DNA from: Cytophagia bacterium CHB2 | GTDB taxonomy: Bacteria; Zhuqueibacterota; Zhuqueibacteria; Zhuqueibacterales; Zhuqueibacteraceae | Direction of reading: 5' to 3' | DNA: 58,660 bases | Assembly: GCA_030263535.1 (NCBI GenBank) | Contig: SZPB01000004.1 | Span: forward strand, 1-58,660 | Part shown: one piece after another, positions 1 through 58,660 of the stretch | Layout: every line of letters begins with the position of its first letter | Position numbering within the stretch: the first letter of the stretch is position 1 | The notes under the pieces: generated by a model | What the model was told of the DNA's origin: nothing | Databases searched by the model: none | The model's input: the letters and a program-made list of their open reading frames with translations, nothing else | Program-made: the position numbers and the translations under genes

Positions 1-1160
1 GCAAAGCGGGCAACCGGCTGCGTCTCTCCGCGCAGCTCACGAACGTCGAAGATGGCTTTCAGCTCTGGTCGGGGAAATATGATCGCGATCTGGGCGACGT
101 GTTTGCAATTCAAGATGACATTGCCGCTGCGATTGTGGACAAGCTGAAAATGAAACTGGCCGGCGATCAACAAGCTCACCTCATCAAGCGCTATACGGAA
201 AATCTCGCGGCGTATAATTTGTATTTGCAGGCGCGCTTTTATTTAAACAAGCGCACCGAGCCGGGTTTGCGCAAGAGCATCACGTTTTGCGAGCAGGCGA
301 TTGCGCTGGAGCCGGGCTATGCGCTGGCTTATGCCGGTTTGGCCGATAGTTATATCTTGCTCAGTTTTCAAGGCTTTTTGCCGCCGCAAGAAGCGATGTC
401 AAAAGCCAAAGCCGCGGTGGAGCAGGCTCTGGCGATTGATGAAACCCTGGTCGAAGCGCACACTTCGCTCGGCTGCATTCACGCGATTTACGAGCACGAC
501 TGGCCGGGGTCCGCGCAAGAATTCCAGCGGGCGTTGGCGCTGAATCCGAATCATTCCATGACGCGCTATTGGCACGCGCTATGGTATTTGCTGCTCACCG
601 GGCAATTCGAGCGCGCGTTGGCCGAAACCCAAAGGGCGCTGGAGTTCGATCCGCTCTCGCTGGTGATCAACACCGGGCTGAGTTGGCAATTCTATTTGGC
701 GGGACAGAATGATCGAGCGTTGCAGAGGCTGGAGCAAACGCTGGAGATGGACAAGGATTATATTTTTGCGCGCGATCTTTTGGGCCAGGTTTACGCGCAG
801 AAAGGCATGTTTGATGAAGCGATTGCCGAGCTGGAAAAAGTCGTCGCGCTTTCGAACCGCCGCACGCTGAGCCTTGCCGCATTGGGCCATGTCTATGCAG
901 TCGCCGGCAGGAGGGATGAAGCGCAGCAGATACTCGCAGAATTGCTGGTGCTGGCACAACAAAAATATGTTTCGTCGTATGACGTCGCGCTCATCTATGC
1001 CGGCCTGGCGGAGAATGAGCAGGTATTGGAATGGCTGGAAAAAGCGTATGAGGAGCACAATTGCTGGCTGGGATTTCTCAATATCGAGCCGCGTTTTCAA
1101 ACGCTGCGGGAAGACGCAAGGTTTGCTGCCCTGCTGAAGAAGGTGGGGTTGCAGAAGTAA
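1..1160 (+). CDS. TPR-repeat protein, C-terminal part (5' end outside window)
   Basis: The open frame runs in from the window edge (codons from base 3) and ends at 1160, so the N-terminus is missing. The first residues visible contain 'LTNVEDGFQLWSGKYDRDL' followed by 'DDIAAAIV'. This segment is typical of the TolB/FlgO-like domain that precedes TPRs in large bacterial adenylate-cyclase-like or serine/threonine-kinase-linked signalling proteins. It is followed by about seven helical repeats of roughly 34 residues (for example 'EPGYALAYAGLADSYI' and 'NPNHSMTRYWHALWYLL'). The TPRs should act as a protein-binding scaffold. Which catalytic or DNA-binding domain lies upstream cannot be seen. A GTG at 99 is in frame but is internal, not a start. 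Confidence 0.85.
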   Translation, partial: KAGNRLRLSAQLTNVEDGFQLWSGKYDRDLGDVFAIQDDIAAAIVDKLKMKLAGDQQAHLIKRYTENLAAYNLYLQARFYLNKRTEPGLRKSITFCEQAIALEPGYALAYAGLADSYILLSFQGFLPPQEAMSKAKAAVEQALAIDETLVEAHTSLGCIHAIYEHDWPGSAQEFQRALALNPNHSMTRYWHALWYLLLTGQFERALAETQRALEFDPLSLVINTGLSWQFYLAGQNDRALQRLEQTLEMDKDYIFARDLLGQVYAQKGMFDEAIAELEKVVALSNRRTLSLAALGHVYAVAGRRDEAQQILAELLVLAQQKYVSSYDVALIYAGLAENEQVLEWLEKAYEEHNCWLGFLNIEPRFQTLREDARFAALLKKVGLQK

Positions 1161-1169
1161 TAAAGAATC

Positions 1170-1598
1170 TCATTCTCGCGGCGGATGCCAACCGACACGA
1201 ACCCAATGCTTGCGTGCTGGAACGATATAATCATTATTCAATTGCAGCGTGGCAACGGTTGCTCGTCCGCACGGCGTTTGGCCGATAATCAGCGAACCAT
1301 CCTCACTCCAGGCAAAATGGTCAAACCAATTTTGCGTGCGGGGATTAAAAAGAGGAACAACTTCAGTGGTGATTGGATCGAGGCCATGGGTGCGTGCGCC
1401 TTTATAGCCGTTGCAGAGCGCACAAGCCAACCATAGATTTGACTCAGTTGTAAGGCCGCCTGCCGCGAGAGCAATGATGTGCTCAATGTGCAATTGCACG
1501 CCGCTATAGGTTTGCGCGGTCTGGCAATATCCACAACGATATCCGGCTTGCTCGGCAACGGCGCGGCGTAAAGAATCTGGAATGTGTGATCGGCTCAT
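1170..1598 (-). CDS. HNH endonuclease family protein
   Basis: This 142-aa protein has the layout of small stand-alone HNH nucleases: a 'YRCGYC' zinc knuckle, then 'HIEHI', then 'NLWLACALCN' with the second cysteine pair, giving a Cys4 zinc-stabilised beta-beta-alpha metal finger. It presumably cleaves DNA. The final HNH histidine is replaced by the 'CALCNGYKG' context typical of this subfamily. The gene starts 3 bp after the stop of the upstream 133-aa gene on the same strand, so the two are probably cotranscribed. Its role (defence, mobile DNA or stress) cannot be told from sequence. The family call is secure; the substrate is unknown. Confidence 0.85.
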   Translation of the reverse strand: MSRSHIPDSLRRAVAEQAGYRCGYCQTAQTYSGVQLHIEHIIALAAGGLTTESNLWLACALCNGYKGARTHGLDPITTEVVPLFNPRTQNWFDHFAWSEDGSLIIGQTPCGRATVATLQLNNDYIVPARKHWVRVGWHPPRE

Positions 1599-1601
1599 GG
1601 C

Positions 1602-2003
1602 TCATGGTTGAGGAACGGGATAGCCGCGTTGATGCAACAAGGCATACGCCTGCGATTTTAAAAGTGTAAGCCGGCCAGCTTGACGGTGCAATTCTTCCAA
1701 GTGGCGAACTTCATCCGGCATCAGTTGCCGTTCGGCTTGTGCGTCGAGCAAGTCGTGCAACAAACGCTCACGTTCCGCTTCCATTTGACGGCGCGCCACT
1801 TGCCATAAATCAGCATCAGGTAATGCCGATAATTTGGCCATTTCCGCCGCCAGATCTGCCGGCGCCTCATCCAATGCCGGCAGGGCGGTGTTGAGTGTGG
1901 CTTCCAAGACTTCCTCAATCGAGCGATTTAAGAGTGTGGCAGCGCGCCGCGCCCGTTGATAGGTGGTGTCGGGCAACGTGAGGGTAATGGAATTGGCTGA
2001 CAT
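1602..2003 (-). CDS. Small helical protein, possible antitoxin-like partner of the HNH gene
   Basis: A 133-aa soluble protein. It begins with a short strand ('SITLTLPDTTYQRARRAA') like the ribbon-helix-helix start of many antitoxins. The rest is almost entirely helical and charged, with heptad-like leucines ('MEAERERLLHDLLDAQAERQ'). It lies immediately upstream of the HNH nuclease with a 3-bp gap, so the pair looks like an operon. I do not recognise a named family. An antitoxin or DNA-binding partner role is inferred only from the N-terminus and the linkage. Confidence 0.65.
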   Translation of the reverse strand: MSANSITLTLPDTTYQRARRAATLLNRSIEEVLEATLNTALPALDEAPADLAAEMAKLSALPDADLWQVARRQMEAERERLLHDLLDAQAERQLMPDEVRHLEELHRQAGRLTLLKSQAYALLHQRGYPVPQP

Positions 2004-2211
2004 GGAAGAAACCTCTATCTCAAATTGAAATGAAGTGGATTCGTATATCTTGTCTCATCTTGCTAAACAAAATTTAGCTGATTCAGATTCCAATCGCAAA
2101 GGAAATTTCGAGGAGGTACGATCATGGCAAGAACCTCCACGCCATTTCTACAAAGGTTCTCAAGTTTGCGACAAGGTTTGTTGCGCTGCTGAAGAAAGTG
2201 AGGTTATATCA

Positions 2212-5200
2212 ATGAGAATTCAAATGACAGCGGTTTTTAATTGGATGGGCAGGTTTGCCGCCCCCGCTTGTAGGCGGCTGTCGAAGCCAATAAATACGAG
2301 ATTGCAACGATGCCCCACAAGAAGTTTAAGGAGAATTTTCGCTATTGTTTTTTTCTTCGGCATTTTGCCATCTGCAGCTTCCTCGCAAAATGAAACTATC
2401 ACCACGAAGTCGCCACGCGACATAAAGTTTGAACACCTCTCCATGGAAGAAGGGCTTTCTAATCCTAATGTTGTAAAGGTATTGCAAGATAGCAGGGGAT
2501 TTTTATGGGTCGCCACGAGGCATGGCCTCAACAGATATGATGGATTTCGTTTTACCATTTATGAACATGATCCCGACACACCCAATAGTCTAAGCCACAA
2601 TGACCTCACGACTCTCTATGAAGTTCGTCAGGGCACATTGTGGGTCGGCACTTGGCTGGGTGGACTGAACCGTTTAAACCGGGAAAGCGAAACCTTCGAT
2701 CATTTCCGACACGACCCTAACGATTCTACGACCATCAGTCATAATGACATAAGGTGTATTTATGAAGACAGTGAAGGAATGCTCTGGGTTAGCACGCGAG
2801 GCGGTGGGCTAAATCTTTTTGATCGAGCGAATGAAACATTTCAACGCTTTCAGCACGAGCCCGATAATCCGCAAAGCATAAGCAGCAACTTTGTTGTAAA
2901 TATTTATGAAGATAATCAAGGAGTGCTTTGGCTTGGAACGGGTAGCGGCCTAAACAGCTTTGACCGGAAGAGTAGAACATTTCGCCATTTCAAGCATGAT
3001 CCTCAAAATCCTCAAAGTTTAAGCCACAGTGCAATTACGGCCATCCATGAAGATCGCCAAGGAATTTTTTGGATTGGAACGGTGAATGGATTGAACAGCT
3101 TTGATCGACAAAGCCAAACCTTTCTTCATTTCATGCATGATTCCCTAAATCATAACAGTCTGATCGATAACGCGGTTCGGGTTATCGAGGAAGATCACGA
3201 GGGAATGCTCTGGATCGGAACGAGTGATGGCGTAAGTCGCTATGACCCTAAAAGAGAAGTCTTTTGGCATTTCAGGTTTGATCCCCAAGATCCGACAAGC
3301 CTGCGCAGCAATGCCATTCGTGATATCTATTCAGATCGTTCTGGAATTTTGTGGGTGAGTTGCGAGAAAGGAGGCGGCCTTAATAAATACGATCGCAGCA
3401 ATGAATTTTTCCAAAATTACGAACAGATTCCTCGCGATCACATGAGTTCGAAGGAAAATACTGTTTGGGCTATCCTCGAAGCTCGTTCAGGAGTCGTGTG
3501 GTTGGGTGGTCAGGGGGGGGTAAATAGATTTGACAGAACAACCAAAGCCTTTCGATATTATAAAACTGGTCCTAAGAATCCTTTAAATTCAAGCTTCAGT
3601 AATGTTTATGTCGAATCGATCTGTGAAGACCAACAGGGGAAATTATGGATTGGCATGCTTAACGGTGGTTTGAGTTACTTTGACGAAAAGAGAGACGCTT
3701 TTCAACTTTATGAAACCGCATTTCAAACTGGGGTAAATTTGAATCGTGCTTCGGTTATGACTCTTTACAAAGATCGTTCGGGCATTATATGGCTGGGCGT
3801 GTACAGCAGAGGCCTTTATCGTTTTGAGCCAGAAAATGGCAATCTTCTTCAATACAAACACGATCCTCGTGATTCAACCACGTTGAGTAATAATGACGTT
3901 AGGTGCATTTATGAGGATAATAAAGGAGCGCTTTGGGTGGGCACCAACGGCGGCGGATTAAACATACTTGATCGCAATACCAAAACTTTCCGTCATTACA
4001 AACATGATCCGCGGAATCGGGCAAGCATCAGCGGCAATTCTGTTATGATCATTCATGAAGATCAGAAGGGCAATTTTTGGTTAGGCACCTACGGCACGGG
4101 GTTGAATCGTTTTGACCGAGCCACTGAAACGTTTATCCGCTATGGAAAAAAAGATGGGCTATCTCATGAAACCATAAGCGGAATTTTAGAGGATGACCGG
4201 GGAAACCTTTGGCTTAGTACGTTTAGTGGTATTTCAAAATTTAGCCTGAAAGGCAACTCTTTTAAGAACTACGAGATTCGCGATGGGCTGAAGATCGCTG
4301 GATTTTTGCCGCGTGCTTATTGTAAAACCCGTAATGGAGAGATGCTCTTCGGGAGTGAAAATGGTTTTTATGTATTTCACCCTGACAGCGTAAAAGACAA
4401 TCCTTATATACCATCGGTCGTCATTACGCAATTCAAACGATACAACACGGATGATGAAGAAGGAATAGCCATTGAAGCAGTGGGTATTTCTGAAAAAGAG
4501 CAAATCGAACTAACGTATAAAGACAATATTCTGACCTTCGAGTTTGCCGCATTGAATTTTATTCGTCCCGAAAAGAATCAATACGCCTACAAAATCGAAG
4601 GCTTCAACGACAATTGGATTCACCTCGGCACCAAGCGCGATGTCACTTTCACCAACCTCGATCCGGGCGAATACACCCTGCGCGTGAAAGGCTCCAACAA
4701 CGACGGCGTTTGGAACGAGGAGGGTGCGTCACTGAAAATCACCATCACCCCGCCGTGGTGGAAGAGCTGGTGGGCGTACACGCTTTATGGGCTGATGTTT
4801 GCCGGTGCAATTGCCGGATACATTCGCTTCAGAACGCAGGCACAGGCCAAAGAGCTCGCGCGCGAGCGGCAGGTGTCCGATCGCTTGCGGCGGGTTGACA
4901 AGCTCAAAGACGAATTTCTTGCCAACACGTCGCATGAATTGCGCACGCCGCTCAATGGCATCATCGGCATCACCGAGTCGCTGCTCGACGGAGTGACAGG
5001 AAAATTGCCGGAAAAGACGCAAATCAATCTTTCCTTGGTGATCGCCAGCGGTAAACGTCTCGCGAGTCTGGTTGATGATCTGCTCGATTTCTCGCGACTG
5101 AAGCGACAGGATCTGCAACTGCAACGCCAGCCCATTGACCTGCGCGTGCTCGCCGAGGTGGTGTTGAAATTCAGCGAACCTTTGCTCGCCGGGAAAAAAT

Positions 5201-6927
5201 TGGCGCTGCAAAACGACATTCCTGCAGACTTGCCTCCGATCGAAGGCGATGAAAACCGTTTGCAGCAAATTCTGCATAATCTCATCGGCAATGCCATCAA
5301 GTTTACCGAGTCCGGCAGCGTGCGGGTTTTTGCCGAACAACAGAACGGCATGGTCGCGGTTTCGATTCGCGATACCGGCATCGGCATTCCAGCGGATAAA
5401 TTCGAGTCCATCTTTGAATCCTTTGAGCAGGTGGATGCCTCAATTGCGCGCGAATACGGCGGTACGGGCTTGGGCTTGACCATCACCAAACAACTGGTGG
5501 AGCTGCATGGCGGCAAAATCTGGGTGGAGTCCGAGATCGGCAAAGGTTCCATTTTCACTTTCACGCTGCCAGTTTCAGAGGAACGACTTGCCCCTGCTAC
5601 TGCCACTGATCTGTCAAAAGTGCGTGAGATCTCTACCGGTGATTTCGGGGAGCAGGTGGAAGTGATGCCCTTCAACGGTAACAGCACGGAAGGTGAATTT
5701 CATGTTCTCATCGTTGACGACGAGCCGGTCAATCACCAAGTGCTTGCGAACCATCTCGCGAGCATGCCGTACGAAATCATGCAAGCCTTCAACGGCGAGC
5801 AGGCGTTGCACGCCTTGAGCAACGGCAGGAAATTCGATCTCGTGCTGCTCGATATCATGATGCCGCGCATGTCCGGCTATGAAGTTTGCCAGAAAATCCG
5901 CGAGACGCATCTGCCCACGCAATTGCCGGTGATCATGGTGACCGCGAAGAATCAAGTTTCCGATCTCGTGGAAGGATTTCTCGCCGGCGCCAATGATTAT
6001 CTCGCCAAGCCGTTCTCCAAAAACGAGCTATTGGCGCGTATCAAAACGCATTTGAATCTGTTGAAGATCAACTCCGCCTATGGCCGCTTCGTGCCGCATG
6101 ACATTCTGCGCTTTCTCAACAAGGAAAGCATCATCGAGGTGAAGCTGGGCGACGGCGTGCAGATGGAAATGGCCTTGTTTGTTTCCGACATGCGCGCGTT
6201 CGCCACCATCTCGGAAAAAATGACGCCGCAGGAGAATTTTGCGTTCATCAATTCCTATTTTGAGAAGGTCAGCCCGATCATCCGCGAGCACCACGGTTTT
6301 ATTGATCGCTACTCCGGCGACAACATCATTGCCGTTTTCCCACAGCAAACCGAGGAGGCAATCAAAGCCGCCATTGCCACGCAGCGCACACTCACGGCAG
6401 AGAACACGAAGCGCATGGTGCAGGGTGCATGGCCGATACACATTGGCATCGGTATTCACACCGGCAGCTTGATGCTCGGCATTGTCGGCGAAAGTGAGCG
6501 CGCGCAGAGCGATATTTTCTCCGATGCCGTGAATTTGGCGTATCGTCTCGAAGGCTTGAACAAACTTTACGGCGCCGCGATCATTGTCAGTGAACAAAGC
6601 TTGATGTGCTTGCCGGCGGAGCATGAGTATCACCAACGTTCTCTTGGCAAAGTGCAGGTCAAAGGCAAAAAACAATCGGTGCCGATCTTCGAGATTTACG
6701 ACGGCGATCCTGAGCCGATCATCGCGCTAAAGCGCGCGACGCAGGAGGATTTTGAGCAAGGCTTGCAAAGGTATTTTGCCAAGGATTTTGCGGCCGCGGT
6801 GAAATGTTTCGAGCGCGTGCTGGCGGTGAATGCCGCGGATACGACGGCCAAGCTTTTCTTCACCCGCGCGGCGCAATTCATGGCGCAAGGTGTTCCGGAA
6901 GGGTGGGATGGGGTGGAGGTGATGTAA
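2212..6927 (+). CDS. Hybrid two-component sensor: double propeller, histidine kinase, receiver and class III cyclase domain
   Basis: The frame is open from 2035, but ATG 2212 is preferred because GAGG lies 8-11 bases upstream and is followed by a signal peptide ('[18 protein letters not shown]'). Domain order: about 14 reg_prop blades (each with an 'LW.GT..GLN..D' core), enough for two seven-bladed periplasmic propellers; a Y_Y_Y domain; a membrane helix near residues 850-870; HisKA with phospho-acceptor H908 in '[10 protein letters not shown]'; HATPase_c with 'DTGIGIP' and 'GGTGLGL'; a receiver with D1214 in 'LLDIMMP'; a class III nucleotidyl cyclase domain (about 1315-1490); and a short TPR-like tail. 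Both cyclase metal aspartates ('SDMRAF', 'SGDNII') and the 'DAVNLAYR' motif are present. The usual lysine before the second Asp is arginine. No AraC output domain is present, so a cyclic-nucleotide output is inferred. Codon use changes near 4590. Confidence 0.93.
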
Positions 6928-7064
6928 AGCAAGGCAAGTGCCTCGTCCGCGTCACGCCGGGGCGTAATTTCCAAAAGTTGATTGGATTCGTGAAGCAATA
7001 TTTTTTCAGCTAACTCCCCGACGAGTGGCATGTTTATAGTTGGATAATTTGGTTTTAGTCTTTG

Positions 7065-7197
7065 AACTCCGTTAGGAGTGACATGTAGTGGTGCAAGCAA
7101 ATCGCCAATTGGAGCCAAAACCAAACATGTCACCCCGATGGGGTTTCTATTCTCAGGCGAACTTTGGGCTATAAACATTTCACTCCTAGCGGAGTTT
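7065..7197. repeat. Imperfect palindromic intergenic repeat
   Basis: The 318-bp gap between the hybrid sensor and the next regulator holds no gene. It contains nested inverted repeats: an outer 17-bp pair (7065-7081 and 7180-7196, one mismatch), a 9-bp GTGACATGT/ACATGTCAC pair inside it, and an ACCCCGATGGGGT palindrome at 7132-7144. The layout resembles the transposase-linked palindromic elements near 38.4 and 42.7 kb, but the sequence differs, so it is probably another family of MITE/REP-like repeat. Confidence 0.6.
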
Positions 7198-7245
7198 TTA
7201 AATCCAGTGATCCAATACAATAATCCATCAATCTAATTTTTGATT

Positions 7246-8751
7246 ATGAACACAGAAAAACTGGAACACCTCCTTGATCTGGCTGCCATCCTCAGCCAGC
7301 AGACCGACTTTCAGGAAATCCTCCGCGTAACGGCGCAGAAGGCGGCGAGCTTGTTGAATGCGGAAACCGCGACGATCATGATGATCAATCCGCAGACGCG
7401 GAACACGATAAGGACAATCATGCGTGAAGGGCGCGAAGATGATTCGCAGCAGTTTCATGTCGCGCAAACCCATGTGAGCGGTTGGATCATCAAGCATCAG
7501 CGGCCGTTTGCCAGCTCCGACCTCAAAACCGATCCCAGCTTTGCCAAAAATCTCTTCGCCGGCATCCCGATCAAAACCGCGCTGGGCGTTCCTCTTCGTG
7601 TTGAAGGCAGCGTGATTGGCGCTATCATTCTCATAAATATCGACCAGCAACCAGCAACGAGCATCCAGTATTTAGAACAACTCGCCACCATCGCCGCGCC
7701 TTATCTGCGCAACGCACAAAAACTGCAACAGTATTTTGCCGCGCCGGTGCCGGAGGCTACGCTGCTGGTCAAATACGAGGGGCTCGGCCTGATCGGCAAG
7801 AGTAAAAAGTTCATCGAGCTTTTGCAAGCCATCGAAGCTGCGGCGCGTTGCGAAGTGCGCGTGTTGTTGGAAGGCGCCAGCGGCACCGGCAAGGAGTTGA
7901 TTGCCCGCGCCATTCATCGCTTGAGCAGTCGCAGCGAGCGGTCGTTTTTGGCGATTGACTGCGGCGCGATTGCTGCGAACTTGATTGAGAGTGAGTTGTT
8001 CGGTCATGTGAAAGGCGCATTCACCGGTGCCACGACGGATCGCAAAGGCTTGCTCGAAGAGGCGAATGGCGGCACGCTGTTCATGGATGAGATTGCCAAC
8101 CTGCCCATCGACATGCAAGCCAAATTCATGCGCGTGCTGCAGGAAGGCGAGGTGCGTCCGGTGGGCAGCAATAAAACCCGCCACGTTGAGGTTCGCCTCA
8201 TCGTTGCCAGCAGTTCTTCTCTGCGCAAGCTGGTGGATCAACAAAAATTCCGCGAAGATTTGTTTTTCCGGCTGCACGTTTATCCCATTCGCGTTCCATC
8301 TTTGGATGAACGCCAGGAAGATGTTCCTCTGCTCGCCAATCATTTTCTCAAGAAATTTGCATCTCAACAGGAAAAGCCCGCTGAGTCATTTCATGAATCG
8401 ATTTTGGATTTCATACAACAGCGCCATTGGGCGGGCAACATCCGCGAGCTGGAGAACCTCGTCGAGCGTCTCGTCACGCTGGCCGGCCCGAAGATGGTGA
8501 TTTTGGAACGCGACCTCCTGCCACAAGAGCTACACAAAGAGATGAAAAAAATCGAGGCCGGACAGCAAGATGCGGGTATCATCAAACCGTTATATGAAAG
8601 TCTTTCCGAATACGAAGAGCAGCTCCTTCGGCAGGCTTTGGCTGCGAATAACTGGAACATCGCCAAAACCGCGCGCGAATTGCGCATTGCCGAGCAGACG
8701 CTGCGGTATAAAATGGGGAATTTGGGGATTGTGCGAGGGCAGAGGGCATAG
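7246..8751 (+). CDS. GAF-domain sigma-54-dependent transcriptional activator
   Basis: A 501-aa enhancer-binding protein from ATG 7246; an in-frame TTG at 7240 is a less likely start. An N-terminal GAF domain (about 20-160) should sense a small ligand or redox state. A central AAA+ domain follows with Walker A 'GASGTGKE', the sigma-54-contacting 'GAFTGA' loop, 'GGTLFMDEIANLP' as Walker B, and an arginine-finger region. The C-terminus has a Fis-type helix-turn-helix ('NNWNIAKTARELRI'). It activates sigma-54 RNA polymerase at distant promoters. Its targets are unknown. The lipoprotein and secreted proteins downstream are candidates by position, but I found no convincing -24/-12 site in front of them. 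Confidence 0.93.
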   Translation: MNTEKLEHLLDLAAILSQQTDFQEILRVTAQKAASLLNAETATIMMINPQTRNTIRTIMREGREDDSQQFHVAQTHVSGWIIKHQRPFASSDLKTDPSFAKNLFAGIPIKTALGVPLRVEGSVIGAIILINIDQQPATSIQYLEQLATIAAPYLRNAQKLQQYFAAPVPEATLLVKYEGLGLIGKSKKFIELLQAIEAAARCEVRVLLEGASGTGKELIARAIHRLSSRSERSFLAIDCGAIAANLIESELFGHVKGAFTGATTDRKGLLEEANGGTLFMDEIANLPIDMQAKFMRVLQEGEVRPVGSNKTRHVEVRLIVASSSSLRKLVDQQKFREDLFFRLHVYPIRVPSLDERQEDVPLLANHFLKKFASQQEKPAESFHESILDFIQQRHWAGNIRELENLVERLVTLAGPKMVILERDLLPQELHKEMKKIEAGQQDAGIIKPLYESLSEYEEQLLRQALAANNWNIAKTARELRIAEQTLRYKMGNLGIVRGQRA

Positions 8752-9032
8752 CGCTTGGCGTTAAGCGCTTTGCTCTATGCGCTCTGCGCTTTCCCCCCCA
8801 ATTCTTCGCGGCTCCTACTACCGTAAAAACAACCCCGATGTCACCCTCTAATTTCCTGCGGATTTTTCCCACCTGATTTTCTCCGTTCAGCCTTTATAAC
8901 TCTTTCCCTAACCCCAAGTTTTATATTGACCACTCATTCACAAAACTCTTCATCGCTTCGTGGCATGGTATTCGTTTGCGGCAACGTATAACCTCTTACA
9001 AAATTCATGGGCCGCTTACGAAGGGAGTCGCT

Positions 9033-9422
9033 ATGAACAGAATGCTCCGGGCCACATGTTGTGTCGCCATCGTATCGTATACCGTCTTGATCGGGTGTCA
9101 GAGTGACAGTGGGATCGGGAGCAACAATGAAATCCAAGTCCGCCCGGTACAATTCTCGGCAGAGTGTGCAATTCCGCCGATCGAGCATGCGTTCACGATG
9201 GCAAAGGCAGGAGAGGTCACCGCTTCGTTCACAAGCTTGCAGCCGGCCTCGGGCAGGGCGGCTACGATTATTTTGATTGCGAGCAATAACGCGATTACTG
9301 TTGGCGCGCCCGGCGAGAAGGTGACCGCCGTTTTGCCGTCGGGAAGCCATAAGCTCCGGGTGGGCCACAACCATATCGAACCTTTGTGCAGCTACACCGT
9401 GCAAATCGACTTTTCAAATTAA
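9033..9422 (+). CDS. Small putative lipoprotein
   Basis: A 129-aa protein from ATG 9033, chosen because AAGGGAG lies 5 bases upstream; the frame is open from 8976. The N-terminus is a lipoprotein signal with lipobox 'VLIGC', so the mature protein should be lipid-anchored at Cys21. The remaining ~110 residues look like an all-beta domain and match no family I know. It precedes two secreted BNR-repeat proteins on the same strand (41 bp to the next start) and may be cotranscribed with them. Confidence 0.75.
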   Translation: MNRMLRATCCVAIVSYTVLIGCQSDSGIGSNNEIQVRPVQFSAECAIPPIEHAFTMAKAGEVTASFTSLQPASGRAATIILIASNNAITVGAPGEKVTAVLPSGSHKLRVGHNHIEPLCSYTVQIDFSN

Positions 9423-9463
9423 TGGTAGAAAACTCTTTGAACTAGAAAATGAGGAGGCTCGAC

Positions 9464-11278
9464 ATGAGCTGCAAAAGTTACAAGATCAGTGCGCTGCTTT
9501 CATTGGCGCTGCTGTTGTGCGTAGTGTTGGAAAATGCTTCTGCGCAACCCTTCACCTGGTCCAAAGCCGGTTCGCGCCCGCAGGATTATGACATGGGCGG
9601 GGATCCGACCGTGAGTCATGGTTCTGCGAATGGCGGCTTCATCAAATCGAAAGTGGCGACCATCAACGGCTTTGGCACATACTTGACGAGCATTGCACCC
9701 GGCCAGTATCGCAATCAAGCCATAAAGCTTTCCGCATACGTGAAAACCGTAAACGTCGCAAGTTTCGCGGGCTTGTGGATGCGCGTCGATGCCGGCAATC
9801 AAACGTTAAGCTTTGACAACATGGGAACGCGGCCGCTGGTGGGCACCATGGATTGGGAGCAATACGAAATCATATTAGACGTTCCCGAAAACAGCACGGC
9901 CATTTTTTTCGGCTTGACAATCGACGGTACCGGCGAAGCCTATGTGGATGGTTTGCAAATAGAACCGGCAGCGCGCACGTGGAGCGTTATCAGCACCGGC
10001 ACGACCCAAACGATTTTAGCGCTTAAAGCCGTGGACGAAAACACGGTTTGGGCCGGCGCTTCGGGCGGTACCTATTTGCGCTCCACGGACGGCGGCGCGA
10101 CTTGGAAAACGGGCGTCGTGCCTGGAGCGCAGACGCTCCTCTTTAACTCCATCGCCGTTATCAATCAAGACACGGCTTATTACACTGGACAGGATTGGAA
10201 CACATTGCAAGACGCTCGCATCTACAAAACCACGGACGGCGGCGCGACCTGGACGCAGCAATATCGCAACACCGGCGCCGGCGCTTTTTTCAACAGCATT
10301 GCCTTTTGGGATGCAAACAATGGTTTGGCAACGAGTGATCCCGTTGACGGAAGTTTTTTGATCGTTACCACCACGGATGGCGGTGCGACGTGGAACCAGG
10401 TGCCGGCGGCAAATCTTCCCGCGCCGAAGCCAAACGAATGGGCGGGTTTTGGCGATGCGGGCGGTACCACGTTGTTCGTTGAAGGAACAAAAAATGCCTG
10501 GTTCGGCACCGGCAACGGAACTCCGATTCGCGTGATCAAATCCACGGATCAAGGGAAAGCCTGGACCTCCGTAAGCACACCGTTACCGAGCAGTGGAGAT
10601 TTTTTCGGGATCAGTACAGTAGCATTCGCAGATTCGCTTACGGGCTTTGCCGGAGGTTATAAGTCTTCCTATAGCAAAACCGAGACGATGTTAGTGAAAA
10701 CCACGGATGGCGGCCAGAGTTGGAATTTGGTTCCGGCTCTCAACCTTCATCCTTCGACTCTGCAGTTTGTCCCGAATACCAATAACAACATGTTGGTGGC
10801 CAGTTCGGCCCAAGGCACGGCCTATTCCAATGACGGCGGCGACACTTGGCAAATTCTTCCAAGCACACAACCAACCTTTGCGCTCAGCTTTGTCAGTCCC
10901 ACGGTTGGTTGGGCCGCCAGCTATTCACCCTCGGGAAAGATATTTAAGTTCGCCGGTGAGTTGAGCACCGCGGTTGCCGAGCGGCCATCCGCGCAACCTT
11001 CTGGCTTTCACCTCGCGCAAAATTATCCCAATCCCTTCAATCCTTCGACGATGATTCAATACCAACTGCCGCGCGCCGCGCAAGTGCAACTCGCCATTTA
11101 CAATCTGCTCGGCGAGAAAGTGCGCACGCTGGTTGATGCAAAGGAGTCCGCGGGCTTGAAGCAAATCACGTGGGACGGCCGCAACGACCGCGGCGAGCGC
11201 GTGAGCAGCGGCGTGTATCTCTATCGCCTCGAAGCCGGTGAGTTCAGCACGGCAAAGCGGCTTTTGTTGATGAAATGA
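9464..11278 (+). CDS. Secreted YCF48/BNR-repeat protein with C-terminal T9SS/FlgD-like sorting domain
   Basis: About 604 aa from ATG 9464, preceded by GAGGAGG; an in-frame ATG at 9449 lies before that ribosome site. A Sec signal ('LLSLALLLCVVLENASA') leads to a carbohydrate-binding-like beta domain (about 30-170). Six or so propeller blades follow, carrying the Asp-box-like 'STDGGATW', 'TTDGGATW' and 'SNDGGDTW' motifs, related to YCF48/sortilin-type propellers. The last ~85 residues start at 'LAQNYPNPFNPST' and end 'AKRLLLMK', the FlgD-like/type IX sorting domain of FCB-group secreted proteins. It is probably exported to the cell surface or medium; its ligand is unknown. It is paralogous to the following gene. 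Confidence 0.88.
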   Translation: MSCKSYKISALLSLALLLCVVLENASAQPFTWSKAGSRPQDYDMGGDPTVSHGSANGGFIKSKVATINGFGTYLTSIAPGQYRNQAIKLSAYVKTVNVASFAGLWMRVDAGNQTLSFDNMGTRPLVGTMDWEQYEIILDVPENSTAIFFGLTIDGTGEAYVDGLQIEPAARTWSVISTGTTQTILALKAVDENTVWAGASGGTYLRSTDGGATWKTGVVPGAQTLLFNSIAVINQDTAYYTGQDWNTLQDARIYKTTDGGATWTQQYRNTGAGAFFNSIAFWDANNGLATSDPVDGSFLIVTTTDGGATWNQVPAANLPAPKPNEWAGFGDAGGTTLFVEGTKNAWFGTGNGTPIRVIKSTDQGKAWTSVSTPLPSSGDFFGISTVAFADSLTGFAGGYKSSYSKTETMLVKTTDGGQSWNLVPALNLHPSTLQFVPNTNNNMLVASSAQGTAYSNDGGDTWQILPSTQPTFALSFVSPTVGWAASYSPSGKIFKFAGELSTAVAERPSAQPSGFHLAQNYPNPFNPSTMIQYQLPRAAQVQLAIYNLLGEKVRTLVDAKESAGLKQITWDGRNDRGERVSSGVYLYRLEAGEFSTAKRLLLMK

Positions 11279-11325
11279 ATGATTGTAGGGGCAGTTGCGA
11301 GCACACGCGAGGAAGAGAAAGATAA

Positions 11326-12741
11326 ATGAGCGGGAAGCAATTCCTATTCATTCTTATCAGCGCGTGGCATGCCGTGTTCGCAAGCTGGGCGCAATCGTAC
11401 TGGCAATTGCAAGCCGAGTTGAGCCCGCTTGCGCCGCCGGTGAATCTTGCCGTAGTAAATGATCAAAGCGCATGGCTATGCGACTTCAATGGGCAAGTGT
11501 GGCGCACCAATGATGCCGGCAAAACCTGGCGGCTGATTGCAACCGTGACGCGTGAGGAAAAAATCTCTTGCCTCGCGGCCGTCGATTCAAATATTGCCAT
11601 TGCCGGCGGTGCGGGCGCGGAACGTGAGAACGGCAGTGCGAATTTGTATCGCACGATTGACGGCGGTCAAAGCTGGCAAGTGGCTTACACAGCCAAAGGA
11701 CCCACGCCATATTGGTATGCGGTGCATTGGTTTGACACCGGGAATGGCATTGCGTTGAGCAATCCCCCCAGTGCGCATGAAAATTTTTTGATTGCAAAAA
11801 CCAATGATGCTGGCGCAACCTGGCGGCGTATTGCGCAAATGCCGCAGCCGCAAGAACAGGAGTCTGGGCTATCCCATGCTTGCTTTTTTTATGATCATCT
11901 TCACGGTTGGTTCGGCACTGTAGTGGATATACATCGAAATCAGGGCAACCGTATGTTTCGCACCAGCGACGGCGGTGAAAGTTGGATTCTCCTTCCCAAC
12001 GCGTTGAGCGTAGAGTTGCAAGCTTTGCATTTCATTTCGCCCAGCATCGGCTTGCGAGCCTCGGCACAACCTCCTTTCCTGGCACGCACCACGGACAGCG
12101 GTCAGACGTGGCAGCCGATCAATGATCTTCCAGTAGCAGAAGTGCAATATCTCACATTGTTCACCGGCGTCAACGCGGCTTCGCATCAGCAATTGTGGCT
12201 TTATGGCGAAGCCGGGCCGGATTTTCGACCTTTTATTTTAACCAGCGTTGATGGCGGATTGGCGTGGGAAGAGCAGATACTCGCCGACGTGGGTGTGAGC
12301 AAAGTGCTGACCTTTGCGGCTATTGCCTTTGGTGCGAGCAATGACAGTGTGCAAGCTTGGGGCGTGGTTTATGACTTTCATACAAAGCGCGGCGGCATCA
12401 TCAGTTATCGGGCTGCTTGCGGTGCGACTACAGTCGTACAAGAGAAGATGAATGAGCTTCCGCACCACCACGTGTTGGCGCAGAATTATCCCAACCCGTT
12501 CAATTCCTCGACTGTGATTCAATATGTACTGCAACGCACCGGGCACGCGCAACTTGTGATTTGCAACCTCCGCGGCGAGAGAGTACGCACATTGGTCGAT
12601 ACGAAAGAATCCGCGGGAGTGAAGCAAGCCACGTGGGATGGCCGAGATGAACACGGCCAATGCGTAAGCAGTGGCGTGTACCTCTATCGCTTCCAGGCCG
12701 GCGAGTTCAGCGTTGCAAAGCGGCTTTTGTTGATGAAATAA
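11326..12741 (+). CDS. Secreted YCF48/BNR-repeat protein with C-terminal sorting domain, paralogue of the preceding gene
   Basis: A 471-aa protein from ATG 11326 with GAGGAAG upstream. It has a signal peptide ending near 'VFASWAQS' and a propeller with repeated '(T/S)(D/N)DAG(K/A)TW', 'TIDGGQSW' and 'TSDGGESW' motifs. Its 'LAQNYPNPFNSST' sorting domain is nearly identical at the end to that of the preceding gene, down to 'AKRLLLMK'. It lacks the N-terminal carbohydrate-binding-like domain. The 47-bp gap and shared tail suggest a tandem duplication with divergence of the exposed propeller. A strong hairpin follows the stop codon. Confidence 0.87.
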   Translation: MSGKQFLFILISAWHAVFASWAQSYWQLQAELSPLAPPVNLAVVNDQSAWLCDFNGQVWRTNDAGKTWRLIATVTREEKISCLAAVDSNIAIAGGAGAERENGSANLYRTIDGGQSWQVAYTAKGPTPYWYAVHWFDTGNGIALSNPPSAHENFLIAKTNDAGATWRRIAQMPQPQEQESGLSHACFFYDHLHGWFGTVVDIHRNQGNRMFRTSDGGESWILLPNALSVELQALHFISPSIGLRASAQPPFLARTTDSGQTWQPINDLPVAEVQYLTLFTGVNAASHQQLWLYGEAGPDFRPFILTSVDGGLAWEEQILADVGVSKVLTFAAIAFGASNDSVQAWGVVYDFHTKRGGIISYRAACGATTVVQEKMNELPHHHVLAQNYPNPFNSSTVIQYVLQRTGHAQLVICNLRGERVRTLVDTKESAGVKQATWDGRDEHGQCVSSGVYLYRFQAGEFSVAKRLLLMK

Positions 12742-12743
12742 AA

Positions 12744-12801
12744 CACCCCGGCCGAGGCGCATGGCGGTCATGTGGGGACGTCATGCGCGAAGCCGGGGTT
12801 T
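12744..12801. terminator. Strong hairpin terminator after the secreted-protein pair
   Basis: Three bases after the stop codon there is a long two-part stem: CCCCGGC (12746-12752) with GCCGGGG (12792-12798), and inside it GCGCATG (12757-12763) with CATGCGC (12782-12788). Flanking AAAC and GTTT make it usable in both directions, although the T-run on the plus side is short. Confidence 0.65.
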
Positions 12802-13017
12802 AATTGTGTGAGATTTTTGCTTCAATTTTTTGTCTTTCACCATCAAGCGCGACGGCGAAGACTTTGACACGATCTGGCTTTATCCGAACAGACTTCTTCG
12901 TACCGGCTTTTATCGGCTTCACCTTCGACGCACTGCATCCCTTTGCCCCCTTACTTGCCTTGTAAAACTTTTCATCACAGAGATACACAGGATTCACCAA
13001 CTATCTTGGAGATGGGG

Positions 13018-14019
13018 ATGTTCGTGGAATGCGGCGTTTTAAAAACGAACACCGCGCGGGAGCTCTGGAACGAAGCTGATTTTTCCGGCATACTCGGCCA
13101 TAGCGCGATCATGCAGAGTGTGTTTGCACTCTTGCGGCAGGTGATGCCCACGGACGTGCGCGTGCTCATTTCGGGAGAAAGCGGCACCGGCAAGGAGTGC
13201 ATCGCGCGCGCCATTCATGACGGCAGCCCGCGCCAGCAAGGCCCTTTTGTGGCGGTGGATTGCGGCGCCCTGCCGGCGAATTTGCTGGAAAGCGAGTTGT
13301 TCGGCTATGTCAAAGGCGCCTTCACCGGCGCGGATCGAGATCGCAAGGGACTGTTTGAAGAAGCCCACGGCGGCACGCTGTTCCTCGACGAGATCGTCAA
13401 CATGCCGATGGAGCTGCAAGCCAAGCTGCTACGCGCCATCCAAGAAAGTGAAATCCGCCCGCTGGGCAGCTCGCAGGTTAGAAAAGTGAACGCGCGCATT
13501 ATCGCCGCGGCCAGCGAGAGCGTGCGGGATGAGATGATCGCCGGCAAATTTCGCCGCGATCTCTTTTATCGCCTTAACGTCGTCAATATCAACCTGCCCG
13601 CGCTGCGCGAGAGAAAAGAAGACATCCCTATTCTTGCCGAGCATTTTCTCAGCGCGATGAACAAAAAGTACGGCAAGCACCTCAAAGGCTTTCACGCCGA
13701 TACCATGCCGCATTTGGAGGCCTACGCCTGGCCCGGTAACATCCGCGAGCTGGAGCACGCCATGGAGCGCGCCGTGGTGCTCTGCCAATCCGAGCAACTG
13801 CGCCAAACCGATTTCCCCTTTTTTGAAACACCTTCTGCCGCCGGCAACACGCTGTTTCAACCGCGCCCCTGGGATGAAGCCATCTTCGAGCTGAAAAGGC
13901 AGTATCTCGCCAATGTTTTAAAATATACTGGCGGTGCTAAAAAGCAAGCTGCGGAGATTTTACAAATTCAACCGACTTATTTGAGCCGGCTGCTGAAGAA
14001 TTTGCGGGTTGAGGAGTGA
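13018..14019 (+). CDS. Sigma-54-dependent activator without a sensor domain
   Basis: ATG 13018 is preferred (GGAG at 13008-13011; an ATG at 13012 is also in frame), giving 333 aa. After only ~20 residues it enters a complete AAA+ enhancer-binding domain: 'ILGHS' start, Walker A 'GESGTGKE', 'GAFTGA', Walker B '[13 protein letters not shown]', and '[13 protein letters not shown]'. A Fis-like helix-turn-helix follows ('[19 protein letters not shown]'). It lacks any receiver, GAF or PAS domain, so activity is likely set by partner binding or by expression, as in PspF-type activators. It stands ~470 bp upstream of the large leaderless-protein cluster, and a candidate sigma-54 promoter lies between them, so it may control that cluster. 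Confidence 0.9.
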
Positions 14020-14072
14020 GCAAGGCTCTTAGGCGCAGAAAAATACTCTTAACGTTGCCGTGTCTTTTTTGA

Positions 14073-14153
14073 ACGCGGATGACACGGATTGAGCGGATTG
14101 GCGCGGATAAAGCCCAAAAAATAAAAATCCGTGGGAATCCGTGTCATCCGCGT
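14073..14153. repeat. Perfect 18-bp inverted repeat element
   Basis: ACGCGGATGACACGGATT at 14073-14090 is repeated exactly in inverted form at 14136-14153, with a 45-bp middle rich in related fragments (GCGGATTGGCGCGGAT). A diverged single arm of the same family occurs at 28398-28425. This looks like a dispersed intergenic repeat, not an operator. The rest of the 14020-14487 gap holds the candidate promoter described next and no gene. Confidence 0.7.
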
Positions 14154-14359
14154 AACCCGTGTTTAAAAGCTTTCTTCTTCGATGCTGTCCGCTGGTCGTT
14201 TTTTAATGCTTGGGAATTTTTTAAAGCCTTCAACCTTCTTCGTTTATCCTTTTATACCATTCTGCAGATCTGAAAGGATAAGTTTTCCTTTTCGCCCGGT
14301 GAAATGACTTTGCGATCTAAGTTTACAAGATAATTGAGTTGTCAAGCCATATCCGTGCC

Positions 14360-14375
14360 TGGCATATTATTTGTC
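14360..14375 (+). promoter_or_regulatory. Candidate sigma-54 (-24/-12) promoter
   Basis: TGGCAT, then five bases, then TTGTC, matches the sigma-54 consensus TGGCAC-N5-TTGCA except for C-to-T at the sixth base and GC-to-GT at -12. The GG and GT are separated by exactly 10 bases. It sits ~113 bp before the first cluster gene and ~340 bp after a sigma-54 activator gene. The match is good but not perfect. Confidence 0.5.
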
Positions 14376-14487
14376 ATTGTCGAATTCGAAAATGCAGGCG
14401 TGTAACATCTCGAGGTCATCTGGAAATTTTACAGCGTTCAACTTCTCTGTGAAAGAAATCGCGAGAGAACCAAAGGAGGTATCATAT

Positions 14488-16854
14488 ATGAAGAATCAAG
14501 CGCCATTCCTGGATGTCAGCAGTTTCATTGCGGAAGAAGTCAGCCGACTGCCCCTTGAGACTTCAGCTCCTCCCAGCAGTCCTTTCTTGTCGCTTTACGA
14601 ATCTGAGGAAGGCGGCGGCCTGGTCGATCCGGAAACCGAAGAGTACGTCGCATTTTTGAATGAATTTTACGACGAAGAATTCCATCAAGCTCTGTCCACA
14701 TTGGTGAATGAGGCTGCGGCCATTTACGAAACAAGCTTTCCGCACGAACAGGAAGATCCCCAAACCATCGCTTACCAAGCCGAAAGGCTCCTCAATCAAC
14801 ATTTCGCTCCTCTCGTTGCAGAGGCCGAGACCAAGCTGGAGGCGCTTGCCCGGGAGCTTAGCCAGCGCGATCCGAACACGCTTACAGAGGACGAGATCGA
14901 AACCATTGTTGACCGGTATCAACCTGCGGTTGAGCTCACACCGAACTTTGAAGAATTCCTGGGAAAACTCTGGAAAGGCGTCAAGAAAGTAGCAAGCAAG
15001 GCTGTTGACCTCGCCAAAAAGGGTGTGAGCTTTGCGGCCAAGTTGGGTCTCGGGCCGATTCTCAACAAACTCAAAGCGTTTATTAAACCGCTATTGAAAC
15101 GCGTCGTGCAGACCGCCATAGACAAGCTCCCCAGCCAGCTTCAGCCCATCGCCCAGAAGTTAGCCGAGAAGGTGCCCTTCTTGAATGAATTCGAGGAAAG
15201 TCATAACCACGCGTCAAGTAACGCTGCAACCTGTAATGCTTGTCGCATTCAACATGAGTTTAATCAGCAGGTCGCCAACGTCCTGTTCGCGCGTTCGGAG
15301 GTGGAGCAAGATCTAGAGGTCGCGAGGGTTTTGACCGAGCATGATGGTGACAACACTTATCCTTTAGCCGAACTGGATCGCGCCAGAGGACAATTTGTTG
15401 AGAATTTGCGGCGGCTGAAAGAGGGCGAGGATCCAACTCCTCATGTCGAAAACTTCCTTCCGGCTATTTTGCCAGCATTACGAATCGGTCTAAAACTTAT
15501 TGGCCGTAAAAGGGTCGTGGGGTTTTTGGCCAATTTGCTTGGCAAGCTCATCGGCAAATTTGTTGACCCTCAACATGCCGGCCCACTCTCGCAGGCGATC
15601 GTGGATGCAGGGCTGAAGCTCTTGCAATTAGAGACCACACCCGAAGATGCTGCGCAAGCGGCCGCAGAGGCAGTCGCAGCCACCGTCGAGGAAACCATGC
15701 GTCGTGTGGCGGCTGCCCCGGATTACGTGCTGGACAATCAGGAACTGCTGGAGGGCTTTGCGCTTGAAGCCTTTGAGCATGCTGCAGCCGCCAATCTTCC
15801 ACCGGTCTTGCCGGCAGGAACTTATGTCAAGAGACCCGATCTCGTGGAAGCGAAAAAGCATGGAGGAACCTGGGTCATGATGCCGCGCGGCCGCCGAAAG
15901 CGATATAAGAAGTTTAGCCGAAGAATTCCCACCAGGCTCACGCCGCATAAAGTGTTGAATCTCGACACCTCGGAGGGAAATTCTTTAGGGGAAGTTTTAG
16001 AGGAGCAGCTTGGGGTTGAACCCGGCGAAGAAGTTGAAGCCTTTGTGCATCTTTACGAAGCAATTCCCGGCACCAGCTTGTCAGATATCAGCCGATTGGA
16101 AAATAACACGGTCGGCTTGGATAATGAGCATGGCCAACTTCATCCATTGACCATCGAGGCGGCCGAACTGTTATTGGGAGAACCGGGATTAGGCCGCGAG
16201 ACCAACGGTGGCAACGCCTCGGATCAGCACACTGCCACTGCCGGCCAGCGCTTCTACCACGTGCAGATTCCGGGGAAACGCGCGCTTACGGTTCCAGGAC
16301 GAGCCGGACGGACGAAAAAACGCGGCCCGACTCGAGTTCGGCTGATTCTCGATTTTCCCAAAAACGAAATCCGGATTTATCTTTTTTTGAGTGAAATTCG
16401 CGCGCAAGAGGTCGCCGTGAAACTTCGCCAGCACACTCACCTCGGCATGGTTGTGGCTCGTTTGGGGCACCTCGCGGAGCGCGGGCTGCGCAAAGCCCTG
16501 ACCCGCGGCTTTGGCCGATTGAAAATCATTCACGATGCTGTGACGCCGGACCAATGGACGACTGCGTTTAGCCGCGTGCCCTCCGTGGTTCCTGAAACTT
16601 TCTTGGGACGCTTGCAAGAGTGGGTTCTGAAAGGACTCACGGCTCATTTGAAGCAACACGGGGAGGAATTTATCAAAGCTGCTGAAGATACCGCTGATGG
16701 CGTGACGATCATGATCACCCTTGGCAATCCCCCGGGATTTCCTCAGCTTCGCCAGGCGCTCAAAGGCAAGGGATTTTCGCTGACGAGCTTAAAGATGACC
16801 GGCAGCGAACCTGCGGTAAATTTCAAGATCACCCCAGGCTACAGCCATGAATGA
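14488..16854 (+). CDS. Large leaderless cluster protein with 'SPFL' N-terminus and cationic amphipathic helices
   Basis: A 788-aa protein from ATG 14488, preceded by AAAGGAGGT; this start is firm. It has no Sec signal. The first ~50 residues contain 'PFLDVSSFIAEEV' and 'SSPFLSLYESEEGGGL', followed by an acidic helical region. Residues ~165-235 form a run of lysine-rich amphipathic helices ('LGKLWKGVKKVASKAVDLAK', 'ILNKLKAFIKPLLKRVVQ'), and a second such stretch occurs near 330-370. A paired-cysteine motif 'CNACRIQH' lies near 245. The C-terminal third is beta/alpha and basic. I do not recognise a named family; membrane insertion or cargo packing of the helices is inference. Its stop overlaps the next gene's start by 8 bp, so the two are translationally coupled. 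Confidence 0.8.
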   Translation: MKNQAPFLDVSSFIAEEVSRLPLETSAPPSSPFLSLYESEEGGGLVDPETEEYVAFLNEFYDEEFHQALSTLVNEAAAIYETSFPHEQEDPQTIAYQAERLLNQHFAPLVAEAETKLEALARELSQRDPNTLTEDEIETIVDRYQPAVELTPNFEEFLGKLWKGVKKVASKAVDLAKKGVSFAAKLGLGPILNKLKAFIKPLLKRVVQTAIDKLPSQLQPIAQKLAEKVPFLNEFEESHNHASSNAATCNACRIQHEFNQQVANVLFARSEVEQDLEVARVLTEHDGDNTYPLAELDRARGQFVENLRRLKEGEDPTPHVENFLPAILPALRIGLKLIGRKRVVGFLANLLGKLIGKFVDPQHAGPLSQAIVDAGLKLLQLETTPEDAAQAAAEAVAATVEETMRRVAAAPDYVLDNQELLEGFALEAFEHAAAANLPPVLPAGTYVKRPDLVEAKKHGGTWVMMPRGRRKRYKKFSRRIPTRLTPHKVLNLDTSEGNSLGEVLEEQLGVEPGEEVEAFVHLYEAIPGTSLSDISRLENNTVGLDNEHGQLHPLTIEAAELLLGEPGLGRETNGGNASDQHTATAGQRFYHVQIPGKRALTVPGRAGRTKKRGPTRVRLILDFPKNEIRIYLFLSEIRAQEVAVKLRQHTHLGMVVARLGHLAERGLRKALTRGFGRLKIIHDAVTPDQWTTAFSRVPSVVPETFLGRLQEWVLKGLTAHLKQHGEEFIKAAEDTADGVTIMITLGNPPGFPQLRQALKGKGFSLTSLKMTGSEPAVNFKITPGYSHE

Positions 16855-18109
16855 TTCCAGCAGCGGAATTCGAAATCAGCTCTCTCGCCAAGCGGCACAT
16901 TGGATCGACGCAGCAGCCCGGCTGCAGAAACTGGACGACCTGGCTTCACCCGCGGCGTGGAACAGTCTCGAACGCTATCTCGGATTGTCCATTCGGCAGC
17001 ACCTCGCGGAAGTTGCCGCGCGCCTAAACCGCGAAGGCGCACTTTTGCAAGCGACGTTCGACGCCGCGCACTCTTCCGCCAATATCGCAACGATGCGACG
17101 TCAGTTACTCGGGTTCCGTAGCTTCTATCTGCGGGTTGAGACAACGCTGGATTTCTATGCTGACGCGATCAACACCCGAACGAGCCCGGCGATGGCGGGA
17201 ATGATGAAGGCTTGCGATACCCTGGCGCATCGCAGCATGGCCCAGTTTCTCGATCAACTGGGCAAGCCGGGGCCGGTGGTGTTGAGCTATATCGACAAAG
17301 GCCTCGGCGCTTCCATCCTCAAGGCCGGTCTGCGGCTCTGGGATGGCACCAGTATGAATCCTGTTGCGGCCATCAAAATCACCCGGCACAACTTGCACCG
17401 GTCGACGGCGCTCATTCATGAGGCCGGCCATCAAGTGGCGCACATTGTGGGCTGGAATGAAGAGCTTGCCGCTGCGCTTGGCGCCGGTTTGCGTGAGGCG
17501 CCGGCCGGCGCCGCGGAAGCATGGGCAAGCTGGGCTTCCGAGATTGCGGCAGATGCCTTTGCTTTTGTTCATACCGGGTATGCCAGCGTTGCCGCGCTGT
17601 ACGGTGTGTTGGATGGAGGAGCGGCCACGGTTTTTCGCCACATTCCCGGCGACCCTCACCCCATCAGCTTTATCCGGCTCCTGCTTGGCGTGGAGATGTG
17701 CCGGCAATTTTTTGGCGCCGGCCCCTGGGACCAGCTCGCCGAGGCGTGGATGCAGTTGTATCCACTTGAAAAGGCTCCTGAAGCAACCGAGCCGTTACTG
17801 CGCGCCTCGCTGCCGTTGCTTCCCAATATTGTCGATATCACGTTACGACAGCCCTTGCGAGCGTTTGGCAGCCGTCCCCTCATCGCCTTGATCGATCCTG
17901 AGCGTGTCAAGCCGCAAACACTTCTCGCATTGGAGCAACAACTTGGAGCTGCGCTGTACACCTCCATGCATTGGATTTGGACGGAGGCATTGCGGCTGCT
18001 GGCGCTAACCGGCCTGCGCATGGCCACGATGCTGGAGAGAAAGACGAATATGTTCAAACAGCAAGAAGAGTGGATGTTAAGACTCGGCGGCGCGGTGCAA
18101 GCCGCTTAA
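16847..18109 (+). CDS. Putative zinc metalloprotease (HEAGH) of the cluster
   Basis: A 420-aa protein with no signal peptide, starting inside the end of the previous gene. It carries a zincin motif H191-E-A-G-H195 in 'ALIHEAGHQVAHI'. A likely third ligand, Glu232, lies in 'ASEIAADAFAF', 37 residues further on, which is a gluzincin-like arrangement. The flanks are mostly helical, with several hydrophobic helices near the C-terminus ('WTEALRLLALTGLRMATML'). It probably hydrolyses a protein substrate. Given the coupling to the SPFL protein it may process or release that protein or other cluster members. It resembles no well-known peptidase family beyond the motif. Confidence 0.75.
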   Translation: MNDSSSGIRNQLSRQAAHWIDAAARLQKLDDLASPAAWNSLERYLGLSIRQHLAEVAARLNREGALLQATFDAAHSSANIATMRRQLLGFRSFYLRVETTLDFYADAINTRTSPAMAGMMKACDTLAHRSMAQFLDQLGKPGPVVLSYIDKGLGASILKAGLRLWDGTSMNPVAAIKITRHNLHRSTALIHEAGHQVAHIVGWNEELAAALGAGLREAPAGAAEAWASWASEIAADAFAFVHTGYASVAALYGVLDGGAATVFRHIPGDPHPISFIRLLLGVEMCRQFFGAGPWDQLAEAWMQLYPLEKAPEATEPLLRASLPLLPNIVDITLRQPLRAFGSRPLIALIDPERVKPQTLLALEQQLGAALYTSMHWIWTEALRLLALTGLRMATMLERKTNMFKQQEEWMLRLGGAVQAA

Positions 18110-18135
18110 ACCCAAATAGTAAGGAGAATACAATC

Positions 18136-18366
18136 ATGCCAGAACAAACACCACAACAGCAACCTATCCCGGCCCTGAAAGAATTCCAGGATATCCGGAA
18201 CGTACTGCGGGTGCCATTCCCTGAAGATCTCACAGATGCGGAACCTCCTGGTGAACTACCCCCAAATAGACGGTGGCGAGGGCCGTGTCTTGGCTACCCG
18301 CCAATTACAGTTGGGGCAACTACTGCAGCGCCAACCGACAAGCCTAAAACAGAAAAGAAAACGTAA
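18136..18366 (+). CDS. Small proline-rich protein
   Basis: A 76-aa protein with a clear ribosome site (AAGGAG 10 bases before ATG 18136). It is proline-rich and looks unstructured at both ends, with 'QTPQQQPIPALKEFQD' at the start and 'TDKPKTEKKT' at the end. It has no signal peptide or membrane segment. It lies 26 bp after the metalloprotease gene and 64 bp before the next gene in the same cluster. Its function is unknown; a linker, chaperone or adaptor role would be a guess. Confidence 0.65.
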   Translation: MPEQTPQQQPIPALKEFQDIRNVLRVPFPEDLTDAEPPGELPPNRRWRGPCLGYPPITVGATTAAPTDKPKTEKKT

Positions 18367-18430
18367 GGGAGATGGCAATACAGTCTTGTCGAGAATTTAA
18401 TTTACATTTAGATATTAAGGAGGCATAGAT

Positions 18431-19570
18431 ATGTTTAGACGATTCGCAGGCATAATCCCCGGGGGCGCATTAAAGATGTTTGAATGTCCCCCTGTTGAGT
18501 TAACAACATTACTGGAGGTTGCTTGGCAGTCCAGAGCTTACGATGACAGACAATCAACAGATTTACGATTGCCATTGGGACATCCGGGCAATCGGAGCGA
18601 CCTTGCTCCCCAGCATGATGATAAGTTGCTCAATTTGCTTAAAAGTACCATGGGCATTGCGGCTCCTGACGGTTTGGTAACAATATGGGCACCTGCTGGT
18701 GTGCCTGCCACAGGTCGTACGGTCTTATGGGACCACTTGATCTATGCCTACATGATCGAGAATACCCGGATCTACGAGATCTTTCGGCAGGTGCTTTTTG
18801 AGTTCCTGCATGGTGAGAAGCTAGGTGCTCCGACGGCCGGCGCAGAGCATTGGCTTCGTAATACCGAGGAACTTTTCTATCATGATCCACCTCCACTTTC
18901 CATAACCAATATCGCCAGTCACATCCGCCCGGACCTACGCGCCACACGGCGGAATGCCTACTGGCGTATGTTCGGCATGGACCTCAACCATGGCTCCAAT
19001 GAAGGCCAGCCCTATTCTTATATCAAGGCGGATGCCTACAACAACGAATTCGTGACTGTATTCGAGGAGCTACTGCGGGAGGTTTGGATTGCAATAACCA
19101 ACATCAAAAATGAGACAGGGCCCAATCCGACGGATAGCGGAAAGATGGAGAATCTGGTCGAAAATCTCCACGATATGTTGATATCGCGCCGGCAAAGCGG
19201 CAACCTTTCACGCGAGGAGTTTTTTGCAGTGGCGGCGATGTCGTGGTTCCACCTGACCGTGTCATTCAATGAGTCACCGATCATTGTGGCCTTAAGGGCG
19301 GAGGCGGCCAGTCCGGAACAACGACTCTTCAAGGTCGCCCAGCGCGTCGGCCTGCCGGCGCACGGCCTTTCCAAAAGCTATTTTGATATCGCGGACGCCA
19401 TATCGCGAATTCTTATCCAGATTGAGGCTTCCAATACGGCGATAGTGTCGAGCTTTGTGGGTGAGGGCACGGAAATAAATGCAGTGCAGAAAACGATGAA
19501 CACTATCATCACCCACTGGTCTCTCATCACCGGGCGCGATATGAAGGCCGGGAAAGTGGCGGTGAGATAA
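18431..19570 (+). CDS. Conserved-looking cluster protein of unknown function
   Basis: A 379-aa soluble protein from ATG 18431 with AAGGAGG 6 bases upstream. It looks mainly helical with aromatic-rich stretches ('VLWDHLIYAYMIENTRIYEI', 'RRNAYWRMFGMDLNHG'). There are no membrane helices, no signal peptide and no catalytic motif I can name. Position between the protease and the peptidoglycan-targeting protein suggests it belongs to the same operon. The two RBS-linked genes before it and the 17-bp gap after it support cotranscription. Confidence 0.75.
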   Translation: MFRRFAGIIPGGALKMFECPPVELTTLLEVAWQSRAYDDRQSTDLRLPLGHPGNRSDLAPQHDDKLLNLLKSTMGIAAPDGLVTIWAPAGVPATGRTVLWDHLIYAYMIENTRIYEIFRQVLFEFLHGEKLGAPTAGAEHWLRNTEELFYHDPPPLSITNIASHIRPDLRATRRNAYWRMFGMDLNHGSNEGQPYSYIKADAYNNEFVTVFEELLREVWIAITNIKNETGPNPTDSGKMENLVENLHDMLISRRQSGNLSREEFFAVAAMSWFHLTVSFNESPIIVALRAEAASPEQRLFKVAQRVGLPAHGLSKSYFDIADAISRILIQIEASNTAIVSSFVGEGTEINAVQKTMNTIITHWSLITGRDMKAGKVAVR

Positions 19571-19587
19571 TTTTGAGGCGATCCATC

Positions 19588-22500
19588 ATGAACTCGCAAG
19601 AAGAAAAAAATCATAAGGTCCGCATTCTGCCGCCGGAAGGCCTTGTGTCTCCGTTTCTTGAAGGAGAGCTCTTCACCCGAGAGACTGGAGCAGAGTGGGA
19701 GGCGCGCTTGGCAGCTTTGGAGGTGGAGAGCCCGTTTCGGCAGGCTTTTGAAGAAAATGCAGAATATGCCATTGAGCCGGAATTCCACGAAGAACGGAAA
19801 GAGAGTTATAGTGCTGAATTTGAAGATATATTAGATAATGAGAATGTCCAAGAAAATGAAAATTGGGGAATGTCTTATGATGACGAAATTGTAGAAGAAT
19901 ATAAAGACTCCATAGAAGGTTTTGTTGATGATGAGTCGAAATATAGGAGGGGCTTAGCAGAACGTGGTGTTAAATATCCATCAAGTGCTATGAACCAAGA
20001 AGAGATGGGAGATCGTCAATTATTTGAGGAATTATTATTTGACACTGAACGAGATCCTACCTATTCAAGCCGCCCTTCGCCCAGTGAACTACTGAGGGTA
20101 TGGATAAAAAATTTTGATAAAAAGCGAGAGTGGGACTGTGCAGAGATAACGTATTTTATGCGCGATGTGCTTCTCAAAAATAGAAATTGTGGCAAGGGCA
20201 CGATGCTGTACAAAAAGGGAGATGGTAAAAAGTTTATACCCGATTCTAATTTAATGAAAGAGGCTTATAGCAGAGGTTGGGGCAAACCTTATCAGAACCC
20301 AATGCGGAAAGGTCTAAATCCCCGTTTAGACCATATCACGAAGGTCGGAGATAAATTTTACATGAAAATCTATGAAGGAGAATATATTGATGGAGATGAA
20401 TCACTTCAGCCTTACGTATTAGTCGAATTAAGACCAGGTATGCTAATTTACTCGGCTCAGAATGCTGGGTATGTTAGTGAAGATGACAAAACACTGCGAT
20501 GGTATCTACGCCATATGGTAACCTATTTAAAAGACGGATTCGTCTTGGAAAGCCTCCGCAAGCCCGACGGGGAAGATGAATATAATCACAAAAATTATTA
20601 TAATTTGAGAAACATGAGGTTGGAATTTTCATTTGATGAAAAAGAAAAGATAAAGAGCGTAAGAAACGGTAAATATCCCCATCTTCGACTAGGAGAAAAA
20701 GAGGACAAGGGCCAATATGAGCTTACAGCCTTTTCAGATATGAATCGTCATGAAGTAAAACCTTGGGAAAAGCATCCTAATATGCCTGCACGTGAAGATG
20801 TTAGTGAGAAAAAAGGTCAATTCCATGTAGTGATGTCGATATTTGACCCTTACAGCAATTGCGATAGTACTGAACCGGAAGTTATCTATTTCCGATCTGG
20901 CCAAATAGTTGATAGGCCTCTTCCTTCTTCACCTTCGTCAAGCACCGATACAGTTACGAGATATTTTCCTCATCTTGTTATTGCAAATGCTATCGAGAAA
21001 AATCGCAGATACGCGCAAAGCCTGGGTTGGGATCACCAGCGGTATGAGATTTATACGTTGTTAGGGTTCACCGATATCAGCCCGAGCGAAGAATTATTTG
21101 CTGAAGCCGTTGCCAGCTGGCAAAAAGAAAACGGTTTTACCGGAAAAGACGTGGACGGCGTGATCGGGCCTAACACTTGGCAAAAGATGAAAAGCCAACT
21201 TACACTCAACGGAAAAAATGGCTTCACGCCAACATCACCTCTACCAAGCACCAAAACAGTTGCGGGGTATTTCCCCCATCTTGTCATTGCAAATGCCATC
21301 GAGAAAAATCGCAGATATGCACAGAGCCTGGGTTGGGACAACCATCGGTATGCGATTTATACTTTGTTGGGGTTCACCGATATCAGTCCGATCGAAGAAT
21401 TATTTGTTGAAGCCGTCGCCGGCTGGCAAAAAGAAAACGGTTTTACCGGAAAAGACGTGGACGGCGTCATTGGGCCAAACACCTGGCAAAAGATGAAAGG
21501 CCAACTTGCCCTCAGCGGAAAAAATGGGCAAAGTTCTTCAACAACTGCCCAGTCAACTCCGCAAGCCTCTCAAAGAACTGCCTCGGGTGGAAGTGGTCAG
21601 GCCTCATTGAAAACGATATACAATCCTGTCTTAGTGCAATGGATACAAAACTCTTTAAACAGACTACTATTACCCAATCCCCCACTATACACAGATGGAA
21701 AGTTTGGGAAAAAAACCAATCCAGTTTTAGAAAATTTTCAGAGAAGTTATGGTATATCTCCGATTGGTGAAATCAATGAACGAACATTGACCGAGCTTGA
21801 AAACAGAAACGGAGGAAGCCTAACAGTTCCATCAGACCCCACCAGTGATTTACGTTTCATACAATGGGTGCAGATGGCTCTCAACTTAATTTATTACCGA
21901 CCAAGCAAAAGGAAGTGTGGCTTTGCTCACCCCGGAGGATTAGAGGTCGACGGAAAATTCGGTGACGGGACAAAATCTGCTATTCGAGAATTCCAAGCAC
22001 ATTATCCTTCGGAACTGTCAGCCACCGGCAGTCTCGATGATAAAACTATCGTTAAATTGTTCGAGGTTACTGCAGAAAGACCGACTAAAATTGATGGTTC
22101 GCCTTTGGATATTAAAGTTCAGGTATATGAAGGCATGAATTGGATAGACCGTAAGTATACAGGAAATGATATTCTTCTGCCTTTCCTCAAAGGCTGGGTT
22201 GAGCAAGAATCTGGTGGACAAATCACATCTTGGACTCGCCTTGATGAACGAGGGTATATGCAGCTATTTCCGGAAGAAAGTGAGAATCTCTGTATTGATC
22301 ACCTGCGACTCAGCTGGGATTGGAATTACTCTTTTACTCAGGGATTAGTATATATCCGAAACTACATGAAAATCGTTGATCGATTGAGTTTTAGCCGAAA
22401 TACGGATTTATACTGGCGTTTAACCAAACTCTGCCATTGGACTTCTGGCGGTGTCCAACGTGTTGTTGCATACATGAAAACCAAAAATTTCATACCGCAA

Positions 22501-22647
22501 AACCGAACCTGGATAGAATTTGAACAATTCATTGAAACTAATTACAATCAAGTAAGAAAGGTGGCAGGTATCGATCCTAATAAAGGACTGACGAATGTTA
22601 ACGCTACTATAGATAAAGCGAGGAATTATGGGTACAATTTGCAATAA
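19588..22647 (+). CDS. Multidomain peptidoglycan-targeting effector-like protein (NlpC/P60-like, four PG-binding modules, lysozyme-like end)
   Basis: A 1019-aa protein from ATG 19588, with no Sec signal. The N-terminus carries 'VSPFLEGELFTRET' and 'ALEVESPFRQAFEE', then an acidic AT-rich linker. A central domain has Cys184 in 'WDCAEIT' and His309 in 'YLRHMVTYLKDG', spaced and framed as in NlpC/P60 peptidases. Two near-identical 102-aa peptidoglycan-binding-like modules (about 452-655) follow, each ending in 'DVDGVIGPNTWQKMK'. Two more PG_binding_1-like modules follow ('TDGKFGKKTNPVLENFQ', 'VDGKFGDGTKSAIREFQ'). The C-terminus has E874-S-G-G and 'RGYMQLFPE', the pattern of SLT/lysozyme-fold glycosidases. 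Peptide and glycan cleavage of cell wall is inferred. The motif for binding is clear; the NlpC-like assignment is tentative. Confidence 0.8.
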   Translation: MNSQEEKNHKVRILPPEGLVSPFLEGELFTRETGAEWEARLAALEVESPFRQAFEENAEYAIEPEFHEERKESYSAEFEDILDNENVQENENWGMSYDDEIVEEYKDSIEGFVDDESKYRRGLAERGVKYPSSAMNQEEMGDRQLFEELLFDTERDPTYSSRPSPSELLRVWIKNFDKKREWDCAEITYFMRDVLLKNRNCGKGTMLYKKGDGKKFIPDSNLMKEAYSRGWGKPYQNPMRKGLNPRLDHITKVGDKFYMKIYEGEYIDGDESLQPYVLVELRPGMLIYSAQNAGYVSEDDKTLRWYLRHMVTYLKDGFVLESLRKPDGEDEYNHKNYYNLRNMRLEFSFDEKEKIKSVRNGKYPHLRLGEKEDKGQYELTAFSDMNRHEVKPWEKHPNMPAREDVSEKKGQFHVVMSIFDPYSNCDSTEPEVIYFRSGQIVDRPLPSSPSSSTDTVTRYFPHLVIANAIEKNRRYAQSLGWDHQRYEIYTLLGFTDISPSEELFAEAVASWQKENGFTGKDVDGVIGPNTWQKMKSQLTLNGKNGFTPTSPLPSTKTVAGYFPHLVIANAIEKNRRYAQSLGWDNHRYAIYTLLGFTDISPIEELFVEAVAGWQKENGFTGKDVDGVIGPNTWQKMKGQLALSGKNGQSSSTTAQSTPQASQRTASGGSGQASLKTIYNPVLVQWIQNSLNRLLLPNPPLYTDGKFGKKTNPVLENFQRSYGISPIGEINERTLTELENRNGGSLTVPSDPTSDLRFIQWVQMALNLIYYRPSKRKCGFAHPGGLEVDGKFGDGTKSAIREFQAHYPSELSATGSLDDKTIVKLFEVTAERPTKIDGSPLDIKVQVYEGMNWIDRKYTGNDILLPFLKGWVEQESGGQITSWTRLDERGYMQLFPEESENLCIDHLRLSWDWNYSFTQGLVYIRNYMKIVDRLSFSRNTDLYWRLTKLCHWTSGGVQRVVAYMKTKNFIPQNRTWIEFEQFIETNYNQVRKVAGIDPNKGLTNVNATIDKARNYGYNLQ
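20938..21549 (+). repeat. 306-bp tandem duplication inside the peptidoglycan-targeting gene
   Basis: Two head-to-tail copies, offset by exactly 306 bp (102 codons), encode the duplicated PG-binding module. They are closely similar at DNA level, including the shared 'GCATCGAGAAAAATCGCAGA'-like core (20991 and 21297). This points to a recent in-frame duplication. Confidence 0.85.
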
Positions 22648-22709
22648 TTCATAACGAGCATTTGTTCAATGGTAGCACAATAACCACAAGCTATCAAAAC
22701 GATCGCACC

Positions 22710-25679
22710 ATGCCTCCCTCCATTACTGCACAAGACAGCCTCATCGCCTTTGCCAACGATGACGCTATTTTCAAAGTTGCACAAACGGGCCACAGCGTAG
22801 GCCTCAAAGTGCTTGGAAATGGCCAGGAATTGTATCCTTGCGACGGTTCTGGCAGCAATTCTTTCGCACTTGTTTATTTCAGCACTCCCAGTGGCAACAA
22901 GTCATCCGATTCAAACAAAATCTTTTATACGCCTCTGAGTGATGACGAAGGGATTTCGGAAGTGCGATTTCCCGATCCCATAAAAATATTTATTCGTTGC
23001 AAGGCGGAACCGGATCATTTTGTGTTCACGCTGAAGCAAGTGCAGAATTTCGGTACCGTGAATTCCTCCGTCATCGCCGTCGCCATGGTGCAGATGATTT
23101 TCCTATGCGACGCTTATGGCGGACTCATGCCGGCGTTGCTCAAAGGCGATTATCTTATTTCGCAAATCCCGCTCGACGCCGATTCGCATGTGCATAGCAC
23201 TTCAATGTCCAATGATGCCAGCAAGTATGCCATGCTTACTGCCGGCTTCGCAGCCGTTAAGCTGGAAAGCATCAAAACGGCTTTGGTGGTTTGCCACAAA
23301 AATCAATGGCTGAACCGGATGCAGGCTTTAGCCGCAAAATACGGCCTGCCGCATCCCACGATACAAGGCATTTGGGATAAAAAACATCCCGACGTCAAAG
23401 GCTCTTATTTCTTTGTGGATATTGATTTGCAAAATCGCAACGACGTCATCCAATATGCCAAGCTCGGGCGGTTCCGGCACGTTATGCCTTATGTCTCGAC
23501 CTGGGCGGAAAATATCGGAAGTTATTGCATTAGCAACGATCATTACGATGGAAAACCAGGCAAGCTGAAAGAAGTTGCCGATGCGTTGCATGTAAAGGGC
23601 ATGAAATTCGGGTTACATATGATGGCCTTTATGGTTGTCAAAACGGATCCAATCATTACGAATCCAATCATTAAATCAAACTGGGTGAAGAAATTGGCCT
23701 CAAATCCCGAATCGTTGTTGCTTGGCGAAGATATTGTAGAAAAGGAATTTGTGCTTCCGGTAAACAATCCATTCGAGTTTCAAAAGTTCATCACTGCGGG
23801 CGAGAAATACCTCCTCCTCGGCACAGAAATACTTCTGTTGGAATCAATACAAAATGATCCTCCCGGGCTTGTGGTTATGTCTGAAATGGTCGATGGCGAG
23901 CAGATCAGAAAAAGCCCGGTCGGCACAACGCCCATGAAACATTCCGCCGGCGCCGTTATATATCATCTGCCTGAATTTTTTGACGCCTTTTTAGCCGACC
24001 CCAATACGGATCTGCCCGATTACATCGCTCAGAATTTTGCCAACGTGTACAAGCACATCGGCGCCGATTTCGCCTATTTGGATGGGGCCGAGGGCACGCG
24101 CGTGCTTTTGCCGCCGAATATGCCGTGGGCTGATGGCTGGTATTGGCATGCTTCAGCGCAGGTGGCGAATAAATACCGCGCTGCTCTGGGCGAAACGGAT
24201 GCCTTGCTGCAATCTTCTGCCGTGCACGAAAATGTTGGTTATTCCTGGTTTGCCTATTCGCGCGGCAATTCCGGCGATTACGCGGCCAATGCCGTGGAAG
24301 CCTGGATGGATCATTACCGGATCGGGCGTTATCGCAACAAAGTGTATGCACACGCCGCCTTTCCTCAAGAGCTGGGCTGGATAGCTCTTCTATCCAGGGT
24401 TGATGGCAAGCGTGCAAGAAATGCTTCGTTCTCCACGACGACACCCGATGAGATCGAATATCAAATGAATCGCGCCTTGGGGTTCGATCTGCCGATCAGC
24501 TTGGAGAGCACCGCAGAAGAAATACTGAAGAATAAGCTTGCCGACGAAATCTTTGCCATGATCGGCAAGTATGAACGTCTGCGGCTGCATTTTCAAATCA
24601 CCGACGAGTTAAAACAAAAATTGCAAGGCGCCAATCCACCTTTGGTACCGCAAGAGGGGTTCTTAAAAGAGCAATATCATTTGGTTAGATTCTGGCCAAC
24701 CGGCCAATGCACCTTTCGCAGGCAAATATATCTGGAGCGGGTGATGTCTTTCGGACAAGAATGGAGTTTCAATAATCCATTCCATGCACAGTCACTAAAG
24801 ATGAAAATCACGGCTTTGCCCGGTCACCAGGCGTTTGCAGAAAGTGGAAACGAATTGATTTTCGACGTCATGGATGAAGAAACCTTCGGGCAAATTGGCC
24901 GGGGCGCTGGCATAGCGCCTAAAAAGCCTGATGAAATAGACAATGTGCGGATCAAAGATGCGCGGGTGATCGTTGAAGACATTGTCGCTAATTCATTGGC
25001 ATCAACCAAGTGGTGCAGCTTTCGGAAAGAGTTTGATTCTCACGTGGATTTGTCGAAGCACAAAGGCATCGAGCTGACAGCAGACGGTGATTCAAAAGGG
25101 GAAGTGGTCTGCCTGCAATTGTTTGACGACCAGGGCATGCAGCGCTTGTTCCAATTTGCAGTGGATTTTAGTGGTGTCAGGCAGATCGCTTTTGAACTCC
25201 CTACTGCCGCGGCTTTTTATGATTATCAACCGCCAATTAGCATAGGCGGGCTGTTTCGCTACTTCAACTGGTCGTGCGTGAAAGGCGTGGAAATTCACAT
25301 AAAAAATATTCTTTGTCCTATTTCCATCAAAATCAGCTCGGTAAAAGCCCTGAAGCAGGATTGTTCCAAACTCAAAAACCCTGAGATTGAATTATCCGGG
25401 AAAAAAATCACTTTCCCCGCCGTACTGAATCCTCGCGATGAAGCACTGAAGGCAGAACCTTGGGATTATTTGGTATCTAACGGAAAATTATTCAGCCGCT
25501 ACAATGGAAACCACCAAAGGTATTCAACTGGTGTGGGCATTCCGATACTGAGCCCTTCGCCTAAATTGAAGTCAGGAAGCAATACCCTCGTTTACCGCCA
25601 TGAAGGCTCAAATAAAGCATTGGTGCGAATAATTTTGGAGGGCAACGATGAGTCTTGGTTGTGTCAGAAAAAGCAATAG
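22710..25679 (+). CDS. Glycoside-hydrolase-like TIM-barrel protein of the cluster
   Basis: About 989 aa from ATG 22710; an in-frame TTG at 22662 would add 16 residues and has no better ribosome site. There is no signal peptide. The middle third resembles alpha-galactosidase-type (clan GH-D) barrels: 'KGMKFGLHMMAFMV' like a barrel strand 3, then 'DFAYLDGAEG' with Asp458 where the nucleophile would be. The N-terminal ~200 residues look like a beta-rich supersandwich domain. The C-terminal ~300 residues are beta-sandwich-like, as in carbohydrate-binding modules. It presumably acts on a glycan. A glycan-active partner next to a wall-degrading protein fits, but substrate and activity are inference. 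It ends 38 bp before the endonuclease V-like gene. Confidence 0.7.
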   Translation: MPPSITAQDSLIAFANDDAIFKVAQTGHSVGLKVLGNGQELYPCDGSGSNSFALVYFSTPSGNKSSDSNKIFYTPLSDDEGISEVRFPDPIKIFIRCKAEPDHFVFTLKQVQNFGTVNSSVIAVAMVQMIFLCDAYGGLMPALLKGDYLISQIPLDADSHVHSTSMSNDASKYAMLTAGFAAVKLESIKTALVVCHKNQWLNRMQALAAKYGLPHPTIQGIWDKKHPDVKGSYFFVDIDLQNRNDVIQYAKLGRFRHVMPYVSTWAENIGSYCISNDHYDGKPGKLKEVADALHVKGMKFGLHMMAFMVVKTDPIITNPIIKSNWVKKLASNPESLLLGEDIVEKEFVLPVNNPFEFQKFITAGEKYLLLGTEILLLESIQNDPPGLVVMSEMVDGEQIRKSPVGTTPMKHSAGAVIYHLPEFFDAFLADPNTDLPDYIAQNFANVYKHIGADFAYLDGAEGTRVLLPPNMPWADGWYWHASAQVANKYRAALGETDALLQSSAVHENVGYSWFAYSRGNSGDYAANAVEAWMDHYRIGRYRNKVYAHAAFPQELGWIALLSRVDGKRARNASFSTTTPDEIEYQMNRALGFDLPISLESTAEEILKNKLADEIFAMIGKYERLRLHFQITDELKQKLQGANPPLVPQEGFLKEQYHLVRFWPTGQCTFRRQIYLERVMSFGQEWSFNNPFHAQSLKMKITALPGHQAFAESGNELIFDVMDEETFGQIGRGAGIAPKKPDEIDNVRIKDARVIVEDIVANSLASTKWCSFRKEFDSHVDLSKHKGIELTADGDSKGEVVCLQLFDDQGMQRLFQFAVDFSGVRQIAFELPTAAAFYDYQPPISIGGLFRYFNWSCVKGVEIHIKNILCPISIKISSVKALKQDCSKLKNPEIELSGKKITFPAVLNPRDEALKAEPWDYLVSNGKLFSRYNGNHQRYSTGVGIPILSPSPKLKSGSNTLVYRHEGSNKALVRIILEGNDESWLCQKKQ

Positions 25680-25717
25680 CGTGAGGAACAAAATTTTATG
25701 TAAAACCATCTAAAAGT

Positions 25718-26218
25718 ATGATCCTTGCCGTTGATGTCGATTACCGAGAGGGCAAAGCGATTGCCGCCGGGTTATTGTTTCAAAACTGGGAAGATAGTGA
25801 ACCCGCCCGGGAATTGATCGCTGAAATCCTCACGGTTGCAGAGTATGAAGCGGGCCAGTTTTACAAACGTGAGCTGCCATGCGTCATGGCGCTTTTGCAG
25901 CAACTCGAGCAAATACCGGAATTCATCGTCATTGACGGGTACGTCTATCTTGACGGCGATCAAAAGCCCGGCCTCGGCAAGCATTTGTATGAGGCGCTTG
26001 AGGGAAAGTCCATCATCATCGGCGTGGCCAAGAGCCGGTTCAAAGACACGCCGGCTGAGGCAGAAATTTTTCGAGGAGGAAGCAAGCGCGCCTTGTATGT
26101 GACGGCGGCTGGGATCAGTGAAGCAGAAGCAAAAGGCTTCATCATGCGCATGCATGGCGAGCACAGAATCCCGGCCCTCTTAAAAAGAGTGGACCAACTC
26201 AGCAAACAGCTTTTCTGA
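25718..26218 (+). CDS. Endonuclease V-like protein
   Basis: A 166-aa protein with the endonuclease V core: 'AVDVDY' (D6), Y43 and E52 in 'YEAGQFYKRELP', D73 in 'VIDGYVYLD', and K105 in 'GVAKSRF'. The D-to-E and E-to-D spacings (46 and 21) equal those I recall for the Thermotoga enzyme (D43, E89, D110), and Tyr sits nine residues before Glu as there. The family nicks DNA or RNA near deoxyinosine/inosine. The protein is shorter than usual because it starts at the first catalytic strand, lacking the ~35 N-terminal residues of typical Nfi. Its link to the upstream cluster is positional only. Confidence 0.85.
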   Translation: MILAVDVDYREGKAIAAGLLFQNWEDSEPARELIAEILTVAEYEAGQFYKRELPCVMALLQQLEQIPEFIVIDGYVYLDGDQKPGLGKHLYEALEGKSIIIGVAKSRFKDTPAEAEIFRGGSKRALYVTAAGISEAEAKGFIMRMHGEHRIPALLKRVDQLSKQLF

Positions 26219-26274
26219 AGCCTCACTCAGCTCTTATTTTAGTATAGCGTGTACGATGAAAAGGACGAAATCAA

Positions 26275-26703
26275 ATGGATGAAGAAGTCAAATTGCTAAA
26301 AATACTTGAAATTGAGACCAACCGAGTCAATCATCTCGATACTATTCTCTTCAACATAAAAGTATGGACGACAACATTGGTTCTCGTGCTGATTGGTTTT
26401 GTTTTTGAGAAGGCATCCAAGGAAGGAGCCACTTTGTTATTGCTGGCAATCGGCGCAACCATCATCTTTTTCCTGATTGACCTCCATTTCCGCAAAATCC
26501 AACTTCGCCATAATAAAAATTCCAAAGAAATAAGAAACCACCTAAAAGCAATCGGGGATGCTGAAGTCTGGGACAAACTGTGGGCAAACGAGATTCCTGT
26601 CAGAGGTAAATTCCGGCAACGCCTGATAGACTATGGTTACATGCTCGGAGTTTACGCCTTTCTGCTGTTAACGCTGATTATTATATGGTTGGTTAATTCA
26701 TAA
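26275..26703 (+). CDS. Small membrane protein A (three helices)
   Basis: A 142-aa protein from ATG 26275. An N-terminal soluble helix ('ILEIETNRVNHLDTILFNIK') precedes a transmembrane hairpin ('TTLVLVLIGFVFE', 'LLLLAIGATIIFFLIDLHF'). A basic cytoplasmic stretch beginning 'RKIQLRHNKNSKEIRNHL' follows, then a third helix at the C-terminus ('YAFLLLTLIIIWLV'). It is a distant paralogue of the gene at 27309, sharing the 'NHLDTI(L/I)F..K' lead-in, the Asp and Arg-Lys after the second helix, and spacing. The layout recalls two-helix SLATT-type effectors, but I cannot assign it to that family by sequence alone. Confidence 0.75.
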   Translation: MDEEVKLLKILEIETNRVNHLDTILFNIKVWTTTLVLVLIGFVFEKASKEGATLLLLAIGATIIFFLIDLHFRKIQLRHNKNSKEIRNHLKAIGDAEVWDKLWANEIPVRGKFRQRLIDYGYMLGVYAFLLLTLIIIWLVNS

Positions 26704-26738
26704 TCTGCGGCACATTGTTGGAGTTAACCTCACACATC

Positions 26739-27281
26739 ATGACAAACAAACCGGACAGCATTTACTTCCAAACCCTTCTGGAAGAATACAAAACGTTGCG
26801 CAACGACATCCAGCAGCGCATCCAATTTCGGTTTCAAATCTTTGGTTTGTTACTCGTCGCCATGAGTGTTTTGTTCCCACTTGGGTTGCAAGGAGTAGCG
26901 CCTTCACCCATGCCGCTGTTTATTTACCCGATTATCGCCATGTTCCTCACGTTGAGCTGGGTGCACCAGGGCGTCATCATGATCAAACTGGCGCGTTATA
27001 TCCGCGACGAAATCGAGACAAAGCTGCCCGGTTTGACATGGGAGCAGAAACTCAACCAGGAGTCGAAGCGATTTTCCGGATTTAGTCTGCTCGGTTCACT
27101 TGCCACTAGCGGTCTTATTGTCGTTTCGCAAATACTTGCGATCACGTTGGGGTGGAAGATACAGGTGCAGATCAAGAATCTAGAGTCAGATTCGTTAGCT
27201 GGCCTGCTGCAAATTATTGCCATTACCGCTACGACCATCACGATAGCATTGCTGGTTGTGCATGGCCGAATGAAGCGCTGA
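26739..27281 (+). CDS. Small membrane protein B (YKTLR/QRIQFRFQ type)
   Basis: About 180 aa from ATG 26739; in-frame TTG codons at 26715 and 26718 are possible but unlikely starts. It opens with a soluble helix 'LEEYKTLRNDIQQRIQFRFQ', a pattern I have seen in many uncharacterised bacterial membrane proteins. Four hydrophobic segments follow: 'IFGLLLVAMSVLFPLG', 'FIYPIIAMFLTLSWV', 'GSLATSGLIVVSQILAI' and 'LLQIIAITATTITIALLVV'. It lies between two related three-helix proteins with gaps of 35 and 27 bp, so the three are likely coexpressed. Function unknown. Confidence 0.75.
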   Translation: MTNKPDSIYFQTLLEEYKTLRNDIQQRIQFRFQIFGLLLVAMSVLFPLGLQGVAPSPMPLFIYPIIAMFLTLSWVHQGVIMIKLARYIRDEIETKLPGLTWEQKLNQESKRFSGFSLLGSLATSGLIVVSQILAITLGWKIQVQIKNLESDSLAGLLQIIAITATTITIALLVVHGRMKR

Positions 27282-27308
27282 AATTCCTTTAACCGGTGTC
27301 AACCTTCC

Positions 27309-27881
27309 ATGGAAGACCTTTTCACCCATCGCCGCCAGCACCGCTGGGAACTGCTCCTAAAAGAAATCGACTTGATTCACAGCACCATCAAGAACCTGGA
27401 CGACATAATCTTCAAGACTAAGAATTTTGGCTTTTTATTCTGGGGCGGCAGCTTATTTCTGATTGTTAAAGACATGAGCGACATGAACCCCAGAACAAAG
27501 ATGGCTCTTATTTTCCTGACGGGACTTATTCCCCTGCTGTTTTGGGCAATGGATTATAACTGGCGTAAACATCTATTGCGTTGCAGTCGGCGGGAACGGC
27601 TCATCTTGCACTTCTTTAACAGCGACGACTTCGAGCGTCTGGTGTTGCTGGGCGAAAAAGACCTCGAAGGCAAGCGCTTTCCGTTTTTCGATGTCGTGGG
27701 CTGGACTTACACCAAAACGGCGGAGGGAAAAGCCAGCGAACCTTTCCTGGAAGAATATCTGATCAATCCCAACGAATTTCGAGGCAGGATGGTAATCTTT
27801 TACAAAGATGCCAAATGGTTTTACGGAACGATGTTTTTGACTTCTCTTGTGTTGGGAGCAATTCACCTGTTCGATTTTTGA
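27309..27881 (+). CDS. Small membrane protein C, paralogue of protein A
   Basis: A 190-aa protein. It has the same architecture as the gene at 26275: a soluble helix ('EIDLIHSTIKNLDDIIFKTK'), a hydrophobic hairpin ('FGFLFWGGSLFLIV', 'MALIFLTGLIPLLFWAMDY'), a basic stretch ('WRKHLLRCSRRERLI'), a longer soluble insert, and a final helix ('WFYGTMFLTSLVLGAIHLF'). Shared residues at the same places make divergent duplication likely. It converges with the STAS gene, their ends being 3 bp apart. Function unknown; an oligomeric membrane sensor or effector is conceivable. Confidence 0.75.
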   Translation: MEDLFTHRRQHRWELLLKEIDLIHSTIKNLDDIIFKTKNFGFLFWGGSLFLIVKDMSDMNPRTKMALIFLTGLIPLLFWAMDYNWRKHLLRCSRRERLILHFFNSDDFERLVLLGEKDLEGKRFPFFDVVGWTYTKTAEGKASEPFLEEYLINPNEFRGRMVIFYKDAKWFYGTMFLTSLVLGAIHLFDF

Positions 27882-27884
27882 TTT

Positions 27885-28241
27885 CTAAAATACCTCTCTG
27901 CAATTATAAAAAGCCGCCAATGCCTCCTGTCTGTTCTCATACGCCTCAAACACGCGATTGAGATTCGTCAATTGCAGCAACCGCCGGACATTCCTGCCCA
28001 AACCGGCAAGTTTGAACTCGCCTTGTGCCGCATTCATTTTTTTCGCTGATCCCACCAATACACCCAAGAACGTGCTGTCAATGAATTCGCAGCGTGATAA
28101 ATCGACGAGCATGCGGCGCTCGCCGTTGTCAATGTGTTGAAATACTGTCGTTCGCAGTTCATGCGCAAGCGCAAAATGGGTTTCGTGACTCGCGATGCTC
28201 ACGATCAATACTTTGTTTTCATGCCTGGTTTCGCAATACAT
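27885..28241 (-). CDS. STAS-domain protein (anti-sigma factor antagonist type)
   Basis: About 118 aa from the ATG at 28241 (GGAG six bases upstream; an ATG at 28244 and one at 28274 are in frame). It has the SpoIIAA/RsbV fold: 'VLIVSIASHETHFALAHELR', then 'RMLVDLSRCEFIDSTFLGVLV', whose serine in 'DST' is the usual phosphorylation site, then 'LAGLGRNVRRLLQLTNLNRV'. Such proteins switch partner anti-sigma kinases. No kinase is adjacent, although an RsbU-type phosphatase gene lies at 33.3-35.8 kb and could act in the same pathway. Confidence 0.88.
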   Translation of the reverse strand: MYCETRHENKVLIVSIASHETHFALAHELRTTVFQHIDNGERRMLVDLSRCEFIDSTFLGVLVGSAKKMNAAQGEFKLAGLGRNVRRLLQLTNLNRVFEAYENRQEALAAFYNCREVF

Positions 28242-28261
28242 CATCTGCTCCGCAGAATAAA

Positions 28262-28302
28262 AATGAAAAAGCATTTTGCCCTGTTGCTTTTTGGCAAAAT
28301 GC
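28262..28302 (-). terminator. Hairpin with T-run between peptidase and STAS genes
   Basis: On the minus strand, GCATTTTGCC (28302-28293) pairs with GGCAAAATGC (28280-28271) and is followed by TTTTTCATTTTT. It lies just upstream of the STAS start and ends any transcript coming from the peptidase operon. The remaining 28303-28546 gap holds no gene, only a partial 'CACGGAT' repeat at 28398-28425. Confidence 0.5.
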
Positions 28303-28546
28303 CCGGGCCAACGAGAAATTTTTTTGTCAAAAGATAACTGTGCAGGGAAAGCTCGAGGTCACACGGTCCAGCCCGTGGCCACACCCAAAAGACTGAGCCA
28401 CGGATAGACACGGATTAGCACGGATCAACCTGGCTGGAAGTGCACAGTGTTGCGGCATCATTGTACATGGTGGAATGAAGGACCCACCCTGATCAGAATG
28501 GCAGTATGAGTACCAGCGTTGCAAGCCGATGCAGAAAACGGTGTGA

Positions 28547-29317
28547 TTATTTTGGGGCCAGCGAGTCTTGCCACTGGCGTTGCGCCTGCGTTGCGCTGAT
28601 TCCCAGCGCCGGCAAACAGGCGGCCTCCCATGTTTTTTTCTCGCGCAATTGTTGCAGCAATGCACTGATTTTTTCGGAACCGTAACTATCTTCAAAAAAA
28701 CGCCCGACGCGATAAAGCTGAAAATAAATTGCCTCCAGCTCGCCCTGGCTGCGGACTTGATGCAAAGCTTCGTCGAATTCTGCAAAAGTTAAGATCGGGT
28801 CGCGGCGGTGCTGCGGCTTGAGATGCACTATTTCTCCGGAGTGATAGATCGCCAGCGCCTCACTCAGCCAGCGCGGGCAATTCCCGGCGGTTGCCAGATC
28901 GAGCAAACGATGCGCGACTTCGTGTCGAATGACATCGGTTAGAGTGCCCCGCTCGTGTAACACCCGCGCCGGTTGCAGATAAATCACGCCATTTTGATAA
29001 ACTGAACTGAGCCACCAGGGCGAGCGCGTGTGCTGGCAAAAATCATAGGTTGTGCTGAAAAGGGTGAACTCAATCGCGACCGGGGAAAGGTTGTATCTCC
29101 TGGTCAACTCCTCCCGCGCTGCTTGCGCGATTTGTATAACCATGACAGCCTCGGATTCCGGACGGCTTGCCTCAAATTTGATGGTGATGTTATTTTCGCT
29201 GAGAACGCGTTGCGGTTGGGCAAGCAGGGGGAGGGCGAGGGCTTGCAGCAGAAGATGAAGCTCAATTTGACGGCGCAAATTTTTCAACATGAATTGCGCC
29301 AATCTGCGCAAACGCAT
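28547..29317 (-). CDS. Secreted MA-type zinc peptidase
   Basis: About 256 aa from ATG 29317, chosen for GAGG nine bases upstream; ATG 29332, which overlaps the rpiA stop as TGATG, is an alternative. A signal-like segment ('IELHLLLQALALPLLAQ') precedes a peptidase_MA-like domain with 'VIRHEVAHRLLDLA' (HExxH) and 'CPRWLSEALAIYHSG', whose Glu in 'WLSEALA' is the expected third zinc ligand. It probably acts outside the cytoplasmic membrane. It is directly downstream of rpiA and likely cotranscribed. Substrate unknown. Confidence 0.85.
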   Translation of the reverse strand: MRLRRLAQFMLKNLRRQIELHLLLQALALPLLAQPQRVLSENNITIKFEASRPESEAVMVIQIAQAAREELTRRYNLSPVAIEFTLFSTTYDFCQHTRSPWWLSSVYQNGVIYLQPARVLHERGTLTDVIRHEVAHRLLDLATAGNCPRWLSEALAIYHSGEIVHLKPQHRRDPILTFAEFDEALHQVRSQGELEAIYFQLYRVGRFFEDSYGSEKISALLQQLREKKTWEAACLPALGISATQAQRQWQDSLAPK

Positions 29318-29331
29318 ATTGACCAGCCTCA

Positions 29332-30024
29332 TCAGACGCCCCATTTTTCTTCGGTGCCGCCGTCGTGTTTGCCGGCGATCACGAGATCCGCTATCCCAAC
29401 AAATAACCCAACTTCGACAACGCCGACAATGCTCTTGATCTGTTGGAGCAACTCCAACGGCTCGGTAATTTTTCCGAACGCACAATCGACGATGAAATTG
29501 CCGTTATCGGTGTGAAACGGTTTGCCGGCTTGTGCGCGCAGCGCAACGCGGCTGCCGAGACTGCGCAAAACCTCAGCGGTTGAACGCCAGCCAAAAGGCA
29601 ATACTTCCACCGGCACACGAAATTTTCCAAGCTGGGGAACGAGCTTCTTTTCATTGACCATAATAATGACGCGATCGCTGCGCGTCGCAATGATTTTTTC
29701 ACGGGTGAGCGCGCCGCCGCCGCCTTTGATGAGATTGAGCTGCGGATCGACTTCATCGGCGCCGTCAATGGTAAGATCGAGTTTCTTGAATTCGCCCCAA
29801 TCGCGCACCAAGGGGATGCCACAACGTTTTGCCGCTCGCGCCGTTGCTGTCGAGCTGGGCACTCCGGTGATTTTTAATCCAGATTTGATGCGTTTGCCGA
29901 GCAGACGCAGCGCAAATTCCACCGTGCTGCCCGTGCCCAGGCCGACCATCATTTTGTTTTCAACGAAAGCGACCGCGGCTGCGGCAGCGTTGTGTTTTTG
30001 TTCATCAGTGGAAAGTTTTTTCAT
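29332..30024 (-). CDS. rpiA: Ribose-5-phosphate isomerase A
   Basis: A 230-aa protein of normal length for RpiA, which interconverts ribose-5-phosphate and ribulose-5-phosphate in the pentose phosphate pathway. Signature stretches are 'MMVGLGTGSTVEFAL' (phosphate loop), 'TIDGADEVD' with the catalytic acid region, 'LIKGGGGALTREKI' with the catalytic Glu and Lys near it, and 'VEVLPFGWRST'. It is cytoplasmic. The downstream peptidase gene starts at or just after its stop. Confidence 0.97.
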   Translation of the reverse strand: MKKLSTDEQKHNAAAAAVAFVENKMMVGLGTGSTVEFALRLLGKRIKSGLKITGVPSSTATARAAKRCGIPLVRDWGEFKKLDLTIDGADEVDPQLNLIKGGGGALTREKIIATRSDRVIIMVNEKKLVPQLGKFRVPVEVLPFGWRSTAEVLRSLGSRVALRAQAGKPFHTDNGNFIVDCAFGKITEPLELLQQIKSIVGVVEVGLFVGIADLVIAGKHDGGTEEKWGV

Positions 30025-30147
30025 GCAAGTTGACTCAGGTGGATATACTGATTTCGGATTGATGATTGGGGATTGCGGAAATTGCGATCTTCAAATAATT
30101 TTTGCCATTCCGTTCGACACATACGGCTGTACCACCTGCCAGAAATC

Positions 30148-30912
30148 TCAATACGATGAGGCGCTGCACAACCGGGCGAAGGCAATCCATTGCTGCTCAC
30201 CATTGCCGAACGCCGGAAAGGTCGGGCGCGAGGGCTGCCGCCAATGATAATTGGTAATGGCTGCCGGCTTGCCGGGCGAGCGGCCTTGAAACATTTTGTA
30301 CGAAACTACGCGGCCTTCCGTATCGTGTTCGACCGAGACGACAATACCGACATGATAAATGGCTTGGAAAGCTTGCTTCGCGGTGAGATTACGATACACC
30401 CGCTGCTCTTGTCCAAAAAATAAAACCGCGCCGGGCTTGATCAAATCCGATTGCGCCAGCGCGTCATGAATCAGGATTAATTCGCGGCGCTCGGCATACC
30501 AGCGCGCGATGCCTTCTGCGCTGCGCGCTGCAGCAAGCGACGGCGTTTCCACGGATTCACAGCGCGCTTTCAACGCTTGCAACACGCGGTGCACAATTCC
30601 CGAGCAATCGGCCTGTTCGCGGGAATTGTACATGAGATTGAGCGCTTCCAGTGAATCGGCAATTTCACGCACCGGTCCGGCGAGATCGAGCAATTTGTGA
30701 TTGCAATCGACAACGTAATTGCTAAGCGCCGCCCGTGGCGCGCTTGCCGTTGGCGCATCACCCGGTTCCGCGGGCGGCTGCGGCTTTGACGCGGAGGAGG
30801 GCTGCGGCGGTTCTTGGTACAGCTTCGACTTCAAACACGCGACGTTCGTGAACGCGCTGAGCAGGCATAAACCTGAAATGAAGGCAAGGCGCAGTTTGGG
30901 CATGCTCGTCAT
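30148..30912 (-). CDS. NlpC/P60-like lipoprotein
   Basis: A 254-aa protein; starts at 30912 and 30903 are both possible. It has a lipoprotein signal with lipobox 'FTNVAC', then a Pro/Ser-rich linker ('KPQPPAEPGDAP'). The NlpC/P60-like domain has its catalytic Cys in 'QADCSGIVHRV' and the His in 'IYHVGIVVSVE'. Such enzymes cleave peptidoglycan stem peptides, usually gamma-D-Glu to diaminopimelate. It is anchored to the envelope and ends 123 bp before rpiA on the same strand. It begins 7 bp after the AI-2E-family gene, so those two are probably one transcript. Confidence 0.87.
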   Translation of the reverse strand: MTSMPKLRLAFISGLCLLSAFTNVACLKSKLYQEPPQPSSASKPQPPAEPGDAPTASAPRAALSNYVVDCNHKLLDLAGPVREIADSLEALNLMYNSREQADCSGIVHRVLQALKARCESVETPSLAAARSAEGIARWYAERRELILIHDALAQSDLIKPGAVLFFGQEQRVYRNLTAKQAFQAIYHVGIVVSVEHDTEGRVVSYKMFQGRSPGKPAAITNYHWRQPSRPTFPAFGNGEQQWIAFARLCSASSY

Positions 30913-30919
30913 TAAAAAA

Positions 30920-32146
30920 TTATTTTGAAATCACCGTGATTGGAGTTGCCGCCTTGACGGCTTCGCCCGCCGCCGCGGCGGCGGTTTGAGGTTGGCCGTC
31001 ACGCGCGGTTGTTGGTTGTTCGGCCTTTTCCGCTTTCCCCGAGGTTGCAAACGCAAACTCCGGCAGGCGAAAGATGTAGTATTTGGTAAAACTCCAGTGC
31101 AAAATATCCAGGCTGCCTTTGATGATGGCGACCAGCGGCACGGCCACAATCATTCCCAAAATACCGCCGAGATTGCCGCCTACGTAAATGGCGATGATCA
31201 CGATAACCGGATGCAGCGACACACTTTTGGAAACGACAAAAGGTTGAATGAAGAAATCATCGATAAACTTGACGACAACAAAGGCCAGCAGCACGGCCGG
31301 CACGCCGGAGAAGTTGCCGCGGTCGATCACGGAAACCGCAATCGCCGGAATGCCGGCAACGACCGGGCCGAGGTAAGGAATCAGATTCGCCATGCCCGCC
31401 AGAATGCCGATGAAAACGGCGTAGCGCAGATCGAGCAATGACAACGCGATCATCACCATCACTCCGACCAACGCGCCATCCAGCAACACGCCGCGAATGT
31501 AGCGGCCGAGCTGCTGGCTCGCCTTGTGAAACAGGCTGAGTGACATCTCGAAATAGCGGTTGGGAATTTGTTGCACGATGGCCTTTTGCAGCGCGCGCGA
31601 ATCTTTGAGAATGAAAAAGGTGAGAAACGGCACAATGATCAACGCGCCCACCGTGGAAAACAATTCCACCGCGCCTTCGACGCCGGGTTTGAAGAACGAG
31701 TAAAAAAAATGCAAAGTGACTTTGCCCAGCATGTCGATAATGCGCGCTTCAGTGGCGCCCGGGAACGAGAGCCGGAGTTTTTCTTTGATTTGTTCGATGA
31801 GCAGCTCGGGCCGCTCCAGTTCCACGTTGGTGAGAATGGTTTGCACTTCATGCGCGACTTCATCGCGCAACAAGAGGAACGTGATTGCGGCCAGCGTGGT
31901 GAACACAATAAAAACCAAAATAATCGCCCAGATGCGATTCAAACCGCGCGTTTCGAGCGTCGTGACCAGCGGCTCCAATAAATACGCCAGAAAAATCGAG
32001 ATCACCAGCGGCGCCAACAGCGTGTGCATGAAAAATATTGCCAATAACGCGACGGCGATCAAAAAAATCGCGAGTAAACCTCTGCCGATGATATAAAACT
32101 GGCGGTCGGAGAACTGCAAATGATAGTGGGAGGACGATTGCTGCAT
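30920..32146 (-). CDS. AI-2E family transporter (PerM/TqsA type) membrane protein
   Basis: A 408-aa polytopic membrane protein with the family layout. Paired N-terminal helices ('LLAIFLIAVALLAIFFMHTL', 'LVISIFLAYLLEPLV') are followed by a long amphipathic loop (about 85-165). A C-terminal block of helices holds 'GILAGMANLIPYLGPVVAG', the diagnostic family motif, and 'GNLGGILGMIVAVPLVAIIK'. Members export small molecules or work as cation/proton exchangers, so the substrate cannot be given. The C-terminus ends in an Ala/Pro-rich tail. Confidence 0.92.
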   Translation of the reverse strand: MQQSSSHYHLQFSDRQFYIIGRGLLAIFLIAVALLAIFFMHTLLAPLVISIFLAYLLEPLVTTLETRGLNRIWAIILVFIVFTTLAAITFLLLRDEVAHEVQTILTNVELERPELLIEQIKEKLRLSFPGATEARIIDMLGKVTLHFFYSFFKPGVEGAVELFSTVGALIIVPFLTFFILKDSRALQKAIVQQIPNRYFEMSLSLFHKASQQLGRYIRGVLLDGALVGVMVMIALSLLDLRYAVFIGILAGMANLIPYLGPVVAGIPAIAVSVIDRGNFSGVPAVLLAFVVVKFIDDFFIQPFVVSKSVSLHPVIVIIAIYVGGNLGGILGMIVAVPLVAIIKGSLDILHWSFTKYYIFRLPEFAFATSGKAEKAEQPTTARDGQPQTAAAAAGEAVKAATPITVISK

Positions 32147-32372
32147 TGCTGCTCGTTGGCTTTCCTAGTCAAACTCAAGTTTGGGGAAGAAGCAAGCACG
32201 CGCAATATAGCGGCGCAACTGCCGAGAAGCAAGTAGTTTGTCGGATTGCCGGCAGGCTGGCGAAAAATGATCTGCACGGCAATTGGGGGTAAGGGTTGCT
32301 GTGCGCAAAAACTGCTTGGGAAAGCTGGCGTGTTTCTGTATTTTGTTTTTCAACGTTCAACTTGGATTGTGA

Positions 32373-33320
32373 ATGGCGCCTGATCTCAGCATCATCATTG
32401 TGACCTATAACTCGCGGCGGGATATCGAGAAATGCCTGGCCTCTCTCCGGGATAATTCCCGCGGCGCGCGCGTTGAAATCATTGTTTGTGATAACGCTTC
32501 ATCCGACGGCACCGCGGACTTCATCGCGCAGCATTTCCCGGCCGTCAATCTCATCCGTTCGGCGCATAATCTCGGCTTTGGCCGCGCGAACAATTTGGCC
32601 GCACAACACGCGCACGGGCGATTTTTTCTGCTGCTGAATCCCGATACCTGGGTGGAGGAGGATTTAGCCGCGGCGATCGTGAATTTTCTCGATACTCATC
32701 CGGAGGCAGGCGGCTGCACGCCACAGCATTTGAATCCGGACGGCACAATACAAGTTGGCGCAATACGGGAATTGCCCACGGTGGAATCCCTGTTTTATCA
32801 GAAAACGGGCCTGGCATACGTGTTCCCGCGCAGCCGGCGCTTTGGACGGTATTGCATGACCTGGTGGGATCACGACGAGGTGCGCGAGGTGGAGCAAGCC
32901 GGCGCATGTCTCGCCCTGCGCCGCGAGGTTTTTCAGCAGGTGGGAGGCTTTGACGAGAGTTACTTCATGTATTTTGAAGACGTGGAGTTGTGTCATGCCG
33001 TGCGGGCGGCAGGTTACAAGATTTTTTTTCTGTCGTATGCGCGCGTCTATCACATCGGCGGTCAAAGCGCAAAACAGGCTGTGTCAAAAAATTTTATCGA
33101 ATTTTATCGCAGCATGTGCCATTATTTCCGCAAGCATCACGGCGCCGCCGGGGTGTGGCCGGTTAAGATCATTATCGCTGTTTCGGAGTTGCTCATGCTG
33201 CTGGTGTTGACGCTGGCATTGCCCTTCAGCAAGCTGCTGCCTCCGCCGCAAGCCTGGAGCAGCCGCTGGACACAGTGGCGCGGACACGCGCGGTTGTTGC
33301 GGGAGGTGTGGACTTTTTGA
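32373..33320 (+). CDS. Family 2 glycosyltransferase (rhamnosyltransferase-like)
   Basis: A 315-aa protein with the GT-A fold of family 2: 'SIIIVTYNSRRDIEKCLASL', 'VCDNASSDGTADFI', 'NLGFGRANN' and 'FLLLNPDTWVE', with the metal-binding Asp in the last. The acceptor-side motif 'ACLALRREVFQQVGGFDESY' and 'MYFEDVELCHAVRAAGYKI' follow. A C-terminal hydrophobic segment ('LLMLLVLTLALPFSKLL') should attach it to the membrane. It likely adds a sugar to a cell-surface polysaccharide. It is divergent from the AI-2E gene and convergent with the RsbU gene. Confidence 0.92.
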   Translation: MAPDLSIIIVTYNSRRDIEKCLASLRDNSRGARVEIIVCDNASSDGTADFIAQHFPAVNLIRSAHNLGFGRANNLAAQHAHGRFFLLLNPDTWVEEDLAAAIVNFLDTHPEAGGCTPQHLNPDGTIQVGAIRELPTVESLFYQKTGLAYVFPRSRRFGRYCMTWWDHDEVREVEQAGACLALRREVFQQVGGFDESYFMYFEDVELCHAVRAAGYKIFFLSYARVYHIGGQSAKQAVSKNFIEFYRSMCHYFRKHHGAAGVWPVKIIIAVSELLMLLVLTLALPFSKLLPPPQAWSSRWTQWRGHARLLREVWTF

Positions 33321-33336
33321 TAAAGAACAGTGTTGC

Positions 33337-35793
33337 TTATTCCTTCACCCTCACCACCACCATGGTGAAATCATCGTGTTGTTTGGCTTCCCCGGTGAAA
33401 TTCATGACGTCCTGCGTAATGGCCTCCAAAATTGCTTGTGCGGAAACGCCGCTCACCCCGCTGATGGCGTCGCGCAAGCGTTCTTCGCCGAACTCCTCGC
33501 CGTTTTTGTTCATCGCTTCCGAGATGCCGTCGGTGTAAAAAATAAAAACATCGCCGGCCTGAATCGGAACCTTCTGCTCTTCGATCGTTGCGGAAAAAAC
33601 TTTGCCAGGTTCCATGCCGATCGCCAGGCCGCGCGGATGCAGCAATTGCGCCTCGCCGCCCACGCTTTTGTGCACGATCAAGGGATTGTGCCCGGCGCGC
33701 GCGAACGTGAGCGTTCTATTCTCCATATCGAACAAGCCGTAAATCAAGCTGATGAACACTTCCTTGGGCGTGTTTTCATAAAACACCGTGTTCATGTCCG
33801 ACAAGAGCGACTTGGGTGACAGCTTCAGGCGCGAAAGCGCGCGGATGATGCCCTTTGCCAGCGTCATATAAAATGCGGCAGACACGCCCTTGCCGGACAC
33901 GTCGCCGATCACGACCGTGAGGCGCTGCTCGCCGTCGCGCACAAAATCAAAATAATCGCCGCCCACTTCCATGGCCGGGCGGCAGATGCTGGCAATGTCG
34001 AGGTGGGGAAAATTCGGCGCGGTGTGCGGCAGAAAACGCATTTGAATATTGCGCGCGATTTCCAATTCTTTCAAGAAGCGTTCGCGTTCGGCAATGCGGC
34101 TGACATACGCCGGCACGTAGCCGCCAAACTCGCGCGCGGATTTGGGCTGAAACACCAGCAACACGCCCGCGCCTAAAAACGCCAGCGCCGAGACCAGCGC
34201 GGTTGCGTTTATCGTGCCGCCCCAGCCCTCCGGCGAGATGCCGGCCAAGCCGAGATCCAACAAAAAACTGAACAAGAGTAGCGCGAGCCAAATCGTCAAG
34301 AAATCATGTTTGTGAGTAAAATAGGCCCACAGCGCTGCGGCAGGCAGCATGAGGAAAACACTCACATACATCGGCCCGAAATTATCCAGATAAAAGCTGG
34401 TGAAATTGATCGCCAGAATGAGCAGCACGAAGGCAAGCGCGTTTTTCTTGAGGCGCGATTTGAGATAAGCCGCCCAAAACAGCAATATCAGCGTCGCGCT
34501 GTAGGTGGCGGTCGTCACGTTTTTGCCCAGCATTGTGATGATGTTGATCGGCTCGCCCAGAAACCACAGGCGATTATCGTCGAAGCGCAGAAAGTCGAGG
34601 CGCAGGGCGTTGGCGAGCATCACCACCAAGCCGAGAGCCAGCGCGGTCACCCCCGCAATGAAAAACGCGTGCAAGATGGCCTCGCCGATTTCGCGGACGC
34701 GCAAATGCCCGGTAAAGAACAAATCCGTGGTGGCGAGTTTTTCCGGCCAGGCCTCGCGGGCAACGCTGTCGCCCACCGCATAGGTGATTACCACGCCCAA
34801 CCCGGAAAACAAACCACCGAAGCCGCCGCCGAGAAATACGCCCAGCCAATCTGTCGACCAATTTTCCACGGCAATCAGCGTAAAGATTGCGAGCATCACC
34901 AACCCGCCGAACCACCAGGCGCGCTTGAACTCCAGCTCATCATGGCGCAGACGCTTGAAAAAGAGTACCACGAGAAAGCCGATGACGATGGTCCACGCCA
35001 GGCCGAGCATCACCGCCACCACAATGTCTCCGACCTTTTCCGCTTTCGACTCGGAGAGCGCGCTGTCTTCCATTGTGATTGTTACGTTGCCCTCTGCGAC
35101 CTGCTGGGTTTGGGCCGTGTTCGATTTTTTTCCCTCCTGAACCTTGATATCGCTGCGAAAGTAGGTGACGTTATCGCTTGCGACGTGCACATCAACTTTC
35201 TCTTGCAGCGCTGCTGCAGCAGCCAGCGACCGTGTGAATGAAAATTGATGAAGCTGCCCGTCGTCGTTTTCCACGATTTTTTTCTCGGACAACGTGAAGG
35301 CCGAGGTGTCAATTGCAAGCTCGGCAAGAAACATATTGGCGCGCGTGAGCGCCTGTTCCTGGCTCGTGGTGGAGGTATTTTTCTTGCGCGGATCATCCAA
35401 CTCAACGCCAACCAGCTTGCCGCTGAAATCGTAGCGCGTTCTAAAGTTCGCGCGTTGCTTTTGATCGTTCTCGGCCGGAATGTTGCCGCGCCAGCCGATT
35501 TCCCAATAACCCAAAGACAAAGAAGCCATGGCGCTGTCTGCAAGCGCGGCTCGTTGTACAAACTTCGTCAAATTGTCGTTCACCCGGACGTCGACATTGC
35601 GCCGCAAGTCGAAGCCTGCCAGGGGCGATTGCTGAAACGCTTGTTCAGCAATCGCAATGATTTCCTCTTGAGAAAAGCGGGGCCGCAAAAATCCGGCAAT
35701 GCGGGAGGTGGCGAACAGCCAAAAATACGCCAGCATGCAGGCAACGCCGAGCAGGGCCAGTGCCAGGGATTTCAGTCTTGGATCGAATTTCAT
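33337..35793 (-). CDS. Membrane-bound RsbU/SpoIIE-type PP2C phosphatase
   Basis: 818 aa from ATG 35793 ('MKFDPRLKSLALALLG'); the frame extends to 35901 without a better start. An N-terminal helix and a large extracytoplasmic region (about 40-270) are followed by ten or so membrane helices to about residue 560. A short coupling helix 'KELEIARNIQMRFLP' leads to a complete PP2C-type domain: 'EVGGDYFDFV', 'VVIGDVSGKGVSAAFYM', 'FARAGHNPLIVH', 'YTDGISEAMNKNGEEFG'. It should dephosphorylate an STAS protein in a partner-switching pathway, possibly the one encoded at 27885-28241. The membrane sensor part is unassigned. Confidence 0.9.
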   Translation of the reverse strand: MKFDPRLKSLALALLGVACMLAYFWLFATSRIAGFLRPRFSQEEIIAIAEQAFQQSPLAGFDLRRNVDVRVNDNLTKFVQRAALADSAMASLSLGYWEIGWRGNIPAENDQKQRANFRTRYDFSGKLVGVELDDPRKKNTSTTSQEQALTRANMFLAELAIDTSAFTLSEKKIVENDDGQLHQFSFTRSLAAAAALQEKVDVHVASDNVTYFRSDIKVQEGKKSNTAQTQQVAEGNVTITMEDSALSESKAEKVGDIVVAVMLGLAWTIVIGFLVVLFFKRLRHDELEFKRAWWFGGLVMLAIFTLIAVENWSTDWLGVFLGGGFGGLFSGLGVVITYAVGDSVAREAWPEKLATTDLFFTGHLRVREIGEAILHAFFIAGVTALALGLVVMLANALRLDFLRFDDNRLWFLGEPINIITMLGKNVTTATYSATLILLFWAAYLKSRLKKNALAFVLLILAINFTSFYLDNFGPMYVSVFLMLPAAALWAYFTHKHDFLTIWLALLLFSFLLDLGLAGISPEGWGGTINATALVSALAFLGAGVLLVFQPKSAREFGGYVPAYVSRIAERERFLKELEIARNIQMRFLPHTAPNFPHLDIASICRPAMEVGGDYFDFVRDGEQRLTVVIGDVSGKGVSAAFYMTLAKGIIRALSRLKLSPKSLLSDMNTVFYENTPKEVFISLIYGLFDMENRTLTFARAGHNPLIVHKSVGGEAQLLHPRGLAIGMEPGKVFSATIEEQKVPIQAGDVFIFYTDGISEAMNKNGEEFGEERLRDAISGVSGVSAQAILEAITQDVMNFTGEAKQHDDFTMVVVRVKE

Positions 35794-35934
35794 AATTGTG
35801 TAGAATAAAAGAATCGTGCTCGTGTATAATTTAAGAACCGCCCGGGCAGTGATTGAAAAATGACAATGCCGCAATATATACCGGCATCTTCGAAAAGTCA
35901 ACTCAATGAATCCATTTAAACTAAGGAGGAAGAT

Positions 35935-38106
35935 GTGAATCCCAAAATCAAATCACACGCATTGCTGTGGCCCCTGCTGTTAATCTTGGGTTGCTCTGCG
36001 GCGCTGGCGTTCGCGCAAGATCAAGCTGACTTCGACAGGCTCAACCTTAACGGCAACTGGGAAGGCGTGATCAACCTGCCCGGAACCACGCTGAACATCA
36101 GCATTGATTTCGACAAGAATACGGACGGCAGTTGGCGGGGCGATATCGATATTCCGCTGCAAGGCGCAAAAGATTTGCCGCTCACGAATATCAAACTTGC
36201 CGAGTCAACTGTTTCGTTCGATTTGCCCAATGTGCCGGGCAATCCTTCGTTCAAAGGCGCGCTTGCCGCGGACGGGAACAACATCGCCGGAGATTTTACC
36301 CAGGCCGGGCAGACCTTTCCGTTCAATCTTAAACGCAATACCGCCGCGGAGCTCGAAGCGAAAAAGCAGCAAAACGAAGCTATTTTCCAACACCTGCGCG
36401 CGTTCATCGATTCGACGATGAAATCCTGGAACGTGCCGGGGCTGGCGATGGCAATCGTGAAAGGCGGCGATGTGATTTTCTCCGAAGGCTTCGGCTATCG
36501 CAATGTCGAAAGCAAGCTGCCGGTCACGCCCAACACGCTGTTTGCGATTGGCTCGAGCAGCAAAGCATTCACCGCCGCGAGTCTTGGCATTTTGGTTGAT
36601 GACGGCAAGATAGATTGGGACAAGCCGGTGCGGGATTATCTCCCCACGTTCAAGCTGCATGACAATTTCGCTTCGGAGCGCATGACGCCGCGCGATCTCG
36701 TCACGCATCGTTCGGGCTTGCCGCGCCATGATTTGATGTGGTACGGCTCGGCCTTCACGCGCAAAGAGATGGTGGATCGCCTGCAATATCTCGAACCCAG
36801 CAAGGATTTCCGCACGACGTATCAATATCAAAATTTGATGTATCTCACCGCCGGCTATCTCGTCGAACAAGTTTCCGGCATGTCGTGGGAAGATTTTGTG
36901 CGTACACGCATCTTCGCGCCGCTGGGCATGAGCGCGAGCAATTTTTCGGTAATCGCATCACAGCAAGCGGATGATTTCGCCCTGCCTTACGCCGAAGAAA
37001 AAGAGAGCATCAAGCTCATTCCATTTCGCAACATCGACGCCATCGGCCCGGCCGGCTCGATCAATTCGAATCTCACGGACATGGTCAAGTGGGTGAAGCT
37101 CAATCTCAACAACGGCAAGGCTCCGGCGGCTGAGCGTGTCGAAGCCGGCGAGACGCAGGTGATCTCTGAAGCCATGCTCACACAGCAGCACACGCCTTAC
37201 ATGATGATTTCCGAGCCGATCAAATACACTGAAGTTTCACACACCAACTACGGTTTGGGCTGGTTTATCTCGCAATATCGCGGGCACAAGCGCGTATCGC
37301 ACGGCGGCAACATCGACGGCTTTTCCGCGCTGGTGTCGTTAATGCCGCAGGATAATTTCGGCATTGTCGTGCTGACGAATCGCAACGGCAATCCCATGCC
37401 CAACATTGCCGCGGCGCGCGCCACGGATTTGTTGTTGCAGCTCGAGCCGGTGGATTGGCACGCCCGCATAAAAGCCGACGTCGCGAAAGCCAAAGAAGCT
37501 GAGAAACAAAAAAGCGAGGCCGAGGCTGCCGAGCGCAAACCCAACACCAAGCCCTCGCATGCGTTGGCGGACTTTGCCGGCGAATTCGAGCATCCCGGTT
37601 ATGGCGTGGTCACGGTGAAATTGGAGGGCAAGGCGCTCAAGAGCCGCTTCAACAGTTTCAACATGGCGATGGAGCATTGGCATTACGACGTGTTTCGCGC
37701 CGTCGTAGAAGACGATCCGGATCAAAAATTCCTGTTCACGTTTTATTCAAACGACAAGGGCGATATCGACCGCCTCGAAGTGCCGATGGATTTGAACGTG
37801 AAGCCGATTGTGTTCACGCGCAAAGCGGGCGCGGAGATGTCGGATCCAAAATTTCTCGCGCAGTTTGTGGGCGAGTATGATCTCAACGGGCAAAACGTTG
37901 CAGTTGCGGTCAAGGGCGCGAATGTGTTGACCGTCACGGTTCCCGGCCAGCCGACGTATGAACTTGAGCCTTACAAAGGCACGGAATTCAAACTGAAAGG
38001 CCTGACCGGTTTTAGTTTGAGGTTCACGCTCGACGCCAAAAAACGCGCGACGGAAGCGGTGTTCTTGCAGCCGAACGGGGTGTTTACCGCCAAGCGGAAG
38101 GGATGA
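35935..38106 (+). CDS. Secreted beta-lactamase-fold serine hydrolase
   Basis: 723 aa from GTG 35935; AAGGAGG ends 6 bases upstream, which decides the start. It has a signal peptide ('LLLILGCSAALAFAQ') and an N-terminal ~115-residue beta domain. A class C beta-lactamase/D,D-peptidase-like domain follows with S207-S-S-K210 as the SxxK motif, Y298-Q-N as YxN, and H456-G-G in place of KTG. The C-terminal ~200 residues are two beta-rich DUF3471-like domains. It acts outside the cytoplasm on peptides or esters; true beta-lactamase activity is unlikely to be its role. Confidence 0.9.
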   Translation: MNPKIKSHALLWPLLLILGCSAALAFAQDQADFDRLNLNGNWEGVINLPGTTLNISIDFDKNTDGSWRGDIDIPLQGAKDLPLTNIKLAESTVSFDLPNVPGNPSFKGALAADGNNIAGDFTQAGQTFPFNLKRNTAAELEAKKQQNEAIFQHLRAFIDSTMKSWNVPGLAMAIVKGGDVIFSEGFGYRNVESKLPVTPNTLFAIGSSSKAFTAASLGILVDDGKIDWDKPVRDYLPTFKLHDNFASERMTPRDLVTHRSGLPRHDLMWYGSAFTRKEMVDRLQYLEPSKDFRTTYQYQNLMYLTAGYLVEQVSGMSWEDFVRTRIFAPLGMSASNFSVIASQQADDFALPYAEEKESIKLIPFRNIDAIGPAGSINSNLTDMVKWVKLNLNNGKAPAAERVEAGETQVISEAMLTQQHTPYMMISEPIKYTEVSHTNYGLGWFISQYRGHKRVSHGGNIDGFSALVSLMPQDNFGIVVLTNRNGNPMPNIAAARATDLLLQLEPVDWHARIKADVAKAKEAEKQKSEAEAAERKPNTKPSHALADFAGEFEHPGYGVVTVKLEGKALKSRFNSFNMAMEHWHYDVFRAVVEDDPDQKFLFTFYSNDKGDIDRLEVPMDLNVKPIVFTRKAGAEMSDPKFLAQFVGEYDLNGQNVAVAVKGANVLTVTVPGQPTYELEPYKGTEFKLKGLTGFSLRFTLDAKKRATEAVFLQPNGVFTAKRKG

Positions 38107-38748
38107 CTTCGACAGGCGACTCGACCGAGACTTCTGCGTGAGCGCTCAGTCGAACGCTCGTCGAGGTCTCAGTCACCGCAGATGTTCAGCCACGGCTTGG
38201 CCGTGGCTTGACTACAGCAGATGCTACGGCCAAGCCGTGGCAGAGCAAACAGGTATTTTCGATTTTGACTATCAAATTTGATCAGCAAAACCCAAGCATC
38301 TGTCATCCAGAAAGGAATTTGTGAAGCATTCCGTGCAGCGCTCAGTGCTTGACAAGTTGACCCCAACGGGGTCCGATGCGGCAGCCCACGGGCAACGCCC
38401 TGGGAACTAATGGGGACTGTCACACAAAGCCCTGAAGGGGCTGGCAAATTTTGATAAATCGATTCCCAGGGCGTTGCCCGTGGCTTTCACATTATGCCCC
38501 GTTGGGGCAGTTATTGAGGCGTTGATCCCGCTTTCGGTATTCGTTCGAAAAGTCGCCATACTTGCGCTTTGCCGCTGATTTGCTATTTTGCGGGTAACAC
38601 ACAATGCTTTGGAAGTAAAAGTATCCAAAATGCTACTGCCCGGGCGCTCAGCCATGAAGCGTGTGCAAGACTAATAACCAACAGAATCGTTCATTGCAAA
38701 CCGCCCGGGCAGTTATCCGTTACTACTCAAAAAGGGCAGCAATCGTGG
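38107..38748. other. Gene-free repeat-rich stretch before the template repeat
   Basis: No gene is visible. It holds a palindromic 'CCACGGCTTGGCCGTGG' sequence (38190-38206) whose inverted partner is at 38226-38241. The solo palindromic element annotated separately at 38359-38509 follows. A 12-bp inverted pair, ACTGCCCGGGCG near 38634-38647 and CGCCCGGGCAGT at 38702-38713, comes next; the right arm recurs at 35838-35850 before the serine hydrolase gene. Confidence 0.6.
38359..38509. repeat. Solo palindromic element related to the transposase-flanking repeats
   Basis: Two inverted copies of one ~45-bp unit face each other: an outer ACCCCAACGGGGT-type palindrome (38359-38373 and 38495-38509), then GGGCAACGCCC (38390-38400) and its inverse (38469-38479), with a small AGCCCTGAAGGGGCT hairpin between (38428-38442). 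The same units in the same order flank the transposase at 42684-43380. This is a MITE/REP-like copy without its own enzyme. Confidence 0.8.
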
Positions 38749-38879
38749 GTTCGAACCGGGTGTTGCGCGGCGGGTCCTGGAACAACAATGCGCAGAACTG
38801 CCGTTCCGCGAATCGTAACTGGAACAGCCCCGACAACCGCAACAACAATATTGGCTTCCGCCTGGTTTTCCTCCCGTAG
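38749..38879 (+). repeat. DGR template repeat (TR)
   Basis: The sequence reads as the end of an FGE/C-type-lectin domain, 'GSNRVLRGGSWNNNAQNC' then an Asn-rich run, ending 'IGFRLVFLP' and TAG. It has no gene in front of it. Over the 116-bp core (38764-38879) it matches the 3' end of the NACHT-FGE gene (41801-41916) without gaps. There are 14 mismatches, and each lies at an adenine of this copy (14 of 27 adenines changed). Ten AAY codons sit where the target has Tyr, Asp, Gly or Ser. That one-sided adenine substitution is the hallmark of DGR mutagenic retrohoming, which makes this copy the template. Homology extends upstream to 38749 with two more adenine changes and two others. Confidence 0.92.
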
Positions 38880-39136
38880 CTCATAGGGTAAAGTCGGAGG
38901 ACTGCCTCTGAACAGATTGCTGTCCCGTTCGTCCGGCACGGGAGCGCGGACATTCCTGTCCGCGATAAACGTTGCGCGGACGACAAACAGCGGTGCAAAT
39001 GCCCGGTGCTGGTAGGGCAAATGGATTTTTGCTTCGAAAGCTCCGGGCATTGGTTTTGTTGGTATAAAAAAACGAAATTTTTATATTGAACATTCTCGGG
39101 TGTGTAAAATAGACAGATCATCGTACTGGGACAACC

Positions 39137-39601
39137 ATGAAAACCGAATCTCAGAAACCATTATTTCGCGTCTTTGTCAGTTCGACTTATATTGATTTAG
39201 TCGAGTACCGCAAGGCGGCGGAAAAAGCCATTAACGACCAGCGCCAAAAATATGAAGGCATGGAGTATCTGGGCGCGATGGATAAAGAGCCAACCAAAGC
39301 CTGCCTGGATTTGGTCGAAGACTGCAATCTTTTTATCGGCATTTATGCCTGGCGTTACGGCCATGTTTCGGACGGCGCTGAGATTTCCATCACCGAACTG
39401 GAATATCAACATGCGAAAAAACTGGACATTCCCTGCCTGTGCTATTTTGTGGACGAAGATTTTCCCTGGCTGAAGAAATTCATTGAGACCGGTGTTGCCG
39501 AAGAAAAGTTGAGCGGTTCAAAAGCCAAATTTCCAAAGAGCATGTGCGCACCAGTTTTAAAGAACCGCTGCATTTGGAAAGAAATATCATCAGTGACCTG
39601 A
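39137..39601 (+). pseudogene. DUF4062 N-terminal part of the DGR target, separated by a frameshift
   Basis: From ATG 39137 (GGGA upstream) the frame encodes a DUF4062 domain: 'FRVFVSSTYIDLVEYRKAAE', 'CLDLVEDCNLFIGIYAWRYG', 'SITELEYQHAKKLDIPCLCY'. It runs out of frame near 39508 and stops at 39601. After 39508 the continuing family sequence ('[19 protein letters not shown]') is in the frame of the following ORF. One base appears to be missing in 'AAGTTGAGCGG'; inserting a G would restore 'EEKLERFKSQI'. The original gene therefore was DUF4062-NACHT-FGE (39137-41916). Recent mutation, sequencing error or deliberate recoding cannot be told apart here. Confidence 0.85.
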
Positions 39602-41916
39602 GTAATTGGCTGGCAGATAACCGGCCCGGTCTGAAGCGAGAAGCGCTGAAACCGGGGCAGGATCCGGTCGCGATGTACAAAAAAGCCCTCGCAGAAAAAT
39701 ATGCCAGCTTGAACATGATTGGCTTCAAGCGCAGTTTTGCGATGGACAGCATCTATATTCCCTTGACCGTACACGTCGATCCCGAATTGCGTATTGTCGA
39801 CCAGGCTGGGGAACGGCTCGAAAAACTCGCAACGCGTTCACTTACAGCCGAAGATCTGCTGGAGCTTCCCAATAAAGCCGCGGTGGTTTTGGGCGAGCCG
39901 GGCATGGGCAAAACCACCATGCTGCATTATCTGGCGCGCCGGGAAAGCCAAAAGGCCGCGGCGCTTTTTCCCATTTTCGTGAAGCTGTCGGATTTTGGCA
40001 AAACCCGCGAGCCGCTGGAAAACTTTTTGCTCGCGGCGGTGGAAAATCATATCCCCGGCGCTACCATGCACGACGCCGCCCAAAATGCCATCGACACCCA
40101 ACATGCACTCATCTTGCTGGATGGCCTGGATGAAGTGAGCCGTGAGAAATATACTTCTGTGACCGAGCGGATTCGCGCTTTTGTGGCCGGCCATCAATAT
40201 TGCCGGGTGATCATCACCTCGCGCAAGGCCGGGTTTCAAAGCGATCAGACGCCGTATCGTCTTTTTGAAATCGACAAATTGCCCCTAGCGGAAATTGCCA
40301 ACTTCGTACACAAATGGTTTGAACAAAAAAACGACCTTGCCGGGCGCATTGCCGCCAATCGCCGGATTTACGAGCTGGCGCAGAATCCATTCTTGCTCTC
40401 CATTATCTGCTTCATCTTTGAAAAGTATCGTGACCTGCCGCAGCGCCGGTTGGAGCTTTATGAAAAATGCGCCGTCACCCTGCTGACGTTGTATGATGAG
40501 AAGCAGGTCGACAGAGTGAACGGCTTCACGCGGCTTCTGAAAGAGCGGGTGCTGGAAGATTTGGCGCATCACTTTTTCTGCAAGGAAGCGGAGGAGTTTG
40601 CTTATGCGCCGTTGATCGAGCAGGTGGCGCAGACCCTGGCCACAATGAAACGGAACGACAACGAGGAAGAGGTGCTGCGGGAAATCCGCGAAAACAGCGG
40701 GCTGCTGCAAAAAAGCGATGATCGCCATCTGTTTGTGCATCGCACCTTTTATGAATATTACGTCTCCTGCAAAATGCGCGGCGAGACGCCGGAAGCGGTG
40801 TTAGGCCGATCGACGCAATCGCGTTGGGAGGAACCCATTCGCCTGTACGCCGCGCAAATTCAAGCAGTAACCGAAGGCACCCACTTTATCAAGCAACTTT
40901 GGGAAAAAGATCGGGCCCTGGCTCTGCGTTGTTATCCGGACATGGATCGCGTGGTGGAACCTGATCTGATCAGAAATTTATTGAATGAAGCAAAGGTGGA
41001 AGAGCGCGTCGAGCTCGTGAAAGGCCTACCCGAAAAAATATCCGAGCCTGACAAGATCGTTGAAACTCTGCGTGAATTGTTTCGTTGGGAAACTAACGGC
41101 GAGGTAATTTATTGGGGCGCGCAGATTCTCGAAGCCAAAAAAGACACGCCCGGCGCATTGGAGATTGTCCGGCAAAAATTGGATGAGGGCGCGCGACAAC
41201 GTTATGAAGAATATCTGGCCAAAGACATGGCGCCTATTGCCGCGGGTCAATTCAAAATGGGAAGTCCTAAAAATGAAGCGGAGAGATTCGAAGATGAAAT
41301 CCAGCATCAAGTTAAAGTGGGAGATTTTTTGATCAGCCGTTATCAGATCACCAACCGGTTGTACGAGTTGTTTGACCCGAACCATCGCTCGCGGCGCGAT
41401 GAATATTCCGACCGAGACGAGCAGCCGGTGATTTATGTTAACTGGTATGAAGCCGTTATGTTCTGCCGCTGGCTGGGCTGCCGGTTGCCGACCGAAGCCC
41501 AGTGGGAATATGCCTGCCGCGCCGGAACGACGACACCGTTCAATACCGGCGAAAACCTGGCGACCGAGCAGGCAAATTACAACGGAAACTATCCGTATAA
41601 GAATTTTCCCAAAGGTAAATATTTGCAGAAAACCAAGCCGGTGGGCAGCTATCCGCCCAACGCGTGGGGGCTTCACGATATGCACGGCAATGTTTTTGAA
41701 TGGTGCCAGGATTGGTATGGCGAAAAATACTATGATGAATGCAAAAAGAAAGGCACTGTAGAAAATCCTACTGGGCCGGAAACTGGTTCTCGCCGGGTGA
41801 TGCGCGGCGGGTCCTGGTACGACTATGCGCAGAACTGCCGTTCCGCGGATCGTGACTGGGGCAGCCCCGACGGCCGCGACTACTCTGTTGGCTTCCGCCT
41901 GGTTTTCCTCCCGTAG
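39544..41916 (+). CDS. NACHT-family STAND NTPase with C-terminal FGE/SUMF1 domain, the DGR target protein (main part)
   Basis: The open part begins before GTG 39544 in the same frame (coding from ~39510) and ends at 41916; 790 aa from the GTG. NACHT NTPase: Walker A G117-EPGMGKT, Walker B '[11 protein letters not shown]' (189-199), 'RVIITSRK' sensor, and 'VHRTFYEYY' winged-helix-side motif. A helical arm follows. From residue 562 ('[14 protein letters not shown]') it is an FGE-sulfatase/SUMF1 (C-type lectin fold) domain with '[15 protein letters not shown]' and '[14 protein letters not shown]'. The last 38 residues are the DGR variable repeat. NACHT proteins of this build are STAND sensors, many anti-phage. 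The diversified lectin fold would be the ligand-binding face. It acts in the cytoplasm, as no signal peptide is seen. Confidence 0.9.
41801..41916 (+). repeat. DGR variable repeat (VR)
   Basis: The 3' end of the FGE domain, aligned without gaps to the template at 38764-38879 (offset 3037). Codon changes relative to the template: AAC to TAC, GAC, GGC; AAT to TAT, GAT, TCT; ATT to GTT. The protein '[20 protein letters not shown]' replaces an Asn-rich template. The final 27 bp up to TAG are identical, as expected of the initiation region for mutagenic homing (IMH). Confidence 0.92.
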
Positions 41917-42236
41917 TTCACCCTGTGAAATAGTGAATTTCTTATGTCTTATTTTTATGTTTATGTCCTTCAAAGCGAAACGGATAATCAGTTTTATACA
42001 GGGTATACGTCTGATATACGTAAGCGCTTAGAAGAACATAATGCCGGGCTTGTTCATTCAACAAAGAATCGAAAGCCTTTGAAATTGGTATATTTTGAAG
42101 GTTGTCTCAATCAACAAGATGCGACACATCGGGAAAAATACTTGAAAACAACTTACGGCAAAAGATACCTCAAGGAAAGGTTGAAGAATTATTTCACAGG
42201 GTAAAGTTGGCAGTTCCTTCCGGCTTTACCCTGTGA
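41917..42236 (+). mobile_element. GIY-YIG cassette inserted directly behind the variable repeat
   Basis: Near-perfect 16-bp inverted repeats bound the cassette (41917-41932 and 42190-42205, one mismatch), and TTCAC occurs at both edges (41917-41921, 42193-42197). Removing the insert gives TAGTTCACAGGGTAAAGTTGG, which aligns with TAGCTCATAGGGTAAAGTCGG right after the template repeat (38877-38897). The right edge also forms a 13-bp stem (42194-42206 with 42224-42236) that may end transcription. Confidence 0.65.
41944..42204 (+). CDS. Small GIY-YIG nuclease-domain protein
   Basis: An 86-aa single-domain protein: 'FYVYVLQSETDNQFYTGYT' supplies the GIY-YIG-type strands, 'DIRKRLEEHNAG' the catalytic Arg helix, and 'ATHREKYLKTTYGKRYLKER' the region with the metal-binding Glu. 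It belongs to the small stand-alone (UhbP/UPF0213-like) group that is often scattered through genomes of candidate phyla. It could promote its own spread by DNA nicking, or be a repair nuclease. It begins 28 bp after the target's stop codon. Confidence 0.88.
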   Translation: MSYFYVYVLQSETDNQFYTGYTSDIRKRLEEHNAGLVHSTKNRKPLKLVYFEGCLNQQDATHREKYLKTTYGKRYLKERLKNYFTG

Positions 42237-42414
42237 GCAGGCGAGTTGTTTGAGCGGAATGAACGAGGCGCGAGGGACGAGCGCCGAGTGAAATGGAGCG
42301 AGAACAACGAGTCCGTTTGTAAAGATCGTTTGTAGTAACGCCTTCAGGCGCTTAACTTGCGCCGAAGGCCCGACGCCTAAAGGCGAAACTACGAACTATT
42401 TTCAAAAAATAACC
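42205..42414. other. Gene-free repeat region between the cassette and the DGR accessory gene
   Basis: It holds the right stem of the cassette, a GC-rich segment (GCGAGGGACGAGCGCCGAGT near 42270) and a palindromic 'GTAACGCCTTCAGGCGCTT' unit (42334-42353) that recurs at 45628-45646 downstream of lexA. No coding signal is seen. Confidence 0.55.
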
Positions 42415-42678
42415 ATGCAAATCAAACTCTTCACCATCCCGGTCGGCGACAGCGGCGCGGCGCAGGAAGAAATGAACCGTTTCTTGCGGGGCAATAAGAT
42501 TTTGGAAGTGCAAAACCAGTTGATCAGCAACGAGAACGGCACGTATTGGTGCTTTTGCGTTCGTTACATTGAAAAGGCCTTTGCTCCAACGAACGAGCAC
42601 AAAGGCAAAGTGGATTACAAACAAATCCTCGACGAAGCCACGTTTAAGAAAATTTCGAAGAGTACGAGGCTATTTTAA
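42415..42678 (+). CDS. DGR accessory protein (HRDC-type family), truncated
   Basis: An 87-aa ORF whose sequence ('IKLFTIPVGDSG', 'EEMNRFLRGNKILEVQNQLI', 'GTYWCFCVRYIEKAF', 'KGKVDYKQILDE') matches the N-terminal domain I know from accessory proteins found next to DGR reverse transcriptases. In those proteins the domain is usually followed by an HRDC nucleic-acid-binding domain. Here the frame stops shortly after 'TFKKIS', and the palindromic transposase element begins 6 bp later. The HRDC part is therefore lost. The family match is from memory; its position between VR and RT remnant strongly supports it. Probably no longer functional. Confidence 0.7.
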   Translation: MQIKLFTIPVGDSGAAQEEMNRFLRGNKILEVQNQLISNENGTYWCFCVRYIEKAFAPTNEHKGKVDYKQILDEATFKKISKSTRLF

Positions 42679-42683
42679 AAACA

Positions 42684-43380
42684 GCCCCAAAGGGGCATCA
42701 TGTAAAAGCGAAGGGCAACGCCCTGGAGGATAAATCAATCAAAACGTTCCCAAGCCCCAACGGGGCGATATAGAAACCTCTTCAATCCCGTTATCATCAA
42801 TATTGGAAGGGAGTCGCCATGCCGCAAAGCCTTGCAAGCATTCCGGTGCACTGTATTTGGAGCACCAGGGACCGCCAGCCATTCATAAGCCAGGAAATTG
42901 AAAAAGAGCTATTCAGTTATATGGTCTCCATTTTTCGTGCCTATGAATCTCCGGCGCTGACAATCAATGGGACCGAAGATCATGTGCACAGTCTTACAAT
43001 ACCGTCGCGAAAAATTACAGTAGCCAAGCTCATAGAAGAAGTGAAAAAGAGTTCATCAAAATGGATCAAAACCAAAGGTGCGCTCTATAGGAGTTTCTAT
43101 TGGCAAAGTGGTTACGCAGCATTGGGAATAGGACAATCGAACATTGAGGCATTAAAAAGATATATCGCCAATCAGAAAGAACACCATCGCCAGAAAACAT
43201 TTCAGGAAGAGTACATCGAATTCCTGAAAAAATACAACATCGAATATGATGAGCGATATGTTTGGGACTAATGATATTCGCATAGATATTCTATTTCGCC
43301 CCGTTAGGGCTTTAGAAATCTGAGGTTGAATTCTTTCCAGGGCGTTGCCCTTCGCTATTACATGTTGCCCCGTTGGGGCA
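42684..43380 (+). mobile_element. REP-associated (RAYT) transposase element with inverted palindromic ends
   Basis: The left end (42684-42766) and right end (43297-43380) are inverted copies of one ~83-bp unit: a GCCCCAA(A/C)GGGGC palindrome, 'CATGTAA(A/T)AGCGAAG', GGGCAACGCCC, then another GCCC(C/T)AACGGGGC palindrome innermost. The transposase gene lies between. The element sits exactly where the 3' half of the DGR accessory gene and most of the reverse transcriptase should be. Confidence 0.85.
42819..43271 (+). CDS. REP-associated tyrosine transposase (IS200/IS605-related, Y1 HUH family)
   Basis: A 150-aa protein of typical length. It has 'VHCIWSTRDRQPFI' at the start, the HUH motif in 'GTEDHVHSL', 'KLIEEVKKSSSKWIKTKG', 'FYWQSGYAALGIGQ', and the catalytic Tyr in 'RYIANQKEHH'. 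Such enzymes cut and join single-stranded DNA at REP-like hairpins, and the matching palindromes lie on both sides. It is intact, so it could also have mobilised the solo element at 38359-38509. Confidence 0.93.
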   Translation: MPQSLASIPVHCIWSTRDRQPFISQEIEKELFSYMVSIFRAYESPALTINGTEDHVHSLTIPSRKITVAKLIEEVKKSSSKWIKTKGALYRSFYWQSGYAALGIGQSNIEALKRYIANQKEHHRQKTFQEEYIEFLKKYNIEYDERYVWD

Positions 43381-43424
43381 GAGGGGCGGGGGGCATTTCA
43401 GGCGGTTCACAAAAAACTGAAAAC

Positions 43425-43733
43425 ACGCTAAAATTAGCACTGAAGCCCGTCTGCTTGAATCGCAATGCGCACGGGCTTCCTTTTTTGGGGTACTTGCTGT
43501 ATCCTGGTCGCACACGCCTGGCGCAGCGCAGCCGGATTCGATTTCTCAAAAAATTGCGCGGTTATGAAGAAAATTTGATATTGGGTATTTGGACACAAAG
43601 CGAGTATCAAGCTCATGTGTTGCCGCTGATCGCGTTTACCGAGCATGCTGAAGCAAAAGAGTTTCGGAAAAAAGTGAACATCGGTAAAAGTGTGTTTGGG
43701 CAAAGTCGAACTTTCGCGCGACGATGGTTTTAA
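43425..43733 (+). pseudogene. C-terminal remnant of a DGR reverse transcriptase
   Basis: In one frame, from about 43425, the sequence reads 'LKLALKPVCLN', then 'HGLPFLGYLLYPGRTRL', 'RSRIRFLKKLRGYE' and 'PLIAFTEHAEAKEFRKK', stopping at 43733. This is the conserved tail of DGR-type (group II-related) reverse transcriptases: 'G.PFLG(Y/F)...P...RL..R...RF..KLR.YE' then 'L.AF..HA'. All polymerase motifs, including the catalytic YxDD, are absent. Upstream of 43410 the frame is only palindromic repeat DNA. The last ~15 codons run into a hairpin repeat. The recognition is by motif; a profile search would settle it. Confidence 0.75.
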
Positions 43734-43767
43734 ATATTAAAGCTGTTCGGGCGAAAGTTCGGCTTTA
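43701..43767. repeat. Hairpin repeat, copy 1
   Basis: AAAGTCGAACTTTCGC (43702-43717) pairs with GCGAAAGTTCGGCTTT (43751-43766), one mismatch. It shares arms and loop pieces (GACxxGGTTTT, ATCAAAGC-like) with the copy at 44651-44716. It overlaps the end of the reverse transcriptase remnant and could serve as its terminator. Confidence 0.7.
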
Positions 43768-43940
43768 CTTCGCGTATCATCATCAAAAGGTACTTTGATG
43801 AGCATCCGCCGCCGCAAGCGCTTGGGGGGCATTGTTGTATTGCCCTTCACCTGGCGGAAGACAAAAGTTGCAACGCATATTCTAAATTCTTACCTTATCG
43901 AAATGCTTGACCCAAGCAATCACTATTTGCGAGATTGTCA

Positions 43941-44138
43941 ATGGAACAACTGACTATTGTTTTGCCGCCAGAGGTGGCGACTCAATTGAAATCGGCTGCA
44001 AAGAATTCTGGCGTGAAACCGGAAGATTTTTTGCTTGTCAGTCTACAAGAGAAGCTCGCCCAGATTGACACTGAATTTGTTGGAGCTATGAAGTATGTAC
44101 TCAAGAAGAACGCTGAATTATACAAACGTCTTGCGTAA
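43941..44138 (+). CDS. Small antitoxin-like protein upstream of a Doc homologue
   Basis: 65 aa from ATG 43941; an in-frame TTG at 43935 adds two residues. It starts with a short strand and helix ('LTIVLPPEVATQLKSAAKNS') of the ribbon-helix-helix kind, then 'VKPEDFLLVSLQEKL', and ends in a charged helix. Its stop overlaps the Doc start as TAATG, the usual coupling of antitoxin and toxin. DNA binding and toxin neutralisation are inferred from this arrangement. Confidence 0.75.
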   Translation: MEQLTIVLPPEVATQLKSAAKNSGVKPEDFLLVSLQEKLAQIDTEFVGAMKYVLKKNAELYKRLA

Positions 44139-44526
44139 TGAAATTTCTCAACATTTTTCAAATCTTGGAATTGCACAGACGTCTTCTTGATGAATTTGGA
44201 GGCATTTCCGGAGTGCGAGATTTTGGGGCCCTCGAATCTGCGCTTGCTCAACCGGAAATGACATTTGGAGGGGAAGGCTTATACCCCCCACGCTCATAGA
44301 CAAAGCAAGCGTGCTGGCATATTCACTCTGCATGAATCATCCGTTTATAGATGGCAACAAACGAGTCGCACACGGTGCAATGGAAATATTCCTTGTTCTC
44401 AATGGATTCGAGATCGACGCGGCTGTTCATGAACAGGAAGGACTTTTCCTCGATCTCGCCAGCGGCAAATTAAAGCGAGAAGATTTGGCAGACTGGCTTC
44501 AGAGAAGAATTGTACCATTATCATAA
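44138..44526 (+). pseudogene. Doc-type (death-on-curing, Fic-fold) toxin with a frameshift in a C6 tract
   Basis: From ATG 44138 the sequence encodes 'ILELHRRLLDEFGG', 'GVRDFGALESALAQPEMTFG' and 'GEGLYPP', then hits a stop just after a run of six C (44284-44289). The family continues in another frame with 'TLIDKASVLAYSLCMNHPF' and the Fic motif 'HPFIDGNKR', to 'LQRRIVPLS' at 44526. Four or seven C would restore the frame. Doc proteins phosphorylate elongation factor Tu. As written, no intact toxin is made, unless the tract slips. Confidence 0.85.
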
Positions 44527-44650
44527 AACTAAAGTCGAATGGCTAACGATTCCGAGTTCAACTTTTGGTTTCACTGCGCGGCGTGAGCGCGCTGGCGAAT
44601 TTATAAGCCGCGGCCAAGCCGTGTTTGTACATCAGCAAAATGAGATTTGG

Positions 44651-44716
44651 CAAAGCCTGACTTTCGCGTGACCGGTTTTTGAGCATCAAAGCGGCCTAGG
44701 CGAAAGTCAGGCTTTT
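44651..44716. repeat. Hairpin repeat, copy 2
   Basis: AAAGCCTGACTTTCGC (44652-44667) and GCGAAAGTCAGGCTTT (44700-44715) form a perfect 16-bp stem, followed by TTATTTTTAA. It is related to the copy at 43701-43767. It could end transcription from the Doc locus just before the lexA promoter. The rest of 44527-44746 shows no gene. Confidence 0.75.
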
Positions 44717-44746
44717 ATTTTTAACTGAAAAAACTCAAAAAATATC

Positions 44747-44786
44747 TTGACATTATGTTCACCAATGATTATAATGCCGGTGAACA
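44747..44786 (+). promoter_or_regulatory. Consensus promoter overlapped by a palindromic operator, upstream of lexA
   Basis: TTGACA (44747-44752), 17 bases, TATAAT (44770-44775): a perfect sigma-70-type promoter. TGTTCACC (44756-44763) and GGTGAACA (44779-44786) form a perfect inverted repeat flanking the -10 box, so a bound repressor would block it. LexA autoregulation is the obvious guess, although the 15-bp spacing is unlike the compact SOS boxes I know. The leader of ~195 nt before lexA contains a small CCGCCCGGACGG hairpin. Confidence 0.7.
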
Positions 44787-44979
44787 TTAAGGCACTCGCA
44801 TGAGCCAGTGGATAAAGTCATATTATCATTATTGCTCCACTCGTTAAACATGGCTCAACTGCGGAGCGGTGGTTAAAACGCGGAAGCCGGCGGCTTTAGT
44901 CTCGGTGATCGGATTGACAACGGTCCCGCCCGGACGGGATTGACTTGCCGCCGATGATTCCCAAACTTTGGAGCATGCC

Positions 44980-45603
44980 ATGAAAAAACTCACAGACAAG
45001 CAGAAACAGATTCTCGATCTGATCGCGCGTGACGTGAAGAAACGCGGCTTTCCGCCCACGATGCAAGAGCTGGCGGATAGTTTGGGCATTCGCTCGAAGA
45101 ACGCCATCTTCAAGCATCTCGCCGCTCTGGAGGCAAAAGGCTACATTGCCAAACACGGCGGCGGCGCAGCGCGCAGCATCACGGTGTTGCACCCGATGGG
45201 CCTGCCCAATCAAACGCACGCGGATAACGTGCCGGTGTTGGGCCGCATTGCTGCCGGCTTGCCGATTCTGGCGCAGGAGAATGTCGAGCGCTATGTGCCG
45301 GTGCCGGATTATCTCACCAGCGACGGCTCGGAATATTTTGCGCTGCGCGTGCAGGGCGATAGTATGATCGACGCCGGCATTTACGAAGGCGATCTCGTGA
45401 TCGTGCGCTCCACCAGCCAGGCGCGCAACGGCGACATCGTGGTGGCGCTTACCGGCGAAGAAGCTACAGTCAAGCGCTTCATCAACTCCGGTAATGAGAT
45501 GTTCCTGAAACCGGAAAATAACGCCTACGCCAACATTCCGTTGAATCAAGCCTGGTCGATTCAAGGCAAAGTCGTGGCGCTGATTCGCGAAAGCGTGAAT
45601 TGA
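44980..45603 (+). CDS. lexA: LexA repressor
   Basis: 207 aa from ATG 44980 (GGAG six bases upstream). An N-terminal winged helix ('LTDKQKQILDLIARDVKKRG', 'PPTMQELADSLGIRSKNAIF') binds the operator. The S24 self-cleaving domain has the cleavage site A92-G93 in 'RIAAGLPI', Ser128 in 'GDSMIDAG' and Lys165 in 'ATVKRF'. RecA-stimulated cleavage should induce the SOS genes. Length and all key residues are normal. A strong promoter with an overlapping palindrome lies upstream and may be its own control site. Confidence 0.97.
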   Translation: MKKLTDKQKQILDLIARDVKKRGFPPTMQELADSLGIRSKNAIFKHLAALEAKGYIAKHGGGAARSITVLHPMGLPNQTHADNVPVLGRIAAGLPILAQENVERYVPVPDYLTSDGSEYFALRVQGDSMIDAGIYEGDLVIVRSTSQARNGDIVVALTGEEATVKRFINSGNEMFLKPENNAYANIPLNQAWSIQGKVVALIRESVN

Positions 45604-46274
45604 AAAGAGTTTGTAGTAACGTTTGTAGTAGCGCCTTCAGGCGCTTGTCGTTATCGAGCATTGCGACCCTGAGGGTCGACAAACAGGCTGCCTTCGACAA
45701 GCTCAGGCAGCGTTGCATCACGCGGCCCTGAAGGGTCGACAACAAACACACTGCCTTCGACAAGCTCAGGCAGCGGTGCATTGCGGCCCTGAAGGGTCTA
45801 CTACAAACAAACCACTTTCCCTCCCTCCAAGTCCGGTGGCAAAGTAGATGGTAACGCTGCAATTCGCCCTTGCCTAGGAATGGCTGCCCTACTCGAGTTG
45901 CAGTGTGCTTCATTGAACCACGGCCTACTTTTGCTACCGGACGTGTTTTCTTCGCTTCCCCGCCCTGCGCGCCTGAATCTGGTATACTGTTACCCCAAAA
46001 AAATTATCCTTCCTCAGGATGTCATCCTGCAGGGATATTGTGAAATCGCAGGCAAATTGCCGAGCATTTCACCAGATTTGCCGGATTGACACTTCGAAGG
46101 CGTTACTCCTGCAAATTGCGGTTTGAGATAGGGGAACGCTATTTAATTCTGATGCTCTGGCTATAAAATTGATCCTATGATCACGCGGATCGCCGCAAAA
46201 GCTTGCTTGCATCTCTAGGCGATTTCTGTTATATTCGCACAGTTTTGAAAATTTAAGTAAAGGAAACAAAATTC
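45604..46274. other. Gene-free stretch with tandem palindromic repeats after lexA
   Basis: From 45621 there is a GTAGCGCCTTCAGGCGCTT unit. About two and a half copies of a 63-bp unit follow, each with 'CTGCCTTCGACAAGCTCAGG' starting an inverted CTGCCT/AGGCAG arm (45688-45712 and 45751-45775) and a GACCCTGAGGGTC-like palindrome. A CAGGATGTCATCCTG hairpin lies near 46015-46030. No gene is seen; AAAGGAAA before 46275 is the prfB ribosome site. Confidence 0.6.
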
Positions 46275-47421
46275 ATGCGTGACGATTTGCACACCAAACT
46301 CAAGGAATTGTCCCAACGGGTGGTATACCTGCGGGACAGTCTTTGAAATTCCCAAAAAAGAAAAAGAGATTGACGAACTCGAGAGGAAAAGCGCGGCCCC
46401 GGATTTTTGGAACGACAACGAAAAAGCGCAATTGACGATGCGTGACATCGCGATGCGGCGCGAGTGGGTGGCCGCGTGGAAAAGCGTTGACCGCAACCGC
46501 CAGGATGCCGGCGTCATGTTGGATTTGGCGGAAGAAGCCAATGACGAAAGCGTGTATCGCGAAGCCGAAACCGAAATCAATGATTTTGAAAAGGCGGTCG
46601 AGGCGCTGGAATTTCGCAACATGTTGTCGGGCGAACACGATCAAAATAACGCGATCATCACCCTGCATCCCGGCGCGGGCGGCACCGAGAGCCAGGATTG
46701 GACGCAGATGCTGTATCGCATGTATCTGCGCTGGATTGAGCGCAGCGGTTTTAAATATGAAGTGATCGATCTGCAAGCAGGCGACGAAGCGGGCTTGAAA
46801 GATGCGGCGATCGAAGTGACGGGCCCGTATGCGTATGGCTATCTCAAGGCCGAAGCGGGCGTGCATCGCCTGGTGCGCATCTCGCCGTTTGACGCCAACA
46901 AGCGCCGGCATACCTCATTTGCCTCAGTGTTTGTGTTGCCGGAAATCGACAACAACGTCGACATCAAAGTCGAAGAGAAGGATTTGCGCGTCGACACCTA
47001 CCGCGCGAGCGGCGCGGGCGGGCAGCATGTCAACAAAACCTCGTCCGCCGTGCGCATGACCCATATTCCGACGGGCATTGTGGTGCAATGCCAAAACGAG
47101 CGCAGCCAATTGCGCAACCGCGAAATGGCGATGAAGCTGTTGATGGCAAAGCTCTACCAGCTCAAGCTGGAACAGGATAAATCGAAGTTCAGTGATTTGG
47201 AAAAGAGCAAAAAAGATATCGCCTGGGGCAGTCAGATTCGCTCGTATGTGTTTCACCCATACAATTTGGTGAAAGATCATCGCACCGGCGTGAGCACGGG
47301 CAATGTGCAGGCCGTGATGGATGGTGATCTGGATGAATTCATTAAAGCGTATTTGATGGGGAAACGCTACAATAAGAAGGGCGGTGCTGACGTGATGGAA
47401 GAATTGGAAATCGAAGAATAG
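46275..47421 (+). CDS. prfB: Peptide chain release factor 2, with programmed +1 frameshift
   Basis: ATG 46275 opens a 23-codon frame ('MRDDLHTKLKELSQRVVYLR') that stops at TGA 46344-46346. Translation must slip +1 at CTT-TGA to continue as 'EIPKKEKEIDELERK', 'PDFWND' and onward to 47421. The catalytic 'GAGGQHVNK' loop and the downstream 'KLYQLKLEQDKS' region are intact. RF2 reads UAA and UGA; the in-frame UGA makes synthesis depend on RF2 level. The joined coding sequence is 46275-46343 plus 46345-47421. Confidence 0.96.
46341..46347 (+). promoter_or_regulatory. RF2 recoding site
   Basis: CTTTGAA: Leu codon CTT followed by the in-frame stop TGA. A G-rich 'GCGGGAC' lies a few bases upstream (46331-46337), where the stimulatory Shine-Dalgarno-like element belongs. 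The base after TGA is A; most bacterial prfB sites have C. Confidence 0.9.
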
Positions 47422-48681
47422 TTGTGCGCGTGGAGATTGTTGACAATAGATCATCTCTCAGACATCACCGCGGCATATGATTACCCGCAAAGCGAAAGGC
47501 TTGTGACGGGCGATCTGCCTCCTCAACCTGCCGGCCATGCCGCGGCTGCAACTTCCCCAAGCGAAACTCTTGCGATTCGACGGCCTACCGTTGCGGCTGT
47601 TGATCTCGCCGCGATTGCGGGCAATGTGCGGCGCATTTGCGACCGGGTCTTTCCCGCCGAAGTGATGGCGGTGGTGAAAGCCGACGGTTATGGACACGGC
47701 GCGGCACCGGCGGCGCATACGGCTCTCGCGGCAGGCGCATCGCAACTGGGCGTGGCTCTGCTCGAAGAAGGCGTCGCATTACGGCGCGAGGGTTTGCGCG
47801 CGCCGATTCTCGTGCTGGGAGGATTGTTTGAAGATCAAATCGAAGCCTTTCTCGCGCATGATTTGATGATGACGGTTTATGAGCCGAAGCTGGCGGAATT
47901 GATTGCAAGGCGGGCAACGGCGTTGGGCAGAGTTGCGCGGGTGCATGTGAAAATCGATACCGGCATGGGACGCGTGGGCGCGATCGGCGACCCGCTTGAA
48001 TTCATTGCCCATCTCGCGCAACTTCACGGCCTGGAATTAGCCGGCATTTATACCCATTTTGCAACGAGTGACGAGTTCGATAAAACCTATGCCCGCCAGC
48101 AACTCGGGAATTTCCGCGCGCTGGTGCAGCGTTTGAGAGAACGCGGCGTTGCGTTTGCGTATGCACATGCCGCCAACAGTGGCGCGATTTTGGATATGCC
48201 TGAGTCGTATTTCAATCTCGTGCGCGCCGGCGTGATGATGTACGGCTATTATCCCAGCCGGGAAACAACGGAATCCATTGCGCTGCAACCGGCGATGACG
48301 CTGCGTTCGCGCATTCTGCACGTCAAGCGGGTGCCGGAAAATTTCTATGTGAGCTACGGCAGAACTTTTCGAACCGGCAAGCCGTCTTTGCTGGCAACGA
48401 TTCCGCTGGGTTATGCCGATGGTTTTTCGCGGCGATTTTCGAATAACATGCACGTGTTGGTGCGCGGCCGAAAAAAGCCGGTGGTCGGGCGCGTGTGCAT
48501 GGATCAAATCGTCGTTGATTTGGGAGATGATTCCGGCGCGGCGCGCGGCGAGGAGGTCGTTCTGCTCGGCAAACAAGGCCAGGAAGAGATCACGATCTAT
48601 GATTGGTGCGAAAAATTGGAGACGATTCCGTATGAAGTGACATGCAGCATATCGAAGCGGGTGCCGAGAGTGTATGAATAG
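47422..48681 (+). CDS. alr: Alanine racemase
   Basis: Makes D-alanine for peptidoglycan by PLP-dependent racemisation. The PLP lysine is in 'AVVKADGYGHGA' and the opposing Tyr in 'YVSYGRTFRTG', with 'VHVKIDTGMGRVG' and 'GRVCMDQIVVDLG' also present. Normal core length. The start is unclear: there is no ATG early on, and TTG 47422 (directly after the prfB stop) or TTG 47440 are candidates. The first ~55 residues before 'TVAAVDLAAIAGNVRRI' are an unusual low-homology extension. Likely cotranscribed with prfB. Confidence 0.95.
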   Translation: MCAWRLLTIDHLSDITAAYDYPQSERLVTGDLPPQPAGHAAAATSPSETLAIRRPTVAAVDLAAIAGNVRRICDRVFPAEVMAVVKADGYGHGAAPAAHTALAAGASQLGVALLEEGVALRREGLRAPILVLGGLFEDQIEAFLAHDLMMTVYEPKLAELIARRATALGRVARVHVKIDTGMGRVGAIGDPLEFIAHLAQLHGLELAGIYTHFATSDEFDKTYARQQLGNFRALVQRLRERGVAFAYAHAANSGAILDMPESYFNLVRAGVMMYGYYPSRETTESIALQPAMTLRSRILHVKRVPENFYVSYGRTFRTGKPSLLATIPLGYADGFSRRFSNNMHVLVRGRKKPVVGRVCMDQIVVDLGDDSGAARGEEVVLLGKQGQEEITIYDWCEKLETIPYEVTCSISKRVPRVYE

Positions 48682-48688
48682 CCTTTGA

Positions 48689-49027
<339 letters not shown>

Positions 49028-49040
49028 GAAATCAATATCG

Positions 49041-50582
49041 ATGAAAGATACCAAAGAAAAAGACAATCTTGAATCGGATAAACAGAACGCGGAAGATTTG
49101 AGTACGGTTCTACGCGCGCGGCGCGAAAAATTCGAGCACATCAAGGCGCTGGGCATTGACCCCTATCCGCATGAATTTCAGCGCAGCCATCTGGCGGAAG
49201 CAATCAAACAGAAATTCGATGCGCTCGCCGAAAAAGAGGTGACGATCGCGGGCCGCATCATGTCCATGCGCCCGATGGGCAAGGCCAGCTTCGGCCATAT
49301 TGAAGATGCCAGCGGCCGCATTCAGTTCTATCTCAAGCAAGATCTCATCGGCGAAGAGAATTACCGGCTCGTGCCGCTGCTCGATCTCGGTGACTTTATC
49401 GGCGTCGCCGGCAAAGTCGTGAAAACCCGCACCGGCGAGATCACCGTGCAAGCCAGCTCGCTCAAGCTGCTCTCGAAAACCCTGCGCCCGCTGCCGATTG
49501 CCAAGGAAAAAGTGACCGACGGCGAGCGTGTGGTTTATGATGCGCTGGCCGACAAAGAATTCCGCTATCGCCAGCGTTATGCAGATTTGGCGGTGAATCC
49601 GCAAGTGCGCGAGGTGTTTATCAAGCGCAGCCGCATCATCGCGAGCATGCGCGAATATCTCACCGGCCGCGGTTATCTCGAGGTCGAGACGCCGATTTTG
49701 CAACCGCTGTACGGCGGCGCCTCCGCGCGCCCGTTCACAACGCATCACAACGCGCTTGATATCGAATTGTATTTGCGCATCGCCAATGAACTTTATTTGA
49801 AACGCCTTATTGTCGGCGGCTTCGATGGCGTGTTCGAATTCGCAAAGGATTTTCGCAACGAGGGCATGGATCGTTTTCATAATCCCGAATTCACCATGAT
49901 GGAAGTGTATATCGCCTATCAGGATTATCATTTCATGGCGAATTTGGTGGAGGAGATGTTCTGTAAAGTTGTGCAGGATTTGACCGGCGGCTACAAGATC
50001 ACTTATCAAGGCCAGGAAATTGATCTAACTCCGCCGTGGCCGCGCGTGCCGTTGTTGGAGGCAATTGAGCAAGAGACGGGTTTTAATCTCTTCGGCAAAA
50101 GTGTGAGTGAGCTGCGCCAAATCGCGCAAAAGCTGCATGTCGATATCGATCCCACAATGGGCGAAGGCAAAATCATTGACACGATTTTCGGTGAAAAAGT
50201 CGAGCCAAAGTTGATTCAGCCAGTTTTCATCACCGATTATCCCGTCTCGCTTTCGCCGTTGGCAAAACGCCATCGCAGCAAGCCCGGCCTGGTCGAACGT
50301 TTCGAGCCGTTCCTCGCCGGCAAAGAAGTCGGCAATGCTTTCACGGAATTGAATGATCCTCTCGATCAGCGCGAACGCTTTTTGGAGCAAAAGAAATTGC
50401 TCGAAGCCGGCGATGACGAGGCGCAGCAGCTTGATGAAGATTTCCTGCGCGCGCTGGAATACGGCATGCCGCCGACCACGGGCCTGGGCGTGGGCATCGA
50501 TCGTTTGGTGATGATCTTGACGGATCAGCCTTCGATTCGAGATGTGCTGCTGTTTCCGCAGATGCGGCCGGAGAGTTCCTGA
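49041..50582 (+). CDS. lysS: Lysyl-tRNA synthetase, class II
   Basis: 513 aa from ATG 49041 ('MKDTKEKDNLES'). An OB-fold anticodon-binding domain ('VTIAGRIMSMRPMGKASFGH') is followed by the class II catalytic domain: motif 1 around 'GYLEVETPILQPLYGGASAR', motif 2 'KDFRNEGMDRFHNPEFTMME', and motif 3 'GLGVGIDRLVMILTD'. It charges tRNA-Lys in the cytoplasm. The length is typical. It is followed by the Lol exporter genes on the same strand. Confidence 0.97.
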   Translation: MKDTKEKDNLESDKQNAEDLSTVLRARREKFEHIKALGIDPYPHEFQRSHLAEAIKQKFDALAEKEVTIAGRIMSMRPMGKASFGHIEDASGRIQFYLKQDLIGEENYRLVPLLDLGDFIGVAGKVVKTRTGEITVQASSLKLLSKTLRPLPIAKEKVTDGERVVYDALADKEFRYRQRYADLAVNPQVREVFIKRSRIIASMREYLTGRGYLEVETPILQPLYGGASARPFTTHHNALDIELYLRIANELYLKRLIVGGFDGVFEFAKDFRNEGMDRFHNPEFTMMEVYIAYQDYHFMANLVEEMFCKVVQDLTGGYKITYQGQEIDLTPPWPRVPLLEAIEQETGFNLFGKSVSELRQIAQKLHVDIDPTMGEGKIIDTIFGEKVEPKLIQPVFITDYPVSLSPLAKRHRSKPGLVERFEPFLAGKEVGNAFTELNDPLDQRERFLEQKKLLEAGDDEAQQLDEDFLRALEYGMPPTTGLGVGIDRLVMILTDQPSIRDVLLFPQMRPESS

Positions 50583-50650
50583 AAATAATAATCGAAAAGT
50601 CCAAGTTGAAATGAAGTTCGACGGCAATATTTATTTTTAACTCTGAAATT

Positions 50651-51898
50651 ATGTTTTATGAACTTTTTATCGCGAAGCGCTATTTGCGCTCGAAGCGGCA
50701 GGTCAAATTCATTTCGTTGATTACATACATTTCGATTGCCGGCGTGGCCATTGGCACGGCGGCGCTGGTGATTGTTTTGTCCGTGATGAATGGCTTCGAG
50801 AGTGAAGTGCGCTCGCGCATCATTGGCTTTGATGCTCACATCAAAGTCAAAACATTTCATGACAAAGGCCTGGACGACTATCGCGCTGTCGCCGAAAAAA
50901 TTCGGGGCGTGCCACACATTGTTGCTGCCTCGCCTTACATTTTCAACAAAGGGTTGATCCTTTCAAACGGCCAGGATCGGAAAGAAGGCGTGATTGTCAA
51001 GGGCATCGATCCGCAGCGTGAATCGCAAGTCACCGATCTCGTCAAGAATGTCAACTACGGCACGCTCAATCTCGGCATGATTGAAAAAGAAGGCGAACGG
51101 CCGTTGCCGGGGATTTTGCTCGGCTACTCGCTGGCCGATCGTCTGGTCGTCGGCTTGGGCGACAAAGTGACGTTGCTCTCGGCTGCGGGTTTGAACCTGA
51201 GCGGCATGGGCGCGATGCCGCGCGCCGTGCAGTTTCGGGTTGCCGGTTATTTTGAAACCGGTATTTTCGAATACGATTCGAATTGCGCTTTCATCGGCAT
51301 TCCCGAGGCGCAAAAGCTGTTCGAAATGGGAAATAAGGTCACGGGCTTGCAGCTCAAGCTGAATGATATGAATCGGGCGGACGAGGTGGCGTCGTTAATC
51401 GAGGCCAGGCTCCAATATCCCTACAACACCGAAACCTGGTTTCAAGTCAATAAAAATTTGTTTTCATGGATGCAATTCGAAAAGTGGATTGCGTTCATCA
51501 TTCTCTCGTTGATCATCATCGTTGCTGCATTCAACATCGTCAGCACCTTGATCATGGTCGTGCTGGAGAAAACCAAGGAAATCGGCATTCTCAAGAGCAT
51601 GGGCGCGAGCAACCAAAGTGTGATGCGCATTTTTGTGTTGCAAGGGATCGTGGCCGGCGTGGTGGGCACGGCCATCGGCCTGGCGTTGGGATATCTATTG
51701 TGTTGGAGCCAGCTCAAATGGCAATTTTTTTCGCTGCCGGCTGACGTTTACATCATCAGCGCGTTGCCGATTTTGATGCGGCCATTTGATTTCATCGCGG
51801 TGGGTTTGGCGGCGATATTTTTGTCGTTCATCGCAACGGTTTATCCCGCGCTGCGCGCCGCCCAGCTTGATCCCGTGCAAGCCATACGCTATGAGTAA
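50651..51898 (+). CDS. Lipoprotein-releasing ABC transporter permease (LolC/LolE type)
   Basis: 415 aa. An N-terminal 'FIAKRYLRSKRQVKFISLIT' lead and first helix ('IAGVAIGTAALVIVLSVMNG') are followed by a ~230-residue periplasmic MacB_PCD-like domain. Three FtsX-type helices follow ('WIAFIILSLIIIVAAFNIVS', 'IFVLQGIVAGVVGTAIGLAL', 'FIAVGLAAIFLSFIATVYPA'). With the ATPase encoded 5 bp downstream it should extract mature lipoproteins from the inner membrane. A single permease gene suggests a homodimeric LolCE-like (LolF) arrangement. It supports a two-membrane envelope. Confidence 0.93.
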   Translation: MFYELFIAKRYLRSKRQVKFISLITYISIAGVAIGTAALVIVLSVMNGFESEVRSRIIGFDAHIKVKTFHDKGLDDYRAVAEKIRGVPHIVAASPYIFNKGLILSNGQDRKEGVIVKGIDPQRESQVTDLVKNVNYGTLNLGMIEKEGERPLPGILLGYSLADRLVVGLGDKVTLLSAAGLNLSGMGAMPRAVQFRVAGYFETGIFEYDSNCAFIGIPEAQKLFEMGNKVTGLQLKLNDMNRADEVASLIEARLQYPYNTETWFQVNKNLFSWMQFEKWIAFIILSLIIIVAAFNIVSTLIMVVLEKTKEIGILKSMGASNQSVMRIFVLQGIVAGVVGTAIGLALGYLLCWSQLKWQFFSLPADVYIISALPILMRPFDFIAVGLAAIFLSFIATVYPALRAAQLDPVQAIRYE

Positions 51899-51903
51899 AT
51901 GAT

Positions 51904-52602
51904 ATGCCCGTAAAACCGCCCATCATCATCACCAAGAATTTGTGCAAATCCTATCCTTCGGCAACCGGCACGTTGGAAGTACTCAAAGGCATCGACCTCA
52001 GCGTTTACGCCGGCGAGATCATTGCCGTGGTCGGCGCTTCCGGCGTGGGCAAGAGCACGTTTTTGCATTTATTGGGCGCGTTGGATCGCCCGACGCAGGG
52101 CGAAGTGATCATCGGCGATACGCCGCTGGCCAAATTGAACGATCGCCAGCTCGCGTATTTTCGCAATCAATTTATTGGTTTTGTCTTTCAATTTCATCAT
52201 CTTCTGCCGGAGTTCACTGCGCTGGAGAATGTATTGATTCCAGCGATGATCGCCGGGCGCAATGGCCAGGCGTTGCGCCAGCGCGCTCAACAATTGTTGC
52301 AAGATGTCGGCGTCGCGCAGCGCATGAGTCATCGCCCCGGGCAGCTTTCGGGCGGCGAACAACAGCGCGTTGCCGTGGCGCGCGCATTGATGAACGAGCC
52401 GCAAGTGGTGCTCGCCGATGAGCCCTCCGGCAATTTGGATCGTCTCTCAAGTGAGAGCCTGCATCAATTGTTGTGGGATTTGAGCCGGCGCGATCAACGC
52501 ACGTTTATCATTGTGACGCACAATCTCTCGCTCGCCGAACGCGCGGACCGGGTGGTTGAATTGTTTGACGGGCAGATTAAGAAAATACACGTGAACCGCT
52601 AG
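51904..52602 (+). CDS. lolD: Lipoprotein-releasing ABC transporter ATPase (LolD type)
   Basis: 232 aa. It has Walker A 'GASGVGKST', Q-loop '[19 protein letters not shown]' (the '[10 protein letters not shown]' wording is characteristic of LolD), signature '[15 protein letters not shown]', Walker B '[12 protein letters not shown]' and the H-loop '[14 protein letters not shown]'. It powers lipoprotein release together with the permease encoded immediately upstream. Cytoplasmic face of the inner membrane. Confidence 0.95.
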
Positions 52603-52617
52603 GAAAACATATTTCTC

Positions 52618-53154
52618 ATGCTCTGCCAAATTTGCCAGAAAAACAAAGCCAGCGTGCGCATGAAGCAAGTCGTGAACGGCAAGAAGAGTGAGTTCTTCCT
52701 GTGCCAGGCATGCGCGCAACACAAGGGCATGCCGGATCCGCTGGCCGATCTTCCGGAAGTTTTCGGAAAGATCGTCGCCAACATTTTGGGTGAAGAACTT
52801 GCCAAGATTGGCGGCGGGAAAAAGAAATCGAAACGCACGCAACAAAAGCGTTGTGAGCGCTGCGGCATTTCACTGGCTGATTTCGAGCGCAAGGGATTGC
52901 TCGGCTGCGCCGACTGCTACCGCGCGTTTGAAAATGAAATCAAGCTGCTGTTGCGCCGCATTCACGGCAGCAATCATCACACGGGCCGGCGGCCGCTTGC
53001 CCATCGCCGCAAGCCGGCAAAAAACGTGGTGTCGCTGCGCAAAGAATTGGAGCGCGCGATCGGCCAGCAACAGTTCGAGCGCGCGGCAGAATTGCGCGAC
53101 TTGATTCGCGCCGCCGAACAAACCGCCGGCTCGTCGGGGAAGCGAAAATCATGA
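52618..53154 (+). CDS. mcsA: McsA-like zinc-finger/UVR protein
   Basis: 178 aa. It has four CxxC zinc motifs ('MLCQICQ', 'FLCQACA', 'KRCERCG', 'LGCADC') and a C-terminal UVR motif ('LRKELERAIGQQQFERAAEL'). McsA binds and stimulates the protein-arginine kinase McsB, whose gene begins within its last codons (ATGA overlap), and works with ClpC in protein quality control. Clear by sequence and context. Confidence 0.95.
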   Translation: MLCQICQKNKASVRMKQVVNGKKSEFFLCQACAQHKGMPDPLADLPEVFGKIVANILGEELAKIGGGKKKSKRTQQKRCERCGISLADFERKGLLGCADCYRAFENEIKLLLRRIHGSNHHTGRRPLAHRRKPAKNVVSLRKELERAIGQQQFERAAELRDLIRAAEQTAGSSGKRKS

Positions 53155-54272
53155 AAGACGGGACAAACAATTCCTCTGCTGCCTGGCAACTGGCTGCAGC
53201 GGATTCCAAACGTTATTGTAATGAATTGGCGAAGTCCGTGCCGGCCTGGCTGCAACAAAACGGGCCGCATTCGAACATCGTTCTTTCCACCCGCATTCGT
53301 TTGGCGCGCAATCTCGCGAATTATCCGTTTCCCAGTATTGCTGATAACAAGGATTTGAACAGCGTCAACAACGAAGTTTGGGAAGTTCTCTCCGAATCCC
53401 AGTTGCTGCCGGCGCCGCATTTTATCGACATGGCCAGGCTGTTGCGTCTTGATCGCGAAATTTTAGTTGAACGCCGGCTTGCCAGCCCGCAATTCATCGA
53501 GCGCAAAGGCCCGAGCATGCTCGCGCTCACGCCCGACGAATCGCTGAGTATTATGATCAACGAAGAAGATCATCTGCGCTTGCAAGCGATTCAACCCGGG
53601 CTTGCGATTGCCGCGGCGTGGGATGCGATCAGTAAGCTCGATGATCGCCTCAGCGAAAATCTCGAATATGCGTTCAGCGAACGGTTTGGCTATTTGACCG
53701 CTTGCCCCACCAACACCGGAACCGGCATTCGTGTTTCGATTTTGATGCATTTGCCGGCAGTCGTGATGCTCGACGAAGTCGAGGAAATCATGAAAAGCCT
53801 GGCCAGCCGCGGCATGACGATGCGCGGGTTTTACGGCGAGGGCACCGATGCAAACGGCAATATGTTTCAAATTTCAAATCAGCTTACGCTCGGCAAAACC
53901 GAGGCGGAAGTCATGTCGGAAGTCGAAAAGATCGTGGAAGAAATCAAGGGTTTCGAACATTTGTGCCGCAGCCGCATCATCCTCGATAAAGGCAATTTCA
54001 TGCTGGATCAAATTTGGCGCGCTTACGGCATGTTGCGCTACGCGCGCGTGCTCAATTCCAAGGAGTTTCTCAATTTGTTGTCGATGATGCGGCTGGCGCG
54101 TGATTGTAATGAGAAAGAGATGAAACAATGGCCGCTGGCGTTGTTGAATGAATTGATGGTGATGATGCAGCCCGCCCATTTGCGCAAAGCATTTAAGTCC
54201 GTTCGGCTGGCGCACGAGCGTGACACGCTGCGCGCGGAATTGGTGCGCGTCAAGCTGTCATTACAGTCTTGA
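53151..54272 (+). CDS. mcsB: Protein arginine kinase McsB
   Basis: 373 aa, phosphagen-kinase fold: 'NIVLSTRIRLARNLANYPF', 'LTPDESLSIMINEEDHLRLQ', 'FGYLTACPTNTGTGIRVSI' with the reactive-region Cys, and 'SRIILDKGNFMLDQIWRAYG'. It phosphorylates arginines on damaged proteins to mark them for ClpCP. It overlaps mcsA by 4 bp and is followed by clpC, the conserved Firmicutes-like trio. No ctsR is present. Confidence 0.95.
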   Translation: MKDGTNNSSAAWQLAAADSKRYCNELAKSVPAWLQQNGPHSNIVLSTRIRLARNLANYPFPSIADNKDLNSVNNEVWEVLSESQLLPAPHFIDMARLLRLDREILVERRLASPQFIERKGPSMLALTPDESLSIMINEEDHLRLQAIQPGLAIAAAWDAISKLDDRLSENLEYAFSERFGYLTACPTNTGTGIRVSILMHLPAVVMLDEVEEIMKSLASRGMTMRGFYGEGTDANGNMFQISNQLTLGKTEAEVMSEVEKIVEEIKGFEHLCRSRIILDKGNFMLDQIWRAYGMLRYARVLNSKEFLNLLSMMRLARDCNEKEMKQWPLALLNELMVMMQPAHLRKAFKSVRLAHERDTLRAELVRVKLSLQS

Positions 54273-54275
54273 AAC

Positions 54276-54300
54276 GAGGGGAAAACCCTCTTTACTTTTT
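54276..54300 (+). terminator. Short hairpin between mcsB and clpC
   Basis: GAGGG, a GAAAA loop, CCCTC, then TTTACTTTTT. The stem is only 5 bp, so it may attenuate transcription into clpC but not end it fully. Confidence 0.45.
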
Positions 54301-54370
54301 CAAAATTCCTTTGTAGATTGCGCCGCAAAATTTTGATCATGCTTGAGCCTACTACCGGGAGTCATTTCAA

Positions 54371-56878
54371 ATGAAAAACAATTTTTCGAGCCGCGTGCAG
54401 ATGGTGATTCAGTTCTCACGAGAAGAGGCTCTGCGCTTGGGGCACGATTATATTGGTACAGAGCATCTGCTGTTAGGATTGATACGCGAAGGCGAAGGCA
54501 TCGCGGTGGAAATTCTGCGAAACCTCGGAACGGATCTGGATGAGATCAAACGCGCCGTCGAAGATGCCGTCAAATCGACGGGCGAAACCATGACGATCGG
54601 CAACATTCCGTTTACGAAACGCGCTGAAAAAATTCTGAAGATGGCTTATGTCGAAGCCGAAAAATACAAATCTGATATTATCGGAACGGAACACCTGCTC
54701 CTGGCTCTGGTCAAGGAGAAAGATGGCGTGGCCGCCCAAGTGTTGTTGAATTTCGATATAACGTATGAAGCCGTGCGTGAAGAGTTGGACAATATTCTGC
54801 GCGGCACACCTTCCAGCAAAGAAGCGAATCCGCAACGTTCTAAAACCCCGGCGCTCGATCACTTTGGCCGCGACCTGACGGAGCTCGCGCGCAAAAACGA
54901 GCTTGATCCGATTATCGGCCGGGAACGCGAGATCGAGCGCGTTGCGCAAATTCTGAGTCGCCGCAAAAAGAACAATCCGGTGTTGATCGGCGAGCCGGGC
55001 GTCGGCAAAACCGCCATTGCTGAAGGCTTGGCGCTGCGCATCGTCGAGCGCAAGGTGCCGCGCATTTTGCACAACAAACGCGTGGTGACCCTCGATCTGG
55101 GCGCCATCGTCGCCGGCACGAAGTATCGCGGCCAATTCGAAGAACGCATGAAGGCCATCATGAACGAATTGTACCGCGCGAAGGACGTGATTCTTTTTAT
55201 TGATGAATTGCACACCATCGTCGGCGCCGGCGGCGCGAGTGGCTCGCTGGATGCCTCGAACATGTTCAAGCCGGCGTTGTCACGCGGTGAATTGCAATGT
55301 ATTGGCGCGACGACGCTGGATGAGTATCGCCAGTACATTGAGAAAGACGGTGCGCTGGAACGCCGGTTCCAAAAAATCATGGTCGATCCGCCCAGCCCCG
55401 AGGAGACGGTTCAAATTCTCGAAGGCTTGAAAGATCGTTATGAACAGCATCACAAAGTCCGTTACACCCCCGAGGCCATCAACGCCTCCGTGAAACTGTC
55501 GGAACGTTACATCACCGATCGTTTTCTGCCGGATAAAGCCATTGACGTGCTCGATGAAACCGGTGCGCGCGTGCATTTGGCGAATATCGTGGTGCCGAAA
55601 GAAATCACGAAATTCGAAGACGAGATCAAAAAAGTTCGCCATGAAAAAGATCGCGTGATCAAGAATCAGGAATTCGAGCGCGCCGCGGTGTTGCGCGATC
55701 AGGAAAAACGTTTGAACCGCAAGCTGGATGCGGCCAAGCGCCGCTGGAAAGAAACCGAAGAGGAAGTCATTGCGACGGTTGGCGAAGACGACATTGCTGA
55801 CGTGGTTGCAATGATGACCGGCATCCCGGTGCGCAAAGTGGCGCAGTCCGAGAATGAAAAAATTCTTGGCATGGAAGAGTCATTGAAGAAGCGTATTGTC
55901 GGCCAGGACGATGTCATTCATCTGCTGTGCAAGGCGATTCGCCGCACGCGTGCGGGCTTGAAGGACCCGAACCGGCCGATTGGCTCGTTCATCTTTCTGG
56001 GTCCGACCGGCGTCGGCAAAACGCAGCTCGCGAAGGAATTGGCAAAATATCTTTTCGAAAAAGAAGATGCGTTGATCCGCCTCGATATGTCGGAGTTTAT
56101 GGAAAAGTTTGCGGTCTCGCGTCTCACCGGCGCGCCTCCGGGATACGTGGGTCATGAAGAAGGCGGGCAATTGACGGAAAAAGTGCGGCGCCATCCGTAC
56201 TCCGTCGTGCTTTTTGATGAAATCGAAAAGGCGCATCCGGATGTTTTTAACATCCTGCTGCAAATTCTTGACGACGGCCATCTCACCGACGGCCTCGGCC
56301 GCAAAGTCGATTTCAAAAACACGATTCTTATCATGACCTCGAACGTCGGCGCGCGCGAAATCAAGAAAGTCGGCGGTTACGGTTTCTCGACTGATGAAGG
56401 CGAAGTTGATTATTCCAAAATGCAGAGCAAGATCATGGAAGAAGTCAAGCGCCTGTTCAATCCGGAGTTCATCAATCGCGTCGATGAAATCGTCGTCTTC
56501 CGCAGCTTGACGCGCGAACACATGAATCAAATCATTGACATCGTGATCAGCGAGATGTTGAAGAAAGTCTCGGATCGCCAGATTCGCGTCGATCTCACCG
56601 AAAGCGCCAAAGACTTCATCGCCGAGAAAGGCTTTGATCCGGTTTACGGCGCGCGGCCATTGAAGCGCGTAATTCAAAAGACCATCGAAGACCCGATTGC
56701 CGAGAACATTCTGCGCGGCAAGTTCAGCGACGGCAGCCAAATCAAAGTCGAAAGACAGGGCGATGATTTGGAGTTTGTCGAGGCGTCGCGCCATGTCGTT
56801 GAAAAGAGCGCATTCAAGCCCGAAGCCGTACCGCCTGCGGACGAAGAAAAGCCGGAATCCGAGGCCGTGGAAAATTGA
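54371..56878 (+). CDS. clpC: ATP-dependent Clp protease ATP-binding subunit ClpC
   Basis: 835 aa. An N-terminal double Clp_N repeat ('[20 protein letters not shown]') is followed by AAA module 1 (Walker A 'GEPGVGKTA'). A middle domain includes the UVR-like '[20 protein letters not shown]'. AAA module 2 follows (Walker A 'GPTGVGKTQ', Walker B '[13 protein letters not shown]'), then the D2-small domain. It unfolds arginine-phosphorylated or adaptor-bound proteins for ClpP. The C-terminal tail is acidic. Cytoplasmic. Confidence 0.96.
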
Positions 56879-56900
56879 TTTCATATTCGTAAAAGGATTC

Positions 56901-56947
56901 AGCCCGATCTTTTGTTGTCATCTTTAGATCGGGCTTTGTCGTTTTTT
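56901..56947 (+). terminator. Rho-independent terminator after clpC
   Basis: AGCCCGATCT (56901-56910) pairs perfectly with AGATCGGGCT (56926-56935), followed by TTGTCGTTTTTT. It lies 22 bp after the clpC stop. Confidence 0.88.
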
Positions 56948-56973
56948 AGAATACCTATTGGTAGAGGCCGCTC

Positions 56974-58116
56974 ATGATTATTTCACGAGTTTTTGTTAGA
57001 GCATATAAATCAATTTTCGAGCTGGCATTTCCGCTCGACGCCAAAATTACTTCGCTGGTGGGCGCCAACGAGAGTGGCAAAACGAACATTCTCAAGGCGC
57101 TTCATTCGTTTAGCCCCGGTTCGCCGTTTGATAGCACCCTGACGTGTCAATACTCGGATTATTATTATCAAGGCAAGTGTCCGGAAGTCGCGCTGGAATT
57201 TTCCCAAATTTCAAAAGAAAACCGCCGCAACTTGTTGCGCTTTAATGAAGCTTTCAAGGACAGCGAAACGATCCTGGTCAAAAAAGAAGGCCCGAGCCTG
57301 GATGACTATCATGTGTTTGTCGGAGAGTCGGAAATCGCGCTGCGTGAAAAAGACATGTTCCTGGCCTCGCTCCCCAAGCTGCTCTATTTCGATGTGATAC
57401 AATTACTCAAGAACCGGGCGACCCTCAGCGATTTGATGGACGGCGGCGATTATTATCGCACCGAACGCAATCTCCTGCGCATTGGCGGCATCAACAATCC
57501 GGAAATCATTTTTGAGGATTCGACGCGCGGCCGCCGCGCCAGCGAAGAAGCCGGACGCTTGATCACGCAACAAATTCGCCGCGCCTGGTCGCAGGAGCCG
57601 ACCATCGAAATCAAGCTGAATGTAAACGGCAACATTCTTTATATTGACATTTCCGATGGCACAACGGTTTTTGACACACCCGAATCGCGCAGCCTGGGCT
57701 TTCGCTGGTATCTGTCGTTTTACATTAACTTCATTGCGCAAACGGTCGATGCACGCGCCAACGAATTTATTTTTCTGGTTGACGAAGCCGGTATTCATTT
57801 GCATCCTGCCGGCCAAAAGGATTTGATCAAAGTGATGGAAGATCTTTCCATCAAAAATCAGATCATCTACACCACCCATTCGCCGTTTATGATCAATCGC
57901 GAAAACCCGCAGCGCGTGCGTTTGGTCGTGAAAGACAAGGACGGCACAACGGTCGATAGCGAAGCCTATCGCGAGAACTGGAAGCCGTTGCGCAATTCCA
58001 TCGGACTGATGATCAGCGACCTTTTCTTTTTTAGCGAGCGCGGCATTAGCGAAGATTCACAAGCCAAGAAAATGTCGTTTTTTCGCCGCGGCTTGAAACC
58101 GACGATGGTGAAGTAG
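56974..58116 (+). CDS. OLD/RecF-like AAA ATPase
   Basis: 380 aa with an SMC/RecF-type ATPase: 'RVFVRAYKSIFELAFPLD', Walker A 'GANESGKTN', a long helical insert, a signature-like 'ESRSLGFRWYLSFYI' segment, Walker B 'EFIFLVDEAGIHLHP', and 'QIIYTTHSPFMIN' with the H-loop. These features are those of AAA_15/21 ATPases, including OLD-family nucleases. A C-terminal TOPRIM nuclease domain is not present; the protein ends soon after 'DLFFFSERG'. It may act in DNA repair or defence. It is a monocistronic-looking gene after the clpC terminator. Confidence 0.85.
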   Translation: MIISRVFVRAYKSIFELAFPLDAKITSLVGANESGKTNILKALHSFSPGSPFDSTLTCQYSDYYYQGKCPEVALEFSQISKENRRNLLRFNEAFKDSETILVKKEGPSLDDYHVFVGESEIALREKDMFLASLPKLLYFDVIQLLKNRATLSDLMDGGDYYRTERNLLRIGGINNPEIIFEDSTRGRRASEEAGRLITQQIRRAWSQEPTIEIKLNVNGNILYIDISDGTTVFDTPESRSLGFRWYLSFYINFIAQTVDARANEFIFLVDEAGIHLHPAGQKDLIKVMEDLSIKNQIIYTTHSPFMINRENPQRVRLVVKDKDGTTVDSEAYRENWKPLRNSIGLMISDLFFFSERGISEDSQAKKMSFFRRGLKPTMVK

Positions 58117-58233
58117 TTCCGGCCCAAGGCCGGCAGACGTTGTTCACGGGCGATTTCGGTGAACCCGGTATTATCAGCGGTGTGAGTTGCGGTATCGCAG
58201 AATTCAGCTCTAACCTTCCTTGTTGATTTATTC

Positions 58234-58656
58234 ATGCCCGAATCTCTTTGTGATGTTCCTGGTATTCGCGTCGGACACGCGCACGATGAAGCCGCACGCA
58301 CCGGCTGCACGGTGATTTTGCCGCCGCCACCAGCTATTGCCGGCGTTGACGTGCGTGGCTCCGCGCCCGGCTCGCGTGAAATTGAAGCGCTGAAGCAAGT
58401 ACAGGTGCAGCAAAAACAAACCCTGACACAACTGGAACAGGAAAAAACAGCGCAAACAAAGCAGCGCGATGAAGCTGAAAAGCTCGCCACTGAACGCCTC
58501 AAGCAGATCAATGAACTGCAACAGCAAATTCAAAGCTATCAAACCAGTGAAGCCGAACTGGCTACCCGCCAACAGCGTATGCAGGAAGAAATGGCGCGTG
58601 CTGAAGCCCAGCTTGATCTGATCAAGGATATGCTGTTGCGGGAGCCAGTGTTATGA
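58234..58656 (+). CDS. Chimeric ORF: P1/DmpA peptidase start joined to a coiled coil
   Basis: 140 aa. Residues 1-50 ('CDVPGIRVGHAHDEAARTGC', 'TVILPPPPAIAGVDVRGSAP') are the beginning of a P1-family (DmpA/L-aminopeptidase) serine peptidase, which normally runs to about 330-370 aa. After 'REIEALK' the sequence switches to a Gln/Glu-rich coiled coil ('QKQTLTQLEQEKTAQTKQRD') unlike any DmpA. Its stop overlaps an ATG at 58653 (ATGA), so another gene starts there and runs out of the window. The peptidase part cannot be active. A deletion fusion or an assembly join are both possible. Confidence 0.75.
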   Translation: MPESLCDVPGIRVGHAHDEAARTGCTVILPPPPAIAGVDVRGSAPGSREIEALKQVQVQQKQTLTQLEQEKTAQTKQRDEAEKLATERLKQINELQQQIQSYQTSEAELATRQQRMQEEMARAEAQLDLIKDMLLREPVL

Positions 58657-58660
58657 GCAA

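Follow-up and report, generated by a model that had tools for sequence, protein, structure and literature searches.

Degenerate loci of diversity-generating retroelements (DGRs) with NACHT targets have already been described in Thiohalocapsa PB-PSB1 (PMC10907252). According to the accessible text of that report, NACHT/FGE targets, degenerate loci, the replacement of the reverse transcriptase (RT) by mobile repeats, and diversification in trans are all already known; it also cites transposons that truncate DGR RTs, and contains the proposal of an "adaptive sensor" role for this class of protein. HRDC and MSL accessory proteins are described in the accessible text of PMC10053308, and the way in which DGR cDNA locates and enters its target is described as incompletely understood in that of PMC12875486.

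We found that the window, the whole stretch of 58,660 nt that was analysed, contains the template repeat (TR) and the variable repeat (VR) of a DGR. The preliminary description had reported a gapless 116-bp alignment of 38764-38879 with 41801-41916, in which each of the 14 mismatches coincides with an adenine in the upstream copy and eleven residues of the target are changed, and both statements were reproduced on realignment. The mismatches comprise nine A>G, four A>T and one A>C, with 27 adenines available in the upstream copy, and the probability that 14 of 14 fall on A by chance is 5e-11 (116 bp). When judged against the TR and VR of relatives, which set the left end, the repeat gains 16 bp on its left side and extends over 132 bp, with the TR at 38748-38879 and the VR at 41785-41916, both on the forward strand. 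The earlier segment lies inside it, and the VR forms the 3' end of the target gene, the stop codon coinciding with the VR end. The 132-bp pair shows 18 mismatches, 16 of them at adenines of the TR (P 5e-11), and the other two (38753 G>T and 38763 T>A) lie at its left edge, immediately beyond the 116-bp segment. The earlier claim of differences at A only thus holds for the 116-bp segment (14 of 14) and becomes 16 of 18 when all 132 bp are counted. All 16 of the A changes fall on codon position 1 or 2. The identical 3' end (IMH) noted previously is real, with a length of 29 bp and not 27 bp. A BLAST search of the TR region against its own assembly (G000, 6.98 Mb, 681 contigs) returned no third copy, and each of the seven other matches covered 15-25 query bases. 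Although FGE domains occur repeatedly in this genome, ordinary paralogy of the two copies is ruled out by the A bias (P about 5e-11), in which 16 of the 18 differences lie at adenines of a single copy and each of these 16 falls on the first or second codon position, and the upstream copy lies outside any FGE gene, in a TR-spacer context common to four other genomes.

The target is a NACHT-FGE ORF on the forward strand (39544-41916), carrying NACHT (PF05729) and FGE-sulfatase (PF03781) domains, the latter running to residue 787 of 790; it has the C-type-lectin fold, with the VR at its 3' end, and the IMH. It is preceded by a DUF4062 ORF (39137-39601, forward strand). A single DUF4062-NACHT-FGE ORF is found in the three relatives L046, G045 (locus L102) and G060 (locus L103), whereas in the window the DUF4062 and NACHT frames differ and the homology switches frame near 39,500, reflecting either gene damage or an assembly indel. 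With regard to the parts of a STAND/NACHT protein, NACHT and FGE are therefore present and DUF4062 is out of frame. The best PADLOC match was the candidate family PDC-S60. An AlphaFold model of the FGE domain showed a mean pLDDT of 71, with values of about 52-58 in blocks over most of the VR; because of this low confidence the model was set aside, and the "ligand face" of the earlier description is a putative one.

The closest full-length relative in the target search was L046 (JAJFLO010000246.1), with 66% identity over the target, which contains three FGE targets, an HRDC accessory gene, an RT and a TR. An intact HRDC-RT-TR set is carried by L046, G060 and G031. In L046, the mismatches between the TR and its three VRs (132 bp) were at A in 15/15, 15/15 and 18/20 cases. 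In G031, comparison of the TR on contig C19 with VRs on C19, C172 and C33 gave 20/20, 17/17 and 15/16 mismatches at A; one TR apparently serves VRs on other contigs. The same A bias in intact relatives bears out the earlier proposal that the VR, located where the NACHT protein ends in its C-type-lectin-fold (FGE) domain, was written by a DGR. The TR and its spacer, about 200 bp in total, are conserved with 89% identity in L046 and 81-83% in G031, G046 and G060 (three of 62 other genomes). Blocks of the rest of the spacer region of the TR-RNA (38911-39060, forward strand) are kept in relatives, and a 38-40-nt insertion in the window spacer (about 38934-38973) is absent from the four relatives; when the initial ~57 spacer nucleotides were folded, none of three sequences did better than its shuffles. 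A search of 388 genomes with an alignment of the accessory protein matched seven, with G302, G105, G225 and G114 as new genomes; we found no TR/VR pair in G114.

G046, which is assigned to the HRDC class by its TR-RNA alone, has a TR and a VR, and no RVT_1 match was found in its assembly. Its pair looks aged, 10 of 29 mismatches being non-A. The contrast with the window (2 of 18 non-A) was not significant (Fisher P 0.095). An argument for very recent homing, made from the zero non-A differences in 116 bp, was rejected, as 132 bp holds two; with these two differences and the non-significant contrast with G046, we claim only that the writing was recent.

The preliminary description passed over the broken state of the machinery, and its reading of an adaptive sensor is not supported in that form: the assembly yielded no working RT of the element, and the NACHT-FGE ORF is frame-shifted from DUF4062. 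Directly after the VR lies a GIY-YIG element of ~290 bp with inverted ends (41917-42205, forward strand; ORF 41944-42204), inserted between the VR and the sequence S' described below, and a ~110-bp remnant of a GIY-YIG-like insert occupies the same VR/S' junction in G003. Further downstream is a 5' fragment of an HRDC-type accessory gene (42415-42660, forward strand), comprising 82 codons and missing the HRDC domain. It is followed by a REP-flanked RAYT (42676-43404; Y1_Tnp ORF 42819-43271) in place of the accessory end and most of the RT, and then by a 3' fragment of a DGR RT (43410-43733, forward strand), homologous to the last ~92 residues. Codons 1-82 of the accessory are 54-74% identical to three HRDC accessories (54% to L046 and 74% to G031), and the RT fragment (residues ~241-332, 43410-43685) is 61% identical to L046, 65% to G060 and 62% to G031, as compared with 32% over 53 residues for the C5 RT of its own genome; the extents of both fragments were marked by homology to the L046 proteins. 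A REP-like repeat copy is also present upstream of the TR (38429-38515). The RAYT insertion has inverted REP arms, and its matches in its own genome number 35, query and arms included; the REP copies listed are 72-89% identical to the window's element. The catalytic core of the RT is absent from the window, and the rest of the assembly yielded neither this core nor the HRDC domain or the remaining accessory pieces; a search for a working RT of the HRDC class hidden elsewhere in the assembly likewise returned none. A search of the window against Rfam at gathering scores found no match. The RT is thus represented by a C-terminal fragment only, which makes the locus a remnant and not a member, and the accessory gene (Avd or HRDC) by a truncated HRDC-type fragment only; both fragments, though incomplete, are closest to the RT and accessory of the HRDC class. 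Taken together, these results indicate that the locus very probably represents the remains of an HRDC-class DGR whose machinery is broken. In the sequence of events that we propose, the VR would have been written, recently in evolutionary terms, by a working RT of the element that made errors at A when it copied the TR; the RT core would next have been lost through REP/RAYT activity, leaving the VR last written fixed.

Three RVT_1 matches were found in the assembly, all belonging to other elements: a gene on C288, whose motifs are not DGR-like as read by eye, and two DGRs on C5 and C306. The C5 DGR has 15 of 16 TR/VR mismatches at A, a bAvd accessory (Pfam) and a NACHT-FGE target. The C306 DGR has 13 of 14 at A, an RT fused to a MutS_I domain, and an accessory that matches the PHROG Avd family and falls below the Pfam bAvd cut-off. 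Both resemble the window in the A bias of TR and VR, and C5 also in its NACHT-FGE target; they differ in having an RT with the catalytic domain, an Avd-type accessory and no S/S'. Each thus holds an RT, an accessory, a TR and a VR, and diversification of degenerate loci in trans has been reported in the accessible text on Thiohalocapsa PB-PSB1 (PMC10907252), so that the window pair, with its few non-A differences, might still be diversified by the RT of C5 or C306. We consider this most improbable. The accessories of C5 and C306 are of the Avd type, whereas that of the window is a truncated HRDC accessory; the C5 locus matches the window TR region in the TR (70%) and in a dispersed upstream repeat (38184-38279), not in the spacer; and the C306 locus showed no match to the window TR region. 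In the published trans cases, as given in the accessible text of PMC10907252, the VR matches a remote TR, whereas no remote TR/VR matches were found here.

Another explanation is that the missing RT reflects an error of assembly, or a structural variant that is in the minority, with cells carrying an intact HRDC-RT coexisting. The assembly is a draft of 681 contigs, in which a misjoin or strain mixture is possible, and the coexistence of intact and broken variants in Thiohalocapsa aggregates is described in the accessible text of PMC10907252. However, REP copies at 72-89% identity are a poor substrate for misjoins, and the missing RT core was found on no other contig. A second assembly of the same species, G119, which was the sole same-species genome besides the window's own among the 63 genomes of the class search, also speaks against an artefact. 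G119 is collinear with the window as far as 38,110 and once more from 43,608 onwards, at identities of 97.5% and 95.5% (2.5-2.7% substitutions in the collinear parts); between the two parts there is a brief match in a repeat region (38,300-38,439). At the DGR site it carries REP elements and a TIR/Lcl_C gene (PF13676, PF07603), and its RT tail also begins at a REP junction, at a point different from that of the window. As G119 retains the RT tail only, both strains are without the RT core here and carry different conflict genes at the same site. We therefore regard an artefact or minority variant as very unlikely, and keep to the reading of a broken HRDC-class DGR. G119 also has a counterpart of C5, whose TR differs from the C5 TR at 2 of 121 positions, and a DGR on C312 with 14 of 14 TR/VR mismatches at A.

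Comparison of the repeat flanks showed that the sequences following the TR and the VR are antisense to each other in eight of 11 HRDC-class systems. In the window, a segment of the TR 3' spacer, designated S (38880-38910, forward strand), is complementary to a displaced VR 3' flank, designated S' (42204-42238, forward strand), which lies directly after the VR in relatives. The complementarity extends over about 31 nt in the window's type. For eight pairs (the window, L046 with three VRs, G031 with two, G060 and G046), the energy of the 40-nt S/S' duplex lay between -40.6 and -50.6 kcal/mol, and none of 1000 shuffles reached any of these values. For the window, the displaced S' gave -48.0 kcal/mol (40 nt, 0/1000 shuffles), and in another calculation -48.1, as compared with -14.5 for the sequence now directly 3' of the VR; the antisense match is accordingly lacking next to the VR and present in the displaced element. 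The G302 duplex had an energy of -45.6 kcal/mol versus -12.8 (sd 3.3) for shuffles, and exact matches of 15 nt and 9-10 nt were found in G225 and G105, respectively. S/S' varies between genomes yet matches within each: for each of five TR flanks the best partner among the VR flanks came from the same genome, and all eight VR flanks likewise paired best with their own TR. The true S/S' pairing was the unique optimum among 40,320 permutations of eight systems (the window, L046, G060, G031, G046, G302, G105 and G225), this set being the systems with any match by then, without L050, which had been tested earlier with no match, and L262 and L264, which were found later. An automatic alignment, in which same-genome rows are counted more than once and the middle is visibly misaligned, contained eight columns with matched changes on both sides, and its 245 ungapped cells comprised 178 Watson-Crick, 37 G.U and 30 mismatched pairs. 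We have hardly any doubt that the S/S' complementarity is real.

In controls using 60-nt flanks of 23 loci (24 pairs) not identified as HRDC-class, the accessory gene having been checked for part of the loci only, the duplex energy was significant (P < 0.05) in none of 24 pairs and the longest run in one (L247, 10 nt, P 0.01). Left out of this set were L225 and L226 (near-identical to L224), L240, which has N in a flank, and L104 (repeat ends unclear). The 36-locus S/S' screen comprised no pair from L233, L238, L239, L241, L246, L248, L132 or L046. In the HRDC set, by comparison, 10 of 15 pairs passed by energy (the displaced element of the window, three pairs of L046, two of G031, and one each of G060, G046, G302 and G225) and nine of 15 by longest run. 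L262 reached significance by its 11-nt run and not by energy (P 0.0525), and G105 was marginal (run P 0.0575, energy P 0.21, anchored-run test P 0.012). Neither run nor energy was significant in the HRDC-class loci L050 (two VRs) and L264. These pass rates and failures show that S/S' is common in, and not universal to, the HRDC class. A weak S/S' outside the class is possible. In BPP-1 (NC_005357), a 9-nt antisense run was found (P 0.02), while the duplex energy was reached by 29 of 500 shuffles at 40 nt and gave P 0.11 at 60 nt.

Viral contigs were also searched for HRDC-class DGRs. The A3 (RT) scan yielded six loci, none of which (0/6) showed an S/S' signal, and the A4 scan confirmed no HRDC-class DGR. 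The A6 scan yielded four loci: L262 and L263, which share the same repeat flanks, had an 11-nt match, L264 had none, and no TR/VR pair was found in L261. A search of plasmid and phage records with the accessory proteins listed RecQ HRDC domains and unannotated records.

No hairpin of at least 7 bp with a loop of 3-8 nt was found 3' of the VR in 13 flanks of the HRDC set (L262 and L264 not included), and in the window none was present in the 60 nt that follow the VR, nor in those that start at the displaced element. A stem with a longer loop, formed by the right end of the GIY-YIG insert together with S', was seen by eye at 42193-42237.

These data raise the possibility, which we judge from the sequences to be evenly balanced, that the TR-RNA spacer of the HRDC class pairs with the VR-side S' and thereby guides homing. 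The first ~31 nt of the spacer (S) would pair with the strand or the transcript downstream of the VR (S'), the partner being either a DNA strand or mRNA. In the antiparallel pairing the 3' end of S faces the VR end, and the pairing would bring the cDNA to the VR, at the position of the phage-DGR hairpin. For the class as a whole, we give an equal chance to a form of RNA guidance in which roughly 10-38 nt of pairing would open the target and place the cDNA, replacing the phage hairpin and allowing distant genes to be served by each template. A serious alternative, to which we assign somewhat less than an even chance, is that S/S' is real and does not guide homing, being either a regulatory contact between the TR RNA and the target mRNA or a palindromic element copied in opposite orientations. 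The proportion of G.U (37 of 215 paired cells) is as expected of RNA-RNA pairing, and the G302 element looks partly palindromic as read by eye. However, S' occupies the place of the BPP-1 homing hairpin, such a hairpin being missing from the 13 HRDC-set flanks, and the matched changes on both sides favour pairing over mere copying. If S/S' does guide homing, a short antisense match would suffice to predict targets, the existence of remote targets would be explained, and a programmable version might be built in laboratory strains.

Flank complementarity was not found in the accessible literature, which mostly excludes subscription papers and bioRxiv, nor in the accessible texts of PMC3240598, PMC12875486, PMC4372165, PMC8144416, PMC10743442 and PMC7159879. 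The accessible text of PMC10907252 likewise contains no complementarity between TR and VR flanks, and no passage on flank complementarity, hairpins or palindromes was found in the accessible main text on the Treponema denticola DGR (PMC4891356). Within the literature searched, the antisense S/S' flanks of the HRDC class are therefore new.

As compared with known systems, the locus resembles BPP-1 in the mutagenesis of A, the near-identical 3' end (IMH) and a functional element directly 3' of the VR (accessible texts of PMC3240598 and PMC12875486); BPP-1 differs in its Avd accessory and in the 8-bp GAAA hairpin after the VR, which is lacking in the HRDC-class flanks scanned. The T. denticola DGR is similar in that its HRDC accessory overlaps the RT, its targets are remote, and isolates keep targets without RT and TR (accessible text of PMC4891356). 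Thiohalocapsa PB-PSB1 shares NACHT and C-type-lectin/FGE targets, some loci whose machinery is absent or has turned into pseudogenes, the replacement of the RT by mobile repeats, and complete and incomplete loci in one genome (accessible text of PMC10907252). The accessible main text of that report makes no mention of HRDC, whereas the locus described here is very probably of the HRDC class, with a REP/RAYT as the eroding element, and it is a clear example of a NACHT sensor gene that was diversified and then left over when mobile elements damaged the locus.

The GIY-YIG element of the window (41917-42205) was found exactly between the stop codon of the variable repeat (VR) and S', the displaced VR 3' flank that is antisense to the spacer segment S of the template repeat (TR). 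A remnant of such an element, of ~110 bp, lies exactly between the VR stop and S' in L183 of genome G003, at about 7090-7195. The termini of the element are similar to S and S', and as a consequence its right end and S' can make a stem of 12-13 bp.

Inspection by eye of TR spacers from the HRDC-class set, those of the window, L046, G031, G046, G060, G105 and L264, revealed a common motif, in which a GGAN loop is closed by a short stem and, in most of these spacers, CTGAAC comes next. This motif may be the core to which the RT binds in HRDC-class RNA.

In G046 a TR and a VR are present (L180, C225, 414-1397), with 10 of their 29 mismatches at non-A positions, and the assembly gave no RVT_1 match; the locus is either an aged DGR fossil or one whose RT sits outside the assembly. 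G045 carries FGE targets with VR-like ends at L102 and L134, the former additionally with an S'-like flank, and its assembly yielded neither a TR match extending into the spacer nor an HRDC-class RT match.

In the same-species genome G119, the site of the window's DGR is occupied by a TIR/Lcl_C gene (L185, C488, 8780-10200), flanked on both sides by near-identical direct REP copies. The gene seems, as judged by eye, to have a frame break close to its end.

The CHB2 assembly itself holds a further DGR on contig C306 (L015, 1-5595), comprising an RT-MutS_I fusion and an Avd-like gene. It also includes two ORFs, each with an Lcl_C domain (PF07603) at its end, and one of these ORFs is cut by the contig end. 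A bAvd-type DGR on contig C5 (L013, 3844-9125) comprises an RT, a TR, bAvd and a NACHT-FGE target of 1041 aa. We noticed that pyrimidine repeats, with units of CTCTG or CTTTTACCC, are abundant in the first 60 nt 3' of the VR in several of the control DGRs, which were not identified as HRDC-class (L013, L231, L232, L236, L242, L245, L247 and others). These flanks are unlike those of the viral loci L224, L227 and L228, which carry GNAA hairpins.

What the first reader, a model, noticed from the sequence alone, without database searches (positions are those of the whole stretch)
39490..39560. Single-base frameshift separates the DUF4062 domain from the NACHT-FGE part of the DGR target
The family sequence passes from one frame to another at about 39508, and a single missing base explains it. 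Combined with RT loss this suggests the whole defence-like gene is decaying, but NACHT and FGE parts remain open over 790 codons, so the break may be very recent or a sequence error.
Basis: seen in the sequence. Interest (0 to 1): 0.6.

Follow-up and report, generated by a model that had tools for sequence, protein, structure and literature searches.

The report
Recently broken self-diversifying immune-like receptor gene
A bacterial gene that in relatives makes one immune-receptor-like protein (a TIR-like NAD-cutting effector, an NLR-type switch and a hypervariable sensor) is here one base out of frame inside the effector, at a locus whose diversifying reverse transcriptase is also destroyed, so it looks like a freshly disabled defence gene and not a new kind of gene.

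Summary
The DUF4062 reading (39137-39601) and the NACHT-FGE reading (39544-41916) lie in different frames, one base apart. Conserved residues bound the break to about 39512-39517. Three relatives carry the whole gene as one open frame and a fourth is open across the junction, so this is not naturally two genes.

Two corrections. (1) The break is not between domains: a model of the 66% identical relative and an alignment to a solved DUF4062 (KpSwz) put it in helix D of the five-strand TIR-like fold, so the effector itself is cut. (2) Apart from it the gene is not eroded: the window copy has the shortest branch in both halves and no stop in about 925 codons. The break is very recent or a sequence error.

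The RT is truly lost: a RAYT/REP element with a deletion removed the HRDC part of the accessory protein and ~236 of 332 RT residues. TR and VR still differ only at template adenines (14 of 14). A nearby doc toxin gene is also frameshifted. A scan of 400 kb of the genome found no other indel break, which disfavours but does not exclude error. The receptor mechanism (NADase, NACHT, diversified FGE sensor) is inferred.

The parts
38764..38879 (+). DGR template repeat (TR), 116 bases
   Evidence: 14 mismatches to VR, all at the 27 adenines of the TR; TR with its 3' flank is 82% identical to the TR of an intact HRDC-RT-TR locus, G031:C19
39137..39601 (+). ORF A: TIR-like DUF4062 effector reading up to about 39514, then about 28 out-of-frame codons
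39167..39415 (+). Pfam DUF4062 core (model 1-82), with the conserved SITE glutamate (residue 87 of ORF A) that aligns with SFTE of KpSwz
39512..39517 (+). site of the one-base frame break, in helix D of the TIR-like fold
   Evidence: frame A reads EEKLS, frame B reads [11 protein letters not shown]; relatives read (K/A)L-x-x-FK
39556..39562 (+). in-frame heptamer T TTA AAG (fits X XXY YYZ) in the overlap of the two open frames; probably chance
   Evidence: 0.22 such sites expected in an overlap of this length; no RNA structure over shuffles (z 0.48)
39544..41916 (+). ORF B: remainder of the TIR-like fold, NACHT, helical region, FGE-type sensor (frame open from 39487)
39883..40326 (+). NACHT NTPase domain, Walker [10 protein letters not shown] and Walker [10 protein letters not shown] intact
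41221..41904 (+). FGE/SUMF1-type C-type-lectin-fold sensor domain
   Evidence: E 6.4e-55
41801..41916 (+). DGR variable repeat (VR) at the 3' end of the gene
42415..42660 (+). remnant of the HRDC-type DGR accessory gene (residues 1-82 of 152; the HRDC domain, residues 80-140 in the relative, is lost)
42684..43379 (+). RAYT (Y1_Tnp transposase ORF 42819-43271) flanked by inverted REP elements, sitting where the RT should be
   Evidence: Y1_Tnp E 3.9e-23; inverted repeats I2, I3; scattered REP-like matches on other contigs, RAYT single-copy
43410..43685 (+). remnant of the DGR reverse transcriptase (residues 237-328 of 332; catalytic core gone)
   Evidence: 61% identical to the RT of L029

Best explanation
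The locus is a DGR whose target is an NLR-like (STAND) receptor: an N-terminal DUF4062 TIR-like NADase effector, a central NACHT NTPase with helical region, and a C-terminal FGE-fold sensor whose tail is rewritten by mutagenic retrohoming. In intact relatives it is one polypeptide that, by inference, binds an invader molecule through the diversified sensor, oligomerises through NACHT, and brings TIR-like domains together to deplete NAD+. In this genome a one-base change at about 39512-39517 cuts the effector after its fourth strand. ORF A makes an effector lacking most of helix D, strand E and helix E; the NACHT-FGE part, if made from an internal start, has no working effector. The DGR can no longer rewrite the sensor with its own enzyme, because a RAYT/REP insertion with deletion removed most of the RT and the HRDC domain. 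Both lesions are recent, and their order cannot be told. Shown: frames, break site, orthologue structure, TR/VR pattern, RT loss, constraint. Inferred: NADase activity, sensing, loss of function in the cell.
For: One ORF in L029 (949 aa, 66% identical), G045 (60%) and G060 (58%) (identities to L029 for the last two); one frame through the junction in G043 (partial); in G013 the gene is cut only by a contig end. TIR homology to KpSwz (10wc) runs across the break (profile 9-157, E 2.2e-12). AlphaFold of L029: helix D 137-148 holds the break (residue about 143); strand E and helix E follow at 154-179. NACHT part resembles NOD2/NLRC4 (Z 19.4 and 18.6), FGE part Z 13.4. DUF4062 is an experimentally shown TIR-like NADase family (PMC13174449). 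DGR-diversified NACHT-CLec targets are proposed antigen sensors (PMC10907252). Recency: window branch 0.126 against 0.16-0.49 (first half) and 0.24 against 0.35-0.59 (second half), departures from otherwise invariant columns 10 against 24-50 in the second half; no stop in 925 codons, where neutral drift of about 2.4% would give three; no TR/VR mismatch at 89 non-A sites. Against pervasive sequence error: no true indel break in 400 kb of the same genome (sensitivity 225/360).
Against: No reads, no second strain and no same-species genome were available, so a local assembly or strain-mixture error cannot be excluded. A second frameshift in the window (doc toxin, run of six C at 44284-44289) can be read as local decay or as local error. 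Absence of any relaxed constraint is also what an error in an intact gene would look like. Effector activity is taken from homologues.
Confidence: 0.72

Rival explanations
1. The missing base is an assembly or sequencing error, or a minority strain, and the receptor gene is intact in the cell.
For: No other lesion in the gene and no relaxed constraint; one further frameshift in the window, in a C6 run; the paralogue at C53 has one too; no reads available.
Against: The break is not in a long homopolymer; contigs of at most 81 kb among those sampled suggest a short-read assembly, where indels are rare; no indel break found among 194 long genes in 400 kb. The RT loss beside it is a real rearrangement, not a base error.
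Confidence: 0.17
2. The gene is still expressed as one protein at low level by -1 ribosomal frameshifting at T TTA AAG (39556-39562).
For: A heptamer of the X XXY YYZ form lies in the overlap in the needed direction; both halves are under strong constraint.
Against: 0.22 such sites expected by chance in this overlap; the TTTAAAGAA arises from the encoded FKE residues; no structure over shuffles (z 0.48); relatives read through in one frame and have no shift; the product would carry about 16 wrong residues in helix D to strand E of the TIR fold.
Confidence: 0.06
3. Two functional genes: a free DUF4062 protein and a NACHT-FGE protein made by re-initiation at GTG 39544 or ATG 39676, acting together or separately.
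For: Both ORFs are open and overlapping, with possible starts.
Against: No intact close relative is organised that way; the break is inside the TIR fold, so neither product holds a whole effector; re-initiation more than 50 bases upstream of the stop is unusual (general knowledge).
Confidence: 0.05

Closest known systems
DGR-diversified STAND/NACHT-CLec putative antigen sensors of multicellular bacteria (PMC10907252)
   Same: Central NACHT/STAND NTPase, C-terminal FGE-subtype CLec domain holding the VR, adenine-specific TR/VR differences, sometimes TIR or peptidase N-terminal effectors
   Different: N-terminal effector is DUF4062 (not named in that paper); accessory protein of HRDC type; in this copy the effector frame and the RT are broken
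Swarozyc (KpSwz) and TEP1, DUF4062 TIR-like NADases (PMC13174449)
   Same: DUF4062 homology through the TIR-like domain with the conserved catalytic-region glutamate; TEP1, NWD1, NWD2 and NPHP3 also place DUF4062 next to NACHT
   Different: KpSwz has a portal-binding AUX domain instead of NACHT-FGE; here the TIR-like domain is cut by the frame break
Treponema denticola HRDC-type DGR and its variable proteins (PMC4891356; TvpA structure 2y3c)
   Same: Accessory HRDC gene beside the RT; FGE-type C-terminal variable domain (2y3c matched at E 3.9e-31)
   Different: Those targets were not seen described there as NACHT receptors; the window's RT and HRDC domain are destroyed
RAYT/REP elements (REP-associated tyrosine transposases)
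   Same: Y1_Tnp ORF between inverted REP repeats, solitary REP-like copies elsewhere in the genome
   Different: Here associated with a deletion through the DGR accessory and RT genes

Membership tests
Diversity-generating retroelement | TR/VR pair differing only at template adenines | tested here: met
   14 of 14 mismatches at A over 116 bases, p 5e-11
Diversity-generating retroelement | Intact cognate reverse transcriptase at the locus | tested here: not met
   Only residues 237-328 of 332 remain; two other complete DGR RTs in the genome (C5, C306) have their own TR, and trans action was not testable
Diversity-generating retroelement | VR at the 3' end of a CLec/FGE-fold target gene | tested here: met
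   VR 41801-41916 at the end of the FGE domain
NLR-like STAND receptor (effector - NTPase - sensor) | NACHT NTPase with NLR-like helical region | tested here: met
   PF05729 over cut-off; L029 model matches NOD2 Z 19.4, 372 aligned, rmsd 7.9
NLR-like STAND receptor (effector - NTPase - sensor) | All three parts in one polypeptide | tested here: not met
   Split by the frame break in the window; met in L029, G045 and G060
DUF4062 TIR-like NADase | Sequence match to DUF4062 and the conserved glutamate | tested here: met
   PF13271 E 1.8e-22; SITE aligned with SFTE of KpSwz; invariant in relatives
DUF4062 TIR-like NADase | Complete five-stranded TIR-like fold | tested here: not met
   Frame lost in helix D; strand E and helix E lie in the other frame
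DUF4062 TIR-like NADase | NAD+ hydrolysis | not testable with these tools
   needs purified protein
Swarozyc antiphage system | C-terminal AUX domain that binds the phage portal | tested here: not met
   KpSwz match covers chain residues 5-153 of 326 only; the rest here is NACHT-FGE
Pseudogene | Disabling change relative to intact orthologues | tested here: met
Pseudogene | Relaxed constraint or further lesions | tested here: not met
   Shortest branch in both halves; fewest departures in the second half and second fewest in the first
Programmed -1 frameshift gene | Slippery heptamer conserved with stimulatory structure | tested here: not met
   Heptamer present, but no structure and relatives need no shift

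The most novel reading that the evidence does not exclude
The split is tolerated or even used: after its RT was lost, a receptor with a frozen sensor and a potentially self-harming NADase was kept at very low dose, through rare -1 frameshifting at T TTA AAG or through the NACHT-FGE half acting as a decoy, so selection still holds both halves.
Probability: 0.06. Interest if true: 0.7.

Novelty: new member of a known kind. Interest (0 to 1): 0.33.

Why it matters
The break itself is ordinary. What has some value is the intact form seen in L029: a DGR-diversified NACHT receptor whose effector is a DUF4062 TIR-like NADase, a combination for which no paper was found in the held library. Relatives give testable full-length proteins. 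The window copy, with an intact template and conserved sequence but no RT and a cut effector, catches loss of such a system soon after it happened.

Tried and rejected
Naturally separate genes: rejected, close relatives are one ORF. Chance ORF overlap: rejected by 66-67% identity of both halves to one protein. Old decay: rejected by branch lengths and conserved columns. Pervasive indel errors: a seven-state coding HMM over 522 kb gave 13 frame switches; by eye the other eleven look like adjacent or overlapping genes or spurious calls, and only the window gene and the C53 paralogue look like breaks. The HMM missed the short doc gene and finds 62% of simulated deletions in long genes, so the bound is loose. 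Programmed frameshift: weak. Plasmid collection: only short FGE or TR-like matches. PADLOC: no specific system. The AlphaFold model of the window ORF A alone was poor (pLDDT 49); its matches to nucleoside deoxyribosyltransferases and TIR domains (Z about 8) agree with the TIR/NDT relation in PMC13174449 but are weak. One search failed on a number overflow, one search was empty, and read the wrong record after A1.fa appeared; all three were redone or dropped. The metagenome collection could not be scanned. Search for other sites matching the TR in the genome found only the TR and its VR.

Full report
What was checked. The two readings exist as described: ORF A 39137-39601 with Pfam DUF4062 and ORF B 39544-41916 with NACHT and FGE domains. 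They are in different frames and both are open over 39487-39598. A single protein from another genome aligns to both, residues 14-153 to the first frame and 141-943 to the second, with 67% and 66% identity, so the switch is not a chance overlap. Frame A is family-like up to EEKLS (ends 39514); frame B becomes family-like at (R)[11 protein letters not shown] (FK from 39517). Relatives read KLNTFK, KLDQFK, KLKKFK and ALEKFK. The break is therefore within about 39512-39517 and the sequence is one base short of the family frame.

Is it naturally two genes? No. L029 (Verrucomicrobia MAG OFTM167; 949 aa), G045:C107 and G060:C438 carry DUF4062, NACHT and FGE in one open frame; G043:C437 is open through DUF4062 and NACHT to its contig end; G013 is cut only by a contig end. 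G031:C138 is also broken, by a frame change and a stop near the same domain and a further frame change later, so genes of this kind do get lost.

Where the break falls. The Pfam model covers only the first four strands. A solved DUF4062 protein, KpSwz (10wc), aligns with the relatives from the first strand through profile position 157, across and beyond the break, and the paper describes its TIR-like domain as a five-stranded sheet with five helices. The AlphaFold model of L029 (mean pLDDT 71.8) has strands at 27-33, 59-63, 82-87, 117-122 and 154-158, with helix D at 137-148; the break is at about residue 143. The effector is cut in helix D, so neither ORF encodes a whole TIR-like domain.

What the intact protein is. 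NACHT plus the helical region resembles NOD2 and NLRC4 (Z 19.4 and 18.6), and the C-terminal part resembles formylglycine-generating enzymes (Z 13.4). DUF4062 proteins are shown NADases that act in phage defence (KpSwz) and in TEP1 (PMC13174449), and the glutamate of SITE is invariant here. DGR-diversified STAND-CLec proteins have been proposed as antigen sensors (PMC10907252). From these I infer an NLR-like chain: diversified sensor, NACHT assembly, TIR-like NAD+ depletion. No step of that was tested for this protein.

The DGR. TR 38764-38879 and VR 41801-41916 differ at 14 of 116 positions, all 14 at template adenines (27 adenines; p 5e-11), with none at the 89 other positions. The RT is gone: residues 237-328 of 332 remain at 43410-43685, and the accessory gene keeps residues 1-82 of 152, without its HRDC domain. 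Between them sits a Y1 transposase ORF flanked by inverted REP elements; REP-like matches occur on many other contigs of the genome. Intact RTs exist in L029 and in G031:C19, where the order is accessory-RT-TR-target. Two other complete DGRs lie in this genome, at C5 and C306, each with its own TR and VR; whether their RTs could use this TR is unknown.

How old is the break? Trees of each half give the window the shortest terminal branch (0.126 and 0.242). It departs from otherwise invariant columns 2 times in the first half (others 1-9) and 10 times in the second (others 24-50). There is no in-frame stop in 925 codons, where about 2.4% neutral divergence would be expected to give three. Selection acted on both halves until very recently. 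The lack of non-A differences between TR and VR says the same for the RT loss.

Error or mutation? I trained a coding HMM on 522 kb of this genome. It called 13 same-strand frame switches. By eye, eleven are adjacent or overlapping genes or spurious, and two are breaks: the window gene and the paralogue at C53, where DUF4062-NACHT and FGE are separated by another one-base change. In the 400 kb sampled without regard to this family there was none; simulated deletions in long genes are found 62% of the time. Two of six NACHT genes over the Pfam cut-off are broken against none detected of 194 long genes (p 7.5e-4; without the window gene 1 of 5, p 0.025; the sample was chosen after seeing the window, and sensitivity is below 1). 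Contigs of at most 81 kb in the sample suggest short reads (inference). A doc toxin gene at 44138-44526 is also frameshifted, at a run of six C, while prfB nearby is intact. A decaying stretch of conflict and mobile genes, 38.7-44.5 kb, fits best; a local error remains possible at about one in six.

Other readings. A T TTA AAG heptamer lies in the overlap, but 0.22 are expected, there is no structure, and relatives need no shift. Separate functional genes are unlikely because the fold is cut.

Verdict. It is a recently disabled member of a known kind of system, with an effector (DUF4062) not found paired with DGRs in the papers held.

Noticed in passing
window 44138-44526: A doc-family toxin gene (Fic/DOC, TIGR01550) is split by a frame change at a run of six C (44284-44289), downstream of a small ORF (43935-44138) in antitoxin position.
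   Followed up: partly
L020 2764-5714 (G000:C53, minus strand): Paralogue with a weak DUF4062-like N-terminus, NACHT and FGE is also broken by a one-base change, at the VHRSL / EYFTARALL junction after NACHT.
   Followed up: partly
L118 (G031:C138) 639-3895: Another DUF4062-NACHT-FGE gene broken by a frame change and a stop in the same TIR-like region, plus a later frame change, in a genome that also holds an intact HRDC-RT-TR DGR (L154).
   Followed up: partly
window 41917-42205: A GIY-YIG nuclease ORF (41944-42204) between 16-base inverted repeats sits directly after the VR; single copy in the genome.
   Followed up: partly
window 42240-42310 and L029 3600-3680, 6825-6900: A conserved non-coding stretch (GTTGTTTGAGC...GAGAACAACG) follows the targets in both loci, a possible DGR target-site or hairpin element; in the window the GIY-YIG ORF separates it from the VR.
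   Followed up: no
window 38700-38880: The TR lies upstream of the target while the RT remnant lies downstream; in G031:C19 the order is accessory-RT-TR-target. REP copies at 38386-38510 and 42684-43379 may have mediated a rearrangement.
   Followed up: no
L019 (G000:C5) and L022 (G000:C306): Two further complete DGRs in the same genome: C5 with a 1033-aa NACHT-FGE target, C306 with a 613-aa target whose tail matches Lcl_C (PF07603).
   Followed up: partly
window 46279-47421: prfB: the first 18 residues of the listed ORF do not match RF2 (TIGR00020 starts at residue 19), as expected if the usual programmed frameshift near the start is present.
   Followed up: no
L029 733-9561: Intact DGR locus with two targets (DUF4062-NACHT-FGE and KAP NTPase-FGE), HRDC accessory, RT and TR; a good source of full-length protein for tests.
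   Followed up: partly

Follow-up and report, generated by a model that had tools for sequence, protein, structure and literature searches.

The window, a stretch of 58,660 nucleotides from Cytophagia bacterium CHB2, very probably holds the relic of a diversity-generating retroelement (DGR) of the HRDC-accessory type that has recently stopped homing, that now carries a frozen variable repeat (VR), and in whose deletion a transposase/REP system was involved. The target of the former DGR would have been a DUF4062-NACHT protein, of a conflict-system type, in which it diversified the C-terminal domain, FGE (C-type-lectin-like). Of the accessory and reverse transcriptase (RT) genes, only pieces are left on either side of an IS200-type transposase unit whose ends are REP-like, and an insertion separates the VR from the downstream complement of the template repeat (TR) flank. 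As no cDNA would be made in the absence of an RT, homing would have stopped recently and the VR would be frozen, with the transposase/REP system likely having taken part in the deletion. An intact DGR RT is lacking at the locus, where only residues 243–328 of 329 are left, so we regard it as a relic and not as an active DGR.

The TR is intact (38748–38883, + strand, within a conserved TR RNA region that spans about 38729–38926 as a whole) and recurs with 86% identity and adenine-biased mismatches as the VR (41785–41920, + strand), located where the FGE domain of the target gene ends. This pair is real: 16 of the 19 differences between the full repeats fall on TR adenines, and in the core 14 of 27 adenines are changed compared with none of 89 other sites. 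Adenine-specific differences and a VR at the 3′ end of the target gene, both features of a DGR, are found here. The TR is 82–86% identical to TRs that follow intact RTs in other phyla, and it violates none of the 58 positions conserved among 52 intact TRs. Since the cores of TR and VR are clean outside adenines and no conserved TR position is broken, the last homing of this VR appears to have been recent. The TR is located upstream of the target and is the only one of the cassette; TRs usually lie behind the RT, and the window has nothing resembling one beyond the RT tail. A search elsewhere in the genome found no second VR for this TR. Further upstream, 38361–38515 contain REP-like palindromic units of the same family as those that flank the transposase gene.

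The target gene (39137–41916, + strand; DUF4062, NACHT, and FGE domains by Pfam) is split into two ORFs (39137–39601 and 39544–41916) by a single-base frameshift near 39495–39502, between DUF4062 and NACHT, a site which three homologues (L171, L172, and L174) cross in one uninterrupted frame. As the sequence reads, the gene is broken by this frameshift, for which a sequencing error is a possible source. Directly behind the VR is an insertion with inverted ends of ~16 bp (41921–42205, + strand) that carries a GIY-YIG gene (41944–42204; E = 1.3e-17, Pfam); relatives do not have it, and their VR flank continues directly. The inverted ends of the insertion, TTCACCCTGTGAAATA and TATTTCACAGGGTAAA, resemble the adjacent pairing motif ACCCTGTGA. 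The frameshifted target, the GIY-YIG insertion, and the missing TR behind the RT are lesions beyond those that the sequence-only reading had described. Downstream of the cassette, the frame of a Fic/DOC-like gene (44138–44526) is also broken in the window (44138–44299 and 44311–44526), and the gene is intact in a genome of the same species (L022, 10602–10988, 128 aa).

Both genes of the DGR machinery survive as fragments. The HRDC-type accessory gene (42415–42678, + strand) is truncated to codons 1–82 of ~157, judged by alignment to an intact relative; these residues are 74% identical to an intact 157-aa accessory (E = 2e-47), which assigns the fragment to the HRDC-accessory subtype, and the final five codons are foreign. 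In the intact protein the HRDC domain occupies residues 80–140 and, as residues past 82 are gone, it is absent from the window accessory, just as had been proposed. The overlap of the accessory with the start of the RT is likewise lost, and the assembly contains no second accessory. Beyond the transposase unit, a C-terminal RT remnant without the catalytic domain (43428–43733, + strand, with homology over 43428–43685) aligns to residues 243–328 of the 329-aa DGR RT of locus L052, with 65% identity (E = 1e-39), an affiliation with the HRDC subtype; Avd-type RTs are 31–41% identical to the L052 RT. Given that RVT_1 occupies residues 71–249 of that RT, ~74% of the protein is missing, including the catalytic core. 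These alignments bear out the earlier identification of the frame after the transposase as an RT C-terminus and the estimate that about three quarters of the RT was lost. Searches of the accessory and RT fragments against Pfam, NCBIfam, and PHROG gave nothing usable, and recognition of their homology therefore needed intact relatives. No relatives of the accessory were found among viral contigs, plasmids, and phages, nor any of the RT tail among viral contigs; an origin from a phage or plasmid is accordingly unsupported.

The two fragments are separated by a transposase unit (42679–43384, + strand), in which an IS200-type Y1 gene (42819–43271; Y1_Tnp, E = 4e-23, Pfam) lies between REP-like palindromic flanks (42684–42775 and 43289–43379) that are imperfect, inverted copies of each other. 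The protein passes the IS200/IS605 model (NF033573, 58.4 bits, cut-off 55, NCBIfam) and falls short of that for REP-associated tyrosine transposases (NF047646, 17 bits, cut-off 80, NCBIfam). Its genomic behavior is REP-like, as the transposase gene has one DNA copy and about 15 more copies of the palindromic unit lie elsewhere in the genome without the gene; a high-copy IS was rejected on account of the single-copy gene. In two related genomes (G009 and G011) this unit recurs with unchanged ends, embedded in other sequence. Judged by the spacing in L052, ~0.9 kb has been lost, with ~0.77 kb of other sequence now filling the gap. The sequence-only reading was right that both genes are broken at the transposase element, but a simple interruption does not describe the event, which is a deletion of ~0.9 kb replaced by the transposase unit. 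The position of the unit suggests that the transposase caused this deletion.

A second genome of the same species, whose locus flanks are 97.5–97.8% identical to the window, has lost the RT through a different deletion at the same locus, again with a REP-like palindrome at its end: its RT is cut to the last ~41 codons (the stretch shared with the window remnant), directly behind the palindrome GCCCCGTTGGGGC. This genome contains no accessory and no close copy of the window transposase; in place of the cassette, a TIR-Lcl_C gene lies between the shared flanks. The latter gene (DUF1566-like; L022, 9011–10024) is of a DGR-target type, and its last codons look frameshifted. Because the junctions in both strains lie at REP-like palindromes, the transposase and palindromes may have taken part in both deletions. 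In two further genomes of the genus the whole cassette is absent. The ancestor of the species probably had the cassette, and today the deletions of the two strains differ. The description of this case as a dated DGR death does not hold, as 0 of 89 non-adenine differences place the time since the last homing only within a bound of about 3.4% divergence. If the strain split had marked the end of homing, one would expect about 2.1 non-adenine differences; the chance of finding none is 0.12, which leaves the order of the deletion(s) and the split undecided.

The intact form of the locus, which the sequence-only reading had suggested seeking in relatives, was found. An alignment of three accessory sequences, run once over genome contigs, yielded 74 loci; most are from MAGs of Chlorobi and Bacteroidota, and KSB1 and Caldithrix are also represented. 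Over 50 of these share a layout in which a target with its VR is followed by the accessory, an RT that overlaps or abuts it, and the TR, often with a second target and VR behind; in most loci of this layout TR and VR differ at 10–22 adenines and at 0 of about 100 other sites. At L074 the order is TR, target, accessory, RT, and a degenerate TR, so the upstream TR of the window has a counterpart in a locus that still possesses an RT. There, the TR without an adjoining RT matches two VRs, and the TR behind the nearby RT is degenerate, breaking 14 of the 58 conserved positions. Other loci have lost the RT. In L117 (5252–5560) and L121 (3235–3553), accessory codons 1–32 and 1–35, respectively, are fused directly to the TR with the RT deleted, and TR and VR differ at 2/103 and 0/102 non-adenine sites; both belong to genomes of other phyla that contain other DGR-like RTs, among which none is of the HRDC type. 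The L068/L073 cassette has kept only RT residues 301–329 and the TR. As judged from these three cases, RT loss with TR retention is recurrent in the HRDC subtype. Whether such forms constitute a functional non-autonomous class was also considered, given their recurrence in L117, L121, L068/L073, and L074, but their mismatch counts (0–5) fail to separate recent death from service in trans.

Comparison of the intact loci revealed a further property of HRDC-type DGRs: ~18 nt behind the TR are complementary to sequence behind each VR, as seen in the window and in loci of the range L054–L121. TR flanks from 58 TR/VR pairs were scored, as reverse complements, against VR flanks: the score was 16.9 for the VR flank of the same pair, 9.5 for those of other loci, 5.9 for shuffled flanks, and 6.8 when the direct orientation was used instead. 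In 26 anchored pairs, 98.1% of cells are paired, a level inflated by the choice of the best match at a [GA]AG[CT] anchor and the omission of a few register-shifted pairs. Compensatory changes occur at 15 of 18 positions, the covariation score is 0.702 compared with 0.227 ± 0.020 in shuffles, and a slide by one column reduces pairing to 42–50%. When whole flanks were permuted among the same anchored pairs, 74% paired vs. 96% in the real arrangement; the flank pairs include related sequences and are not independent. No such pairing was detected in seven Avd-type loci. In the window, the TR 3′ flank (38879–38896, + strand, GCTCATAGGGTAAAGTCG) and its target-side partner (42221–42238, + strand, CGGCTTTACCCTGTGAGC), moved away from the VR by the GIY-YIG insertion, form 16 Watson-Crick pairs of 18, and 18 of 18 with wobble; this pair (inverted pair I12) carries a GGG/CCC co-change.

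We lean, with only modest confidence, towards the view that HRDC-type DGRs recognize their targets by base pairing between the RNA directly behind the TR (18–29 nt) and sequence 5–40 nt behind each VR, the two coevolving as a code separable from TR/VR homology, in place of the DNA hairpin of Bordetella phage BPP-1. Flank pairing would then guide homing; a stem for transcript processing is an alternative role. The mismatches suggest that the TR RNA pairs with the coding strand or with the target mRNA, in that U-G and G-T together number 56 and C-A and A-C 17, although a single position common to related loci accounts for many of the U-G cells. It is unlikely that the complementarity instead stems from a mobile accessory-RT-TR cassette with inverted ends. 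The two arms do bracket accessory, RT, and TR in the canonical layout, but the motif keeps its orientation at second VRs downstream of the TR (L058, L078, and L101), which indicates that it follows each VR and not the ends of a cassette, and the excess of U-G and G-T mismatches also argues against such ends.

The loss of function at the window locus could be read in two other ways. An improbable one, slightly more so than inverted cassette ends, is that the cassette is non-autonomous and not dead, and that an RT from another contig, or a cognate RT missing from the assembly, still copies its TR and rewrites its VR. Continuing service in trans would leave TR and VR as clean as they are, TRs without an RT recur (L117, L121, and the L074 TR that matches two VRs), and such service is documented elsewhere (PMC10907252). 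The earlier statement that the window has no other RT stands, as the three RVT_1 matches in the genome are all on contigs other than this one, and so does the absence of a cognate: neither an HRDC-type RT nor a second RT tail is present in the assembly, a draft of 681 contigs in which an RT could have gone unassembled. The genome does, however, encode two Avd-type DGR RTs, in C5 (G000:C5, L015, 8843–14100), an apparently intact DGR that combines bAvd and a NACHT-FGE target with a TR and VR of its own, and in C306 (G000:C306, L014), also apparently intact, with a protein named Avd-like by resemblance and a target named DUF1566-type, which we take to be equivalent to the Pfam entry Lcl_C of the sibling-strain gene. 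The third match, C288, shows no similarity to the HRDC-type RT. Because the C5 and C306 RTs belong to a different subtype (32–39% identical to the HRDC-type RT, with TR and VR flanks that do not pair), rescue by them in trans is unlikely; furthermore, with the target frame broken and the VR apart from its pairing partner, homing would be of little benefit. Thus, of the proposal that the VR is frozen unless an RT acts in trans, the RT loss is established and the freezing is probable. Least likely is that the RT loss is an assembly artifact or a minority structural variant, most cells retaining an intact cassette. The source is a fragmented draft, and intact and disrupted variants coexist in another species according to long reads (PMC10907252), yet the RT of the sibling strain is eroded at the same site via a different junction, and the transposase unit recurs, its ends unchanged, in two other genomes in other surroundings, which speaks against a random chimera.

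Erosion of DGRs by mobile elements has been described (Dore et al., 2024; PMC10907252). In Thiohalocapsa PB-PSB1, DGRs are eroded by transposons and MITE arrays, and some are served in trans or have intact variants (PMC10907252). As in the window, RTs there are replaced by repeat or mobile-element sequence, targets are of the NTPase/conflict type, and non-adenine TR/VR matching was used as a sign of past or trans activity; in contrast to the loci with a matching TR in trans or intact variants, the window assembly has no matching second TR or cognate RT, and its junctions are marked by REP-like palindromes and an IS200-type gene. The HRDC-type DGR of Treponema denticola (PMC4891356) resembles the subtype described here in its HRDC accessory overlapping the RT, its FGE-sulfatase-type targets, and strains with leftover targets and no RT, but those leftovers also lack a TR, whereas the window keeps TR, VR, and both broken genes. 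BPP-1 shares adenine-directed copying from TR to VR and a need for sequence behind the VR in target recognition, but uses a self-complementary DNA hairpin behind the VR and an Avd accessory (PMC3240598); its TR-flank/VR-flank complementarity, of only 9 nt, is within chance. REP-associated tyrosine transposases and REPINs (PMC3116915) likewise combine a single-copy Y1 gene with flanking palindromes dispersed alone in the genome, although the window protein passes the NCBIfam cut-off for IS200 and not that for REP_Tyr_transpos.

RT loss via mobile elements (PMC10907252) and leftover targets (PMC4891356) are therefore known already, and the new part appears to be the flank pairing, for which our literature search, which covered papers outside subscription, found no prior description. 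As an instance of DGR death, the window adds to a process already described. What sets it apart is how readily it can be read: TR, VR, and pieces of both genes are still there, and a genome of the same species has a different loss at the site. How DGRs find their targets, and how VRs far from a cassette are served, is only partly understood; the pairing code, if true, would make target finding testable and could serve to retarget DGRs in laboratory strains. In the window, the matched flank pair has been kept and the engine is gone.
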